A stretch of 64,000 nucleotides of DNA from Kitasatospora sp. NBC_01287 (GTDB lineage Bacteria > Actinomycetota > Actinomycetes > Streptomycetales > Streptomycetaceae). A model generated the notes under the pieces. The model had not been told where the DNA came from. It ran no database searches and was given only the letters and a program-made list of their open reading frames with translations. Numbering within the stretch: position 1 is the first letter of the stretch; each line of letters starts with the position of its first letter. The position numbers were made by a program, and so were the translations under genes. The stretch is taken from positions 3,324,501-3,388,500 of the forward strand of contig NZ_JAPEPB010000001.1 of the NCBI RefSeq assembly GCF_026340565.1. Reading direction: 5' to 3'. Shown here piece after piece: positions 1-64,000 of the stretch.

Positions 1-270
1 GTAGAGCTCGCGCAGCACGTCGCGGTCGGGGATGGGCTCGGCGACGTCGGCGACGATCGCCAGGGCGCGCAGCGCGCGGTTGAGCGCGATCCGCAGGCTG
101 GCGACGTCCTCCACCGGGAGGCGGAGCTTGCCGGCGGCGATCTGGTCGGCGGCCGCGCCCTCGCGCCAGCCGGTCAGGGTGAGGGTGACCTCTCGGTCGT
201 CGTCGCTGGCGAGTTCGACCCGGAAGACCTTGTCGCCCAGCGGGAGTTCGTTGAGATGACGGAATGCCAT
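1..270 (-). CDS. Hypothetical protein, C-terminus beyond window
   Basis: The gene reads leftward off the window edge, so only about the first 90 residues are visible. The ATG at 270 begins MAFRHLNELP, followed by a short acidic strand-rich stretch and then a helical segment around SLRIALNRALRAL. I see no signal peptide, membrane segment or catalytic motif and do not recognise a family. It lies downstream of recG on the same strand, 118 nt after the recG stop. The high GC and codon use match its neighbours, so I believe it is a real gene of unknown function. Confidence 0.6.
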   Translation of the reverse strand, partial: MAFRHLNELPLGDKVFRVELASDDDREVTLTLTGWREGAAADQIAAGKLRLPVEDVASLRIALNRALRALAIVADVAEPIPDRDVLRELY

Positions 271-388
271 GGCATGACCCCCAGTTGTCGTGCCAGGAAC
301 GAAGCTTGACGCTCCGTCCTGAACACCTCCATTGTCGCGCGGGGCACTGACAATCGAGGGGCCGTGCGTATCCGCCCGACAGCCGCCC

Positions 389-2659
389 TCAGCCCTTGTC
401 GAGGTAGGCGGCGCGGTCCTCGTCGAGCAGGCCGGCCAGGGCCGCCCGCAGGTCCTGGTGGTCCGCCAGCTCGGGGTCGACGGCGACCAGGGCGGCGGCC
501 TCGGCGCGGGCCTCGGCGATGACGTCCTCGTCCTCCAGCACCGAGAGCACCTTGAGCGAGGACTTCACGCCGGACTGCGCCTGGCCGAGCACATCGCCCT
601 CGCGGCGCTGCTCCAGGTCGATCCGGGAGAGCGCGAAGCCGTCCAGGGTGGCGGCCACCGCCTCCAGGCGGGCCCGGGCGGCGCTGCCGGCCGGCATCTC
701 GCTGACCAGCAGGCAGAGCCCGGGCGCGCTGCCGCGGCCCACCCGGCCGCGCAGCTGGTGCAGCTGGGAGACGCCGAACCGGTCCGCGTCCATGATCACC
801 ATGGCGGTCGCGTTGGGCACGTTCACCCCGACCTCGATCACCGTGGTGGCGACCAGCACGTCCACCTGACCGGCCGAGAAGCGCCGCATCACGTCGTCCT
901 TCGCCTCGGGCGCGAGCCGCCCGTGCAGGATCTCCACCCGCAGGCCGGCCAGCGGCCCCTGGGCGAGCAGTTCCGCCGTCCCCACCACGCTCAGCGGCGG
1001 GCGGCGCTCCTCGCTGTCCGCGCCGAGGTCCACGGGCTCCTCGGCGGCGGCCTTGCGCTTCTTCTGGCCGCCCTTGTTCTGGCCGCCCTTGCCCTGCCCG
1101 CCCTCGCTCTGCCCGCCCTTGGCCTCTTCGGGCTCGTCGCCGATCCGCGGGCAGACCACGTAGGCCTGGTGCCCCTTGCCGACCTCCTCGCGGATCCGCT
1201 CCCAGGCGCGGGCGAGGAAGTTGGGCTTCTCCAGCGCGGGCACCACATGGCTGGAGATCGGTGAGCGCCCGGCCGGCAGCTGGTCGAGCACCGAGGTCTC
1301 CAGGTCGCCGAAGACCGTCATGGCGACGGTGCGCGGGATCGGGGTGGCGGTCATCACCAGCAGGTGCGGCGGCCGGCCGCCCTTGGCGCGCAGCGCGTCG
1401 CGCTGCTCGACGCCGAACCGGTGCTGCTCGTCGACCACCACCAGGCCGAGGTCCTGGAACTGCACCTTGTCCTCGATCAGCGCGTGGGTGCCGATCGCGA
1501 TCCCGGCGTCCCCGCAGGCCATGTCGAGCAGGTTCTGCCGCCGGCCCGCCGCGCCCATCGAGCCGGTGAGCAGCGCCACCTTGGTGCCGTGCTCCGCGCC
1601 GCCGAGCATGCCGCCCTGCGCCAAGGCGCCCATCATCTCGACGATCGAGCGGTGGTGCTGCTGGGCCAGCACCTCGGTCGGCGCGAGCAGCACGGCCTGC
1701 CCGCCGGTGTCCACCACCGCGAGCATCGCGCGCAGCGCGACGAGCGTCTTGCCGGAGCCGACCTCGCCCTGCAGCAGGCGGTGCATCGGGTGCTCGGTGG
1801 CCAGGTCGGCGAAGATCTCGGCGCCGACCGCCTGCTGGCCGGCGGTCAGGGTGAACGGCAGCTCGGCGTCGAAGGCGTCCAGCAGCCCGCCCGGACGGAC
1901 CGGGCGCGGCACGGCGGGCAGCGCGTGGGCGGCGGCCCGGCGCTGGGCGAGGGCGACCTGCAGGACGAAGGCCTCGTCCCAGCGCAGCCGGTCCCTGGCC
2001 CGCTCCAGCTCGGCCTGGTCGCGCGGCCGGTGGATCAGTTCGAGCGCCTCGGGCAGCGGGAGCAGGCCGCGCTCGGCGCGCAGCGCCTCGGGCAGCGGCT
2101 CGCCGACCGCGCCGAGGTGGGTGGTGAGCGCCATCTCGACCGCCAGCGAGAGCTTCCAGCTGGGCATCTGGCTGCTGGCCGGGTAGACCGGGATCATCCG
2201 GCCGGCGAACTGCCGGGCGGTGTCGTCGGCCCCGGTCGGGTCGCCGGCACTCTCGTCGAGCAACTGGTAGTCGGGGGAAGCCAGTTGGCGGCTGCGGTTG
2301 AAGACGCCGACCTTGCCCGCGAAGAGGCCCTGCAGGCCGGGCTTCAGCTCCTTCTGACGCCAGCCCTGGTTGAAGAAGACCAGCGAGAGCCGCCCGCGCC
2401 CGTCGGTGACCACCACCTCCAGGCGGTCGCCCTTGCGGCCGCGGAAGGGGATCAGCGTGACCTTCTCGATCCGGGCCAGCACGGTGACGTGCTCGTCGGC
2501 CTCCAGCTCGTCCAGGCTGGTCAACTGCCCGCGCTCGGCGTACCGGCGCGGGTAGTGGTGCAGCAGGTCGCCGACCGTGCGCAGCTTGAGGCTGTCGGCG
2601 AGCACCTTCGCGGTGCGGTCGCCGACCAGCTTGGTCAGGGGTTCGTCCAGGGCAGCCAT
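389..2659 (-). CDS. recG: ATP-dependent DNA helicase RecG
   Basis: RecG is a monomeric superfamily 2 translocase that remodels stalled replication forks and Holliday junctions. The 756-residue protein has the expected N-terminal wedge/OB region (about residues 60-160). The helicase core follows, with Walker A GEVGSGKT near residue 300, the Walker B box VVVDEQHRFG in place of DEAH, a TATPIPRT motif, and the C-terminal motifs ATTVIEVGVNVPNA and QLRGRVGRG. An unusual low-complexity insert rich in KGGQ, Lys and Glu (about residues 508-550) sits between the two RecA lobes. The start ATG at 2659 lies 38 nt after the upstream DAK2 gene stop, so the two are probably cotranscribed. Confidence 0.96.
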   Translation of the reverse strand: MAALDEPLTKLVGDRTAKVLADSLKLRTVGDLLHHYPRRYAERGQLTSLDELEADEHVTVLARIEKVTLIPFRGRKGDRLEVVVTDGRGRLSLVFFNQGWRQKELKPGLQGLFAGKVGVFNRSRQLASPDYQLLDESAGDPTGADDTARQFAGRMIPVYPASSQMPSWKLSLAVEMALTTHLGAVGEPLPEALRAERGLLPLPEALELIHRPRDQAELERARDRLRWDEAFVLQVALAQRRAAAHALPAVPRPVRPGGLLDAFDAELPFTLTAGQQAVGAEIFADLATEHPMHRLLQGEVGSGKTLVALRAMLAVVDTGGQAVLLAPTEVLAQQHHRSIVEMMGALAQGGMLGGAEHGTKVALLTGSMGAAGRRQNLLDMACGDAGIAIGTHALIEDKVQFQDLGLVVVDEQHRFGVEQRDALRAKGGRPPHLLVMTATPIPRTVAMTVFGDLETSVLDQLPAGRSPISSHVVPALEKPNFLARAWERIREEVGKGHQAYVVCPRIGDEPEEAKGGQSEGGQGKGGQNKGGQKKRKAAAEEPVDLGADSEERRPPLSVVGTAELLAQGPLAGLRVEILHGRLAPEAKDDVMRRFSAGQVDVLVATTVIEVGVNVPNATAMVIMDADRFGVSQLHQLRGRVGRGSAPGLCLLVSEMPAGSAARARLEAVAATLDGFALSRIDLEQRREGDVLGQAQSGVKSSLKVLSVLEDEDVIAEARAEAAALVAVDPELADHQDLRAALAGLLDEDRAAYLDKG

Positions 2660-2697
2660 CAGACCCTATGGAACACCACGGCGCGGACAGCCGGGCG

Positions 2698-4392
2698 CTA
2701 CTCGACCCCGATGAGCAGCGGCGCGCTCTCCTGGCCGCCCGCGAAGACCATGGTGTCCACCTCGGGGCGCTGCCGCCGGGCGTGCGCCACCAGGTGCTCG
2801 GCCAGATCCTCGGGCGCGCCGTCGCCGAGCACCAGGGTGACCAGCTCGCCGCCGGCCGCCAGCATCCGGGAGAGCACCTCGGCGCCGGTCTCGGCGATGC
2901 CCGGACCGATCACCGCCACGTCCCCGTCGATCAGGCCGAGCACGTCGCCGGCCTGGCAGACCCCGGCCATGGTCCAGGACTCCCCCTCGGCGACCGCCAG
3001 TTCGGCGTACCGGGTGGCGCCGGCGGCGGAGGTCATGGCGACCACGTCCTCGTCGAAGCGGCGGCCCGCCTCGTGCACCGCGAGCGCGGCCAGGCCCTGC
3101 ACCGGGGAGCGGGTGGGCAGCACCGCGATCCGCACCCCCTCGTCGCGCAGTTGCTCGGCCGCGGCCCCCGCGCCGGCCCGCAGCTCGGGGTCGTTGAGCA
3201 GCACGATCACCTCGCGGGCGCCGCACCGGCGGACCGCGGCGGCGAGTTCGGCGCTGGACGGCGGCGCGTCCGGGTCGGCGGCCAGCACGGCGGCGCCGGC
3301 CGTGCGGCACAGCTCGGCCAGGCCCGCTCCGGTCACCACGCTGAGCACCGCGCGCTCGGTGGGCCCGCTCCCCGCGCCGGGCCCGGCCCCGGCGCGGGTG
3401 GCGGCCTCGGCGAAGTGGGTGATCCGGATCCGGTGCGGGCGACCGGCCGCCAGGCCCGCCTCGACGGCCGCGCCCGCGTCGTCGACGTGCACGTGCACGT
3501 TCCACAGGCCGTCGCCGCCGCCGACCACCAGCGAGTCGCCGAGGGCGGCCAGGTCGGCGCGCAACCGGGGCAGCGCCGCGTCCGGGGCGTCCAGCAGGTA
3601 GATCACCTCGAAGGCGGGGTGGCCGGGCAGCCGCTCCGCCTCGTCCGCGCAGGTGTGCCCGCCGTGCCCGCCGTGCCCCGGGGCTCCGGTCGGCAGGTCC
3701 TCGCCGCGCGCGACCGGACCCATCGGCTGCCGGCCCGCCACCGCGTCGGCCAGCGCGCCTAGCACGGCCACCAGGCCTCGCCCGCCGGCGTCCACCACCC
3801 CGGCCTGGGCGAGCACCGCGAGCTGGCCCGGGGTGCGCAGCAGGGCGACGCGGGCGGCCTGGTAGGCGGTGGCGGCCACCTCGGTCAGCGGACCGGCGGA
3901 CCGGTCGGCGGCCTCGGCGGCGCTCCTGGCCACCGTCAGCAGGGTGCCCTCGACCGGGTCGGCCACCGCCTGGTAGGCGGCGGCGGCACCGCGGGCCAGC
4001 GCCTGGCGCAGCGGCTGCGGGCCGCCGCCCTGCGCGGCCAGCACCTCGGCCATCCCGCGCAGCAACTGGGCCAGGATCACCCCCGAGTTGCCGCGGGCAC
4101 CAAGGAGCGCGCCCTTGGCCATCGCCTTGACGGCGGTGGCCAGCGCGGGGGGCGCCTCCGGCGCCGCGGCCTGCCCGGCGGCCCGCGGCGCGGCCTGGAG
4201 CGCGGTCTGCTCGAAGCACTGCTCGACGGCGGCGGTGGCGGACTCCACGGTGAGGAAGAGGTTGGTCCCGGTGTCCCCGTCCGGCACCGGGTACACGTTG
4301 AGCGCGTCGATCTCCTCGCGGGCCTGGCCGAGGGCGGACAACGCGAGGCGGCACCAGGTGCGGACGGCGGGGGCGTCGAGCGTCTCCAGCAC
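2698..4392 (-). CDS. DAK2 domain protein (YloV/FakA-like kinase)
   Basis: This 564-residue protein has an N-terminal DAK2/DhaL-type nucleotide-binding domain. The Mg-ATP motif NVYPVPDGDTGTN is near residue 35, and GARGNSGVILAQLLRG follows near residue 95. The C-terminal half resembles the DegV-interacting region of YloV/FakA proteins. In Firmicutes FakA phosphorylates fatty acids bound to FakB. Whether this actinobacterial protein does the same is inference, because no FakB/DegV gene lies nearby. I chose the GTG at 4392 because GGAGGA lies 6 nt upstream. A longer reading to 4620 has no such site and starts with non-conserved sequence. It is divergent from rpmB and upstream of recG. Confidence 0.85.
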   Translation of the reverse strand: MLETLDAPAVRTWCRLALSALGQAREEIDALNVYPVPDGDTGTNLFLTVESATAAVEQCFEQTALQAAPRAAGQAAAPEAPPALATAVKAMAKGALLGARGNSGVILAQLLRGMAEVLAAQGGGPQPLRQALARGAAAAYQAVADPVEGTLLTVARSAAEAADRSAGPLTEVAATAYQAARVALLRTPGQLAVLAQAGVVDAGGRGLVAVLGALADAVAGRQPMGPVARGEDLPTGAPGHGGHGGHTCADEAERLPGHPAFEVIYLLDAPDAALPRLRADLAALGDSLVVGGGDGLWNVHVHVDDAGAAVEAGLAAGRPHRIRITHFAEAATRAGAGPGAGSGPTERAVLSVVTGAGLAELCRTAGAAVLAADPDAPPSSAELAAAVRRCGAREVIVLLNDPELRAGAGAAAEQLRDEGVRIAVLPTRSPVQGLAALAVHEAGRRFDEDVVAMTSAAGATRYAELAVAEGESWTMAGVCQAGDVLGLIDGDVAVIGPGIAETGAEVLSRMLAAGGELVTLVLGDGAPEDLAEHLVAHARRQRPEVDTMVFAGGQESAPLLIGVE

Positions 4393-4688
4393 CGGGTCTC
4401 CTCCAGGTGAACACGACGGCAACGGGATGTTGCTGCGGGGTGGGGCTGCCAGCAGGTTATCGGGGCGTCCGGGGGCGGGTCCCGACCGAGCGGCCGAGCG
4501 GCCGACGAGGAGGGGTCGAGGGATCGAACATGGTAGTTTCGTGGAGCGGGAGCAGTCGATGTATGCTGCTCCGGTTGCCTGGAACAATCCGGGCTTCCCC
4601 CTTGAACCGAATCGGACCACGTGAGTGGCCAGGATGGTTCAGCCGGGGTTTTCGAACGTAAATGATCTGAAGTCTTGGAGTGACTCCT
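4393..4688. promoter_or_regulatory. Divergent promoter region, DAK2 gene / rpmB
   Basis: This 296-nt gap separates two genes that start away from each other and must hold both promoters. It contains an inverted repeat GGAGCAG (4549-4555) / CTGCTCC (4566-4572) and a more AT-rich stretch at about 4650-4676 before the rpmB ribosome site. I could not fix a -35/-10 pair for either gene with confidence. Confidence 0.4.
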
Positions 4689-4874
4689 GTGGCTGCCAAC
4701 TGCGACGTCTGCGGCAAGGGGCCGGGCTTCGGCAACAACATCTCCCACTCGCACCGCCGTACCCGCCGTCGTTGGAACCCCAACATTCAGACGGTGCGCG
4801 CTGTGATCGGGCGGACGCCGAAGCGGCTCAACGTGTGCACCTCGTGCATCAAGGCCGGTAAGGTCTCGCGCTGA
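4689..4874 (+). CDS. rpmB: 50S ribosomal protein L28 (zinc-binding form)
   Basis: L28 is a small structural protein of the large ribosomal subunit. The 61-residue product begins [17 protein letters not shown] and contains the family signature SHSHRRT and a basic RRRWNPN segment. Two CxxC pairs (CDVC at the N-terminus and CTSC near residue 51) mark it as the zinc-ribbon (C+) form. Actinobacteria often keep a second, cysteine-free, Zur-regulated copy elsewhere. I chose the GTG at 4689 because GGAG lies 8 nt upstream, whereas the in-frame GTG at 4680 lacks a site. It is a single-gene unit closed by a strong terminator. Confidence 0.95.
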
Positions 4875-4901
4875 CGCGCAGACCGGTACGCCGGTCCTCC
4901 G

Positions 4902-4943
4902 GAATGCCGATCCATCCTCGGATGGATCGGCATTCTGCTTTTC
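4902..4943 (+). terminator. Rho-independent terminator after rpmB
   Basis: A 14-bp perfect stem (GAATGCCGATCCAT and its complement) with a 6-nt loop is followed by TGCTTTT. It lies 27 nt after the rpmB stop and before the convergent thiD gene. Confidence 0.9.
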
Positions 4944-4996
4944 CCTGCCGCCCGGGCCGCCCGGCCCGGTGAGCCGGGCGGGCGGCGCGGGAGCGC

Positions 4997-5815
4997 TCAG
5001 CCGCGCAGCCGCCAGGCGTGGTCGACCGGACCGATGCCCGCGCCCAGCGCGAAGCCGGCCCGGATCGCGCCGGTGACGTACTCCTTCGCCGCGGCCACCG
5101 CCGCCGGCACCTCCTGGCCCTTGGCCAGCTCCGAGGCGATCGCGCTGGCCAGCGTGCAGCCGGTGCCGTGGGTGTGCCGGTTGTCGTGGCGCGGGGCGCG
5201 GAACCAGTGCTCCTCACCGTCCGCCCCGGCCAGCAGGTCGGCGGCCTCGCCCGGCAGGTGTCCGCCCTTGACCAGCACCCAGCGCGGGCCGAGCGCGAGC
5301 AGCGCGTCGGCGGCCGGGCGCATCTCACCCTCCTCCAGCACGGTGATCCCGGTGAGCTGGGCCACCTCGTGCAGGTTCGGGGTGGCCAGCGTGGCCAGCG
5401 GCAGCAGCCGGTCCCGGAGGGTGGCGACCGCCTCGGCGGCGAGCAGCGCGTCGCCGTGCTTGGAGACCCCGACCGGGTCCACCACGATCGGCGCCCCGAC
5501 ATCGGCGAGCAGCTCGGCGACGGTCTCCACGAGCTCGATCGAGGCCAGCATGCCGGTCTTCACGGCCTGCACCCCGATGTCGTCCACCACACTGCGCAGC
5601 TGGGCCCGGACGGCGGCGGCAGGCAGCTCCCAGTAGCCCTGGACGCCGAGCGAGTTCTGCGCGGTGACGGCGGTGATCACGCTCATCCCGTGCACGCCGA
5701 GGGCGAGCATGGTCTTCAGGTCGGCCTGGATGCCGGCCCCGCCGCCGGAGTCGGAGCCGGCGATGGTCAGGACCCGCGGGGGGGCTTGCGCTGCACGGGG
5801 TGCTTCAACGGACAT
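4997..5815 (-). CDS. thiD: Hydroxymethylpyrimidine / phosphomethylpyrimidine kinase
   Basis: ThiD phosphorylates 4-amino-5-hydroxymethyl-2-methylpyrimidine twice to give the pyrophosphate used in thiamine synthesis. The 272-residue protein has the ribokinase-like motifs of the family: [16 protein letters not shown] near the N-terminus, the pyrimidine-binding TAVTAQNS, and the C-terminal anion-hole motif [10 protein letters not shown] with the catalytic Asp neighbourhood. The length is normal for ThiD without a fused domain. It lies downstream of pfkA and thiL on the same strand. With thiL it forms a thiamine pair split by pfkA. The ATG at 5815 is followed by a short, poorly conserved leader of about 12 residues. 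Confidence 0.94.
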
Positions 5816-5895
5816 GGGCCCAACCTACCGGGCGAGCCCGAAGCGGCGGCGGACGGTGGGCGACGGCGGACGGTGGGCGAGGACGGTGGGCGACG

Positions 5896-6921
5896 TCAGA
5901 GCACGGCCTCCGACTCCACCCAGCGGTCCTGCGGCACGGTCTTCAGCCGGGTGACCGCCTCGGCCACCGGGACCAGCTCGATCTCGGTGCCGCGCAGCGC
6001 GGTGAAGTGCCCGAAGGCGCCCTGGTGGACGGCCTCCACGGCGTGCCACCCGAACCGGGTGGCGAGCACCCGGTCCCGCGCGGTGGGGGTGCCGCCGCGC
6101 TGGGTGTGGCCCAGGATCACCGGGCGGGACTCCTTGCCGAGCAGGTCCTCCAGCTCGTGGGCGAGCCGGGTGCCGATGCCGCCGAAGGTCTGGTGGCCGA
6201 ACTGGTCCACGCCGCCGTGGTCGAAGCGCAGCGTGCCGGGCATCGGCTGGGCGCCCTCGGCCACCGCGATGATGGCGAACTTCTTGCCGCGGGCGAAGCG
6301 CTCCTCGATCATCCGGGCCACCGCCTCGGTGTCGAAGGGCTTCTCCGGGATCAGGATCCCGTGCGCCCCGGCGGCCATGCCCGCGGTGAGGGTGATCCAG
6401 CCGGTGTGCCGGCCCATCAACTCCACCACCATGACCCGCTGGTGCGACTCGGCGGTGGTCTTCAGCCGGTCGATCGCCTCGGTGGCCACGTGCACGGCGG
6501 TGTCGAAGCCGAAGGTGACGTCGGTGGCGTCGATGTCGTTGTCGATCGTCTTGGGCACCCCGACGACCGGCAGCCCGGCGTCGCTGAACATCTTGGCGGC
6601 GGTCAGCGTGCCCTCGCCGCCGATCGCGATCAGCGCGTCGATGCCGAGGTCGCCGGCCAGTCGGCGAGCGTTGGCGACGGCCCACTCGATCTTGTCCCGG
6701 TGCACCCGGGCCGAGCCGAGCACGGTGCCGCCCAGGGTGAGCAGGCCGGTCACGTCGTCATGGCTGATCAGCCGGGCGCGGCCCTCGATCAGGCCGAGGA
6801 AGCCGTCCTCGATGCCGAGGATCTCGTCGCCGTGCACGTCCAGCCCCCGGTGCACCACCGAGCGGATCACCGCGTTGAGCCCGGGACAGTCGCCGCCACT
6901 GGTGAGCACACCGATACGCAT
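5896..6921 (-). CDS. pfkA: 6-phosphofructokinase
   Basis: This enzyme phosphorylates fructose 6-phosphate to fructose 1,6-bisphosphate in glycolysis. The 341-residue protein begins [17 protein letters not shown] and has GGEGT (phosphoryl-donor loop, residues about 100-104), PKTIDND (substrate and Mg site), MGRHTGW, and LGHTQRGG. Gly in GGEGT points to ATP as donor. Lys in PKTIDND is typical of the PPi-related actinobacterial group that nonetheless uses ATP. I moved the start to the ATG at 6921, where family homology begins. There is no Shine-Dalgarno sequence, but TAGGCT lies 7 nt upstream, so the transcript may be leaderless. It sits between the thiamine genes thiD and thiL. Confidence 0.94.
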
Positions 6922-6996
6922 GGGGCGAAGCCTACGCGGTGGCCGACGCCCGGCCCGGCGGCCGACACCTGGACCGACCGGCAAATGGCGGGCGGC

Positions 6997-7965
6997 TCAC
7001 TCCTCGGCGAAGTGGTCCCAGCCGGCCGAGCGGTCCCAGGGCGCGCCGTCCACCGTGACCCGGCCGGTGCGACCGGTCCTGGCCGGTCCCGCGACCTGCC
7101 CGACCACCCGCCAGCGGGCCGGCAACTGGACGCCGGCCGGGAAGGTGGCCACGATCGCGTGGTCCTCGCCGCCGGAGAGCACCCAGACCAGCGGGTCCAC
7201 CCCGACCGCCTGCCCGATGTCGGCCATCTGGGCCGGGACGTCGAAGTCGGCGGCGCGCAGGTCGATGTCGACCGCGCTGGCGGCGGCGACGTGGCCGAGG
7301 TCGGCGACCAGCCCGTCGCTCACGTCGATCATCGCGGTGGCGCCCAGCTCGGCCGCCGCGGGGCCGGCGTGGTAGGGCGGCTCGGGGCGTCGGTGCGCCT
7401 CGACGAAGGCGCGCGGCGAGCGGAAACCGCGGGAGAGCACGGTCAACCCGGCGGCCGACCAGCCCAGCCAGCCGGTCACCGCGACCACGTCACCCACCTG
7501 CGCCCCGGAGCGCTTGACCGGCTCACGGCCCTGCAGGTCGCCGAGCGCGGTGATGGCCAGCGTGATGGTCTCGCCGCGCACCACGTCGCCGCCGACCACG
7601 CCGGCCCCGGCCACCTGGCACTCGTCGCGCAGACCGTCCATCAGTTCGGTGGCCCAGGTGGTCGGCAGGTCCGCCGGCACCACCAGGCCCAGCAGTATCG
7701 CGGTGGGCACCGCACCCATCGCGGCGATGTCGGCGAGGTTCTGGGCGGCGGACTTGCGGCCGACGTCGTAGGCGGTGGACCAGTCGCGGCGGAAGTGCCG
7801 GCCCTCGATCAGCACGTCGGTGGTGGCCACCACCCGGCTGTCCGGGGCCTTGACCACCGCGGCGTCGTCACCCGGGCCGAGCTCCACCGCGGCAGTGAGC
7901 GGCAACCGGGCGGTGAGCTCCCTGATGAGTCCGAACTCGCCGAGCTCGCCCACGGTCCCCTGCAT
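6997..7965 (-). CDS. thiL: Thiamine-monophosphate kinase
   Basis: ThiL makes thiamine pyrophosphate from thiamine monophosphate with ATP, the last step of the pathway. The 322-residue protein shows the PurM/AIRS-like motifs GPGDDAAV near residue 30, ATTDVLIEGRHF, the metal-binding NLADIAAMGA, VGGDVVRG, and MIDVSDGLVADLGH. The start at 7965 has a GGAGAGGA site 5-10 nt upstream. Longer readings to 8187 extend into non-conserved sequence and across the divergent promoter of the Lrp-like gene. Gene order thiL-pfkA-thiD on one strand suggests a shared transcript, with a 75-nt gap to pfkA. Confidence 0.95.
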   Translation of the reverse strand: MQGTVGELGEFGLIRELTARLPLTAAVELGPGDDAAVVKAPDSRVVATTDVLIEGRHFRRDWSTAYDVGRKSAAQNLADIAAMGAVPTAILLGLVVPADLPTTWATELMDGLRDECQVAGAGVVGGDVVRGETITLAITALGDLQGREPVKRSGAQVGDVVAVTGWLGWSAAGLTVLSRGFRSPRAFVEAHRRPEPPYHAGPAAAELGATAMIDVSDGLVADLGHVAAASAVDIDLRAADFDVPAQMADIGQAVGVDPLVWVLSGGEDHAIVATFPAGVQLPARWRVVGQVAGPARTGRTGRVTVDGAPWDRSAGWDHFAEE

Positions 7966-8174
7966 CTGCCGTCCTCTCCGAGTCAGCTTCCGGGCACGAG
8001 ACGCGCGCCCCGCGCGAAGCGTAACGCCCACCGGCCCGCCGCAGGTCTCCCCTCCTGGGCCCGGCGCGCGGTAGCGTGGTGATCCAGTCCATCGCGGCGT
8101 GCCCGCTCCCACCGACCCGCGCGGGCCGCGCCGTCGTCGTCGCTCCGCCACCCCCAGCCGCCGGGAGGTCCTCC

Positions 8175-8408
8175 GTGGTACAGGCATACATCCTGATCCA
8201 GACCGAAGTGGGCAAGGCCAGTGCCGTGGCCGAGGCCATCAGCAAGATCGAGGGGGTCATCCAGGCCGAGGACGTCACCGGTCCCTACGACGTGATCGTG
8301 CGGGCCCAGGCCAGCACGGTCGACGACCTCGGGCGCCTGGTGGTCGCCCAGATCCAGCAGGTCGACGGGATCACCCGGACACTGACCTGCCCGGTGGTCC
8401 ACCTGTAG
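8175..8408 (+). CDS. Lrp/AsnC-type ligand-binding (RAM) domain protein
   Basis: The 77-residue protein starts MVQAYILIQTEVGKA and is entirely the alpha/beta RAM domain that forms the effector-binding half of Lrp/AsnC regulators. The motif GPYDVIVRAQA and the ending RTLTCPVVHL are typical. No helix-turn-helix precedes it, so it probably acts by assembling with itself or with full-length Lrp proteins and binding an amino acid. That role is inference from the family. The GTG at 8175 has GGAGG 6 nt upstream, and the upstream in-frame extension from 8076 is not conserved-looking. It is divergent from thiL and closed by a terminator shared with ddlA. Confidence 0.9.
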   Translation: MVQAYILIQTEVGKASAVAEAISKIEGVIQAEDVTGPYDVIVRAQASTVDDLGRLVVAQIQQVDGITRTLTCPVVHL

Positions 8409-8431
8409 ACGCGGGTCCATCCGCGGTCAGC

Positions 8432-8471
8432 CGGCCGGGGCCGCACCGGGCAACCGGTGCGGCCCCGGCCG
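8432..8471. terminator. Bidirectional hairpin terminator
   Basis: A perfect 18-bp GC stem with a GCAA tetraloop lies between the convergent Lrp-like gene and ddlA. It lacks a T-tract, as is common for actinobacterial terminators, and can serve both strands. Confidence 0.75.
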
Positions 8472-8479
8472 CGCGTGCC

Positions 8480-9622
8480 TCAGCGCAGGCCGGTGGAGCG
8501 GCGCAGCGCCGCCTGCAGCAGCCGGTCGATCAGCTCGGGGTAGGGCACCCCGGTGGCCTCCCACATCTTCGGGTAGGCCGAGATGGGGGTGAAGCCGGGC
8601 AGCGTGTTGATCTCGTTGACCACGAAGCGCCCGTCGGTGAGCAGGAAGAAGTCGACCCGGGCCAGGCCCTCGCAGCCCAGCGCCTCGAAGGCGGCCAGCG
8701 AGAGCCGGCGGATCTCCGCGGTCTCCTCCTCGGTCAGCTTCGCCGGGATCTGCACCTCGGAGGAGTCGATGTACTTGGCCTCGAAGTCGTAGAACTCGTA
8801 GCCCTCGCCGACCAGCACCTCGGACGGCACGCTGGCGCGCGGCCCGTCCTCGTACTCCAGCACCGCGCACTCCAGCTCGCGGCCCTCCAACATCGCCTCG
8901 ACGATCACCTTCGGGTCGTGCCGGCGGGCCTCCTCGACCGCCGCGTCCAACTCGGCCAGGTCCTTGACCTTGGTGATGCCGATGCTGGAACCGGCCCGGC
9001 AGGGCTTGACGAAGACCGGCAGACCAAGCGCCGCGACCCGCTCGCGGGCGGCGGCGCGGCCCGCCTCGCTCTCCCAGTCACGCGGGCGCAGCACGGTGTA
9101 CGGGCCGATGCCGAGCCCGAAGGACTCCAGCACCCGCTTGGTGTACTCCTTGTCCATGCCGACCGAGCTGGCCAGCACGCCGGAGCCGACGTACGGCACG
9201 CCGGAGAGCTCCAGCAGACCCTGCAGCGTGCCGTCCTCGCCCCACGGGCCGTGCAGCAGCGGCAGCACCACGTCGACCTCGCCGAGCAGCTTGGGCGCGG
9301 CGCCGGGCTCGCTCCAGACCACCTCGCGCGAGACGGGGCTGGCGGGCAGCACGAGCTGGCCCTCGACGGACTCGGCGATCTGGTCCACGTCGGGCATCCG
9401 CCCGCCGGTGATGGCCATCCGGTCCGGCTCGTCGGCGACCAGCGCCCAGCGGCCCTCCTGGGTGATGCCGACCGGCAGCACCTCGTACTTGCTCCGGTCG
9501 ATCGCCCGCAGCACGCTGGCGGCGGTGACCACCGAGACACCGTGTTCGGAGGAGCGCCCGCCGAAGACGATCGCGACGCGCGGCTTGGCCGCCTGGTTCG
9601 GGGAGGTCGATTCGATGCTCAT
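8480..9622 (-). CDS. ddlA: D-alanine--D-alanine ligase
   Basis: This enzyme joins two D-alanines with ATP for the peptidoglycan stem peptide in the cytoplasm. The 380-residue ATP-grasp protein has the N-terminal VFGGRSSEHGVS motif, the glycine-rich KPCRAGSSIG loop, an omega-loop containing EAKY with the Tyr typical of D-Ala-D-Ala (not D-lactate) ligases, and the Mg-binding ending RVDFF...NEINTLPGFT. The length fits the actinobacterial type. It lies 121 nt downstream of gpsA on the same strand and may be part of the plsC-gpsA-ddlA transcript. Nothing here suggests a glycopeptide-resistance role. Confidence 0.95.
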   Translation of the reverse strand: MSIESTSPNQAAKPRVAIVFGGRSSEHGVSVVTAASVLRAIDRSKYEVLPVGITQEGRWALVADEPDRMAITGGRMPDVDQIAESVEGQLVLPASPVSREVVWSEPGAAPKLLGEVDVVLPLLHGPWGEDGTLQGLLELSGVPYVGSGVLASSVGMDKEYTKRVLESFGLGIGPYTVLRPRDWESEAGRAAARERVAALGLPVFVKPCRAGSSIGITKVKDLAELDAAVEEARRHDPKVIVEAMLEGRELECAVLEYEDGPRASVPSEVLVGEGYEFYDFEAKYIDSSEVQIPAKLTEEETAEIRRLSLAAFEALGCEGLARVDFFLLTDGRFVVNEINTLPGFTPISAYPKMWEATGVPYPELIDRLLQAALRRSTGLR

Positions 9623-9743
9623 ATCGAATCTGAGACTACCGTGCGGACCTTCCGGTTCCAGGTCGGCGCCACGGCACCGGCGATCGCCGCGGTGACCGCC
9701 GTGACCACGACCAATGCCTCGGGCCCGGCCTCGGCGCCCGGCC

Positions 9744-10742
9744 TCAGCGCTCGGACTTCGCCGACCGGCTCATCAGGTCCTTCAGCACCTGCTGGGTGGG
9801 CCGCCCGTTGTGCACCACGTCGACCACCGCCGCGACGATCGGCATGTCGACGCCGTTGCGCCGGGCCAGGTCGAGCACCGACTCGCAGGACTTGACGCCC
9901 TCGGCCGTCTGCTTGGTGGCCGCGATCACCTGCTCCAGGGTCATGCCCTTGCCCAGGTTCACGCCGAAGGTGTGGTTGCGGGAGAGCGGAGAGGAGCAGG
10001 TGGCCACCAGGTCGCCCATCCCGGCCAGGCCGGCGAAGGTGTGCGGGTCGGCGCCGAGCCGCTCGCCGAGCCGGGTGATCTCGGCCAGCCCGCGGGTCAT
10101 CAGGGTGGCCTTGGTGTTGTCGCCCAGACCCATCCCGTCGGCCATCCCGACCGCCAGGCCGATCACGTTCTTCACCGCGCCGCCCAGCTCGCAGCCGATC
10201 ACGTCGGTGTTGGTGTACGGGCGGAAGTACGGGGTGTGGCAGGCCTGCTGGAAGCGCTTGGCGACCGCCTCGTCCTCGCAGGCGACCACGCTGGCGGCCG
10301 GCTGGCGCTTGGCGATCTCCGGGGCAAGGTTGGGCCCGGAGACCACCGCGACCCGCTCCGGGCCGACGCCGGCGACCTCGCGGATCACCTCGGTCATCCG
10401 CTTGACGGTGCCCAGTTCGATGCCCTTCATCAGGCTGACCAGCACGGTCCGCGGCCCGATCAGCGGCTTCCAGGCGGCGAGGTTCTCGCGCAGCGTCTGG
10501 GAGGGCACCGCGAGCACCGCGAAGTCGGCGCCGGCCAGCGCGGCGGCGGCGTCGGTGGTGGGGCGCACCGCGTCGGGCAGCACCAGCCCTGGCAGGTACT
10601 CGGGGTTGGTGCGGGTGGCGGCGATGCGCTCGACCAGTTCCCTGCGGCGTCCCCAGAGCGCGACCTCGCAGCCGGCGTCCGCCAGGATCATCGCGAACGG
10701 GGTGCCCCAGGAGCCGGTCCCGAAGACGGCGCAGCGGGTCAT
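9744..10742 (-). CDS. gpsA: Glycerol-3-phosphate dehydrogenase (NAD(P)+)
   Basis: GpsA reduces dihydroxyacetone phosphate to sn-glycerol 3-phosphate, the backbone for phospholipids. The 332-residue protein has the N-terminal Rossmann motif [10 protein letters not shown], the SLMKGIE segment, the catalytic-lysine helix [12 protein letters not shown], and the C-terminal substrate-binding [14 protein letters not shown]. Its ATG overlaps the plsC stop by 4 nt (ATGA, 10739-10742), which indicates translational coupling. The pairing makes sense because PlsC acts downstream of the product of GpsA in phosphatidic acid synthesis. Confidence 0.96.
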
Positions 10743-11614
10743 CGGTCGGCCTCCGTGCTGTTGTTCTCAGTGCTGTCGTTCTCAGTGCTGTCGTTCTCGG
10801 CACTGTCGTTCTCTGTGCTGTCGTTCTCGGCGCCGCGGTTCCTTGCGCTGCGGTTCTTCGCGATCCGGGCCCGGCGCAGGTCGAAGCGCTCGGCGGGCGG
10901 CTGTTCGCCGCGGATCTGCGCGAGCACCTCGGTGATCGCGTCCATGATGTCCTCGGTGGCCTCGCGCAGCACCTGGCTGGTCAGTTCCTTGCCCTGATAG
11001 CGGCTCAGGTCGACCGGCGGCCCGGCCGCCACCACCACCTTCTTGCGCGGGAAGAGGCTCACCTTGGCCGGTCGGCCGCCCAGCCCCTTGCCGTACGGCG
11101 GGACGATCTCGTGCGCCCCCCAGTGCGCCACCGGGATCACCGGCGCACCGGTCATCAGCGCCACCCGGGCGGCGCCGCTCTTGCCGGTCATCGGCCACAG
11201 CTGCGGATCGCGGGTGATGGTCCCCTCCGGGTAGAACTGCACCACCTGGCCGTTGTCGATGGCCTCGATCGCGGCCCGGAAGGCGTGCGCGGCGTCGGTC
11301 GAGTCGCGGTAGACCGGGATCTGCCCGGTCTTGCGCAGCATGAAGCCGATGAAGGGCACCTTGAAGAGCGAGGACTTGCCCAGGATCCGCGGCGGCCGAC
11401 CGCTGTTGTACTGGAAGTGGGCGTAGACCACCGGGTCGATCACCGAGTTGTGGTTCACCACCGTCAGGAAGCCCCCCTTTTCGGGGAAGTTCTCCCAACC
11501 GTGCCACTCGGGCTTCACCAGTGCGGTCGTCACCGGCTTCACCAGGACCGCGGCGAAGCGGTACCAGATTCCGTAGTCGGCGTTGCCGAAACTGGCGTAC
11601 GAGCGGCGGGCCAC
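10739..11614 (-). CDS. plsC: 1-acyl-sn-glycerol-3-phosphate acyltransferase (PlsC family)
   Basis: PlsC-type enzymes acylate lysophosphatidate at the membrane. The 291-residue protein carries acyltransferase motif I as NHNSVID (HX4D), a PVYRDS block, motif III FYPEGTI, and VIPVAHWG. The last 30 or so residues are a low-complexity tail repeating [10 protein letters not shown], encoded by 15-nt tandem repeats (about 10750-10830). That tail is unlike the rest of the family. The GTG at 11614 is supported by GGAGG 7 nt upstream, and the longer reading to 11668 lacks a site. It is coupled to gpsA by a 4-nt overlap. Confidence 0.9.
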
Positions 11615-11839
11615 CCCAGGTCCTCCATCGTGTCGCGCGGCACACGGGGTGCCGCAGCCGAAGTCCATCGCATGATCGCATCCTGGTCCGCCCGACGTGG
11701 CGGGTCCGGGAAACCCTGGTCATCCTCGCCGGGCGGAGAGGCCGTGTCGAGCAGGGCCGGGTGCGGGTCGGCGCCGAGTGACCAATCGCACGCCACCGTC
11801 CGGGGGTGCTCTGGCGGAGCCTGACGGACCGACGCGAGA

Positions 11840-12580
11840 ATGGCGTGGATGACCCAGCACACCGTACGCCCCCTTTCCCCCGCCGCGCGGGGTCGGTCGG
11901 CCGCCTGGAGCCTGGTGCTGCCGCTCAAGCAGCTGGCGCGGGCCAAGAGCCGGCTCCACCCGTACGCCGGGGCGCGCCGGCCCGAACTGGCACTGGCCTT
12001 CGCCCTGGACACGGTGACCGCGGCACTGGAATGCCCGGTGGTGGCGCAGGTGCTGGTGGTCTCCCGGGACCCGCTGGCCGGGGCCCGACTGGCGGCGCTC
12101 GGCGCGGTGCTGGTCGACGACGAGCCCGAGGGGCCCGACCCGGCCGAGCGGATCGACCCGGCCCGGCGGGCCGGGCAGCCCACCGCCGACGGCCTCAACC
12201 CCGCGCTGGCGCACGGCGCGGCGCACGCGCGGCGGCTGCGCCCCGGCGCGCCCCTGGCCGCGCTCTCTGCCGACCTGCCGGCGCTGCGCCCGGCCGAACT
12301 CGCCCGGGTGCTGGCGGCGGTGCCCGACGGGGCGCGCGCCTTCCTGGCGGACACCCCGGGGATCGGCACCACCCTGCTGGCCTGCGCCGCCGGACAGCCG
12401 CTGCGCCCGGCCTTCGGCGGCGCCTCGCGGCAGCGGCACGCGGCCGGCGGCGCGCTCGAACTCGCGCTGACCGACGTGCCCTCGGTGCGCCGGGACGTGG
12501 ACACCGCCGCCGACCTGGCCCAGGCGCTGGCGCTCGGGGTGGGCCCGCACACCAGGGCGGTGGCGGCCGCACTGGTCTGA
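11840..12580 (+). CDS. cofC: Phospholactate/phosphoenolpyruvate guanylyltransferase (F420 synthesis)
   Basis: CofC/FbiD activates 2-phospholactate or phosphoenolpyruvate with GTP, supplying the side chain of the deazaflavin cofactor F420. The 246-residue product has the nucleotidyltransferase start LVLPLKQLARAKSRL, a central LSADLPALRP with the metal-binding Asp, and the C-terminal RRDVDTAADL. The first about 20 residues before the conserved core are variable. No Shine-Dalgarno sequence precedes either ATG (11840 or 11849). A GAGAAT hexamer sits 7 nt before 11849, so a leaderless start there is possible. It is divergent from plsC. No other F420 gene is in the window. Confidence 0.88.
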   Translation: MAWMTQHTVRPLSPAARGRSAAWSLVLPLKQLARAKSRLHPYAGARRPELALAFALDTVTAALECPVVAQVLVVSRDPLAGARLAALGAVLVDDEPEGPDPAERIDPARRAGQPTADGLNPALAHGAAHARRLRPGAPLAALSADLPALRPAELARVLAAVPDGARAFLADTPGIGTTLLACAAGQPLRPAFGGASRQRHAAGGALELALTDVPSVRRDVDTAADLAQALALGVGPHTRAVAAALV

Positions 12581-12660
12581 GAGGGCCGCGCCGGCCCGAG
12601 CGGGTCGCGCTGCGCCGAGACGGTCGCCGGCCGGCGACCGGGCCGCTCTATGCTGCTGGC

Positions 12661-12879
12661 ATGCAGGCCACCGCGTTCACCTTCGACCCCGCCACCCGGG
12701 CCGGCTCCGTGCTGCTCGACGACGGCACCCCGGTGCCCTTCGACGCGGCCGCCTTCGATGCCGGCGGGTTGCTCCTGCTGCGCCCCGGGCAGCGGGTGCG
12801 GATCCGCACCGAGGGCAGCGGCGAGCAGCGGCGGGTGGTCTTCGTGACCCTCCAGACCTTTCCCGACCCGGGGAACTGA
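12661..12879 (+). CDS. Small cold-shock-domain-like protein
   Basis: The 72-residue protein reads as a compact beta-barrel: FDPATRAGSVLLDDGTPVPF, then LRPGQRVRIRTEG, ending RVVFVTLQTF. This pattern resembles the cold-shock OB fold, although the canonical RNP1/RNP2 aromatic motifs are weak, so nucleic acid binding is only a suggestion. There is no ribosome-binding site. A TATGCT hexamer ends 6 nt before the ATG, which fits a leaderless mRNA. It follows cofC by 80 nt on the same strand and is closed by a strong hairpin. Confidence 0.75.
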   Translation: MQATAFTFDPATRAGSVLLDDGTPVPFDAAAFDAGGLLLLRPGQRVRIRTEGSGEQRRVVFVTLQTFPDPGN

Positions 12880-12908
12880 GCCCGCGTCAGCGCACGCGCC
12901 GACAACGA

Positions 12909-12953
12909 AGCCGCGGCGGCCCGCCCCCGGAAAAGGGGCGGGCCGCCGCGGCT
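12909..12953. terminator. Hairpin terminator between cold-shock-like gene and hup
   Basis: A GC-rich stem of about 19 bp (AGCCGCGGCGGCCCGCCCC paired with its complement) with a short purine loop lies between two convergent genes. There is no clear T-tract. It probably works for both strands. Confidence 0.75.
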
Positions 12954-13025
12954 GTGCGCGGTCCTGACGGACCGCCAGATGACCCTGGATGCGGGCCGGA
13001 CGCTGTCCGGGCCGCGCCGACGCGA

Positions 13026-13694
13026 CTACTTCGCGGCGGTCTTGCGGGCCGTGGTCTTGCGGGTGGCGGTCTTCTTCGCCGGAGCGGTCTTCTTCGCAGC
13101 CGTGGTCTTGGCGGCGGCCGCCTTGGCCGTGGTGGTCTTCTTCGCCGCGGTGGTCTTGGCGGGCGCCGCCTTCTTGGCAGCCGCGGTGGTCTTCTTCACC
13201 GCGGCCGCCTTGGTGGCGGTGGTCGCCTTCTTCGCGGCCGCCCTGGTGGTGGTGGCGGTCGCCTTCTTCGCGGCGGTCTTCTTGACCGGAGCAGCCTCGG
13301 CGGCAGCGGCGGAGCGCTTGCTGGCCGCGCGCTTGACGGCGGCGGTGGTGCCGCTCTTGCCCGGGGTCAGCGAGCCCTTGGGGGCCTTCTTGACCGAGGG
13401 GCCGTCCTTCGGCAGCTTCTTGCTGCCGCTGACCAGGTCCTTGAAGCCCTGACCGGGACGGAAGCGGGGAACCGAGGTCTTCTTGACCTTGACCCGCTCA
13501 CCGGTCTGGGGGTTGCGGGCGAAGCGCGCGGAGCGCTCCACCTTCTCGAAGGTGCCGAAACCGGTGACCGACACCCGGTCACCGGCCACAACGGCACGCA
13601 CCATGGTGTCGAGCACTGCGTCGACAGCCTCTGCGGCAGCCTTGCGACCACCCAGCTGCTCGGCCACCGCTTCGACAAGCTGAGCCTTGTTCAC
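13026..13694 (-). CDS. hup: Histone-like HU protein with lysine-rich tail (HupS type)
   Basis: This nucleoid protein bends and compacts DNA. In Streptomyces the long form is associated with spore nucleoids. The 222-residue product begins MNKAQLVEAVAEQLGG. The HU fold occupies about residues 1-95, with the DNA-arm signature GFGTFEKVERSARFARNPQTG. A tail of about 120 residues made of KKTAAKK / KATTATK repeats resembles eukaryotic H1. I chose the GTG at 13694 because the HU fold starts there and GAAGGGGA lies just upstream. The longer reading to 13739 would overlap the predicted promoter. Confidence 0.95.
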   Translation of the reverse strand: MNKAQLVEAVAEQLGGRKAAAEAVDAVLDTMVRAVVAGDRVSVTGFGTFEKVERSARFARNPQTGERVKVKKTSVPRFRPGQGFKDLVSGSKKLPKDGPSVKKAPKGSLTPGKSGTTAAVKRAASKRSAAAAEAAPVKKTAAKKATATTTRAAAKKATTATKAAAVKKTTAAAKKAAPAKTTAAKKTTTAKAAAAKTTAAKKTAPAKKTATRKTTARKTAAK

Positions 13695-13744
13695 GTCTTC
13701 CCCTTCAGAAACGGGCGCCGGATGATTCCATCCGTTCAATTCGC

Positions 13745-13773
13745 ACGTTAGGCATGTATTTGCGGACTTTCAA
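13745..13773 (-). promoter_or_regulatory. hup promoter (-35 TTGAAA, -10 TAACGT)
   Basis: On the minus strand TTGAAA (13773-13768) and TAACGT (13750-13745) are separated by exactly 17 nt, in an AT-rich pocket. Transcription would start near 13738 and give a leader of about 45 nt before the hup GTG. Confidence 0.6.
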
Positions 13774-13827
13774 TTACCAAACGCGCGAATCACCCTAGTG
13801 TCGCAATGGATTTGCGCGTCTGCGACC

Positions 13828-14175
13828 TCAGCCGAGGGGTGGGCGCCCCTCGTCGAGGTCCTGCACAAAGCGACTCAACCGCCGTGCCGCCGCCGGGAGA
13901 TCGCGCTTGGCGGTCTCGGTGACGATCAACAGCTGCCGGGTCAGAGCGGTCTTTGCCTCAGCGGACACGTGCAGCGCGTGGACGCGCGCGTGAGCCTGCT
14001 TCAACCGCTCTGCGACAAGGGCGTAGAGCGCCGCGACTTCCGGGTCGTCCGGTCCCTCAGCTGCTGAGGTCTCGACGTCCGGCCGATCGTCAATTCGACT
14101 CTCGGCATCCCGGGCCACGAACTCCGTCGACGCGGGATCGCAGCCCGCGTACGGAGGTTCATGGTGCCGGTGCAT
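13828..14175 (-). CDS. Hypothetical helical protein, 115 aa
   Basis: I do not recognise a named family. From the ATG at 14175 the protein has a His- and Asp/Glu-rich disordered N-terminus (MHRHHEPPYAG...) of about 45 residues. Two amphipathic helices follow (ALYALVAERLKQAHARVHAL and TALTRQLLIVTETAKRDLPA), ending in RFVQDLDEGRPPLG. There is no signal peptide or membrane segment. A protein of this kind sits between hupS and leuD in related genomes, as I recall. A CACAAT hexamer lies 6 nt upstream of the start, so it may be translated from a leaderless message. Confidence 0.65.
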   Translation of the reverse strand: MHRHHEPPYAGCDPASTEFVARDAESRIDDRPDVETSAAEGPDDPEVAALYALVAERLKQAHARVHALHVSAEAKTALTRQLLIVTETAKRDLPAAARRLSRFVQDLDEGRPPLG

Positions 14176-14302
14176 GCCTTGATTGTGCCATCCGTTCGGA
14201 GTTGCGACGCGTCGGCCCCGTCTTCCGGCAAATCCGGGGCCGGTATCTCGCCGTGTCTCACGCGCTGTCAGGACGGAACTCCCCCCCGCGACGAACCCCC
14301 GA

Positions 14303-14346
14303 CGAACGATGGCCCACCCCCCGGCAAGGGGGCGGGCCATCGTTCG
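14303..14346 (-). terminator. Terminator of the leuCD operon
   Basis: A near-perfect 18-19 bp stem (CGAACGATGGCCCGCCCCC and its complement) with a short loop lies 31 nt beyond the leuD stop. Confidence 0.8.
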
Positions 14347-14377
14347 CGGGCAGGTATCGGGCAGGTATTGAGAGGGG

Positions 14378-14974
14378 TCAGGCGACCGGCTGGGTGCGCG
14401 GCTTGAAGGCCGGCCGGCCGGCCTCGAAGGCGGTGATGTCATCAGCGTTCCGCAGAGTGATGCTGATGTCGTCCAGGCCGTTGAGCAGCCGCCAACGCAC
14501 GTTCTCGTCCAGCTCGAACGCGGCGGTGACGCCCTCGGCGCGCACCTCGCGGGCCTGCAGGTCGACGGTGATCTCGGCCTTCGGATCGGCCTCGGTCAGC
14601 GCCCAGAGCCGCTCCACCGTCTGCTGCGGCAGAACCACCGTGAGCAGCCCGTTCTTCAGCGAGTTCCCACGGAAGATATCGGCGAAGCGGGAGGAGATCA
14701 CGGCCTGGAAGCCGTAGTTCTGCAAGGCCCAGACCGCGTGCTCGCGCGACGATCCGGTACCGAACTCGGGACCGGCCACCAGGACCGAGGCCCCCTGCCG
14801 CTCGGGCTGGTTGAGGATGAACGACTCGTCCTTGCGCCAGGCTTCGAAGAGTCCGCCCTCGAAACCCGAGCGAGTGACCTTCTTGAGCCAATGGGCGGGG
14901 ATGATCTGGTCGGTGTCGACGTTGCTGCGGCGCAGCGGGACGGCCCGGCCGGTGTGGGTGGTGAACTTCTCCAT
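14378..14974 (-). CDS. leuD: 3-isopropylmalate dehydratase small subunit
   Basis: LeuD forms the swivelling domain of isopropylmalate isomerase and pairs with LeuC in leucine synthesis. The 198-residue protein contains [15 protein letters not shown] near the N-terminus, the substrate-loop segment [17 protein letters not shown], and [17 protein letters not shown]. The ATG at 14974 has GGAGG 10 nt upstream and lies only 5 nt after the leuC stop, so the two subunits are translated from one message. The expression of this pair is expected to be controlled by the divergent regulator NdgR. Confidence 0.97.
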
Positions 14975-14979
14975 CGGAC

Positions 14980-16404
<1,425 letters not shown>

Positions 16405-16520
16405 CGCGTTCCCTCCAGCCGGCCGCTCTGCCGGCCTGATCGTGTCGTTGGGGTGCCCGCTCCCGGAGTGTCGATCCGGGCTGCTCCACCCAGGGTGGCG
16501 CTTTTCTCGGCGGATTGAAC

Positions 16521-16549
16521 TTGCGTCTCGCCCACTGAGACTGCAGTAT
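16521..16549 (+). promoter_or_regulatory. ndgR promoter with inverted repeat in the spacer
   Basis: TTGCGT (16521-16526) and CAGTAT (16544-16549) are 17 nt apart, and the ndgR ATG begins 7 nt after the -10, so the mRNA is predicted to be leaderless. The spacer contains the inverted repeat GTCTC (16525-16529) / GAGAC (16537-16541), a likely operator for NdgR. Binding there would block its own promoter, and perhaps also that of leuC. Confidence 0.55.
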
Positions 16550-16555
16550 CGACGT

Positions 16556-17269
16556 ATGGACAACACTAGCGGCGTCGGCGTTCTCGACAAGGCCGCTCTG
16601 GTGCTCAGCGCACTGGAGTCGGGCCCCGCCACGTTGGCGGGGCTGGTCGCCGCCACCGGCTTGGCGCGGCCCACGGCCCACCGACTCGCCGTCGCACTCG
16701 AACACCACCGCCTGGTCACCAGGGACATGCAGGGCCGTTTCATCCTCGGCCCCCGACTTGCCGAACTCTCCGCCGCGGCGGGCGAGGACCGGCTGCTCGC
16801 CACCGCGGGCCCGGTCCTGACCCACCTGCGCGACGTCACCGGCGAGAGCGCACAGCTCTACCGCCGGCAGGGCGAGATGCGGATCTGCGTCGCCGCCGCC
16901 GAGCGGCTCTCCGGCCTGCGGGACACCGTCCCGGTCGGCAGCACCCTGCCGATGAAGGCCGGCTCGGCCGCCCAGGTCCTGCTCGCCTGGGAGGAGCCCG
17001 AACGGCTCCACCGGGGCCTGCAGGGCGCCCGCTTCACCGCCACCGCGCTGAGCGGCGTCCGGCGGCGCGGTTGGGCCCAGTCGATCGGCGAGCGGGAGCC
17101 GGGCGTCGCGTCCGTCTCCGCGCCGGTCCGCGGGCCCTCCAACCGCGTGGTGGCCGCGGTCTCCGTCTCCGGCCCCATCGAGCGGCTCACCCGCCACCCC
17201 GGGCGACTGCACGCCCAGGCCATCATCGAGGCCGCCAACCGGCTCACCGACGCGCTGCGCCGGGGCTGA
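16556..17269 (+). CDS. ndgR: IclR-family regulator of leucine genes (NdgR/AreB type)
   Basis: NdgR is an IclR-type transcription factor that controls leuCD and other amino acid and antibiotic-related genes in Streptomyces. The 237-residue protein has an N-terminal winged helix-turn-helix ([25 protein letters not shown], about residues 27-51). An IclR effector-binding domain follows, including [20 protein letters not shown] and [21 protein letters not shown]. It is divergent from leuCD, the classic arrangement for a regulator and its target. The start ATG at 16556 has no Shine-Dalgarno sequence and directly follows a well-spaced promoter. Confidence 0.92.
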
Positions 17270-17299
17270 CCCCCCGCCCGGAGAAGCCGCCGACCCGAA

Positions 17300-17334
17300 G
17301 GGCCGCGCACCAGGATCTGGTGCGCGGCCCGTTT
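17300..17334 (+). terminator. ndgR terminator
   Basis: A 14-bp perfect stem (GGGCCGCGCACCAG and its complement) with a GAT loop is followed by GTTTG. It lies 30 nt after the ndgR stop. Confidence 0.8.
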
Positions 17335-17362
17335 GCCGTCGCCTCTTCGTCGGCACCGGCGG

Positions 17363-17394
17363 GAAAACGAAAAAGCCCCCGGATCACCGGGGGC
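17363..17394 (-). terminator. Terminator of the tRNA cluster
   Basis: On the minus strand an 8-9 bp GC stem (GCCCCCGG with a short loop) is followed by TTTTTCGTTTT. It lies just downstream of the last tRNA-Gln gene. Confidence 0.85.
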
Positions 17395-17418
17395 CCACCT
17401 GTCGTGCAAACCTGCTAC

Positions 17419-17493
17419 TGGCTGGGGTACCAGGACTCGAACCTAGACTAAATGAACCAGAATCACTCGTGCTGCCAATTACACCATACCCCA
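17419..17493 (-). tRNA. tRNA-Gln (anticodon CTG)
   Basis: The 75-nt gene folds as a cloverleaf: acceptor stem TGGGGTA/TACCCCA, anticodon loop GATTCTGGTTC with anticodon CTG, and T-arm GGTTCGAGTCC. The 3' CCA is encoded. It is the promoter-distal member of a five-tRNA cluster. In this lineage tRNA-Gln is expected to be charged with Glu by GltX and then amidated by GatCAB. Confidence 0.95.
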
Positions 17494-17537
17494 ACAGCGG
17501 TCAAGCCGATGGCTGGTAGACCATCGGCCGAACTGCC

Positions 17538-17613
17538 TGGTACCCCCGACCGGATTCGAACCGGCGCTACTGCCGTGAGAGGGCAGCGTGCTAGGCCGCT
17601 ACACAACGGGGGC
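17538..17613 (-). tRNA. tRNA-Glu (anticodon CTC), copy 1
   Basis: The 76-nt cloverleaf has acceptor stem GCCCCCG/CGGGGGT, anticodon loop CTCTCAC (anticodon CTC) and T-loop GGTTCGAATCC. CCA is encoded. The body is identical to the next two copies. Confidence 0.95.
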
Positions 17614-17679
17614 AAACTGGCGATCCAGCTTCGCCGCCTCCGGGCAATGGAGCATCCGGATGGTGGCTGGTGAAGGATC

Positions 17680-17755
17680 TGGTACCCCCGACCGGATTCG
17701 AACCGGCGCTACTGCCGTGAGAGGGCAGCGTGCTAGGCCGCTACACAACGGGGGC
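17680..17755 (-). tRNA. tRNA-Glu (anticodon CTC), copy 2
   Basis: Same 73-nt body as copy 1, with CCA encoded. It is separated from copy 1 by a 66-nt spacer that is not repeated. Confidence 0.95.
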
Positions 17756-17782
17756 TCCTGCTATGCGTTTATCCGCACTGCG

Positions 17783-17855
17783 TACCCCCGACCGGATTCG
17801 AACCGGCGCTACTGCCGTGAGAGGGCAGCGTGCTAGGCCGCTACACAACGGGGGC
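17783..17855 (-). tRNA. tRNA-Glu (anticodon CTC), copy 3, no encoded CCA
   Basis: The body is identical to the other two copies, but the discriminator A is followed by CGC instead of CCA. This copy therefore needs the CCA-adding enzyme. Confidence 0.94.
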
Positions 17856-17898
17856 TTGTCCTGCAGGTACTGCTCGTACCGCTACTACTCGTACTGCG

Positions 17899-17970
17899 CT
17901 GGGGTACCAGGACTCGAACCTAGACTAAATGAACCAGAATCACTCGTGCTGCCAATTACACCATACCCCA
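17899..17970 (-). tRNA. tRNA-Gln (anticodon CTG), copy 2, no encoded CCA
   Basis: The 72-nt body equals the first tRNA-Gln, but the 3' end continues CGC rather than CCA. It is the first gene of the cluster in the direction of transcription. Confidence 0.94.
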
Positions 17971-18134
17971 TCAGAACGCAACCCCTTGAGAGAGGTCTTG
18001 CTCGATGATCGCGCCGGGCCGATCGGTGGTTCTCGGTGAGGCTTCTGGTCCCTCGCCGGTGCCCTCCCGGGCGGCGCAGAAAGAACATTACCCGACGCCT
18101 GGCCCCGCTCCAAAATCGATAACCGCAGGCCCGG

Positions 18135-18177
18135 CGTCGGGCCTGGTCACAGCGGCTCGCCGTGACCAGGCCCGACG
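18135..18177 (-). terminator. gltX terminator
   Basis: A perfect 16-bp stem (CGTCGGGCCTGGTCAC and its complement) with an 11-nt loop starts 6 nt after the gltX stop. Confidence 0.85.
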
Positions 18178-18182
18178 GGCTG

Positions 18183-19682
18183 TCAGGCGCTCGGCAGCCC
18201 GTCCAGCGCGGCACCGAGGCGGCGCAGCGTCTCGGCACGGCCGAGCAGCTCCATCGACTCGAAGAGCGGCGGGGAGATCCGGCGGCCGGTGACGGCCACC
18301 CGCAGCGGCGTGAAGGCGAACTTGGGCTTGATGCCCAGGCCCTCCACCAGCGCCTCGCGCAGCGCGGCCTGGATCGGCTCGGGGGTGAAGTCGCCCAGCT
18401 CCGTCAGCGCCTTGACGCTGGCCTCGAGCACCCGGCGGGCGTCGGCGGTCAGCACCTTGGCCGCATCCTCGGCATTGACCGCGAAGTCGGCGGGGGCCAC
18501 GAAGAGGAAGCCGAGCATGTCGACCGCCTCGGAGAGGACGACCATCCGCTCCTGGGTGAGCGGCGCCGCCTGGGCCAGCAACTCCAGCTGCTCCGCCGTC
18601 GGCTCGGCCGGCAGCAGGCTGGCCCCCTGCAAGTAGGGCACCAGCCGACCGGCGAAGTCCTCGGGCGCCAGCAGCCGCAGGTGGTCGGCGTTGATCGACT
18701 CGCACTTCTTCAGGTCGAAGCGGGCCGGGTTGGCGTTGACCTTGCTGATGTCGAAGGCCTCGACCAGCTCCGCCATGGAGAACCGGTCCCGGTCCTCGGC
18801 CAGCGACCAGCCCAGCAGCGCCAGGTAGTTGAGCAGGCCCTCGGGCAGGAAGCCGCGCTCGCGGTACAGGTTGAGGTTGGCCTGCGGGTCGCGCTTGGAG
18901 AGCTTCTTGTTGCCCTCGCCCATGACGTAGGGCAGGTGGCCGAAGCGCGGGGTGGCGCCGCTGCCCACGCCGATCTCCGCCAGCGCCGCGTAGAGCGCGA
19001 TCTGACGCGGCGTGGAGGAGAGCAGGTCCTCGCCACGCAGCACGTGGGTGATCCCCATCAGGGCGTCGTCCACCGGGTTGACCAGGGTGTAGAGCGGGGC
19101 GCCGTTGGCCCGCACCAGGCCGTAGTCCGGCACGTCCTTGGGCTCGAAGCTGAGGGTGCCGCGGACCAGGTCCTCGAAGACGATGGTGTTCTCGGGCATC
19201 TTGAACCGCAGGATCGGCTGCCGGCCCTCGGCCCGGAAGATCGCCTTCTGCTCCTCGGTCAGCGTCCGGCACAGGCCGTCGTAGCCGGAGGGCAGGCCGG
19301 CCGCCCGGGCGGCCTCGCGGCGGGCGTCCAGCTCCTCGGTGCTGCAGAAGCACTCGTAGGCGTGCCCGGCCTCGTGCAGCCGGCGGGCCACGTCGGCGTA
19401 GATGTCCATCCGCTGGGACTGCCGGTAGGGCGCGTGCGGGCCGCCGACCTCGGGGCCCTCGTCCCAGTCGAAGCCGAGCCAGCGCATCGCGTCGAGCAGC
19501 TGGTCGTAGGAGTCCTCGGAGTCGCGGGCCGCGTCGGTGTCCTCGATCCGGAACACCATGGTGCCGCCGTGGTGGCGCGCGAAGGCCCAGTTGAACAGGG
19601 CGGTGCGGACCAGGCCGACGTGCGGGTTGCCGGTCGGGGAGGGACAGAAACGGACCCGGACGGTCGGGTCGGTGGTAACCAC
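18183..19682 (-). CDS. gltX: Glutamyl-tRNA synthetase
   Basis: GltX charges tRNA-Glu and, in bacteria lacking glutaminyl-tRNA synthetase, also mischarges tRNA-Gln with glutamate for GatCAB to amidate. The 499-residue class I enzyme has the HIGH-type motif as [15 protein letters not shown] and the KMSKS motif as NKKLSKRDP (near residue 260), followed by the helical anticodon-binding region. It starts with GTG at 19682, with GAGG about 8 nt upstream and 10 nt after the FAH-family gene stop. The tRNA-Glu and tRNA-Gln genes lie immediately downstream. Confidence 0.96.
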
Positions 19683-19692
19683 GCTTACAGCC

Positions 19693-20493
19693 TCAATTTC
19701 GCTTGATGACCTTGTTGGCGAGAGTGCCGATGCCCTCGATGGAGACGGCGACCTCGTCGCCGACGTTCAGGGGCCCGACACCCGCCGGGGTGCCGGTGAG
19801 GATGACGTCGCCCGGGAGCAGCGTCATGGCCTCGGAGATGTGCGCGACCAGCTCGGCGACCCCGCGGACCTGCTGCGAGGTCCGCCCGCTCTGCCGGAGC
19901 TCGCCGTTGACCGTGCAGGTGATGGCCAGGTCCGCCGGGTCCAGCTCGGTCTCGATCCACGGGCCGAGCGGGCACGAGGTGTCGAAACCCTTGGCCCGGG
20001 CCCACTGGCCCTCGCGCTGCTGGACGTCGCGGGCCGTCACGTCGTTGGCGCAGGTGTAGCCGAAGACCACCTCGGGCACCCGGGCCGGCGGCACCTCGCG
20101 GCACATCCGGCCGATCACGACGGCCAGCTCGGCCTCGTGCTGCAGGTCGCTGGAGAACGGCGGGTAGGCGATCGACTCGGTGGGGCCGATCACCGCCGTG
20201 GAGGGCTTGAAGAAGGTCAGCGGGACCTCGGGCACCTGGTTGCCCAGTTCCGCGGCGTGCGCGGCGTAGTTGCGGCCGACCGCGACGATCTTGCTGGGCA
20301 GCATCGGGGTGAGCAGGCGGACCTGGTCGAGCCGGTAACTCTCGCCGGTCAGCTGGGGGGTGCCGAAGGGGTGGCCGGCCATGGCGTGCACCACCAGCGA
20401 CTCCGGCTGGGCGGCGTCGCCCTCGACCACACCGAAGGAGACGCCGGCGGCGGCCGCTCCCCCTTCTCGGACAGAGAACCTGGCAATTCGCAC
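19693..20493 (-). CDS. Fumarylacetoacetate hydrolase family protein
   Basis: Members of this family cleave or decarboxylate C-C bonds in beta-diketo or catechol-pathway acids using a divalent metal. The 266-residue protein has the FAH core with metal ligands in EAELAVVIG (Glu-x-Glu pattern), [13 protein letters not shown] and [12 protein letters not shown], and the ending [14 protein letters not shown]. The substrate cannot be told from sequence. It begins at a GTG (20493) and runs into gltX with a 10-nt gap, so the two form an operon. Such pairing with gltX is common in Streptomyces, although a functional link is unclear. Confidence 0.9.
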
Positions 20494-20555
20494 GGCTGGG
20501 CAACCTCTCGGGGCGCGGTGTCGATTCGGCTCCAGGCTATCGCCCGGCCTACGGG

Positions 20556-20590
20556 CGAGGGCGCCGCCACCAGTGGTGACGGCGCCCTCG
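20556..20590 (-). terminator. Terminator after the STANPRRT small gene
   Basis: A nearly perfect palindromic hairpin (CGAGGGCGCCG... paired with CGGCGCCCTCG) lies 27 nt beyond the stop of the small gene. Confidence 0.75.
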
Positions 20591-20617
20591 GGGTACCTGC
20601 CGGGTGGGCGGCCGCGC

Positions 20618-20839
20618 TCAGCCCTGCTGCTGCCCGGGGAGCGTCATCAGCACGGTGCGGCGCGGGTTGGCGGTGCTCGTCGGCAGCTCGGCCGGGTACT
20701 CGATCGGCTCCAGCGTGGCGCGGGCGCCGGGGAGCTGGCTGAAGTCCTCCAGGGACGCCAGCGTCGTCCGGCGCGGGTTCGCCGTCGAACGGGCGACGAG
20801 CGTCGACTTGGTGGCCGACTTGGCCGGGCTCTGGGACAT
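20618..20839 (-). CDS. Small protein with duplicated STANPRRT motif
   Basis: The 73-residue product is hydrophilic and predicted disordered. It contains two copies of the motif STANPRRT followed by (T/V)L: one at about residues 18-27 and one at about residues 54-63, separated by EDFSQLPGARATLEPIEYP. There is no membrane segment or signal peptide. The ATG at 20839 has AGAAGG about 10 nt upstream. It is a monocistronic gene with its own terminator, and a Crp-like palindrome lies about 105-120 nt upstream. I do not know the function. Duplicated cores of this sort occur in short linear interaction motifs and in some precursor peptides, but no maturation enzyme is adjacent. Confidence 0.7.
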   Translation of the reverse strand: MSQSPAKSATKSTLVARSTANPRRTTLASLEDFSQLPGARATLEPIEYPAELPTSTANPRRTVLMTLPGQQQG

Positions 20840-21415
20840 CGGTTCTGCACCTTCTATTCAGGGTGGGCCGGTGGCGGGGACTCGCTGGCCCAGCGTAGGG
20901 ATCTCATTCCACAGACGCCGTGACCAAAGCTACACATTAGCCTGTGAGTTTGCTCACAATTTCCTGCCGAACGCTCGCAAATTGGATATTTCACCCAAGA
21001 AGTAAATTCCGACAAAACCGATGTACTACGCATATCAGGAACCTGCCGGGGCGGCGCGTTCCGGCCGTTGGACCGCCAACTGTCCGAAAAGGGCCGTATT
21101 CACGGCCCGCGCCGCACCGTCCGTGAGACCCCGCGCGCACTCGGTAGCCCCACCCCGGTCGCCACCCCGCCCCTTGTTGGAGTTCCCGGGCTGTGCTGGA
21201 ATGCCACGAACCGCCGGAGGTGACCCTCCTTGACCCTGCGCGCGGCGCGAACCGCGGTCCTTCGACCGCCCCTCGGGCCCGGCGCAGTCCTCAGGAGAGC
21301 TACCCACGGCGGCACACGTGCATTCCCGGATCAGCCGGGTCTGCCGAAATCGAAACTCGACACCGCCCGTCCTCGGCAACGCGGAGGGGCGCCCGGTCCA
21401 GAGGTTGCGACGCCA
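20840..21415. promoter_or_regulatory. Long intergenic region upstream of conservon 1
   Basis: This 576-nt region lies between the divergent small gene and the first cvnA. Its left half (about 20920-21040) is strikingly AT-rich for this genome and holds the palindrome TGTGAG-TTTG-CTCACA (20943-20958). TTGTGA on the minus strand overlaps the palindrome and could be a -35 for the small gene. The right half (21050-21415) is GC-rich and open in the cvnA frame, but looks non-coding. I found no further gene in it. Confidence 0.5.
20943..20958. promoter_or_regulatory. Crp-like palindrome TGTGA-N6-TCACA
   Basis: The 16-bp perfect inverted repeat TGTGAGTTTGCTCACA matches the classic CRP/Crp half-sites TGTGA and TCACA with 6-nt spacing. 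It lies in the promoter region of the STANPRRT gene. Streptomyces encodes a Crp protein. Binding here is inferred. Confidence 0.5.
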
Positions 21416-24400
21416 GTGCAGGGACGTTTCAAAAGGGGTAGCGGCGCCGCGGCAGGCAAGCCGGATTCACCGGAGCCCCTGGGTGCCCCCCAGCAGTCGG
21501 ACCCGGACGCCGTGCCGGGCGACCGGCTGACCAACGGCGACAGTGAGGTCGAGCCGGACCTCGACGACGAGGACGGCGAGGGCCGCGGCAACGGACGGGC
21601 CCGGCTGCGCGTCTCGCTGACCCGCCGCCGCAACGCGACCGGTTTCGGCCGACTGCGGATGCGCAACTGGCGCATCCGCACCCGCCTGATCGCCCTGCTG
21701 CTGCTCCCCGTGGTGGTCGCGCTGGTCCTCGGTGGCCTGCGCATCTCCAGCTCGGCGCAGAGCTCGCAGCAGCTCGCCCAGATGACCAACCTGAGCGACC
21801 TCGCGGTCAAGGCCACCGCGCTCGCGGACGCGCTGCAGACCGAGCGCGACGTCAGCGCCGGCCCGCTGACCGAGGACAAGTCCAAGCAGTACGCGCAGGT
21901 CGACCAGGCGCAGAAGGCGACCGACGCGGCCAACAAGGCGTACAACGCGCGGGCCGACAGCTTCGACGGCACCGACCTGTCCGGCGGCAACTCGCTGCTG
22001 ATGCAGGTCCGTACCGACATGGAGCTGCTCTCCACCACGCGCACCAACGCGTACGGCGACAAGGACAACATCGAGGCGACGGTCACCAGCTACGACACGA
22101 TCATCAAGGATCTGCTGTCGATCAGCCAGGACATCGCGCTCGGCTCCTCCAACCCCGACCTGGTCAAGGCCACCCGCGCGCTGGAGCAGTTCTCCGAGGA
22201 GAAGGAGAGCAGCTCCGAGCAGCGCGCCCTGATCAGCGCCGCGCTGGCCCGCCCCGGCGGCGCCGACCTGTCCAACTCGGACCAGAGCTTCGGCCTGCGC
22301 CTGCGCACCGCGTACTCCAACGCGATCACCAACTTCAACTCGATCTACGGCACCACCGCCGCGCTGAAGCTGCGCGCCCGCCAGTCGTACAACACCAACA
22401 TCAGCCTCGCCGACCGCTACGCCAGCCAGGTGCTCACCCTGAACGGCATCAAGCAGGCCGACCCGCGCACCTACGAGGACTGGTACGAGCAGTCGAGCGT
22501 CCGGATCGACGCGGACCGCGCGATCGAGGGCCTGCTGCTGGACAACCTCAAGAACGAGGCCCAGACGCTGCAGTCGCAGGCCGACAACGACGTGATCCTC
22601 AACGGCGTGGTCGTCGCGCTGGTGCTGCTGGTCGCCGTGATCGGCGCCGCCCTGGTGGCCCGCTCGATGGTGCGCTCGCTGACCAAGCTGCAGACCGCGG
22701 CCGAGGACGTCGCCGAGCGGCGGCTGCCGGAGCTGGTCAAGACGCTCTCCGAGAGCGACCCGCACGACGTGGACGTCACGGTGGAACCGGTCGGTATCGA
22801 CTCGTCCGACGAGATCGGCCACGTGGCGCACGCCTTCGACATGGTGCACAGCGAGGCGGTCCGCCTGGCGGCCGAGCAGGCCCTGCTCCGCGGCAACATC
22901 AACTCGATGTTCACCAACCTCTCGCGCCGCAGCCAGGGCCTGATCCAGCGCCAGCTCTCGCTGATCTCCGAACTGGAGAGCCGCGAGGCCGACCCCGATC
23001 AGCTGGCCAGCCTCTTCAAGCTGGACCACCTCGCAACCCGCATGCGCCGCAACGGTGAGAACCTGCTCGTCCTCGCCGGCGAGGACCCGGGCCGCCGCTG
23101 GACCAGGCCCGTCCCGCTGGTCGACGTGCTGCGCGCCGCCGCCTCCGAGGTGGAGCAGTACGAGCGCATCGAACTCGCCACCGTCCCGTCCGCCGAGGTG
23201 GCGGGCCGCGTGGTCAACGACCTCGTCCACCTGCTCGCCGAGCTGCTGGAGAACGCCACCTCCTTCTCCAGCCCGCAGACCCGGGTCCGGGTCACCGGCC
23301 ACTCGCTGCCGGACGGCCGGGTGCTGGTCGAGATCCACGACACCGGCATCGGCCTCTCCCCCGACGACCTGGCCGAGATCAACGAGCGCCTGGCCAACCC
23401 GCCGACGGTGGACGTCTCGGTCTCGCGCCGGATGGGCCTCTTCGTGGTCGGCCGCCTCTCGCTGCGCCACGGCATCCGGATCCAGCTGCGCCCCAGCGAC
23501 TCCGGCGGCACCACCGCGCTGGTCATGCTCCCGGTGGACGTCACCAACTCGGCCGACCGGCGCGCTCCGCGCCCCGGCCAGGGCCAGGGCGGCCTGCCCG
23601 GCAAGGGCCAGCGCGGGGTCGCTCCGACGCCGCGTCAGCAGCGCACGCTGCCCGGTGCCCCGGCTCCGGCGCTCGGCCAGGGCGGCGGCCCGCCCGCCGC
23701 GCCGTGGGGCTCCCCCCGGCCGGAGGGTGGCGGAAGCCGCCCGCAGCTCGGCCAGGGTCCGCAGGGCCCGGGCCAGGGCGGTGCCCCGGCCGCGCCGACG
23801 GCACCCGCCGGCGGCCTGCCGACCCGCGCGGTCGGGCAGTCGCTCCGGGAGACTCCGCCGCCCGGACGCCCGCAGCAGGGCGCTCGCCGTCCCGGCGCGC
23901 CCGCGGGCGGCCCCGGCCTGCCCCGGCGCGGTGCCCCGGCCCCGGCCCCGCAGCAGGGCCAGCAGGCCCCGCAGGGTCAGCAGATGCCGCAGGACCCGAC
24001 CGGCGAGCAGCCGCAGCACGGCCGGGCGGACGGCCGCGGCCAGGGTCCCGGGGTGCGTGGCGACGTCGGCCCGAACGGGCGTCCCGGCGGACTGCCGCAG
24101 CGCCGCCCCGGCCAGCAGGGCCCGGGTCAGCAGGGCCCGGGTCAGCAGGGCCCGGGTCAGCAGCAGGCTCCCGGCCGGCCGGGTCAGGGCCGGCAGGCTC
24201 CCGGTCAGCAGGGCCAGGGTCCGCAGGGTCCCGTTCAGCAGGGTCAGGGCCAGGGCCGGCCGCAAGGCCAGCAGGGCCCCGGCCAGCCGCTGCCGGGTCG
24301 CCCCGGACGGCCGGCCGTCCGGCCCGGCCAGCAGCAGCCCGGCCAGCAGCCGGCCCAGCGGCCGCAGGCGCCGGTCGGCGACCCGCAGGGTCCGCCCACC

Positions 24401-25387
24401 GTTCAGCAGCCGGTGATCGCCCAGGGCGCGCCCGCGCCGACCCCGGTCGAGAGCACCGTGCCGTTCGCCAGGCCCGCCTTCGAGGCCAGCCAGATCGACC
24501 CGCGCGACCCGCTGGGCCTGGGTCTCGTCGAGCCGGTGCTGCCGAGCGTGGCCAACCCCGCGCCGCGACCGGTCGCGCAGCAGCAGCCGCAGTTCCAGCA
24601 GCAGGCCCCGCAGCAGGTCGCCCCGCAGCAGCCGCAGCAGCCGATGGCGCTGCCGCCGCGCCGCGCCACCGAGCGCGGGACGGCACCCGCCGGCCCACGC
24701 GAGGAGGAGCAGCCGGGCGTCCGCACCGGTGGCGCGAACCGGATGGCCTCGGTGCAGGTGAACCAGCAGCAGGCCGAGCGCCAGCAGGCGCAGCAGCAGG
24801 AGCGGTCGCAGCCGTACCAGCCGCAGCGCCCGGGCACCACGGCACCCGGTTTCACCGAGCCGCAGCCCCCGCAGGGACCGGGCCAGGGCCAGCAAGCGCC
24901 GGGCCAGCAGGCACCGGGGCAGGGCCGGGCGCCGTTCGGCGGACCCGGCCAGGGCCCTGGCGACGCGCCGTGGCGGCCGTCCGCGAACGACGAGCGCTGG
25001 CGGCGCGCCGAGCAGGTGCGCGAGCCCTCCTCGGACGGGGTCACGCTCTCCGGGCTGCCCCGCCGCACCCCCCAGGCCAACCTGGTCTCCGGCACCGCCG
25101 AGGCGGCGCCGCTGACCGGTCCGCAGGTCTCCCGGGCTCCCGAGGAGGTGCGCGGCCGGCTGACCAACCTGCGCCGCGGCATCCAGCAGGGCCGCCGGGC
25201 GGGCGCCGAGGCGACCCAGGGCATCCCGGTGCAGGGAATGCCGGACCAGGGACAGCAGTTCGACGGTTTCGGGCGCCCCGCCGGTACCGACCCAGCACAG
25301 GGCGACTACCGTTCTGCCGCGCCGGACCCCTTCGGGGACGGCGGCCGTGGCGGCTACGGCTACGGCACTGAGAACCAGGAGCGTTGA
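21416..25387 (+). CDS. cvnA: Conservon 1 sensor kinase-like protein CvnA
   Basis: CvnA proteins are membrane sensors of the conservon signalling units, resembling eukaryotic GPCR/G-protein assemblies. From the GTG at 21416 (1323 residues) the order is: disordered acidic N-terminus; TM1 at about residues 87-107; an extracytoplasmic NIT-like helical domain to about 390; TM2 at about 393-418; HAMP; a helical dimerisation segment with LDHLATRMRRNGENLLVLAG; and a HATPase (ENATSFSSPQTRVRV, HDTGIGLSPDD, about 595-720). A Pro/Gln-rich tail of about 450 residues follows, including 15-nt tandem repeats encoding QQGPG. A conserved C-terminal block RAEQVREP...EVRGRLTNLRRG ends the protein. The upstream in-frame extension to 21230 is not convincing. 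Confidence 0.9.
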   Translation: MQGRFKRGSGAAAGKPDSPEPLGAPQQSDPDAVPGDRLTNGDSEVEPDLDDEDGEGRGNGRARLRVSLTRRRNATGFGRLRMRNWRIRTRLIALLLLPVVVALVLGGLRISSSAQSSQQLAQMTNLSDLAVKATALADALQTERDVSAGPLTEDKSKQYAQVDQAQKATDAANKAYNARADSFDGTDLSGGNSLLMQVRTDMELLSTTRTNAYGDKDNIEATVTSYDTIIKDLLSISQDIALGSSNPDLVKATRALEQFSEEKESSSEQRALISAALARPGGADLSNSDQSFGLRLRTAYSNAITNFNSIYGTTAALKLRARQSYNTNISLADRYASQVLTLNGIKQADPRTYEDWYEQSSVRIDADRAIEGLLLDNLKNEAQTLQSQADNDVILNGVVVALVLLVAVIGAALVARSMVRSLTKLQTAAEDVAERRLPELVKTLSESDPHDVDVTVEPVGIDSSDEIGHVAHAFDMVHSEAVRLAAEQALLRGNINSMFTNLSRRSQGLIQRQLSLISELESREADPDQLASLFKLDHLATRMRRNGENLLVLAGEDPGRRWTRPVPLVDVLRAAASEVEQYERIELATVPSAEVAGRVVNDLVHLLAELLENATSFSSPQTRVRVTGHSLPDGRVLVEIHDTGIGLSPDDLAEINERLANPPTVDVSVSRRMGLFVVGRLSLRHGIRIQLRPSDSGGTTALVMLPVDVTNSADRRAPRPGQGQGGLPGKGQRGVAPTPRQQRTLPGAPAPALGQGGGPPAAPWGSPRPEGGGSRPQLGQGPQGPGQGGAPAAPTAPAGGLPTRAVGQSLRETPPPGRPQQGARRPGAPAGGPGLPRRGAPAPAPQQGQQAPQGQQMPQDPTGEQPQHGRADGRGQGPGVRGDVGPNGRPGGLPQRRPGQQGPGQQGPGQQGPGQQQAPGRPGQGRQAPGQQGQGPQGPVQQGQGQGRPQGQQGPGQPLPGRPGRPAVRPGQQQPGQQPAQRPQAPVGDPQGPPTVQQPVIAQGAPAPTPVESTVPFARPAFEASQIDPRDPLGLGLVEPVLPSVANPAPRPVAQQQPQFQQQAPQQVAPQQPQQPMALPPRRATERGTAPAGPREEEQPGVRTGGANRMASVQVNQQQAERQQAQQQERSQPYQPQRPGTTAPGFTEPQPPQGPGQGQQAPGQQAPGQGRAPFGGPGQGPGDAPWRPSANDERWRRAEQVREPSSDGVTLSGLPRRTPQANLVSGTAEAAPLTGPQVSRAPEEVRGRLTNLRRGIQQGRRAGAEATQGIPVQGMPDQGQQFDGFGRPAGTDPAQGDYRSAAPDPFGDGGRGGYGYGTENQER
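24113..24165 (+). repeat. 15-bp tandem repeats inside cvnA1 (QQGPG units)
   Basis: About three and a half exact copies of CAGCAGGGCCCGGGT lie head to tail and encode QQGPG repeats in the disordered tail of CvnA. Such a tract can change length by slippage. Confidence 0.8.
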
Positions 25388-25388
25388 G

Positions 25389-25811
25389 TTGAGTCAGATG
25401 AGCCAGGCCGCACAGAACCTGAACTGGCTGATCACCAACTTCGTGGACAACACCCCCGGGGTGTCCCACACAGTGGTGGTCTCCGCCGACGGGCTCCTGC
25501 TCGCCATGTCCGAGGGCTTCCCGCGCGACCGCGCCGACCAACTCGCCGCCGTCGCCTCCGGCCTCACCTCCCTCACCTCCGGCGCCAGCCGGATCTTCGA
25601 AGGCGGCGACGTCAACCAGACCGTCGTCGAAATGGAACGAGGCTTCCTCTTCCTGATGGCCGTCAGCGACGGCTCCTCCCTCGCCGTCCTCGCCTCCCCC
25701 GACTCCGACATCGGCCTGGTCGGCTACGAGATGGCCCTCCTGGTCGACCGCGCCGGCGCCGTCCTCACCCCCGCCCTGCGCGCCGAACTCCAGGGCAGCC
25801 TCCTGCACTGA
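25389..25811 (+). CDS. cvnB: Conservon 1 roadblock/LC7 protein CvnB
   Basis: CvnB is a roadblock/LC7-fold protein. In conservons it is thought to connect the CvnA sensor with the CvnD GTPase, possibly as a GTPase-activating partner. The 140-residue protein shows the fold signature VVVSADGLLLAMSEGFPRD, FLFLMAVSDGSSLAVLASPDSDIG, and YEMALLVDRAGAVL. I chose the TTG at 25389: GGAG lies 7 nt before it and the cvnA stop ends 1 nt before it, while the ATG at 25398 is too far from a ribosome site. Apart from residue 2 it is identical to the second conservon copy at 30837. Confidence 0.93.
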   Translation: MSQMSQAAQNLNWLITNFVDNTPGVSHTVVVSADGLLLAMSEGFPRDRADQLAAVASGLTSLTSGASRIFEGGDVNQTVVEMERGFLFLMAVSDGSSLAVLASPDSDIGLVGYEMALLVDRAGAVLTPALRAELQGSLLH

Positions 25812-25832
25812 CAACGACGCACGTCACCCTCC

Positions 25833-25859
25833 GCCGGGCCCGGTACCACCGGGCCCGGC
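25833..25859 (+). terminator. Hairpin between cvnB1 and cvnC1
   Basis: A perfect 11-bp stem (GCCGGGCCCGG and its complement, 5-nt loop) sits in the 101-nt gap, without a T-tract. It may attenuate or protect the mRNA between the AB and CD halves of the conservon. Confidence 0.4.
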
Positions 25860-25912
25860 GACCTACCCCACAGCTGACGCAGTTTTCAGCCGCAGTGCAA
25901 GGAGGATCGCGC

Positions 25913-26338
25913 ATGACCCCGCCCCCGACACCGGCCGGCTCGTACGGCAACGGGTACGGCTCCGGCTACGGCGACCAGAACAACGGCGGCTACGAGCAGC
26001 AGCCGCTGGTGCGCCCGTACGCGATGACCGGTGGTCGTACCCGGCCCCGCTACCAGCTGGCCATCGAGGCCCTGATCTCCACCACCGGCAACGCGGCCCG
26101 CTCCACCGGCCTGCTGCCCGAGCACCAGCGGATCGTCCAGCTGTGCCAGGAGGTCAAGTCGGTGGCCGAGATCTCGGCCCTGGCCCAGGTGCCGCTCGGG
26201 GTGGCCCGGATCCTCGTGGCCGACCTGGCAGAAGCCGGCCTGGTCGCCATCCACCAACCCGCCGCCGCCGGCGACTCGGGCGGAACTCCGGACGTCACGC
26301 TGCTCGAAAGGGTCCTCAGTGGACTTCGCAAGCTCTAG
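25913..26338 (+). CDS. cvnC: Conservon 1 DUF742 protein CvnC
   Basis: CvnC proteins carry DUF742, a small winged-helix-like domain found only in conservons. The 141-residue product has a short Gly/Tyr-rich disordered N-terminus, then LVRPYAMTGGRTRPRY (the family signature), LLPEHQRIVQLCQEVKSVAEISALAQVPLGVARILVADL (helix-turn-helix-like), and ends LERVLSGLRKL. The ATG at 25913 has GGAGGA 6 nt upstream. Its end overlaps cvnD by 20 nt. The last about 120 nt are nearly identical to those of the second cvnC, while the N-terminal half differs. Confidence 0.93.
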   Translation: MTPPPTPAGSYGNGYGSGYGDQNNGGYEQQPLVRPYAMTGGRTRPRYQLAIEALISTTGNAARSTGLLPEHQRIVQLCQEVKSVAEISALAQVPLGVARILVADLAEAGLVAIHQPAAAGDSGGTPDVTLLERVLSGLRKL

Positions 26339-26903
26339 CCCCGCGGCGGCCACCCGGGCCACCACCTCCGCGAAGATCGTTGTCGCGGGTGGCTTCGGCG
26401 TCGGCAAGACCACCCTCGTCGGCGCGGTCTCCGAGATCAACCCGCTGCGCACCGAGGCCGTCATGACCTCCGCCTCGGCGGGCATCGACGACATCAGCAA
26501 GGTGTCCGGCAAGACCACCACCACGGTGGCGATGGACTTCGGCCGCATCACGCTGGACGAGGACCTCATCCTCTACCTGTTCGGCACCCCCGGACAGGAC
26601 CGCTTCTGGTTCATGTGGGACGACCTGGTCCGCGGCGCCATCGGCGCCGTCGTCCTGGTCGACACCCGCCGCCTGGCCGACTGCTTCCCCGCCCTCGACT
26701 ACTTCGAGAACAGCGGCCTGCCCTTCGTCGTCGCCCTCAACGGCTTCGACGGCTACCAGCCGCACACCCCGGACGAGGTCCGCGAGGCGCTCCAACTCGG
26801 CCCCGACACACCGATCATCGCGTTGGACGCCAGGCGCCGGGACAGCGCCAAGAGCGCCCTGATCACCCTGGTCGAACACGCGCTGCTCGCCCGGCTGCGC
26901 TGA
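26319..26903 (+). CDS. cvnD: Conservon 1 Ras-like GTPase CvnD
   Basis: CvnD is a small GTP-binding protein, the G-protein partner of the conservon. The 194-residue protein has the P-loop GGFGVGKTT (residues about 23-31), switch region Thr residues in KTTTTVAMDFG, G3 as GTPGQDRF, and a G4-like ALNGFDG (Asn-x-x-Asp, lacking the usual Lys). The GTG start lies inside cvnC, so the two genes overlap by 20 nt and are translationally coupled. It differs from the second copy at about eight positions, mostly in ISKVS versus LTHTA and GYQP versus GHQA. Confidence 0.94.
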   Translation: MDFASSSPAAATRATTSAKIVVAGGFGVGKTTLVGAVSEINPLRTEAVMTSASAGIDDISKVSGKTTTTVAMDFGRITLDEDLILYLFGTPGQDRFWFMWDDLVRGAIGAVVLVDTRRLADCFPALDYFENSGLPFVVALNGFDGYQPHTPDEVREALQLGPDTPIIALDARRRDSAKSALITLVEHALLARLR

Positions 26904-27253
26904 CCCGGACGGGGGCCCCGAACCACCGGGGTCCCCGTTCTGTACGTCACATAACAGGTTCTGTGGATCGCATAACGGTTCGGTAGGCATTTCGGACCTT
27001 TTCGTGACACACCGTAGTCACTCAGGTTCACTCGGATTACAGCATCCACTGGTTTCGCCGCTCCTGTCAGCGATTGTCCGAATTGTTCCTCGGTGGGCCT
27101 GCGACCAGACCTGTTTGTCCCGTTCTCCCGCACGTGCTGAAATTCCAGCTACCCCGAATTGACCCACGGCAGTTCCACCCAGCAGCGGGCTGCGGCCAGG
27201 GGTAGCCGCTGGATAGATCCATGGCCGCCAAGCGGCCGAGAGGTTGTTGTCGA
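26904..27253. promoter_or_regulatory. Intergenic region upstream of conservon 2
   Basis: The 350-nt region starts with the cvnD1 terminator hairpin (26909-26938). Two direct repeats, CATAAC(A)GGTTC at 26950-26961 and CATAACGGTTC at 26971-26981, are spaced 21 nt apart, about two helical turns. An inverted repeat GTGAC (27004-27008) / GTCAC (27017-27021) follows. These are candidate operators for an independent promoter of conservon 2. I see no gene in it. Confidence 0.45.
26909..26938 (+). terminator. Terminator after conservon 1
   Basis: An ACGGGGGCCCCG / CGGGGTCCCCGT hairpin followed by TCTGT lies 5 nt after the cvnD1 stop. Confidence 0.65.
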
Positions 27254-30200
27254 GTGAGGCGTAAGCAGCCAGTCACCCCGCAGCGGCGCTCCGAGCCCCG
27301 CGAGACGGACCGCAGCGGCCAGAGCACTGCCGGGTTCTCCCCCTTCGCGGCGAACACCGAGCGTCCGCCGCTGGCCAACTCCGGTGCCCCCGGCCGGCCG
27401 GCCGGCTCCGGGCCCGAGGTGATCAGCGCGGGCGGTGATGACCGTCCAACGGGGACCAGCCGGTACGAGTTCCTCGCCTTCCGCAACTGGCGGGTGCCGG
27501 TCCGGCTGGTCGCGATCATGCTGATCCCGGTCACCATCGCGCTGGTCTTCGGCGGCATGCGCGTCAACACCTCGTTCGACGACTACGTCAAGGCCAGCAG
27601 GGCCGAGCAGACCGCGAAGCTGGCCCAGGCGGCGACCAACCTGGCCGACGCGCTGGAGAACGAGCGCGACCTCACCCTCGCCCCGCTGCTCACCGGCCAG
27701 GACCCGAACGGCACCGTCGCCCAGCTGCGCTCCGCCACCGACCAGAAGCTGGCCGCCTACCGGACCGCCTACGCCAAGGTCAGCGGCGACCCCGAGATCG
27801 CGCAGGACGACTACGCCTTCGAGAACAACGTCGCCTCGCTGGCGAGCCTGCGGACCAACGCCTACAGCGTGCACCTCTTCGCCAGCGCGACGGGCAACGC
27901 CTACTCGACGCTGATCGACCCGCTGCTCTCGATCGACAGCTCGGTCGGCGCAGGCAGCGCCGCCGGGGTGAACCGCGGCCGCGCCATCTACAACATGTCG
28001 CAGACCAAGGCCTACGCCTCGGCCCAGCGCGCCCAGATGCTGATGCTGCTGGTCGGCATCGCCGCCGAGCGGACCACCAAGTACGAGAACACCCAGCTGA
28101 TCCAGGACCTGCTGGTCGCCTCGAGCATCGAGCAGAACTCGCTGAGCGCCTTCCAGAACGGCGCCTCGGCCGACGACAGCCACGTGTACGCCAACGCCCT
28201 GGTCACCCAGGCGACCGCCGACACCCACCTGCCGCTGCGGATGCCCGACAAGACGTCGCTGCCGACCATGAACGGGCTGATGAACATCGGCCTGGCCTAC
28301 CAGGCCGCCGCCCAGGCCGGCATGTCCGACGGCCAGGACGTGGCCGCCGCGGCCGCCGCGGACGCCAAGGCGGCCGGCCTGACGCCGGAGAACTGGGTGC
28401 AGGCCACCGCCAGCGAGATCGGCCCGCTGCGCGCCACCGAGACCCAGCTGCTCGGCAGCGTCGTCGGCGACGCGGTCACCGCCAAGGACGGCGCGCAGAC
28501 CGACGCCATCCTCAACGCCTCGATCGTGATCGCCTCGCTGGTACTGGCCGGCCTGCTCACCGGCTTCATCGCCCGCTCGATGATCCTGGGCATGCGCGTG
28601 CTCAACACCAGCGCGCTGGAGATCGCCAACACCCGGCTGCCCGACCTGGTCGAGAAGCTCTCCAAGACCGACCCGGACCGGGTGGACACCAACGTCGAGG
28701 CGATCGCCCTGTGGGGCCGGGACGAGATCGGCGAGGTCGCCCGCGCCTTCGACCAGGTCCACCGGCAGGCGGTCGCGCTCGCCGCCGAGCAGGCCCTGCT
28801 CCGCGGCAACCTGAACGCGATCTTCTCCAACCTCTCGCGCCGCAGCCAGGGCCTGATCCAGCGCCAGCTGGCGCTGATCACCGACCTGGAGAACAACGAG
28901 GCCGACCCGGACCAGCTGGAGAACCTCTTCAAGCTGGACCACCTCGCCACCCGCATGCGCCGCAACGGTGAGAACCTGCTGGTCCTCGCCGGCGAGGAGC
29001 CGGGCCGCCGCTGGAACACCCCGGTCCCGCTGGTCGACGTGCTGCGCGCCGCCGCCTCCGAGGTGGAGCAGTACGAGCGCATCGAGCTCTCCGGCATCCC
29101 CGAGGCCGAGGTGATCGGCGCCGCCGTGACCGACCTCGTCCACCTGCTCGCCGAGTTGCTGGAGAACGCCACCTCCTTCTCCAGCCCGCAGACCCGGGTC
29201 AACGTCAACGCGACCCGGCTGCCGGACGGCCGCGTGCTGGTCGAGATCCACGACAAGGGCATCGGCCTGACCGCCGAGGACTTCGCCGAGATCAACGAGA
29301 AGCTCGCCGAGCCGCCCACGGTCGACGCCTCGATCTCGCGCCGGATGGGCCTGTTCGTGGTCGGCCGGCTCTCCGACCGGCACGACATCCGGGTCCAGCT
29401 GCGCCCCTCGGGCGAGTCGGCCGGCACCACCTCCCTCGTCATGCTCCCGGCCGCGCTCACCCAGATGCGCGCGATGCCGGAGCCGGAGGAGGAGTTCACC
29501 GTCTCGCGGATCTTCGCCGAGCAGGAGCCGCAGCCGAGCTGGGGGCAGGAGGCGTTCGCCGCTCCGCGCAGCGCCGCCGAGCTGGGCTTCGACGACAACC
29601 TGGCGCTCGGCGGCGGGGCCGGCGGGTTCAGCCCCGCGCTGGACTCGATGCAGCGCTCGCTGCGGCTGGACGAGCGCCGCCGCGCGGCGCTGGAGGCCGG
29701 CCCGGACGAGCACGGCGAGCTGTCGGGCGAGTCGCCGTTCGGCCAACAGGATTTCAACGCGCAGGAGTTCAACGCGCAGGAGTTCGGCCAGCAGGACTTC
29801 AACGCACCGGAGTTCGCCGAGGCCGGCCCCGGGGCCGGCGACCCGGACTACGTCGAGGCCGAGTTCGTCGAGGCCGAGACCGAGTACGAGCAGCCGGCGA
29901 CCTACGCCCAGCAGGGCTACCCGGCCCAGAACCACGAGCAGGGCGGCTACCAGGGCTACTACGGCGACCAGCAGTACGCCGAGCCCGGCTACCAGCAGCC
30001 CTACGAGGACTACGGGCAGCAGGGCTACGAGCAGGGCGGCTACTACACCGACCAGAACGCCCAGCAGCCCTACGAGTACCAGGACGGCGGCTACCAGGAC
30101 GGTGGCTACCAGGGCAACGGCTACCAGCAGCCCGCCGCCTACCAGCCCGCCCCGACCGGCTTCGACGGCTTCGCTCCGCGCGACCAGCGCGGTCAGGAGA

Positions 30201-30835
30201 CGGCCGCCGGCCACCCGTACGAGGCACCGGCGCTGCCGGCCGCCGCTCCGGCCCCCTCGCTGGACTCGGGGCTGCCGCTGCGCCGCCCCGGCCAGCAGCT
30301 GGCCGGCGGGCTCGGCGCCCGCTCGATCGGCGACCTCGACTCCGGGGAGCAGCCGAACTGGTTCACCGGCGCCAAGGACACCTCGGGCACCGAGGAGGTC
30401 GACGCGCGCGGCCACCAGGTGTCCGGGCTCGGCAGCTCCGGCCCGACCGGTCCGACCGGTCCGACCGGCCAGGCCGCCTGGCAGTCGGCGAACGACGGCG
30501 CCTGGCAGCGGGCCGAGCAGGTCCGCGAGCCGGCCGCCGGCGGGGTGACCGGCTCCGGTCTGCCGCGCCGCGTGCCGCGGCAGAACCTGGTCCCCGGCAA
30601 CGCCAAGCCCGCCGCCTCGGAAGGCCCGCAGGTCTCCCGCAGCCCCGAGGAGGTGCGCGGCCGGCTGACCAACCTGCGCCGCGGCGTGGAGCAGGGCCGC
30701 AACGCCGGCGCCGACGGTCAGACCGGTAGCTTCCGGATCGACCACCAGGACATGTCCCAGCCGGACCGCCCCGGACGCGGACAGCAGAACGACAGCACCG
30801 ATCTCTTCGGCGGCTCGAACCACCAGGAGCGTTGA
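27254..30835 (+). CDS. cvnA: Conservon 2 sensor kinase-like protein CvnA
   Basis: This is a second membrane sensor of the CvnA type, 1193 residues from the GTG at 27254 (GAGAGG 10 nt upstream; begins MRRKQPVTPQRR). It has TM1 at about residues 80-102, an extracytoplasmic NIT-type domain, TM2 at about 417-441, HAMP, a dimerisation segment very like that of CvnA1 (NLSRRSQGLIQRQL, LDHLATRMRRNGENLLVLAGE), and a HATPase (about 625-732). The sensor domain differs clearly from CvnA1, so it probably senses something else. Its tail is Tyr/Gln/Gly-rich (GGYQ, QQPYE repeats) rather than Pro/Gln-rich. It ends with the same RAEQVREP...EVRGRLTNLRRG block. Confidence 0.9.
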   Translation: MRRKQPVTPQRRSEPRETDRSGQSTAGFSPFAANTERPPLANSGAPGRPAGSGPEVISAGGDDRPTGTSRYEFLAFRNWRVPVRLVAIMLIPVTIALVFGGMRVNTSFDDYVKASRAEQTAKLAQAATNLADALENERDLTLAPLLTGQDPNGTVAQLRSATDQKLAAYRTAYAKVSGDPEIAQDDYAFENNVASLASLRTNAYSVHLFASATGNAYSTLIDPLLSIDSSVGAGSAAGVNRGRAIYNMSQTKAYASAQRAQMLMLLVGIAAERTTKYENTQLIQDLLVASSIEQNSLSAFQNGASADDSHVYANALVTQATADTHLPLRMPDKTSLPTMNGLMNIGLAYQAAAQAGMSDGQDVAAAAAADAKAAGLTPENWVQATASEIGPLRATETQLLGSVVGDAVTAKDGAQTDAILNASIVIASLVLAGLLTGFIARSMILGMRVLNTSALEIANTRLPDLVEKLSKTDPDRVDTNVEAIALWGRDEIGEVARAFDQVHRQAVALAAEQALLRGNLNAIFSNLSRRSQGLIQRQLALITDLENNEADPDQLENLFKLDHLATRMRRNGENLLVLAGEEPGRRWNTPVPLVDVLRAAASEVEQYERIELSGIPEAEVIGAAVTDLVHLLAELLENATSFSSPQTRVNVNATRLPDGRVLVEIHDKGIGLTAEDFAEINEKLAEPPTVDASISRRMGLFVVGRLSDRHDIRVQLRPSGESAGTTSLVMLPAALTQMRAMPEPEEEFTVSRIFAEQEPQPSWGQEAFAAPRSAAELGFDDNLALGGGAGGFSPALDSMQRSLRLDERRRAALEAGPDEHGELSGESPFGQQDFNAQEFNAQEFGQQDFNAPEFAEAGPGAGDPDYVEAEFVEAETEYEQPATYAQQGYPAQNHEQGGYQGYYGDQQYAEPGYQQPYEDYGQQGYEQGGYYTDQNAQQPYEYQDGGYQDGGYQGNGYQQPAAYQPAPTGFDGFAPRDQRGQETAAGHPYEAPALPAAAPAPSLDSGLPLRRPGQQLAGGLGARSIGDLDSGEQPNWFTGAKDTSGTEEVDARGHQVSGLGSSGPTGPTGPTGQAAWQSANDGAWQRAEQVREPAAGGVTGSGLPRRVPRQNLVPGNAKPAASEGPQVSRSPEEVRGRLTNLRRGVEQGRNAGADGQTGSFRIDHQDMSQPDRPGRGQQNDSTDLFGGSNHQER

Positions 30836-30836
30836 G

Positions 30837-31259
30837 TTGACCCAGATGAGCCAGGCCGCACAGAACCTGAACTGGCTGATCACCAACTTCGTGGACAACA
30901 CCCCCGGGGTGTCCCACACAGTGGTGGTCTCCGCCGACGGGCTCCTGCTCGCCATGTCCGAAGGCTTCCCGCGCGACCGCGCCGACCAACTCGCCGCCGT
31001 CGCCTCCGGCCTCACCTCCCTCACCTCCGGCGCCAGCCGGATCTTCGAAGGCGGCGACGTCAACCAGACCGTCGTCGAAATGGAACGAGGCTTCCTCTTC
31101 CTGATGGCCGTCAGCGACGGCTCCTCCCTCGCCGTCCTCGCCTCCCCCGACTCCGACATCGGCCTGGTCGGCTACGAGATGGCCCTCCTGGTCGACCGCG
31201 CCGGCGCCGTCCTCACCCCCGCCCTGCGCGCCGAACTCCAGGGCAGCCTCCTGCACTGA
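30837..31259 (+). CDS. cvnB: Conservon 2 roadblock/LC7 protein CvnB
   Basis: The 140-residue protein is identical to the conservon 1 CvnB except for Thr instead of Ser at position 2. At the DNA level the two genes differ only in the second codon and one synonymous site by my reading. It begins with TTG 1 nt after the cvnA stop, with the same GGAG site. The identity ends abruptly at the stop codon. The same CvnB could therefore serve both sensors. Confidence 0.93.
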   Translation: MTQMSQAAQNLNWLITNFVDNTPGVSHTVVVSADGLLLAMSEGFPRDRADQLAAVASGLTSLTSGASRIFEGGDVNQTVVEMERGFLFLMAVSDGSSLAVLASPDSDIGLVGYEMALLVDRAGAVLTPALRAELQGSLLH

Positions 31260-31265
31260 GACTGC

Positions 31266-31311
31266 CCTGCTGACCGGCCGTCAGTATGCTGACGGCCGGT
31301 CAGCAGGTTTT
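31266..31311 (+). terminator. Strong intrinsic terminator between cvnB2 and cvnC2
   Basis: A perfect 19-bp stem (CCTGCTGACCGGCCGTCAG and its complement) with a TATG loop is followed by TTTTC, only 6 nt after the cvnB2 stop. A second weaker hairpin, GACGGACC / GGTCCGTC, follows at about 31327-31358. This should separate transcription of cvnA2B2 from cvnC2D2. Confidence 0.85.
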
Positions 31312-31547
31312 CGGAGGAGGTCTTCTGACGGACCACCGTATGCTCCTGACGGTCCGTCGGGCACCCCGGTGAAGGCATGCCGTCACCGTCGTAGTACTTG
31401 TAGTATCCAGCCGCCCCCTTTTCGATCCCGTGGCGACGGGCTCGGCTTCAGGCTCTGTACCGGCACCTCGCACCACCGGCCTCGGTCCCACCCGAGGCCG
31501 CGTCCGCACCTTGCACCGCACCGCCGCATCTTGTGAGGAGAGGAACC

Positions 31548-32108
31548 GTGACATCGCCCGACGATCGGCAGGGCCAGTACGGAGTCCCGTACCCCGGCAC
31601 CGGCCACGACGCGTTCGGGACGCCCGGCGCAGGCCACGGCCAGAGTTACGGCCGAGCGCAGTACGGCCAGTACGGCGCCTCGTACGGCCGTCCCCTCCCG
31701 CAGCAGGATCCGCAGGCCGCGCGGGCCCACCAGGGGCCGCAGGCGCCCGAGGACGAGATGGACAGCGGCCCGCTGATCCGGCCGTTCGCGATGACCGGCG
31801 GCCGGACCAGACCGCGCTACGAACTGGCCCTGGAGGCCCTGGTCTCGGCCAGTGTCGACCAGGCCCGGCTGGCCACCCTGCTGCCCGAGCACCAGCGGAT
31901 CTGCACGCTCTGCGCCACCGAGGTGAAGTCGGTGGCCGAGGTCTCCGCGCTGCTCTCGCTGCCGCTCGGGGTGGCCCGGATCCTCGTGGCCGACCTGGCA
32001 GAAGCCGGCCTGGTCGCCATCCACCAGCCCGCCGCCGGGGGCGAATCCGGCAACCAGCCCGACGTCACGCTGCTCGAAAGGGTCCTCAGTGGACTTCGCA
32101 AGCTCTAG
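31548..32108 (+). CDS. cvnC: Conservon 2 DUF742 protein CvnC
   Basis: The 186-residue DUF742 protein has an N-terminal Gly/Tyr/Gln-rich disordered extension about 45 residues longer than that of CvnC1. The same core follows: LIRPFAMTGGRTRPRY, LLPEHQRICTLCATEVKSVAEVSALLSLPLGVARILVADL, and the ending LERVLSGLRKL. The GTG at 31548 has GAGGAGAGG just upstream. It lies 288 nt after cvnB2, beyond a strong terminator, so it likely has its own promoter. It overlaps cvnD2 by 20 nt. Confidence 0.92.
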   Translation: MTSPDDRQGQYGVPYPGTGHDAFGTPGAGHGQSYGRAQYGQYGASYGRPLPQQDPQAARAHQGPQAPEDEMDSGPLIRPFAMTGGRTRPRYELALEALVSASVDQARLATLLPEHQRICTLCATEVKSVAEVSALLSLPLGVARILVADLAEAGLVAIHQPAAGGESGNQPDVTLLERVLSGLRKL

Positions 32109-32673
32109 CCCCGCGGCCGCCGCCCGTGCCACCACCTCCGCGAAGATCGTTGTCGCGGGTGGCTTCGGCGTCGGCAAGACCACCCTCGTCGGCGCGGTCT
32201 CCGAGATCAACCCGCTGCGCACCGAGGCCGTCATGACCTCCGCCTCGGCGGGCATCGACGATCTGACCCACACCGCGGGCAAGACCACCACCACGGTGGC
32301 GATGGACTTCGGCCGCATCACGCTGGACGAGGACCTCATCCTCTACCTGTTCGGCACCCCCGGACAGGACCGCTTCTGGTTCATGTGGGACGACCTCGTG
32401 CGCGGCGCCATCGGCGCCGTCGTCCTGGTCGACACCCGCCGCCTGGCCGACTGCTTCCCCGCCCTCGACTACTTCGAGAACAGCGGCCTGCCCTTCGTCG
32501 TCGCCCTCAACGGCTTCGACGGGCACCAGGCGCACACCCCGGACGAGGTCCGCGAGGCGCTCCAACTCGGCCCCGACACACCGATCATCACCCTGGACGC
32601 CAGGCGCCGGGACAGCGCCAAGAGCGCCCTGATCACCCTGGTCGAACACGCGCTACTCGCCCGGCTGCGCTGA
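32089..32673 (+). CDS. cvnD: Conservon 2 Ras-like GTPase CvnD
   Basis: This 194-residue GTPase is a near copy of CvnD1: P-loop GGFGVGKTT, G3 GTPGQDRF, G4-like ALNGFDG. Differences cluster at residues about 61-66 (LTHTA instead of ISKVS) and GHQAH instead of GYQPH. Synonymous sites are also mostly identical to cvnD1. The start lies within cvnC2. No fifth conservon gene (cytochrome P450, cvnE) follows either copy. Confidence 0.94.
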   Translation: MDFASSSPAAAARATTSAKIVVAGGFGVGKTTLVGAVSEINPLRTEAVMTSASAGIDDLTHTAGKTTTTVAMDFGRITLDEDLILYLFGTPGQDRFWFMWDDLVRGAIGAVVLVDTRRLADCFPALDYFENSGLPFVVALNGFDGHQAHTPDEVREALQLGPDTPIITLDARRRDSAKSALITLVEHALLARLR

Positions 32674-32690
32674 CCGGGCCGCGCTGACCC

Positions 32691-32728
32691 GGTGGCCGGG
32701 ATCCCGTGGGCTCGGGGTCCCGGCCACC
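32691..32728. terminator. Terminator between cvnD2 and cimA
   Basis: A GGTGGCCGGGATCCC stem pairs with GGGTCCCGGCCACC (one bulged base) between two convergent genes. Three copies of GTCAGGCGCCGG follow up to the cimA stop. Confidence 0.6.
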
Positions 32729-32755
32729 AGGTCAGGCGCCGGGTCAGGCGCCGGG

Positions 32756-34381
32756 TCAGGCCTCCGGCGTCAGGCCGGCCTTGAGCAGGGTGTAGGTGTA
32801 GGCGTCCTCCAGCGCGAGCCAGGAGGCCGCGATCACGTTGTCCGCGACGCCGACCGTGGACCAGGTGGCGCTGCCGTCCGTGGACTCGACCAGCACCCGG
32901 GTGCGCGAGGCCGTGCCGTGCTCGCCCTCCAGGATCCGCACCTTGTAGTCGACCAGCTCCAGCTTCGCCAGCTGCGGGTAGATCCGCTCCAGGGCGGCCC
33001 GCAGCGCCTTGTCCAGGGCGTCGACCGGGCCGTTGCCCTCACCGGTGGCGATCATCCGCTCGCCCTTGGCCCAGAGCTTCACGGTCGCCTCGTCGCCCGC
33101 CCGCCCACCCGCCAGCTGCTCGCTGATGGTCCGCCAGGACTCCAGGGTGAAGAAGCGGTCCCGGTTGCCGTTCACCTCGTCACGGAGCAGCAGTTCGAAG
33201 GACGCGTCGGCCGCCTCGTAGGTGAAGCCGAGGTTCTCCTGCGCCTTGACCCTGGCGACCACCCGGCCGACCAGGTCGCGGTCGGCGGACAGGTCGTAGC
33301 CCAGTTCCCTGCCCTTGAGCTCGACCGAGGCCCGCCCGGCCATGTCGGAGACCAGCATCCGCATGGTGTTGCCGACCAGCTCGGGGTCGATGTGCTGGTA
33401 GAGGTCCGGGTCGACCTTGATCGCGGAGGCGTGCAGGCCGGCCTTGTGCGCGAAGGCCGAGACCCCGACGTAGGGCTGGTGGGTGGACGGGGTCAGGTTC
33501 ACCACCTCGGCGATGGCGTGCGAGATCCGGGTCATCTCGGCCAGCTTGCCCAGCGGCAGCACCCGCCGTCCGTACTTGATCTCCAGCGCGCCCACCACCG
33601 GGAAGAGGTTGGCGTTGCCGACCCGCTCGCCGTAGCCGTTCGCGGTGCACTGCACGTGGGTGGCGCCGGCGTCCACGGCGGCCAACGTGTTGGCCACCGC
33701 GCAGCCGGTGTCGTCCTGGGCGTGGATGCCGAGCCGGGCGCCGGCCGAATAGGTCCGGCACTGCGCGAGGACGTCGGCGACGATCTCGCGCACCCCGCCG
33801 GGCAGCATCCCGCCGTTGGTGTCGCAGAGCACCACCACGTCCGCGCCGGCCTGGTGGGCGGTGCGGACCACGGCGAGGGCGTACTCGCGGTTGGCCCGGT
33901 AGCCGTCGAAGAAGTGCTCGCAGTCGACGAAGACCCGGCGGTCGCGGGAGCGCAGGTAGGCCACGCTGTCCCGGACCATCTCCAGGTTCTCCTCCAGCGT
34001 GGTGCGCAGCGCCAGCTCCACGTGCCGGTCGTGGGACTTGGCGACCAGGGTGATCACCGGGGCGCCCGAGTCGACCAGCGCCGCGAGCTGCGGATCCTCG
34101 GCCGCGTTGCCGCCGGCCCGCCGGGTGGCCCCGAAGGCGACCAGCCGCGCGTGCTTGAGGTCCAGCTCGGCGGCCGCCCGGGCGAAGAACTCGGTGTCCC
34201 GGGGGTTGGCGCCGGGCCAGCCGCCCTCGATGAACCCGACCCCGAAATCGTCCAGGTGCCGTGCGATGGTCAGCTTGTCGGCCACCGTGAGGTTGATGCC
34301 CTCGCGCTGCGCGCCGTCGCGCAGGGTGGTGTCGAAGACGTGGAAGCTGTCGTCGGGGTGACGCGTACTGCCGTCGGTCAT
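32756..34381 (-). CDS. cimA: Citramalate synthase
   Basis: CimA condenses pyruvate and acetyl-CoA to (R)-citramalate, a threonine-independent entry to isoleucine. It is often annotated as leuA-like. The 541-residue protein has the DRE-TIM barrel with VFDTTLRDGAQREGIN near the N-terminus, the LCDTNGG motif, GIHAQDDTGCAVAN, and HKAGLHASAI. A C-terminal LeuA-type allosteric domain follows (about residues 400-540). The ATG at 34381 has GGAGAAACCAGGG upstream; a longer reading to 34561 would run through the attenuator hairpin. An upstream leader peptide with two Ile and two Leu codons plus a terminator suggests control by charged Ile-tRNA. Confidence 0.94.
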   Translation of the reverse strand: MTDGSTRHPDDSFHVFDTTLRDGAQREGINLTVADKLTIARHLDDFGVGFIEGGWPGANPRDTEFFARAAAELDLKHARLVAFGATRRAGGNAAEDPQLAALVDSGAPVITLVAKSHDRHVELALRTTLEENLEMVRDSVAYLRSRDRRVFVDCEHFFDGYRANREYALAVVRTAHQAGADVVVLCDTNGGMLPGGVREIVADVLAQCRTYSAGARLGIHAQDDTGCAVANTLAAVDAGATHVQCTANGYGERVGNANLFPVVGALEIKYGRRVLPLGKLAEMTRISHAIAEVVNLTPSTHQPYVGVSAFAHKAGLHASAIKVDPDLYQHIDPELVGNTMRMLVSDMAGRASVELKGRELGYDLSADRDLVGRVVARVKAQENLGFTYEAADASFELLLRDEVNGNRDRFFTLESWRTISEQLAGGRAGDEATVKLWAKGERMIATGEGNGPVDALDKALRAALERIYPQLAKLELVDYKVRILEGEHGTASRTRVLVESTDGSATWSTVGVADNVIAASWLALEDAYTYTLLKAGLTPEA

Positions 34382-34554
34382 GGCCCTGGTTTCTCCGTTC
34401 GGGGAGAGTCTGCTGCTGCTTGCTGCTGCCGGAGTCGGTCCTCCCGGCTCCACTGTCCACTGTCCCGCGCGCCACCGGGAATCCGTGCCCGCCTGGTGGG
34501 CGGCGCCGGTGGTCCTGGTCCTGCCCGGTCGGCGTGGGGTGGGCTCGACGGGGC

Positions 34555-34588
34555 AAAACAAAAGACCCCTCGCGGGTGCGAGAGGTCT
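34555..34588 (-). terminator. Attenuator hairpin in the cimA leader
   Basis: On the minus strand an 11-bp stem (AGACCTCTCGC, loop ACCC, GCGAGGGGTCT; one mismatch) is followed by TTTGTTTTG. It lies between the leader peptide and cimA, about 175 nt before the cimA start, as expected of a transcription attenuator. Confidence 0.75.
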
Positions 34589-34641
34589 GCGCGCGGGTCG
34601 TGTGACGCTGTGCTCGTCCCGCGGGGTTCACTGCGGAACGG

Positions 34642-34692
34642 TCACTGCGGACCGGCGCGCCTGCTGCTAATAATGAGCGCGAGCGAGGACAC
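34642..34692 (-). CDS. cimA leader peptide MSSLALIISSRRAGPQ
   Basis: This 16-codon reading frame starts with GTG at 34692 and reads CTC-GCG-CTC-ATT-ATT early on. It thus has two Leu and two adjacent Ile codons, and ATT is rare in this GC-rich genome. It ends about 55 nt before an intrinsic terminator placed ahead of cimA. The arrangement fits ribosome-mediated attenuation in response to isoleucine (and leucine) supply. A CAGACT hexamer 6 nt before the GTG could make it leaderless, but no clear -35 is visible. Confidence 0.6.
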   Translation of the reverse strand: MSSLALIISSRRAGPQ

Positions 34693-34785
34693 GTTCGCAG
34701 TCTGGCACAGGTTCCGCGGGGTGGGCGGGACGTCTCGCGATCCGGGACGGGGTGTCAGAAGCGGAACACTTCGGGGTTACCCACC

Positions 34786-34817
34786 CCCGGGCGCCCCGCC
34801 CCCGCAGGGCGCCCGGG
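34786..34817 (-). terminator. ilvE terminator
   Basis: A perfect 11-bp stem (CCCGGGCGCCC and its complement, 10-nt loop) lies 17 nt after the ilvE stop. It has no T-tract. Confidence 0.65.
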
Positions 34818-34834
34818 AGGAACGGTCCAACGGC

Positions 34835-35947
34835 TCAGGCGATGGGGTGCAGCCAGCCGTGGGTGTCGGCCACGGTGCCGCCCTGGATGCCGAGCAGGGT
34901 CTCGCGCAGGCGCATGGTGACCGGGCCGGGCTCGCCCTTGCCCACGGTCCAGTCGGCGCGGGCGGACTTGACCGAGCCGACCGGGGTGATCACGGCGGCG
35001 GTCCCGCAGGCGAAGACCTCGGTGAGGGTGCCGTCGGCGTTGGCCTGCTTCCACTCGTCGGTGGAGATCTTGCGCTCCTCGGTGGCGTAGCCGAGGTCGG
35101 CGGCCATGGTGAGCAGCGAGTCGCGGGTGATGCCGGGCAGCAGGGCGCCGGAGAGCGCGGGGGTGACGATCTTCGCGTCCTCGCCCTCGCCGAAGACGAA
35201 GTAGAGGTTCATCCCCCCCATCTCCTCGATCCACTTGTGCTCCGCGGCGTCCAGCCAGACCACCTGGTCGCAGCCCTGGGCGGCGGCCTGCGCCTGGGCC
35301 ACCAGGGAGGCGGCGTAGTTGCCCGCGCACTTGGCGGCGCCGGTGCCGCCGGGGGCGGCGCGCACGTACTCCTCGGAGAGCCAGACCGAGACCGGCTTGA
35401 CGCCACCGGGGAAGTAGGCGCCGGCCGGGGAGGCGATCACCACGAAGAGGTACTCGTTGGCCGGGCGGACCCCGAGGCCGATCTCGGTGGCGAACATGAA
35501 GGGCCGCAGGTAGAGGCTCTGCTCGGCCTCGGTGGGCACCCACCCGCGGTCCTGCTGGACCAGCAGCTCGACGGCCTTGACGAAGGCCTCGGTGGGCAGC
35601 TCGGGCATCGCCAGGCGGCGGGCCGAGGCCTGGAAGCGGGTGGCGTTGGACTCGGGGCGGAAGGTGGCGACGGAGCCGTCGGGCTGGTGGTAGGCCTTGA
35701 GGCCCTCGAAGATCGCCTGCCCGTAGTGCAGGGTCATGTTCGCCGGGTCCATCTCCAGCGGCGCGTACGGGGTGAGCTGGGCGTCGTGCCAGCCGCGGCC
35801 CTCGGTCCAGCGGATGGTGACCATGTGGTCGGTGAAGATCCGGCCGAAACCGGGGTTCGCCAGCCGCGCCTCGCGCTCCGCCGCCGACAGCGGGTGCGCG
35901 GAGGGCTTGAGCTCGAACGTGATGGGCGCCTGGGTGGGCGTGGTCAT
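34835..35947 (-). CDS. ilvE: Branched-chain amino acid aminotransferase
   Basis: IlvE transfers the amino group between glutamate and the keto acids of Leu, Ile and Val. The 370-residue PLP fold-type IV enzyme is of the large BCAT type, with [24 protein letters not shown], the PLP-lysine region [28 protein letters not shown], and [10 protein letters not shown]. The ATG at 35947 has AAGGA about 9 nt upstream. It lies 186 nt downstream of leuB on the same strand. A 37-codon frame overlaps its start by 4 nt but is weakly supported. Confidence 0.95.
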
Positions 35948-36030
35948 GGCTTCTGTCCTTCACCGTGGGGTTGGTCAGGGCCGTTGACCGCCATCCGGCG
36001 GCGGGTCGGGGGACCCCCGGGTACGCCGAA

Positions 36031-36072
36031 GGCACGGCCCACTGTTGATACTCGCATCTAAGGGGCCGTGCC
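36031..36072 (-). terminator. Inverted repeat between leuB and ilvE
   Basis: GGCACGGCCC and GGGCCGTGCC form a perfect 10-bp stem around a 22-nt AT-richer loop. It may be the leuB terminator or part of the ilvE leader; the long loop makes the first less certain. Confidence 0.4.
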
Positions 36073-36133
36073 GAACAGCTGTGGGGTTGTCACGCCTCGA
36101 AGGGCGCCTCGTTCCGCCTCCCGGCCCGGCCCG

Positions 36134-37171
36134 TCAGCCGGCTACTCGGGCGGCGAGCGCGTCGCCGACCTCGGTGGTGGTGCGGGTGCCGGTGCGCTCG
36201 GCCAGGTCGGCGGCGACCGCCGCCTCGACCGCGGCCGCCTCGGTGGTGAAGCCGAGGTGGTCCAGCAGCAGGGCGACCGACAGCACGGTGGCGGTCGGGT
36301 CGGCCTTGCCCTGGCCCGCGATGTCCGGGGCGGAGCCGTGCACCGGCTCGAACATCGAGGGGAACTCATCGGAGGGGTTGATGTTGCCGCTCGCGGCCAG
36401 GCCGATGCCACCGGTCACGGCGGCGGCCAGGTCGGTCAGGATGTCGCCGAAGAGGTTGTCGGTGACGATCACGTCGAACCGCTCGGGCTGGGTGACGAAG
36501 AAGATGGTCGCCGCGTCCACGTGCAGGTAGTCGGTGGTGACCTCGGGGAAGTCCTGGCCGACCTGCTGGAAGATCCGGGTCCACAGGTGGCCGGCGTGCA
36601 CCAGCACGTTGTTCTTGTGGACCAGGGTCAGCTTCTTGCGCGGGCGGGCGGCGGCGCGGCGGTAGGCGTCGCGGACCACGCGCTCGATGCCGAAGGCGGT
36701 GTTGAGGCTGACCTCGGTGGCCACCTCCTGCGGCGTGCCGGTGCGCAGCGAGCCGCCGTTGCCCACGTAGGGGCCCTCGGTGCCCTCGCGGACCACCACG
36801 AAGTCGATCTCGGGGTCGCCGGCCAGCGGCGACGGCACGTTCGGGAAGAGCTTGCCCGGGCGCAGGTTGATGTGGTGGTCGAAGGCGAAGCGCAGCTTCA
36901 GCAGCAGCCCCCGCTCCAGCACCCCGGACGGGACCGACGGGTCCCCGATGGCGCCGAGCAGGATCGCGTCGTGCGACTTCAGCTCCGCCAGCACGGTGTC
37001 GGGCAGGGTCTCCCCGGTCGCGTGGTACCGGCGGGCGCCGAGGTCGTACTCGGTGGTCTCCAGCTTCACGTCGCCGGGGAGCGCGGCGGTGAGCACCTTG
37101 AGGCCTTCGGCGACGACTTCCTGGCCGATGCCGTCACCGGGGATCACTGCGAGACGAAGGGTGCGAGACAT
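36134..37171 (-). CDS. leuB: 3-isopropylmalate dehydrogenase
   Basis: LeuB oxidatively decarboxylates 3-isopropylmalate to 2-ketoisocaproate in leucine synthesis. The same activity on beta-methylmalate serves the citramalate route. The 345-residue protein begins [20 protein letters not shown]. It has the substrate and metal motifs [44 protein letters not shown] (NAD and Mg site), and [14 protein letters not shown]. The ATG at 37171 is at the usual family start, and longer readings begin inside the adjacent decayed gene. GGAG is present about 13 nt upstream. Confidence 0.95.
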
Positions 37172-37181
37172 GCCGGGAACG

Positions 37182-37568
37182 CTACTCCTGCGTCCCAGGG
37201 GATGACATCTTCCGTCCACTATCCGGACGGATGGTCAGCGGGACGTCGAGCGGGAAGGGGTGCTCCACGGTCAGGCGGTCGTGGAAGATGCCGGTGGGGA
37301 CGTAGCTCGGGCTCGGGCCGGTTCCGCTCGTCGAGCTTCACGGTCATCTCCCGCCAGACCTCCCAGCCCGCGGGAGCGGCACGCTCCAGCGCGCACGCTC
37401 AAGCACCCGGATCATCAGCGAGTGAGACGTGGTCTGCGGGCTCACGAAGATCAGGCTCCCGTCGATCAGCTCCGTGTGCGGAGGCAGGTCCGGGAGCCGG
37501 TCCAGGTCATCGGCCGTCCAGCCGCCGACGGGCGGCCGGAGCCAGTCCGGGAACGGTTCGACGCTCAT
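37182..37568 (-). pseudogene. Decayed Uma2-family nuclease-like gene
   Basis: The first frame, from the ATG at 37568, reads MSVEPFPDWLRPPVGGWTAD, then PPHTELIDGSLIFVSPQTTSHS. This is the start of a Uma2 (DUF820) restriction-endonuclease-fold protein. After VLERA the homology shifts frame to WEVWREMTVKLDERNRPEPE. A second break, with loss of the middle of the domain, joins this to YVPTGIFHDRLTVEHPFPLD in another frame, which runs to the stop at 37182. Intact members are about 190 residues, so two frame changes and an internal deletion have destroyed this copy. Streptomyces genomes carry many Uma2 genes. Confidence 0.7.
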
Positions 37569-37663
37569 CATTGCTCCCGTGCGAGAGATTCTGGCGATCC
37601 AGTTCAGGCTACCCGGCGGGTCCTGAGGCGGGATCACCCGAACGTGTCCCGGATGATGTCGCT

Positions 37664-40094
37664 ATGCGGGAGAGGCGGGCGCCCCTGGGGGCGGCGGGGC
37701 TGGCGATGGGGGCGTACGCGCTGGCGCTCGGAGCGCGGGGGGCGTATCCGTTCGGGCACGGGCCCCGGCCCGGCACGGTGCTGGCGGAGCAGGTGGTGCC
37801 GCTGCACACGCACCTCTGGGACCTGCTGCACGGGCAGGGCGGCGGCGACCTGCTGCTCAACTGGAACAGCGGGTACGGCGTGCCGTTCCTGCCCGACCTG
37901 ATGAGCGGGCTGCTGAACCCCTTCTCGCTGCTGGTGCTGCTCTTCCCGCGCGATCAGGTGGGCCTGGCCGTCTTCCTCGGCACCCTGCTGAGCATCGGGC
38001 TGGCCACCGCGCTGATGACCGTCTTCCTCGGGCGGCTGCACCCGGGCCCGGGGTGGCTGCGGGCGCTGCTCGCCACCGGCTACGGGCTCTGCGCCTGGGT
38101 GCTGGTGGACGGGGTGGAGCAGCCGGCCTGGCTCTGGGGGCTGGTCTCGCTGCCGATGCTCTGCCTGGCCGCCGACCGCTGCCTGCGGCGCACCGGCTGG
38201 CCGCTGGGCGCGGCGGCCGTCGCGCTGGCCTGGGTCGGCGACTTCTACACCGCCGCGACCGCCTCGCTCGGAGCCGGCCTGGTGCTGGTGCTGCGGCTGC
38301 TGCTGGACCGGCGGCCGGTCCGGGAGCGGCTGCGCGTGCTGGGGCGGGCGCTGGCGATGGCGGCGGTCGGGATCGCGGCGGCCACGCCGGTGCTCTGGGT
38401 GACCTTCGAGGCCGGCCGCGCCGCGGTACCCGCCGCCGTGCTGCGCCCCGCTCCCCCGGGCCTCGGCGACTACCTGGCCCAACTGCTGCCCGGCGGCCTC
38501 ACCGCCCGGGCGCTGCCGCAGGTCTTCACCGGCGTGCTGGGCCTGCTGCTGGTGGCGGCGCTGCCGTTCAACCGCGGGGTGCGCGCGGCCGAGCGGCTGG
38601 CCTGGACAGGCGCGCTGGTGCTGGGCGCGGCTTCCTTCGCGTGGCGCCCCGCCCTGCTGCTCTGGCACCTGTCGAACGCGCCGGAGGGCGACCCGTACCG
38701 GTCGACCTTCGTGCTGAGCGGGCTGCTGACCATGGCGGCCTGGACCTGCCTGGCGCACCGGCCCACCCCGCTCGCGCTGGGCGGCGGGGTGGCGCTGCTC
38801 GCGCTGCCGGCCGCGCTGACCCACGGGCGGGGCGGCGGCGGGGCGGCGGCCTGGCTGCTGCTGGGTCTCGGGGTGCCGGTGGCGGTGGCGGCGCTGTGGG
38901 GCCTGGGGAGATCACCCCGGCTGGCGACGGCCGTGCTGGGCTGCGCCGTGCTGGCCGGGTCGGGCGGGGCCGCGTACACCCTGCTGGGGCCGACCGATCG
39001 GCAGCGCGACCGACCGGCGACCGGGCCCGAGGCGGCGGAACTGCGGCAGGCCCGGCAGCTGGTGCGGGCGGCCGACAGCTGGCCGGCCGGGCGCAGCGAC
39101 CCCGGGCCGCACGTCTTCACCGGCAACGACCCGATGCTGCTGGGCGGCGAGGGCGGCGGCTACCGCAGCGACTACCTGCCGCAGGCCACCGCGCAGGCGC
39201 TGCACGGGCTGGGCGCCGGCCGGCTGCGGCAGGGGCGGCAGACGCTCAGCTTCGCCGATCCGGTCGGGCAGGCGCTCTTCGGGATCACCGCCTCGCTGCA
39301 GCCCGATCTGACGCAACTCCGCGGCCCCGCCGCACCGCTGGTGACGGTGCCCCCCGCCGCACCGGCGGGCGGCCTCTCACTCTGGGCGCGGCGGGAGCGG
39401 CTGCTCGGCGCGACGGTGTACCAGGTCCCGGCACTGGTGCCGGGCGGCGGCCCGGCGGCGCCCACCGACCACGGGCGCAGCGGCTGGTCGCTGCCCACCA
39501 CCCCGCCCGGCAGCGACGGCACGGTGCTCACCGCGCGCTGCGACCCGGGACGGGCGGCCTACCTCTACGCGCCCTACCTCGCCGGCCGGCTGACCTGGCC
39601 GGGCGGCTCGCTGGACGCGCACGGGGAGCAGGACGCGACGGCGCTGCCGGTCATCGCGCTCGGCCCGGTGCCGGCCGACGGGGTGGTGCGGGTGACGGTC
39701 CGGGTCGAGCCGGCCACCCAGGTGCCGGCCGAGCCCTTCGCCTGCCTGGACGAGGCGGCACTGGCCGACGCCCTGCGGGAGCTGCGCGCGCACGGCGCCA
39801 CGCGGGTGCGGGCGGGCGGCCACTCCCTGTCGGCCCGGCTGCCGCCCGGCAGCACCGGCACCGCCGTGCTCGCGGTGCCGGCCGTGCCGGGCTGGCGCTG
39901 CGCGGTGGACGGCGGGCCGGCCGTCGCGGCCGGGTCGGCCGAGGGGCTGCTCGCGGTGCCGCTGGGGAGCGGCGCCGGGAGCCTCGCCTGCTCCTACCGG
40001 CAGCCGGGGCTGGCGCCGGGCCTGCGGGTGGCGGCCGGCGCGCTCGGGGCCTGGGTGCTGGTGACCGGCTGGGCCTGGTGGCGGCGGCGCGGCG

Positions 40095-40114
<20 letters not shown>
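37664..40114 (+). CDS. YfhO-family polytopic membrane protein
   Basis: The 816-residue protein has about a dozen hydrophobic segments in its first 450 residues (for example LLNPFSLLVLLFPRD and VGLAVFLGTLLSIGLATALMTVF). A large extracytoplasmic C-terminal region follows and then a last membrane span (VAAGALGAWVLVTGWAWW). The motif HLWDLLHGQGGGDLLLNWNSGYGVPFLPD is typical of YfhO-type proteins, which in Firmicutes glycosylate teichoic acids. The substrate here is unknown. The ATG at 37664 lacks a ribosome site. Its 3' end overlaps the convergent subtilase gene by 20 bp. Confidence 0.8.
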
Positions 40115-43628
<3,514 letters not shown>

Positions 43629-43711
43629 TACCCCAGGATCGGGCCCTGACCGGGCCGCCCACCCGGATTCTGAGCAAGCGTCAGGCCAATGGCCCAACGC
43701 TTTACCGAAGG

Positions 43712-43879
43712 TCAGTGACCGGTGGCGCCGCCGTTGTCGCGCCGGTCGAGCGCGCGCTGCAGAGCGGCGGCGGCGTCGGCCGAGGTGGGCGAATCGCCGC
43801 GGCGGCGGCGCCGGCGCGCGGGGGCGACGGCGGTCGAGGTGTGGTCGCGGTGGCTGAGCAGGTCTGCGGTGGGGGGCAT
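43712..43879 (-). CDS. Small hypothetical protein, 55 aa
   Basis: From the ATG at 43879, with AGGAG 6 nt upstream, the product starts MPPTADLLSHRDHTSTAV. An ARRRRRRGD basic cluster follows, then a short Ala-rich helix (TSADAAAALQRALDRRD). There is no membrane segment. It is separated from the subtilase start by 83 nt on the same strand. I recognise no family. The good ribosome site supports a real gene. Confidence 0.5.
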   Translation of the reverse strand: MPPTADLLSHRDHTSTAVAPARRRRRRGDSPTSADAAAALQRALDRRDNGGATGH

Positions 43880-44205
43880 ACCGGGCTCCTTGGTCCAGGG
43901 GACGCCGAACGGCGCCGGTGCGGGGAGGGAGGAGGGGGGTACGCCTGGCGGGGATCGCCCGCCACGCTGCGTACGGCACGCACGGGCCACCCGCCCGGGC
44001 CGGTTGGTGGGGCCCGTCGACGGTGGCTTTCTGGTGCGGCCATTTCAAGGTACGCCCGGGTCCGGCGGCTGTCTCTAGATTTAGTTGGATTTCCTAGTAT
44101 CTGAGACAGGGCTCACCCGGACCGCTCAGCGGGCCGTGCGAACGGCGGGGCCCGGACCGTCGAAACGGTCCGGGCCCCGGTGGTCCTGCGCCTGCCGAGG
44201 GGGCG
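43880..44205. promoter_or_regulatory. Intergenic region between serA and the 55-aa gene
   Basis: The region holds the serA terminator at its right end and an AT-rich patch at about 44070-44110, in which CTGTCTC (44069-44075) and GAGACAG (44103-44109) form an inverted repeat around sequence containing CTAGATTTAG and TTCCTAG. This patch is the likely promoter/operator of the 55-aa gene. No other gene is visible. Confidence 0.4.
44147..44178 (-). terminator. serA terminator
   Basis: A perfect 14-bp stem (GGGGCCCGGACCGT and its complement) with a CGAA tetraloop lies 27 nt after the serA stop. Confidence 0.85.
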
Positions 44206-45807
44206 TCAGCCCAGGTCGACGCCGCGGGCGAACTTGGCCCCGATCTCGCTGGCGATCTCGGCCAGCACCTCCTGCGGGATCTCGGAGTCGACCGTGATCG
44301 AGGCCAGCGCGTCCTTGGTCTCGCGGTCCCGGGCCACCTGCATGCCGGCGATGTTGATGTCGGCGTCGCCGAGGATCCGGCCCAGGGTGCCGACCACGCC
44401 GGGGCGGTCCTCGTACTTGAAGAAGGCCATGTGGTCGGTGAGCGCGACGTCCACGTCGAAGCCGTCCACGCCGACGATCTTCTGCTGCTGCTTCGGGCCG
44501 GAGAGGGTGCCGGAGATCGCGATCTCGGCGCCGTCGGCCAGGGTGCCGCGCACGGTGATCACGTTGCGGTGCTCGGCGCTCTCGCTGCTGGTGGTCAGCC
44601 GCACCTCGACGCCGCGCTCCTGGGCGAACAGCGGGGCGTTGACGTAGGAGACGGTCTCGGCCACCACGTCCTCGAAGACGCCCTTGAGCGCGGAGAGTTC
44701 GAGCACCTTGACGTCGTGCTGGGTGATCTCGCCGCGCACCTCGACGTCGAGCCGCACCGCCACCTCGCCGGCCAGCGCGGTGAAGATCCGGCCCAGCTTC
44801 TCGGCCAGCGGCAGGCCGGGGCGCACGTCCTCGGCGATCACGCCGCCCTGCACGTTGACCGCGTCCGGGACCAGCTCGCCGGCCAGCGCCAGGCGCACCG
44901 ACCTGGCCACCGCGATGCCGGCCTTCTCCTGCGCCTCGTCGGTGGAGGCGCCCAGGTGCGGGGTGGCCACCACGTTGTCGAAGGTGAAGAGCGGGGAGTC
45001 CGTGCACGGCTCCTTGGCGTAGACGTCCAGGCCCGCGCCGGCCACCCGGCCCTCCTTGAGGGCGCTGGCGAGCGCGGCCTCGTCCACGATGCCGCCGCGG
45101 GCGGCGTTGACGATCCGCACGCTCGGCTTGACCTTGTGCAGCGCGTCGTCGCCGATCAGGCCGATCGTCTCGGGGGTCTTGGGCAGGTGCACGGTGATGA
45201 AGTCGGAGACCTCCAGCAGCTCGTCCAGCGAGAGCAGCTTGACGCCCATCTGGGCCGCGCGGGCGGCCTGGATGTAGGGGTCGTAGGCGACGATCTTCAT
45301 GCCGAAGGCGGACATCCGCTGGGCGACCAGCACGCCGATCCGGCCCAGGCCCACCACGCCGAGGGTCTTCTCGGAGAGCTCCACGCCGGTGTACTTGTTG
45401 CGCTTCCACTCACCGGCCTTGAGCGCGGAGTTGGCGGGCGCGATGTTGCGGGCCACCGAGATCAGCAGGCCGCAGGCGAGCTCGGCGGCGGTGACGATGT
45501 TGGAGGTCGGGGCGTTCACGACCATCACGCCGGCCTTGGTGGCGGCGGCCACGTCGACGTTGTCCAGGCCGACACCGGCCCGGGCGACCACCTTGAGCCG
45601 CGTGGCGACGGCCAGCGCCTCGGCGTCGATCCGGGTGGCCGAGCGGATCAGGATCGCGTCCACCTCCGCGATCGCGGTCAGCAGCTCGGTGCGGTCGGCG
45701 CCGTCGCAGTGGCGGATCTCGAAGTCCGGCCCCAGGGCGTCCACGGTGGCGGGCGACAGCTCTTCGGCGATCAGTACCACGGCGGTCTTGGATGTCACAG
45801 TGCTCAC
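44206..45807 (-). CDS. serA: D-3-phosphoglycerate dehydrogenase
   Basis: SerA oxidises 3-phosphoglycerate to start serine synthesis. The 533-residue protein is the long type I form. It has a substrate domain with NAPTSNIVTAAELACGLLIS, the NAD-binding GLGRIGVLVAQR, catalytic VNAARGGIVDEAAL and ATPHLGASTDEAQ, an intervening allosteric domain (about 320-450), and a C-terminal ACT domain (RPGVVGTLGRILGDADINIAGMQVAR) for serine feedback. The GTG at 45807 is preceded by AAGGA placed in the loop of a short hairpin, GACAGT-AAGGACA-ACTGTC. It lies downstream of ilvC but has a 272-nt gap and its own leader. Confidence 0.95.
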   Translation of the reverse strand: MSTVTSKTAVVLIAEELSPATVDALGPDFEIRHCDGADRTELLTAIAEVDAILIRSATRIDAEALAVATRLKVVARAGVGLDNVDVAAATKAGVMVVNAPTSNIVTAAELACGLLISVARNIAPANSALKAGEWKRNKYTGVELSEKTLGVVGLGRIGVLVAQRMSAFGMKIVAYDPYIQAARAAQMGVKLLSLDELLEVSDFITVHLPKTPETIGLIGDDALHKVKPSVRIVNAARGGIVDEAALASALKEGRVAGAGLDVYAKEPCTDSPLFTFDNVVATPHLGASTDEAQEKAGIAVARSVRLALAGELVPDAVNVQGGVIAEDVRPGLPLAEKLGRIFTALAGEVAVRLDVEVRGEITQHDVKVLELSALKGVFEDVVAETVSYVNAPLFAQERGVEVRLTTSSESAEHRNVITVRGTLADGAEIAISGTLSGPKQQQKIVGVDGFDVDVALTDHMAFFKYEDRPGVVGTLGRILGDADINIAGMQVARDRETKDALASITVDSEIPQEVLAEIASEIGAKFARGVDLG

Positions 45808-46028
45808 GACAGTTGTCCTTACTGTCCGGAATTCCCCCGCTCCACTGTCACGTGGGTGGCGTGGCCGGTCGGGAAACACCGGCAGGCGTGGGGGGAATGG
45901 AGGCATGCCGCGTGGATAGACGCACGACGCTGTGGGCCTGACGCGCACTCGGAAGTGTATCGACGCACAGGGGAGTTGCCTGTGCCCGTGCGGCGAAATC
46001 ACCCGCACGGGATCAGACGGGTTGTACA

Positions 46029-46061
46029 GCGGGGACAGGCCCGGTGCCGGCCTGTCCCCGC
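46029..46061 (-). terminator. ilvC terminator
   Basis: A perfect 13-bp stem (GCGGGGACAGGCC and its complement, 7-nt loop) lies 18 nt after the ilvC stop. A second 9-bp hairpin follows at 45985-46011. Confidence 0.8.
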
Positions 46062-46079
46062 GGTGTCGCCGAGCGCCGC

Positions 46080-47141
<1,062 letters not shown>

Positions 47142-47187
47142 TCAGGGGGTCGCGCCCAGAGGATGAGACGGCGCGCGCCGGCCGCGC

Positions 47188-47721
47188 TCAGGCGCTGCGG
47201 TCCAGGGCTCGCAGCGAGCGGTCGGTGATGGACCGGGCACCGCGCCCGACCGCCACCAGGCCGGACTGGACGAGCTCCTTGATGCCGTACGGTTCCAGCA
47301 TCTTCAGCATCGCCTCCAGCTTGTCCGAGCTGCCGGTGGCCTCGATGGTCACGGCCTCCGGCGACACGTCCACGGTCTTGGCGCGGAAGAGCTGCACGAT
47401 CTCGACGACCTGCGACCGGGTCTCGTTGTCGGCCCGGACCTTGACCAGGACCAGTTCCCGCTGGATCGCAGCGGACTGGTCGAGCTCGACGATCTTTATC
47501 ACGTTGATCAGCTTGTTGAGCTGCTTGGTGACCTGCTCGAGCGGCAGGTCCTCGACGTTGACCACGATGGTCATCCGGGAGATGTCCGGGTGCTCGGTGG
47601 GGCCGACGGCGAGGGAGTCGATGTTGAAGCCCCGACGGGAGAACAGCGCGGCGATGCGGGCGAGCACGCCGGGCTTGTTCTCGACCAGGACGGAGAGGGT
47701 GTGCTTGGACATGGTGCTCAT
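47188..47721 (-). CDS. ilvN: Acetolactate synthase small (regulatory) subunit
   Basis: IlvN binds valine and controls the catalytic IlvB subunit. The 177-residue protein has an N-terminal ACT domain (TLSVLVENKPGVLARIAALFSRRGFNID, residues about 8-35) and a second regulatory domain with ELVLVKVRAD and the ending IKELVQSGLVAVGRGARSI. Two starts are possible, ATG 47721 or ATG 47712; I use the first because of homology length. It follows ilvB by 29 nt. Confidence 0.95.
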   Translation of the reverse strand: MSTMSKHTLSVLVENKPGVLARIAALFSRRGFNIDSLAVGPTEHPDISRMTIVVNVEDLPLEQVTKQLNKLINVIKIVELDQSAAIQRELVLVKVRADNETRSQVVEIVQLFRAKTVDVSPEAVTIEATGSSDKLEAMLKMLEPYGIKELVQSGLVAVGRGARSITDRSLRALDRSA

Positions 47722-47750
47722 TCCGTGGTCGAAGTGGTCGAAGGGGCTGG

Positions 47751-49604
47751 TCAGTCGAGGTCGTCGCCGAAGTCGGGACGCACGTCCCGGGCGAACAGGA
47801 TCTCGTCGTTGCTGGTGCCGGCCGCGACCATCGGCCAGACCATCGCGTCCTGGTGGACGATGAAGTCGATCACCACCGGGCGGTCGTTGATCGCCATCGC
47901 CTGCTCGATCACCGCGTCCAGGTCCTCCGGGCGCTCGCAGCGCAGGCCCACGCAGCCCATAGCCTCGGAGAGCAGCACGAAGTCCGGGATCCGGGTGCCC
48001 TGCGGCGGCGGGGCGACCCCGTCGTGCTCGGGGCCCGCGTGCAGCACGGTGTTGGAGTAGCGCTGGTTGTAGAAGAGCGTCTGCCACTGGCGGACCATGC
48101 CCAGCGAACCGTTGTTGATCACCGCGACCTTGATCGGGATGTTGTTCAGCGCGCAGGTGACCAGCTCCTGGTTGGTCATCTGGAAGCAGCCGTCGCCGTC
48201 GATCGCCCAGACCGCCGACTCCGGCCGGCCCGCCTTGGCCCCCATCGCGGCCGGCACCGCGTAGCCCATGGTGCCCGCGCCGCCGGAGTTCAGCCAGGTG
48301 GCCGGCTTCTCGTAGCTGATGAACTGCGAGGCCCACATCTGGTGCTGGCCGACGCCCGCCGCGTAGATGGCGTCCGGGCCCACCAGCTGACCGATCCGCT
48401 CGATCACCTGCTGCGGCGAGAGCTCCCCGGCCGGGGCCGGCTCGTAGCCCAGCGGGTAGGTCTTCTTCCACTCGTTGAGCTTGACCCACCAGTCGCCGTA
48501 GTCGCCCTTGCGGCCGGCCTCGTGCTCGGCCTGGACGGCGACGATCAGGTCGGCCAGCACCTCGCGGGCGTCGCCCACGATCGGCACGTCGGCCGGGCGG
48601 TTCTTGCCGATCTCGGCCGGGTCGATGTCGGCGTGCACGACCTTCGCGAACGGCGCGAAGCTGTCCAGCTTGCCGGTGACCCGGTCGTCGAACCGGGCGC
48701 CGAGGGTGAAGAGCAGGTCCGACTTCTGCAGCGCGGTGACCGCCGGGACGCTGCCGTGCATGCCGGGCATGCCCAGGTGCTGCGGGTGGCTGTCGGGGAA
48801 GGCGCCCAACGCCATCAGGGTGGTGACCACCGGGGCGCCGGTCAGCTCGGCCAGGATCCGCAGCTCGGTGGTGGCGTTCGCCTTGAGCACGCCACCACCC
48901 ACGTAGAGGACCGGCTTCTTCGCCGCGACCAGCAGCTTGGCGGCCTCGCGGATCTGCTTGGCGTGCGGCTTGGTGACCGGGCGGTAGCCGGGCAGCGAGG
49001 TCTCCACCGGCCAGCGGAAGACGGTGGTGGACTGCAGCGCGTCCTTGGCGATGTCGACCAGCACGGGGCCGGGGCGGCCGGTGGCGGCGATGTGGAAGGC
49101 CTCGGCGATCACCCGGGGGATCTCGGCCGGGTCGGTGACCAGGAAGTTGTGCTTGGTGATCGGCATCGTGATGCCGCAGATGTCCGCCTCCTGGAAGGCG
49201 TCGGTGCCGATCGCCTTGGAGGCGACCTGGCCGGTGATCGCCACCATCGGGACCGAGTCCATGTAGGCGTCGGCGATCGGGGTGACCAGGTTGGTCGCGC
49301 CCGGGCCCGAAGTGGCCATGCAGACGCCCACCTTGCCGGTGGCCTGCGCGTACCCGGTGGCCGCGTGGCCCGCGCCCTGCTCGTGGCGGACCAGGATGTG
49401 GCGCACCTTGACCGAGTCCATCAGCGGGTCGTACGCCGGCAGGATCGCCCCGCCCGGGATGCCGAAGATCGTGTCCGCGCCGACCGCCTCCAGCGAGCGG
49501 ACGAGCGACTGCGCGCCGGTCATCGTCTCGACGACCACGGACGCGTCCGCGGACGGGGCGGCCGGGTGGTCCCCGCGGCGGGGGGATGCCGTGTGCTCAG
49601 TCAT
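47751..49604 (-). CDS. ilvB: Acetolactate synthase large subunit
   Basis: IlvB makes acetolactate and acetohydroxybutyrate from pyruvate and 2-ketobutyrate using thiamine pyrophosphate. The 617-residue protein has [23 protein letters not shown], the catalytic Glu region [16 protein letters not shown], a FAD-binding middle domain, and the TPP motif [22 protein letters not shown]. It starts at ATG 49604 after a 220-nt leader containing a leader peptide and terminator. It heads the ilvB-ilvN-ilvC operon. Confidence 0.97.
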
Positions 49605-49712
49605 CTGCCTGTCTTCTTTCGCCGGGCGACTGTCCGCTTCACACCATTTTCAGGCGAGTCGGACTGGCGGTACAACGGTGTTCGGAGGGAGTTCACATCG
49701 TGCGATTGCAAC

Positions 49713-49746
49713 AAAAAACCCCTCGTGCCAAGGGCAAGCGAGGGGT
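49713..49746 (-). terminator. Attenuator terminator in the ilvB leader
   Basis: On the minus strand ACCCCTCG pairs with CGAGGGGT around a 13-nt loop and is followed by TTTTTG. Just upstream a 12-bp stem, GGCGCGTCGGCT (49801-49790) with AGCCGACGCGCC (49758-49747), begins inside the leader peptide coding region and can act as the competing pause structure. Confidence 0.85.
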
Positions 49747-49787
49747 GGCGCGTCGGCTAGTCGTGAGTCGGGCACAGCAGCCCTGGC

Positions 49788-49829
49788 TCAGCCGACGCGC
49801 CCGCCAAGTACGAGAATTCGGGTGCGCAT
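49788..49829 (-). CDS. ilvB leader peptide MRTRILVLGGRVG
   Basis: The 13-codon frame contains Ile-Leu-Val-Leu in a row (ATT-CTC-GTA-CTT) and a further Val. Three of these are rare codons in this genome. It is followed by a pause hairpin and a terminator before ilvB. This is a classic branched-chain amino acid attenuator. Its ATG lies 7 nt after a -10-like hexamer, so the mRNA probably begins at the AUG. Confidence 0.85.
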   Translation of the reverse strand: MRTRILVLGGRVG

Positions 49830-49836
49830 GGCACCG

Positions 49837-49866
49837 ACCTTGCTCCTCGGCGCGGGGCGATGTCAA
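49837..49866 (-). promoter_or_regulatory. ilvBNC promoter (-35 TTGACA, -10 CAAGGT)
   Basis: TTGACA (49866-49861) is a perfect -35 and overlaps the stop codon of the upstream GGDEF-EAL gene. CAAGGT (49842-49837) lies 18 nt further on, and the leader peptide ATG is 7 nt after it. Confidence 0.6.
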
Positions 49867-52800
49867 GCAGGTGGGATCGCCGTCTCGCCATACGGACCCA
49901 CGCTGGACCCCGGTCCCGGACCGCCCAGCGGCCGGTGCTCCGGGGGCTCGTGGGGGCCGTGGTGGTGGGCCGAGCGGATCGGACCCGGCTCCCCGCATGC
50001 ACCCGATCGGGTGTCGGCGGCGGACAGGTACGCGCGGCGGGCCGAGATCGCGCCCAGTGGCCGCGGCAGCGGGTAGAGCCGGCGGGCGAGCGCCCGGCGC
50101 AGCCGGAACTCGTCCAGCGGCTGCGCGAAGGCCAGGCCCTGCCCGTGCCGGCAGCCCAGCTCCTGCAGCACGGTGACCTGGCGCTCCTGGTCCACCCCCT
50201 CGGCGGCGGTGGCCAGCCCCAGCTCCCGGCCCAGCCGCAGCGCGTGGCCGGCCAGCGCGCGGCTGCGCGGGTGCTCGACCAGCTCCTGCACCAGGGCGCG
50301 GTCCAGCTTGAGCGCGTCGAACGGCAGCCGCACCAGCGCGCCCAGCGAGCCGCCGCCGGCGCCGAAGCCGGCCAGCGCGGTGCCGACCCCGAGCCGGCGC
50401 AGCGCGGCCAGCTTGCGGCCCAGCTCGTCGGCGGAGGCGTCCGGGCCCATCCGGGCCAGCTCGATCACCAGCCGCTCGGGCGGCAGCCCCGAGTCGCGCA
50501 GCGCCCCGGCGATGGTCTCGTGCACCCCGGGCGCGCAGAGCCGCTCCGCGGTGAGCCGCACGGTGACCGGGACCGCGCCCGCCGGGCTGCGCCCCGCGGG
50601 ACCGCGCAGTGCCGCTCCGCGCAGCGCCGCCTCGGCGATCGCCTGCTGCAGCTGCCAGCGGGTGAACCGGCCGGCCGCGTCGCCCGCCTCGGCGCCGCGC
50701 AGGAACTCGGCCGGGGTGAGCAGCAGGCCCTGGGCCGAGCGCCAGCGGGCGATCGCCTCCAGGCCGGCCACCGCGCCGGTGCGCAGGTCGACCACCGGCT
50801 GGTGGAGCAGCGCGAAGCTGCCCTCGCGCACGGCCAGCCGCAGCCGGTCGTCCAGCTCCCGGCGGCGCTCCACGTCGGCGCGCATCGCGGGGCTGTAGAG
50901 CACCACCCGGCCCTTGCCCTCGGACTTGGCCCGGTACATCGCCAGGTCGGCGTCGCGCATCAGCTCGTCGGCGAGCGTCGCGACCTCGGCCACCGGCGGC
51001 CCGTACGGGTCGAGGTCGCGCGGACCGAAGGCGATCCCGATGCTGGCGGCCACCGCCAGCTCGGCGCCGGCGATCCAGTACGGCTCGGAGAGCGCCAACC
51101 GCAGCCGCTCGGCCAGCTCCTGCACCCGCAGCCGGCCCAGCGGCCCGCAGACCAGCACCGCGAACTCGTCGCCACCCAACCGCGCCACGGTGTCGCCGGA
51201 GCGCACGGTGGACTGCAGCCGGCGGCCGGCCTGCACCAGCAGCTGATCCCCGACCTGGTGTCCGGCGCTGTCGTTGACCGCCTTGAAGCCGTCCAGATCG
51301 AGGAAGAGCACGGCCACCGTGTCCGGCTCCTGGTACGGGTGTTCGCGCGGGCACTCCGCGCCGATCGGCTGCGGGCCGCGCCCGCCCAGCGCGGCCCGCA
51401 GCCGCTCGGCGAAGAGCGCCCGGTTGGGCAGGTCGGTGAGCGGGTCGTGGAAGGCGTTGTGCTGCAGCTGGGCCTGCAGCCTGACCCGCTCGGTGACGTC
51501 GCGGCTGTTCAGGATCAGCCCGTCGCGGTAGCGGTTGACGGTGGACTCCACGTGCAGCCACTCGCCACCGCCGGCCATGATCCGGCACTCCACCCGGGCG
51601 CTGGGCTCGCCGCTGCGCGCCGGGGCGTGGGTGAACTGGCGGGCCAGCCGCTGGCTGCGGGCCAGGAACCGGCGGACCTCGCCGGTCACCCGGTCCGCGT
51701 CCTCCGGGTGCACCAGGTCGAGCAGCCGGCCGCCGACCAGCTCCTCCGGGTCTCGGCTGTAGACGCCGAGCGCGGCCGGGGAGACGTAGGAGAGCACGCC
51801 GTTGGCCCCGGTGATCATGATCACGTCGCTGGAGCCCTGCACCAGTGAGCGGAAGTGCGCCTCCTTCTGCGCCAGTTCCTGGGCCAGCGACAGGTTGTCC
51901 AGCAGCATGATGCCCTGACGGACGATCAGCGCCAGGCCCACCGTGCAGGCGACCACGATCACCACCCGGTCCATCGGATGCCCCCCGAGAGCGTTGTAGA
52001 GGATGCCGGCGGTGCAGACCGAGGCGGCGGCGTACGGGGTCAGCGCGTTGAAGGTGGAGGCCACCCGGCGCCGGGGCGTGCCGCCGGCCGAGGGGTGCTC
52101 GCGACTGGGCCGCCCGCGCCGCCAGCGGTTCGACCACGGGGCCGAGGCGAGCAGCAGGCTGCCGGCGAACCAGCCCGCGTCCAGCAGGTCGCCGGAGTGG
52201 TAGCTGTCGCGCAGCGCGGGCGAGGTGAAGAGACCGTCGCAGACCACGGTGACCGCCAGGCCCAGCATCGCGGTGTGCACCGCGGCCCGGTTGCCGTCCC
52301 GGCGGCGGAAGCGCAGGCCGACCACCAGCGAGACCATCAGGATGTCGAGCACCGGGTAGGCCAGGCCCAGGGCGAGCCGCAGCGGGTTGCCGATGTCGCC
52401 CTCCGCGGTGCGGCCCAGCGCCAGGCTCCAGCTGAGCGTGAAGAGCGAGCCGGCCACCATCCAGCCGTCCAGCAGCAGGCAGAGCCAGCCCGCCGCGCCG
52501 CGCGGGCGCTGGGCCAGCACCAGCAGGCCGGTGATGGCCAGCGGCGCGAACGGCAGGAAGGCGTAGTCGGCCGGCGAGTCCGAGGGCAGGCCGGTGCGCA
52601 GCACCACCTCGTACCAGCCCCAGGTGCCGTTGCCGACCGCCACGGTGGCCGAGGAGAGGCCGAAGAGCAGCCAGGCGGGACGGGCCGGCCCCGGCACCGT
52701 GCAGCCGTGCGCCAGGCAGGAGAGCGCCGCCGCCAGGGCCGCGCCGGCCAGGCCGAAGTCGCCCATGAAGAGGGCCAGCGAGCGCGAGCCCCAGCCGGTG

Positions 52801-52967
52801 GCGGCGCCCAGCGCGTACCCGGCGCAGAGCAGGGCGATCAGCGGCCCGGCCAGCGGCAGGGGTCGGCCGGGCGGCGGCTCCGCGGCCCGGCCGGGCGGCG
52901 GCTCCGCGGCCGCTTCGGGGCGGACGGGCGGCCGATCGGGCCGGGGTACGACTTCGGTGGGGCTCAC
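49863..52967 (-). CDS. Membrane PAS-GGDEF-EAL protein with degenerate EAL domain
   Basis: The 1034-residue protein has a multi-span membrane region (about residues 35-350), a PAS domain (SLVQGSSDVIMITGANGVLS, about 368-480), a GGDEF domain and an EAL-like domain. The diguanylate cyclase half looks active: DLDGFKAVND metal site, RLGGDEF, and the product-inhibition RSGD (RxxD) five residues before GGDEF. The EAL half has lost key residues: EAI instead of EAL, VRLT instead of VN.S, and AGFGAG where DDFGTG is expected. It therefore probably makes c-di-GMP and may sense rather than cleave it. The GTG at 52967 has GGAGG 8 nt upstream. Confidence 0.9.
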   Translation of the reverse strand: MSPTEVVPRPDRPPVRPEAAAEPPPGRAAEPPPGRPLPLAGPLIALLCAGYALGAATGWGSRSLALFMGDFGLAGAALAAALSCLAHGCTVPGPARPAWLLFGLSSATVAVGNGTWGWYEVVLRTGLPSDSPADYAFLPFAPLAITGLLVLAQRPRGAAGWLCLLLDGWMVAGSLFTLSWSLALGRTAEGDIGNPLRLALGLAYPVLDILMVSLVVGLRFRRRDGNRAAVHTAMLGLAVTVVCDGLFTSPALRDSYHSGDLLDAGWFAGSLLLASAPWSNRWRRGRPSREHPSAGGTPRRRVASTFNALTPYAAASVCTAGILYNALGGHPMDRVVIVVACTVGLALIVRQGIMLLDNLSLAQELAQKEAHFRSLVQGSSDVIMITGANGVLSYVSPAALGVYSRDPEELVGGRLLDLVHPEDADRVTGEVRRFLARSQRLARQFTHAPARSGEPSARVECRIMAGGGEWLHVESTVNRYRDGLILNSRDVTERVRLQAQLQHNAFHDPLTDLPNRALFAERLRAALGGRGPQPIGAECPREHPYQEPDTVAVLFLDLDGFKAVNDSAGHQVGDQLLVQAGRRLQSTVRSGDTVARLGGDEFAVLVCGPLGRLRVQELAERLRLALSEPYWIAGAELAVAASIGIAFGPRDLDPYGPPVAEVATLADELMRDADLAMYRAKSEGKGRVVLYSPAMRADVERRRELDDRLRLAVREGSFALLHQPVVDLRTGAVAGLEAIARWRSAQGLLLTPAEFLRGAEAGDAAGRFTRWQLQQAIAEAALRGAALRGPAGRSPAGAVPVTVRLTAERLCAPGVHETIAGALRDSGLPPERLVIELARMGPDASADELGRKLAALRRLGVGTALAGFGAGGGSLGALVRLPFDALKLDRALVQELVEHPRSRALAGHALRLGRELGLATAAEGVDQERQVTVLQELGCRHGQGLAFAQPLDEFRLRRALARRLYPLPRPLGAISARRAYLSAADTRSGACGEPGPIRSAHHHGPHEPPEHRPLGGPGPGSSVGPYGETAIPPA

Positions 52968-53092
52968 CAGGCACCTCCCCCTCCGGTCCGGGGCCTCGTC
53001 CGGGCCCGGGGGCGGCAGGGCGCCGGGCCGCGGCGCCGCCTCGGCCCGGAACAGGGAGGAACGCGGCCCGGCCGGGCCCCCGCACCACATCG

Positions 53093-53105
53093 GTCACTCA
53101 ATGAC
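53093..53105. promoter_or_regulatory. Inverted repeat upstream of the GGDEF-EAL gene
   Basis: GTCA-CTCAA-TGAC is a 13-bp inverted repeat in the AT-richer promoter region of the GGDEF-EAL gene, next to two TTGAGTG direct repeats on the minus strand. c-di-GMP genes are often BldD targets, but this is not a clean BldD box, so the binding factor is unknown. Confidence 0.3.
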
Positions 53106-53197
53106 ACGCGCACTCAACTTAGAGTAATGGTCCGAGAGTAGGGATATGCACCCGCTTCCACCAGATCGGCCCGGTTGGCCGTAGCGCACGCCCGGGG

Positions 53198-53219
53198 GCA
53201 CGCGCGCCGGGGCGCGTGC
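53198..53219 (-). terminator. Hairpin after the LuxR-type regulator
   Basis: GCACGCGC and GCGCGTGC form an 8-bp stem 14 nt beyond the stop of the LAL regulator. There is no T-tract. Confidence 0.5.
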
Positions 53220-53233
53220 GTCCGTGCGCCGGA

Positions 53234-56200
53234 CTACGCGCCGCCGCTGGCAGGAACCAGCCCGGTCTCCGGGAAGAGCCGCAGCCGGTGGGCCAGCGCG
53301 GCGGCCTCGCCACGGCCCGAGACCTCCAACTTGGCCAGGATGTTGGAGACGTGCACGCTGGCGGTCTTCGGCGAGATGAAGAGCTGCTCGGCGATCTGCC
53401 GGTTCGTCCGGCCCTCGGTCAGCAGCCGCAGCACATCCGTCTCCCGGGGCGTCAGCTGGAAGGCGGCCGCGCCCTGCGGCGGCTCGGTCCGCGCGCTCGG
53501 CAGCTCGGGCCGTAGCACCCGGGCCACCCCGGCGCGCTCGGCCAGCCTGGCGACCTCGCGGCCCAGCTCCGCGTCACCGCGGCGCTCGGCCAGGCCGGCG
53601 GCCTCGCGCAGCAGTTCGCCCGCCCGCTCGCGCTCGCCGGCGGCGGCCGCCGCGCCCCCCGCGCCGAGCAGCGCGAGGACCAGCGGATGGGGCAGACCGC
53701 TCTCGCGCAGCGGTTCGACGGCGGCCGCCCAGTGCGCCGGGGTGTCGCCGCCGCTCGCCCTGGCCAGTTCGGCCTCGGCCAGGCGCAGCCAGCCCCACTG
53801 CAGCGGGGCGCGCGGCCGCAGCCCCGACAGCTCGGCAGTGATCCGGCGCAGCACCGCCGGGCGGTCCGCGTCGGCGGCGGGCAGGCCGCGCGAGTCGGCC
53901 TCCACCGCGGCGGCCCGGGCCAGCAGCGGCAGCAGGTAGCCCTCCCGGCCCGGCCCCGTGGCGTCCAGGGTGGCCAGCAGGGCGGCCCTGGCCTCCAACG
54001 GGCGCCCGGCCCGGCCGGCCAGCTCGATCGCCAGCCTGGTGTTGGGCAACTCGTGCTGCGGCTGGGACTGGGCGCCGATCCGGGCCCGCGCCAGGCACTC
54101 CTCGGCGGTCGCCAGGTCGCCGTGCAGCAGCGCCAGTTCGCCGCGCAGCCGGTACAGGAAGGGGTCGTAGGCCTCCGGCCGGCCGTCGCCCTCCCAACCG
54201 GCCAGCACCTCGGCCGCCTCGGCCGGGCGGCCGACCAGCAGCAGGCACTCGGCCAGGTTGCCGGCCAGGATCGCGCCGGTGTTGCGCAGCAGGCCCAGGT
54301 CGCCGGCCACCGCCAGGCCCTCGCGGGCCAGTTCGACACCCTCCTCGGCCCGGCCCAGCTGGGCGAACAGGCTGGCGAGGTTGTTCAGGCCGCGGGTGAG
54401 CAGGTCGGGGACGCCGAACCGGCGGGCGCCCTCGATCGCCTCGCGCAGCGTCGCGATGCCCCGCTCGGGGTCGCCCAGGTCGGTGTAGAAGGTGCCGAGG
54501 GTCATCCGGGCGAAGAGCTCGACGCTGGTCGCCCCGGCCGTCCGGGCGATCGCCACCGCCTGCTCGGCCATCTCCAGGTCGGCCGCGGTGGCCTGCTGCA
54601 GCATGGCCTGCCCGGCCGCCAGCGCGTAGACGTCGGCCTTGACGGCGGACGGCGGCGTGTGCTCCACCAGGCGCCGGGCGTGGGCCAGTTCCTGATCGCC
54701 GCCCAGCCGGTTGAGGTGGCCGAGCATCCGGGCCCGGTTCATCCGGAACCAGGCGGCGCGCAGCGGGTTGCGGGTCTCGTCCACCAGCTTGAGGGCGCGC
54801 TTGGCCAGCCGCAGCCCGCAGTCGCGGTCGCCGGCCCGGCGGGCCGCGACCACCGCCTCGGCCAGCACGTCGACCAGCCGCAGCTGTTCGCAGTCCGGGT
54901 CGCAGTCGCACGCCTCGCAGGAGCACGGCGGGTAGGTCTCGGCCCAGTCGTGCGGGCGCAGGGTGGCCCGCAGGGTCTCCTCGGAGACCTCGTCCCACAG
55001 CTCGATGGCCCGCTCCAGCAGGCTGAGCTGCTCGGCGAAGGCGTTGCGGCGCCGGGCCGCCCTGGCGGCGTCCAGCGCGCACGGCAGCGCGCGGGCCGGA
55101 TCGTGCGCGTGGTACCAGTAGTTGGCCAGCCTGGCCGGCCGCTGGTCGGCGCCGACCAGGGTCGGATCGGCCTCCAGGGCCTCGGCGAAGCGGCGGTTGA
55201 TCCTGGTCCGCTCCCCGGGCAGCAGGTCGTCCGAGACCGCCTCGCGGACCAGCGCGTGCCGGAACCGGTAGCCCTCGCCGTCCCGGTCCGGCTGCAGGAC
55301 GTTGGCGCCGACCGCGGTGCGCAGCGCGTCCAGCAACTCGTCCTCGGCGCCGGTCAGGACGGCTTCCAGCAGCTGGTGCTCGATCCGCGAGCCGCCCTCG
55401 GCGGCGATCCGCAGCACCCGCTGGGTCTCCTCCGGCAGCGCCTCCACCCGGACCAGCAGGATGTCGCGCAGCGTCTCGCTCAACCCCACCGAGCAGCCCT
55501 CCTGGTGGGAGCAGGCCAGCTCCTCCACGAAGAAGGGATTGCCCTCGGAGCGGCGGTGGATCCGGGTCACCAGCTGGCGGTCGGGCACCTCGATGCCCAG
55601 GATGCCGGCCAGCTGGGCGGCCACCTCCTGGCGGCCGAAGCGGTCCAGCTCCAGCCGGTGCACGGCGCGCTGGCGCTCCAGCTCGGCGAGGAAGGGGCGC
55701 AGCGGGTGGCGGCGGTGCAGGTCGTCGGTGCGGTAGGTGGCCAGGATCAGCACCCGGGACCGGTGCAGGGTGCTGATCAGGTAACCGAGCAGCTCCCGGG
55801 TGGACCGGTCGGCCCAGTGCAGGTCCTCGACCGCCAGCACCAGGGTGCGCTCCGCGCTGAGCCGCTCGAAGAGCCGGCCGATGTTCTCGAACAGCCGGGC
55901 CCGGCCGTACTCGTCGTTGGGCTCGGTACCCGCCTCGCCGAACTCGGGCAGCAGCCGGGCCAGGTGGCCCTCCAGCCCCTCGGCGGCACGCTCCAGCTCC
56001 GGGCCCAGGCGACGGTGGAGCCGGCGCAGCGCGGTGACCAGCGGGGCGTAGGGCAGGCCCTCGGCGCCGACCTCCAGGCAGCCTCCGAGCATGGTGATGG
56101 TCGCCGAGCGCTCGTCCTTCTCGGCCCGGCAGAGGAACTCCTCCAGCAGACGGGTCTTGCCCACCCCCGCCTCACCGCCGACCAGCAGCGCCTGGGGCTG

Positions 56201-56320
56201 GCCGGCCGAAGCACGACGCAGCGCGGCGGTGAGCGAGGCGATCTCGCTGCCGCGGCCGACGAAGACGGGACTGACCGAGATCTGCTCCACGGCGCCGAGC
56301 ATGCCACAGGGCACTGTCAT
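53234..56320 (-). CDS. LAL-type LuxR transcriptional regulator with AAA/TPR domains
   Basis: Large ATP-binding LuxR (LAL) proteins couple an ATPase sensor to DNA binding. The 1028-residue product has Walker A GGEAGVGKT (about residue 48), Walker B LVLAVEDLHWAD, a winged region (HALVREAVSDDLLPGE), and a long TPR-like helical region. A C-terminal LuxR helix-turn-helix follows (LTPRETDVLRLLTEGRTNRQIAEQLF, about 955-1015). An unusual cysteine cluster PPCSCEACDCDPDC lies near residues 460-475 and might bind a metal. I use the ATG at 56320; longer readings to 56740 run through low-complexity sequence. The target genes are unknown. Confidence 0.88.
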   Translation of the reverse strand: MTVPCGMLGAVEQISVSPVFVGRGSEIASLTAALRRASAGQPQALLVGGEAGVGKTRLLEEFLCRAEKDERSATITMLGGCLEVGAEGLPYAPLVTALRRLHRRLGPELERAAEGLEGHLARLLPEFGEAGTEPNDEYGRARLFENIGRLFERLSAERTLVLAVEDLHWADRSTRELLGYLISTLHRSRVLILATYRTDDLHRRHPLRPFLAELERQRAVHRLELDRFGRQEVAAQLAGILGIEVPDRQLVTRIHRRSEGNPFFVEELACSHQEGCSVGLSETLRDILLVRVEALPEETQRVLRIAAEGGSRIEHQLLEAVLTGAEDELLDALRTAVGANVLQPDRDGEGYRFRHALVREAVSDDLLPGERTRINRRFAEALEADPTLVGADQRPARLANYWYHAHDPARALPCALDAARAARRRNAFAEQLSLLERAIELWDEVSEETLRATLRPHDWAETYPPCSCEACDCDPDCEQLRLVDVLAEAVVAARRAGDRDCGLRLAKRALKLVDETRNPLRAAWFRMNRARMLGHLNRLGGDQELAHARRLVEHTPPSAVKADVYALAAGQAMLQQATAADLEMAEQAVAIARTAGATSVELFARMTLGTFYTDLGDPERGIATLREAIEGARRFGVPDLLTRGLNNLASLFAQLGRAEEGVELAREGLAVAGDLGLLRNTGAILAGNLAECLLLVGRPAEAAEVLAGWEGDGRPEAYDPFLYRLRGELALLHGDLATAEECLARARIGAQSQPQHELPNTRLAIELAGRAGRPLEARAALLATLDATGPGREGYLLPLLARAAAVEADSRGLPAADADRPAVLRRITAELSGLRPRAPLQWGWLRLAEAELARASGGDTPAHWAAAVEPLRESGLPHPLVLALLGAGGAAAAAGERERAGELLREAAGLAERRGDAELGREVARLAERAGVARVLRPELPSARTEPPQGAAAFQLTPRETDVLRLLTEGRTNRQIAEQLFISPKTASVHVSNILAKLEVSGRGEAAALAHRLRLFPETGLVPASGGA

Positions 56321-56466
56321 GGTCCGAACCGTTATCCCACGGAGCGGACCTGGCGGGTCCTCGGCGCGGACGGAACGGGGGAGGGTGCCGTCGGCATCCC
56401 TCCCCCGCTGGTCCGCGGTGCGCGGTCCCGGTGCTCCCCTCGTGGCACCGGGACCATGCGGTCGGA

Positions 56467-56664
56467 TCAGCACTCGCCCAGGTCTGCCCGGTGCGCCGGG
56501 CGGGCCGAGCGGCGCAGGCCCGCGGTCAGCCCACCCCGGCGGCCGCCGGTCTGCCGGGTCGTCCGGGCCACCCGGCGGGCCTCGGCCACCAGGCGCTCGT
56601 GCGCCGCCAGCTCGCGCAGTTCGGCGCCGCGCTGCTGGACGAGCTGGTACTCGAGCTCGGTCAT
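56467..56664 (-). CDS. Small hypothetical protein, 65 aa
   Basis: The frame starts MTELEYQLVQQRGAELRELA, with GAGGGGA about 7 nt upstream of the ATG. It continues as a charged amphipathic helix and then an Arg/Gly-rich tail. Similar short MTELEYQLVQ-type proteins are common beside regulators in Streptomyces, as I recall, and their function is unknown. It lies 146 nt upstream of the LAL regulator on the same strand. Confidence 0.6.
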   Translation of the reverse strand: MTELEYQLVQQRGAELRELAAHERLVAEARRVARTTRQTGGRRGGLTAGLRRSARPAHRADLGEC

Positions 56665-56789
56665 CTTCGTTCCCCTCGTTCCCCGTCGTTCGGATACCTA
56701 GAGACTCCTCGCCCAGGGGGGTGCGGGGCATCGGCAGCATGCCGGATCTTGCGGGGCGCGGGGGCCTTAGACGGGCCCGGGAACGGCGA

Positions 56790-56833
56790 AAGCGCCGGTG
56801 GCCGCCCCTAAGGAGGGGTGGCCACCGGCGCTT
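56790..56833 (-). terminator. gat operon terminator
   Basis: A roughly 20-bp stem (AAGCGCCGGTGGCC... and its complement, one mismatch) with an AAGG loop lies downstream of gatB, beyond the repeat array. Confidence 0.85.
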
Positions 56834-56852
56834 ACGGGGTCCTTAGGCCGGG

Positions 56853-56983
56853 GCGCCCAGGCGCTCCAGCCCCGGCCCGACGTCCTTACGCGGCAAGCCG
56901 CTCCAGACCCCGCCCGACGTCCTTACGCGGCAAGCCGCTCCAGACCCCGCCCGATGTCCTTACGCGGCAAGCCGCTCCAGGAT
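56853..56983 (-). repeat. 37-bp tandem repeats at the 3' end of gatB
   Basis: Two exact or near-exact 37-bp units and a decayed third follow the gatB stop. Each repeats the last codons of gatB (encoding LERLAA) with a TAA. On the minus strand the unit runs from GTCTGGAGCGGCTTGCCGCG to TAAGGACGTCGGGCGGG. The unit is not a multiple of three, so successive copies lie in different frames. Confidence 0.85.
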
Positions 56984-58462
56984 GAGGTCCTTGACCTTGG
57001 CGGCGTCCGCCTGGCCGCGGGTGGCCTTCATCACCGCGCCGACCAGTGCCCCGACCGCCTGCACCTTGCCGCCGCGGATCTTCTCCGCCACGTCCGGGTT
57101 GTCGGCGATCACCTGGTCGACCGCGGCGCCGAGCGCGGAGTCGTCCGAGACCACGGCCAGCCCGCGGGCGGCCACCACCTCGTCGGGCCCGCCCTCGCCG
57201 GCCAGCACGCCCTCGATCACCTGGCGGGCCAGCTTGTCGTTGAGCTTGCCCTCGGCCACCAGCACGCAGACCCGGGCCACCTGGGCCGGGGTGATCGGCT
57301 GCTCGGCCAGCTCGGTGCCGGTCTCGTTGGCCCGCCGGGCCAGCTCGCCCATCCACCACTTGCGGGCCTGGTCGGCCGGGGCGCCGGCCGCGATGGTCTC
57401 CAGGATCGGCTCCACCGCGCCGGCGTTGAGCACCGACTGCATGTCCTGGTCGCTCAGGCCCCACTCGCCCTGCAACCGGGCCCGGCGGACCCGGGGCAGC
57501 TCGGGCAGCGCGGCCCGCAGCTCCTCGACCCACGCGCGGGCGGGGGCGATCGGGACCAGGTCGGGCTCCGGGAAGTACCGGTAGTCCTCGGCGTTGTCCT
57601 TGATCCGGCCGGCGGTGGTGCTGCCGTCCTCCTCGTGGAAGTGCCGGGTCTCCTGGATGATGGTGCCGCCGTCGCCCAGCACCGTGGCGTGCCGCTGGAT
57701 CTCGAACCGGGCGGCCCGCTCGACGCTGCGCAGCGAGTTGACGTTCTTGGTCTCCGAGCGGGTGCCGAACTTCTCGGTGCCGTTGGGGCGCAGCGACAGG
57801 TTGACGTCGCAGCGCATCTGGCCCTTGTCCATCCGCGCCTCGGAGACGCCCAGCGCCCGGATCAGCTCGCGCAGTTCGGCCACGTAGGCCTTGGCCACCT
57901 CGGGCGCGCGGTGCCCGGCGCCCTCGATCGGCTTGGTGACGATCTCGATCAGCGGGATGCCGGCCCGGTTGTAGTCGAGCAGCGAGTGGGTGGCACCGTG
58001 GATGCGCCCGGTGGCTCCGCCGACGTGGCTGGACTTGCCGGTGTCCTCCTCCATGTGCGCGCGCTCGATCTCGACCCGGAAGACCTCGCCGTCCTCCAAC
58101 TGCACGTCGAGGTAGCCGTTGAAGGCGATCGGCTCGTCGTACTGCGAGGTCTGGAAGTTCTTCGGCATGTCCGGGTAGAAGTAGTTCTTGCGCGCGAAGC
58201 GGCACCACTCGGCGATGTCGCAGTTCAGCGCGAGGCCGATCTTGACCGCCGACTCGACGCCGACCGCGTTGACCACGGGCAGCGAACCCGGCAGGCCCAG
58301 GCAGGTCGGGCAGGTCTGCGAGTTCGGCTCGGCGCCCAGCTCGGTGGAGCAGCCGCAGAACATCTTCGTCCTGGTGCCCAGCTCGACGTGGACCTCAAGG
58401 CCCATGACGGGGTCGTAGGAGGCGAGTGCGTCGTCGTAGGAGACGAGGGTCATGCCGCTCAC
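56960..58462 (-). CDS. gatB: Asp-tRNA(Asn)/Glu-tRNA(Gln) amidotransferase subunit B
   Basis: GatB binds the mischarged tRNA and activates its glutamyl group for amidation by ammonia from GatA. The 500-residue protein has the GatB core ([21 protein letters not shown], the zinc-type [40 protein letters not shown]) and a C-terminal YqeY/GatB tail domain. The start may be GTG 58462, which overlaps the preceding gene stop by 4 nt (GTGA) and lies 11 nt after GGAG, or ATG 58453. Homology length favours 58462. In this genome it is separated from gatA by three genes. Confidence 0.93.
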
Positions 58463-59046
58463 AGGAAGTGCAACTCCTTCAGAACATTCTTTAGCTGTGC
58501 GAGCCACGCCTGATAGGCGGGAACCCCCGCCAACCGGTCGAGACGCAGGTCGATTCCCAATTGCCTGAGGACGGTCATCGGGTCACGCGCACCGAGTACC
58601 GTCTTGAGCGTGGTCTTCGGATCGAGAACGGATTCAACCTCCCGGGCCTTGCCGGGAAGAGCTGTCAGATCCGTTCGGGGGATGCGCCGGAAACCTTCCG
58701 GATCACAGAGCGCCCATGCCTCGGTCTCCTTTCGAGGTGCGATACCGACGATTCGTCGACCCGCTTCTCCGGCATGGCTTCGAAAAGCATCGATCTTGCC
58801 ACGCTCTCGATGATCGCAGTGGACGACCACCACATCACAACAGTCGAGCAGCTCCGTGACCTCGGCCTGGACCCGGTCACCGGGGTCGACGGTCCGCACC
58901 GACGCCATCACCAGGTCGCCGAGGGCGAAGCCGCCCGGATGCTCGAAGGACAGCTCACGCAGCTGCCGAGAGATGACCTGTCCGAGGAGCAGTTCGTCGC
59001 TGAGCCCTTCGGTCATGAGTCCGACCACCAGGTACTTGCCGCTCAC
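58459..59046 (-). CDS. DUF4276/Toprim-like protein of an ATPase cassette
   Basis: The 195-residue product begins [20 protein letters not shown]. It has three acidic motifs in the order expected of small Toprim-like nucleases of the DUF4276 type: TEGxSDE near residues 12-18, [13 protein letters not shown] near 73-85, and [16 protein letters not shown] near 104-119. Nuclease activity is inferred only. It overlaps the ATPase gene by 4 nt (ATGA) and the gatB start by 4 nt, and AT content rises toward its 3' end. The pair resembles ATPase-Toprim defence modules (OLD, PARIS) in architecture but not in identity. Confidence 0.75.
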
Positions 59047-60134
59047 CTTACGTCCTGCCGCACGGTCTCCAGATACCTGCGAACCTCCGCGGCGGTCACG
59101 TAGGTGCCTCTCGGACCGTCCGCTCGCACCCCGCGGGCCCGAGTGACCATGGATCCGACGGGGACTCCGGCGAGCACGTCCGTCTCCAGGACCGAATCGA
59201 GGAAGAGAACCGCGTCACGGTCGGTCGACAGCATGTGGGAGAGCACGACCGGAGAGTGCGTGGTCATGATCATCTGCCGCCGGGCCCCCGCCTCCGCGAT
59301 CCGTTCTGCCAGCAGTTCCAGCAACGTCGCCAGACGCCCTGGATGCAGGCCGTTCTCCACCTCGTCGATGACGATGGTGCCCGGGTGAGCAGCGTCATGC
59401 ACGGCAGCGAGTACCGCGAGGACCCTGAGCGTGCCGTCCGACGCCATGGACGGGGCGATGCGCCCCGAGTCCCGGTAGGCGAGGTCGAAGTCCCAGTCGC
59501 CGCGATGATCCTGCACCGGCAGCACATCGTCGAGCGTCGGGATGACGGCACGCAGATCCAGCAGCAGCTCGGGCAGCGCGCCGCTCTCGGCGAGCCTGCC
59601 GAGTACAGCCGCCAGGTTGGACGCGTCGGAGGCCAGGCGCCCCCGATCGGTACCGGGTGCACGCGTCCTGAGGCGATCCGGCGAGGGCGCGAGGAACAGC
59701 CAGCTGTCCAGCTCCGCGTTCAGGGCCGCGCGTCGCTCCTTCGGCTCGATGTCACCGAGGAAGCGGGCCTCGAACGCCAACGGTGCCGGCTCGACCGGGC
59801 GCGCCTGGCCGGCGGCGAGCGGGCCGAGCTCCGCGACGACAGCGGCCTGGAGGCTCAGCGCTCCGGCCTCCGAGGGCACCGAGAGGTCGACCGCGATCCG
59901 GAACCTGTCGACGATGCCGCCGTTGCCGTAGTGCCGCAGGAGCTGCACCGCGTTGCCCCGGTCGAACCGGAACACGACACGGTGATCGTGGGAGGCGCCG
60001 GCCAGCAGGCGCAGCGCGTCGATCAGGTTCGACTTGCCGCTGGAGTTCGCCCCTGTGACGGCCAGGAGCGGCGGGACGTCCAGCACGAAGTCCTTGAACG
60101 ACTTGAAGCCGTCGATCTCGATCCGGGTGATCAT
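59043..60134 (-). CDS. OLD/AAA_21-like ABC-type ATPase
   Basis: The 363-residue protein begins MITRIEIDGFKSFKDFVLD, the typical RecF/SMC-type start. Walker A is GANSSGKSNLIDAL (residues 28-41). A signature-like SMASDGTLRVLAVLAA, Walker B TIVIDEVENGLHP and the switch MTTHSPVVLSH are all present. The coiled-coil insert is short, as in AAA_21 proteins that partner with a separate effector. AAGGAGGG lies about 11 nt upstream of the ATG. It is the first gene of a two-gene insert in the gat operon, 96 nt after the small membrane protein. Such ATPases usually sense foreign DNA or phage proteins; that role is inference here. Confidence 0.85.
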   Translation of the reverse strand: MITRIEIDGFKSFKDFVLDVPPLLAVTGANSSGKSNLIDALRLLAGASHDHRVVFRFDRGNAVQLLRHYGNGGIVDRFRIAVDLSVPSEAGALSLQAAVVAELGPLAAGQARPVEPAPLAFEARFLGDIEPKERRAALNAELDSWLFLAPSPDRLRTRAPGTDRGRLASDASNLAAVLGRLAESGALPELLLDLRAVIPTLDDVLPVQDHRGDWDFDLAYRDSGRIAPSMASDGTLRVLAVLAAVHDAAHPGTIVIDEVENGLHPGRLATLLELLAERIAEAGARRQMIMTTHSPVVLSHMLSTDRDAVLFLDSVLETDVLAGVPVGSMVTRARGVRADGPRGTYVTAAEVRRYLETVRQDVR

Positions 60135-60173
60135 CGCGCGCTGCCCTCCTTCCGCTTCGGGTCCGCTACCGCG

Positions 60174-60208
60174 CGAGTCGGCCCGTACGCCAGGTACAGG
60201 CCGACTCG
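60174..60208 (-). other. Hairpin at the left border of the inserted cassette
   Basis: A 10-bp stem, CGAGTCGGCC / GGCCGACTCG, with a 15-nt loop sits in the 96-nt gap between the small membrane protein and the ATPase gene. It has no T-tract. It may be an old terminator or a processing site. Confidence 0.4.
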
Positions 60209-60230
60209 TTCGTCCGTTCTCGGCCCGTCC

Positions 60231-60470
60231 TCAGTCGGCCAGGACGTCGTCGCTGCCGAGCCGGCGCAGCTCGCGGACCAGCAGCAGGGTGCCGGTGGCC
60301 AGGGCCGCGGCGCCGACCACGGCGTTGGCGAGCAGCAGGTTGTCGCTCTCGCTGCGGGCCTTCCTGACGTCCTTGACGATGCTCAGCACGCCGAAGGCGC
60401 TGGTGCCGATGGACAGCCACAGGCCGGGCTTGCTGTGCTTCCAGCCCTTGGCCTTCTCGATCTTGCTCAC
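60231..60470 (-). CDS. Small membrane protein in the gat operon
   Basis: The 79-residue protein starts [20 protein letters not shown] and has two hydrophobic stretches ([17 protein letters not shown] and [21 protein letters not shown]) joined by a charged turn. It is thus probably a two-span membrane protein. Its GTG overlaps the gatA stop by 4 nt. Homologues between gatA and gatB are familiar in Streptomyces; the function is unknown. Confidence 0.8.
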
Positions 60471-61960
60471 AGTGCCGGTGCCTCCTCCAGCAGGGGGTGC
60501 CCCCACTTGTCGTTGAGTGCGGCCTCGACGGCGCCGCCCACGCGGTACAGGCGGTCGTCCGCCATCGCGGGTGCGATGATCTGCAGGCCGACCGGGAGAT
60601 TGTCCTCCGGAGCCAGGCCGCAGGGCAGCGACATGGCCGCGTTGCCCGCGAGGTTCGACGGAATCGTGCACAGGTCGGCCAGGTACATCGCCATCGGGTC
60701 GTCGGCGCGCTCGCCGATCGGGAAGGCGGTGGTGGGGGTGGTCGGCGAGATCAGGACATCCACAGCCGCGAAAGCCTCGTCGAAGGAGCGCGAGATCAGG
60801 GTGCGGACCTTCTGGGCCGAGCCGTAGTAGGCGTCGTAGTAGCCCGAGGAGAGGGCGTAGGTGCCCAGGATGATCCGGCGCTTGACCTCGGGGCCGAAGC
60901 CGGCCTCCCGGGTGAGCGCGGTGACCTGCTCGGCCGAGGCCGTGCCGTCGTCGCCGACCCGCAGGCCGTAGCGCATCGCGTCGAAGCGGGCCAGGTTGGA
61001 GGAGGCCTCGCTCGGGGCGATCAGGTAGTAGGCGGGCAGCGCCAGGGTGAAGGACGGGCAGGACACCTCGACGACCTCGGCGCCCAGCTCGCGCAGCAGC
61101 TCCACCGACTCGTTGAAGCGCTGCATCACACCGGCCTGGTAGCCCTCGCCGGCGAACTCCTTGACCACGCCGATCCGCATGCCGCGCACGTCGCGCAGCT
61201 TGGCGGCCGCGACCACGGCCGGGACCGGCGCGTCGATGGAGGTCGAGTCCAGCGGGTCGTGGCCGGCGATCGCCTCGTGCAGCAGCGCCGCGTCCAGCAC
61301 GGTGCGGGCGCAGGGCCCGCCCTGGTCGAGCGAGGAGGAGAAGGCGACCAGGCCGTAGCGGGAGACCGAGCCGTAGGTGGGCTTGACGCCGACCGTGCCG
61401 GTGACGGCGCCGGGCTGGCGGATCGAGCCGCCGGTGTCGGTGCCGATGGCGAGCGGGGCCTCGTAGGCGGCCAGCGCGGCCGCCGAGCCGCCGCCGGAGC
61501 CACCGGGGATCCGCGAGAGGTCCCAGGGGTTGCCGGTGGGGCCGTAGGCGGAGTTCTCGGTGGAGGAGCCCATCGCGAACTCGTCCATGTTGGTCTTGCC
61601 CAGGATGACCACGCCCGCGTCCTTCAGACGCGCCGTCAGGGTGGCGTCGTAGGGCGGGATCCAGCCTTCGAGGATCTTGGAGCCGCAGGTGGTGGGGACG
61701 CCCTTGGTGGTGAAGACGTCCTTCAGCGCGAGCGGGACGCCGGCCAGCGGGCCGAGCTCCTCGCCCGCGGCGCGCTTGCGGTCCACCGCCTCGGCGGCCG
61801 CCAGGGCCCCCTCGGTGTCCACGTGCAGGAAGGCGTTGACCTTCTTGTCGACGGCCTCGATCCGGTCCAGGTGGGCCTGTGCCACCTCGACGGCGCTGAC
61901 CTGGCCGGCCTTGATCGCCTCGGCCGTGCGGGCGGCCGTGTACGTGATGAGCTCGGACAT
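60467..61960 (-). CDS. gatA: Asp-tRNA(Asn)/Glu-tRNA(Gln) amidotransferase subunit A
   Basis: GatA is the glutaminase/amidase that supplies ammonia to GatB. The 497-residue amidase-signature protein has the catalytic Lys in [16 protein letters not shown], the [20 protein letters not shown] segment, and the Ser pair in [14 protein letters not shown] and [13 protein letters not shown]. It starts 5 nt after the gatC stop and overlaps the small membrane gene by 4 nt. Confidence 0.97.
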
Positions 61961-61965
61961 GCCGG

Positions 61966-62262
61966 TCAGTCCTCCCCGAGGATCTGCGGAACCCGGAAAC
62001 GCTGCTCCTCGGCGGCCGGGGCCCCCGAGAGCGCCTGCTCGGGCGTGAGCGAGGGGCGGACCTCGTCCGCGCGCATGACGTTGGTCAGCGGCAGCGGGTG
62101 CGAGGTGGGCGGGACGTCCGCTCCGGCGACCTCGGAGACGCGGGCGACCGCGCCGATGATCACGTCCAGCTGCTCGGCGAAGTGGTCCAGCTCCTCCGCC
62201 TGCAGCTCCAGACGCGACAGCCGGGCGAGGTGGGCGACCTCCTCGCGCGTGATGCCAGGCAT
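61966..62262 (-). CDS. gatC: Asp-tRNA(Asn)/Glu-tRNA(Gln) amidotransferase subunit C
   Basis: GatC is the small stabilising subunit of GatCAB. The 98-residue product has the family start [20 protein letters not shown] and the C-terminal [19 protein letters not shown]...RFRVPQIL. It is the first gene of the gat operon. TAGGAT at 62378-62383 (minus strand) may be its -10, but no convincing -35 is seen. Confidence 0.96.
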
Positions 62263-62405
62263 GCAGCGATCCTCAAAGTGAGTTCTGAGTGAGACCGGGC
62301 GCGCACGGCGCCCAGCCCGGGCGGCGACCGGCGGCGCGGGGCGCGCAGGTCGTCCGTCCTCTTGTCTTTACCGCCCATCCTAGGGGTCACCAGGCGTCCG
62401 GAGCG

Positions 62406-64000
62406 TTACTGCGGGGTCGTGGGGGCCTCGGTGGGCGGCGCGAGCGGCTGCCGGGGCAGGCCGGGGTACTGCAGTTCGGCCTGCCCGGTCCAGCGCTCCA
62501 GCGGGGTCAACCGCTCGGCGGAGGGCGGTCCGGTGCGGTGCACCCGCAGCCAGGCGGTGGCCTGGTCGGCGGGCAGCGCGGCGGAGACCAGCCAGCCCTG
62601 GACGGCGTCCACGCCCAGGCCGTGCAGGCGCTCCCAGGTCTCGTCGTCCTCCACGCCTTCGGCGACCACGGTCAGGCCCAGCGAGTGGGCGAGCTCGACC
62701 GAGCAGCGGACCACCGCCGCGTCGTGGTCGTCGGCGACCATCCGGGAGACGAAGGAGCGGTCGATCTTCAACTCGCCGACCGGCAGGCTGCGCAGCCGCA
62801 CCAGCGAGGAGTGCCCGGTGCCGAAGTCGTCCAGCGACATTCCCACGCCGTGCCGGCGCAGCTCGGCCAGGGTGTCGGCGGCCCGGCGCGAGTCGTCGAG
62901 CAGCAGCCGTTCGGTGATCTCCAGCTGCAGCGCCTGCGCCGGGACCTGATGGCGGCTCAGGTGGCCGGCCACCCGCTGGGCGAAGCCGGGGTTGAGCACG
63001 TCGCGCGGCGAGACGTTGACCGCGACCTGCACCTGCAGGCCCTGCGCCCGCCAGCTGGCGAGCTGGCCGATGGCGGCCTCCAGCACGTAGTCGGTGAGCC
63101 GGGGCATCAGGCCGCTGGACTCGGCCAGGCCCACGAACTCGTCCGGCGAGACCTTGCCGCGGCCGGGCCGCTCCCAGCGCAGCAGCGCCTCCAGGCCCAC
63201 CACCCGGCCGTCGAAGGCCACCTTGGGCTGGTAGTGCAGCTGCACCTCGCCGGTCTCCAGCGCCCGGCGCAGGTCACCGAGCAGGCCGATCCGGTAGGGG
63301 GTGTCGGCGTCCTGCGAGTGGTCGTACTGCTCGACGCCGGTGCGCCCGCGCTGCGCGTGGCCCATCGCGACGTCCGCGCGCCGCAGCAACGATTCTGCGT
63401 CCCCGGCGTGCTGGGGGTAGACGCAGACCCCGGCGGTCGCCTCCAGCACCAGCAGCAGCCCGTCCAGCCGGATCGGCGCGGCGAGTTCCGCGATCAGCGC
63501 CTTGGCGAGGCGCTCCAGGGTGTCGGCGTGCCCGACGCCGGGGAGCAGCACGGCGAACTCGTCGCCGCCCATCCGGGCCACCACCGCGCGGCGGCCGTGC
63601 TCGGCGGCGGGCGGCAGGCAGGCCAGCAGCTCCTCGGTCTCCCGACGCCGGTCGGCGACGCCCGGCGGGCCGGACAGGGCGGCGCGGCCCTGGGCGCCGC
63701 CCTGGCAGCGTCCGGCGGTGTGCGGCGGCCCGACGGCACGCAGCGACTCGGCCGGCAGGGGCTCGGCCAGCAACGACTCGGCCAGCAGCGGCTCGACGGC
63801 CGGCGACCCGGTGGCGGGCGGCTCGGCGCACGGCGTCGGCGAGCCCTGGTCGGCCGCGCGCCCCGTCCCCCCCGAGCCGGTCGCGCCGCGCAGCACGCGG
63901 TGCAGCCGGCGGCCGATGTGCACGAGTAAGCGGTCACCGGCCGCATGTCCGAGCGTGTCGTTCAGCGACCGGAACCGATCGAGGTCGAGCAGGATCAACC
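62406..64000 (-). CDS. GGDEF-EAL protein with insert, N-terminus beyond window
   Basis: About 530 C-terminal residues are visible. The GGDEF domain has the metal site LLDLDRFRSLND and the GGDEF signature in ARMGGDEFAVLLPG. An extra stretch of about 90 low-complexity residues (repeats such as AESLLAEPLPAES) lies between them, and the RxxD inhibition site is missing. The EAL domain looks catalytically complete: GLEALLRWERP, VNVSPRD, LEITE, SLDDFGTGHSS, LKIDRSF and AEGVEDDE. It therefore probably hydrolyses c-di-GMP. In Streptomyces a GGDEF-EAL gene follows the gat region (RmdB type); the match is probable but not tested. Confidence 0.9.
   Translation of the reverse strand, partial: LILLDLDRFRSLNDTLGHAAGDRLLVHIGRRLHRVLRGATGSGGTGRAADQGSPTPCAEPPATGSPAVEPLLAESLLAEPLPAESLRAVGPPHTAGRCQGGAQGRAALSGPPGVADRRRETEELLACLPPAAEHGRRAVVARMGGDEFAVLLPGVGHADTLERLAKALIAELAAPIRLDGLLLVLEATAGVCVYPQHAGDAESLLRRADVAMGHAQRGRTGVEQYDHSQDADTPYRIGLLGDLRRALETGEVQLHYQPKVAFDGRVVGLEALLRWERPGRGKVSPDEFVGLAESSGLMPRLTDYVLEAAIGQLASWRAQGLQVQVAVNVSPRDVLNPGFAQRVAGHLSRHQVPAQALQLEITERLLLDDSRRAADTLAELRRHGVGMSLDDFGTGHSSLVRLRSLPVGELKIDRSFVSRMVADDHDAAVVRCSVELAHSLGLTVVAEGVEDDETWERLHGLGVDAVQGWLVSAALPADQATAWLRVHRTGPPSAERLTPLERWTGQAELQYPGLPRQPLAPPTEAPTTPQ

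Follow-up and report, generated by a model that had tools for sequence, protein, structure and literature searches.

The question raised by this locus is whether the short stretch of DNA ahead of the gene for the initial enzyme of one route to isoleucine carries a device that senses isoleucine and, if so, how sensing might be converted into a decision on transcription. In the window (the whole stretch of DNA analysed, 64,000 nucleotides) the gene following the leader is cimA according to TIGR00977; all LeuA models remained below their cutoffs with the same protein, and citramalate synthase activity is predicted for it. The gene lies in a neighbourhood of branched-chain amino acid (BCAA) synthesis genes, ilvE and leuB (Table 1), and was found in all 70 genomes of the genus. 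A second CimA-like gene is present in a few genomes, 55-60% identical in most of them and 79% in G170; in the two cases L126 (G170) and L127 (G187), no leader preceded it according to the detector. In many congener drafts the contigs end 130-310 bp past the 3' end of cimA (about 32450-32620 in the window), inside a small GTPase gene of a conservon-like cluster, which is probably an assembly-breaking repeat.

Table 1. Positions in the window of the cimA leader, its parts and related features.
Feature	Position	Strand	Basis and remarks
Conserved box ATCGCGAGACG	34731..34741	minus	upstream of the leader promoter; exact match to RTSGCGAGACG; possible operator
-10-like CAGACT	34699..34704	minus	6 nt 5' of GTG; putative promoter of a leaderless transcript
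Leader frame MSSLALIISSRRAGPQ, 16 codons	34692-34642	minus	GTG start, TGA stop; read from sequence
Tandem Ile codons ATT ATT	34669..34674	minus	proposed sensor; sole peptide feature conserved across families
P1, antiterminator-type hairpin	34589..34660	minus	minimum free energy fold; outer strands 34660-34650 and 34599-34589
Inner hairpin of P1	34616..34639	minus	just 3' of the stop codon; in relatives' folds, structure kept in Streptomycetaceae, sequence variable
T, intrinsic terminator with T-run, 11 bp	34555..34588	minus	terminator scan; compensatory changes; stem-loop 34588..34563, then tail TTTGTTTT
cimA, citramalate synthase	34381..32756	minus	TIGR00977, 632 bits (cutoff 450); ATG start
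ilvE	34835..35947		
leuB	36134..37219		
Second exact match to the box	49881-49891	minus	upstream of the ilvB leader promoter
Sibling element: frame MRTRILVLGGRVG (49829-49788), P1 and T	49710..49829	minus	R1 match (49811..49710) and sequence
ilvB	47751-49604		

The leader frame reads GTG TCC TCG CTC GCG CTC ATT ATT AGC AGC AGG CGC GCC GGT CCG CAG TGA on the minus strand; a GTG start codon is read as methionine only at initiation. ATT is a rare codon in this DNA, making up 2 of the 481 isoleucine codons in the 32 high-GC3 open reading frames of the window and none of the 43 in cimA, ilvE and leuB together. The description of a leader peptide with tandem rare isoleucine codons, given in the first-pass annotation, was thus borne out by the frame and the codon counts. 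In the 70 congeners, the isoleucine codons of the leader are ATT in 128 of 134 cases, and methionine replaces one of them in about six genomes.

No consensus promoter was found in the leader region by the sigma-70 scan. The congeners (about 70) share a near-identical leader with the -10-like CAGACT approximately 6 nt 5' of GTG, and TGTGCCAGACTNC occurs at the matching distance from GTG in relatives. The GTG, or a nucleotide beside it, is probably the transcription start, which would make the mRNA leaderless. Further upstream, a box similar to RTSGCGAGACG recurs in the aligned relatives; exact matches in the window number just two, ahead of the promoters of the cimA and ilvB leaders, and mark a candidate operator common to both at which a BCAA regulator might act.

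The terminator T has 11 pairs (seven of them G-C) and a loop of 4, and the scan gave no other terminator-like site on the minus strand of the region. An 11-bp terminator with a T-run ahead of citramalate synthase had already been noticed, and the scan confirmed it. The first-pass annotation made no mention of P1, the long hairpin that forms the central part of the element. In the window leader, the 5' strand of P1 begins 8 nt after the isoleucine codons and its 3' end adjoins T without a gap. Across leaders, the last isoleucine codon ends 3-10 nt (mode 5) ahead of P1, which ranges from 22 to about 79 nt and is longer in a few congeners. When overlaps and gaps were allowed, a gap of 0 between P1 and T was preferred in 49 of 57 cimA leaders, and four overlapped. 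Across the class, leader frames end most often in UAG (33/58), which would not be expected in actinobacteria of high GC content; this stop codon either adjoins the first base of P1 or overlaps it.

Both hairpins covary across 30 genera. Ten pairs changed on both sides, and double changes were counted in 43 cells against 10.9 in shuffles. Pairing was retained in 93.5% of P1/T cells compared to 39-57% for slid versions; the P1 pairing percentages of the detector arise partly by construction, and it is the covariation count that serves as independent evidence. No Rfam family (T-box, riboswitch or others) matched the leader above the gathering score, nor was any relevant match seen at E up to 5; the only matches in the window were tRNAs.

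To place the element in a wider range of hosts, cimA was located by TIGR00977 in 100 genomes of other families and the upstream DNA was then read, with no motif search. A terminator, an abutting P1 and an isoleucine-containing frame were present together at 58 of 76 diverse actinobacterial cimA loci as against 3 of 1520 dinucleotide shuffles; the full pattern with a run of at least two isoleucine codons occurred at 49 of the 76 loci and in none of the 1520 shuffles. The combination of leader, P1 and T, which recurs ahead of cimA in most of the actinobacterial families examined, is far beyond chance. In some families (e.g., L160, L178, L179 and L181) the element is missing upstream of cimA. The cimA genes of family f20 (L166, L170, L172) have a different leader, containing GGCGGCGAACC.

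Altogether, these sequence data suggest that the element is very likely an isoleucine-responsive, ribosome-mediated transcription attenuator of cimA: the frame is rich in codons for the product of the pathway, a terminator stands between frame and gene, and a second hairpin depends on the position of the ribosome in folding. The idea of an attenuation circuit built of isoleucine codons and a terminator, put forward in the earlier annotation, is supported by the conserved isoleucine run and was incomplete, as no antiterminator was named; P1 would be that element. RNA synthesis would begin at the GTG or close beside it, and the leader frame would be translated by a ribosome. Counted from the first A-site base, a ribosome shields about 12 nt; with the first isoleucine codon in the A-site, its edge would therefore lie just before P1, and with the stop codon there, it would lie over the 5' strand of P1. 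With ample Ile-tRNA, the ribosome would reach the stop codon and cover the P1 5' strand, and T would end transcription before cimA. With scarce Ile-tRNA, the ribosome would stall at ATT-ATT with its leading edge just before P1, P1 would fold, and polymerase would read through into cimA. In untranslated RNA, P1 and T would both be folded and termination would be expected too. This logic, in which a stall leads to the antiterminator and to readthrough and a ribosome at the stop codon permits termination, has been put forward and backed by experiments for the ilvB sibling in two species: in C. glutamicum, mutations were made in the terminator and the antiterminator (PMC11857589), and in M. tuberculosis the data comprise ribosome footprints, a premature transcript and a mutant lacking the terminator (PMC13236596).

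Folding with ribosome masks gave P1 values of 0.96 with the A-site at the first isoleucine codon, 0.60 at the last and 0.00 at the stop codon, and T values of 0.94-0.96 at every ribosome position. A competing antiterminator pairing to the 5' arm of T was not found over shuffles (mean duplex z 0.01, 0/48 below -2). As T is folded at all ribosome positions and its 5' arm has no such partner, a classical base-sharing switch is unsupported. Pairing of the strand before T with the GCGCGCGGG stretch after T was also considered and dropped, as GCGCGCGGG is transcribed after the decision and was unseen in the short-leader families. Termination at T in vivo is what the model predicts. Since P1 and T abut and rarely share bases, we propose that P1, once folded, would place the stalled ribosome against the base of T and thereby keep the lowest T pairs from closing, and infer that P1 would defeat T in this way.

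The same attenuator might instead work by ordinary competition, with P1 and T overlapping by a few nucleotides and exchanging pairs as modelled for C. glutamicum ilvB. The 3-nt overlap described there (PMC11857589) and the overlaps of 1-3 nt favoured in some ilvB and leuS leaders give this version some weight; against it speak the exact abutment favoured by most cimA leaders, with only four overlapping, and the folding of T in all modelled states. We regard it as rather unlikely, though the strongest of the alternatives.

Other genes are preceded by the same RNA design. A covariance model, R1, built from 30 cimA leaders only, scored the window cimA leader at 63.4 bits and gave one further strong match in the window (29 bits, E 3.5e-8), which precedes ilvB. 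Judged by its sequence, this sibling is a leader of the known actinobacterial ilvL type. R1 matched 144 of the 198 genomes of the class, with secondary sites before ilvB, leuS and ilvA (genes named by reading the translated beginning of the following frame rather than by HMM). Tested directly on loci, it detected 27 of 29 ilvB, 17 of 30 leuS and 6 of 19 ilvA, the last all in family f20. In that family (L346, L347, L349, L351, L352, L353) the scaffold with codons of the MGIT, MAIT or MVIT type precedes ilvA. A gap of 0 between P1 and T was the commonest in cimA, ilvB and leuS leaders alike.

On this common scaffold, the codons before P1 specify Ile for cimA, Leu/Val for ilvB, Leu for leuS and Ile for some ilvA. 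In the five codons preceding P1, isoleucine accounted for 118 of 272 in cimA leaders versus 3 of 69 in leuS leaders (P 3e-11) and 12 of 135 in ilvB leaders (P 1e-13), and leucine for 44 of 69 in leuS leaders; the Fisher P values for the codon differences, 3e-9 to 5e-21, assume independent codons and take no account of relatedness. Outside the class, R1 matched in 25 genomes. In other classes, two leuA leaders carry LLL (MSQNLLLT and MTSTRIHRSALLLL) and a cimA leader IIII (MSASIIIIA), the genes being named from the translated start and not by HMM. In two genomes of another class (L369, L381), the scaffold with a Val-rich leader (MGFKDRTGLLVVVT, and one ending in SVLVVI) stands before a gene resembling an isochorismatase-type hydrolase. 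Since the codons vary with the downstream gene while the RNA scaffold stays constant, the isoleucine codons favour cimA over leuA, a point raised in the first-pass annotation with which the HMM comparison agrees. This variation amounts to a natural codon-swap experiment.

This matching of codons to pathway bears on a second alternative, in which T works without amino acid sensing, as a constitutive damper of cimA or an insulator from ilvE, and the main control lies with a DNA-binding regulator at the upstream box. Such a reading would be in keeping with the restriction of exact RTSGCGAGACG matches in the window to sites upstream of the cimA and ilvB leaders, and with the S. coelicolor ilvB leader, in which changes of the regulatory codons were reportedly without effect on regulation (Craster et al., in the form quoted in PMC1262725), a report that counts against an attenuator; so does the omission of cimA from the RNA-seq list of S. 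lividans leader peptides (PMC8079986). The second alternative leaves unexplained why codons match the pathway on a shared scaffold and why the spacing from the isoleucine codons to P1 is restricted, and we hold it to be improbable. Attenuation and a regulator at the upstream box may also act as two layers together.

What is kept of the peptide itself separates the attenuator from the last alternative. In the congeners, the peptide is MSSLxL(I/M)I(S/G)SRRAGPQ, the terminator is invariant, and the stretch between them is variable but structured. The family's second genus, Streptomyces-like (the names of the relatives' families are inferred), has the peptide MLSFAMIIGSRRAGPQ, and in several species a 1-nt deletion turns it into MLSFAMIIGSSAPVRSDR, with loss of the RRAGPQ tail and retention of the RNA. 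Family f3 has MQHQPQIITACAPAPEQR, MKTRSIITGSASA and others, and further families have MQSALIIT, MLRTVVIIS, MTVRQIIF, MYFQMIII, MALPLIIA and MTFCLIIP, each ended by a stop codon. Across families, conservation is confined to Ile-Ile, P1 and the terminator and does not extend to the tail. Conservation of the small frame in relatives, proposed earlier as a check, was found, the conserved part being the isoleucine run. A nascent-chain arrest peptide, with the RRAGP tail as a SecM-type RAGP stalling motif possibly modulated by a metabolite, is very improbable and was rejected: SRRAGPQ ends the peptide in 70 of 70 congeners and arrest sequences of the RAGP/RAPP type are known (PMC10951299, PMC10951233), but this C-terminal motif is lost by the deletion in several Streptomyces-like species and missing in other families while Ile-Ile, P1 and T persist. 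Where the tail changes, the 5' strand of P1 is retained at the nucleotide level, RRAG being GCGCGCC(GG) read in that frame.

An isoleucine-responsive attenuator ahead of cimA would provide the citramalate route to isoleucine in actinobacteria with a specific feedback circuit, tied to the control of ilvB and leuS via one RNA design. The ilvB and leuS attenuators of Actinobacteria are already known (PMC1262725, PMC8079986). We found no description in the open-access literature of a cimA leader or its attenuation, nor, a broad survey aside, of a scaffold common to cimA, ilvB, leuS, leuA and ilvA; prior mention in that survey (Lopatovskaya et al. 2010, Mol Biol 44:128) is possible. The leader codons can help to separate citramalate synthase genes from those of isopropylmalate synthase, the exact abutment of P1 and T raises the question of antitermination without shared bases, and the element offers a handle on BCAA supply in antibiotic producers.

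Among known systems, the classical trp-type attenuator shares control codons, a leader peptide and an intrinsic terminator with the cimA leader; its antiterminator, however, uses nucleotides of the terminator, whereas 49 of the 57 cimA leaders have no overlap. The actinobacterial leuA LEU element likewise places a leader frame before the gene of a homologous enzyme, but it is a pseudoknot without an obvious terminator (PMC1262725), in contrast to the hairpin and terminator of cimA. The M. tuberculosis ilvB1 attenuator resembles our proposal in that a control-codon stall leads to the antiterminator, which is masked when the ribosome has reached the stop codon (PMC13236596); it differs in its LVVI codons and in hairpins described there as mutually exclusive. 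The C. glutamicum ilvBNC leader (ilvB-II motif, a 'fast' attenuator) has a BCAA-rich frame, an antiterminator hairpin beside the terminator and a BCAA synthesis gene downstream, as does the cimA leader, and its frame is leaderless (PMC11857589, PMC10272879), as the cimA frame probably is. Its control codons are, however, Leu/Val, the downstream gene is ilvB, and its hairpins overlap by GCC where those of cimA mostly abut. The Streptomyces ilvB and leuS leaders show the same order of frame, P1 and T and were detected with R1 in the same genomes, differing in their Leu/Val or Leu codons instead of Ile and in the genes that they precede. In S. lividans, ilvL and leuL2 are leaderless and encode the peptides MRTRILVLGKRVG and MRAVRLLLSEPR (RNA-seq, PMC8079986), and the ilvB and leuS leader peptides of G171 are identical to these. 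The cimA leader would join this known type of attenuator, possibly as a mechanistic variant; like the actinobacterial BCAA attenuators of the ilvB/leuS type, it has a hairpin abutting the terminator and control codons just before it.
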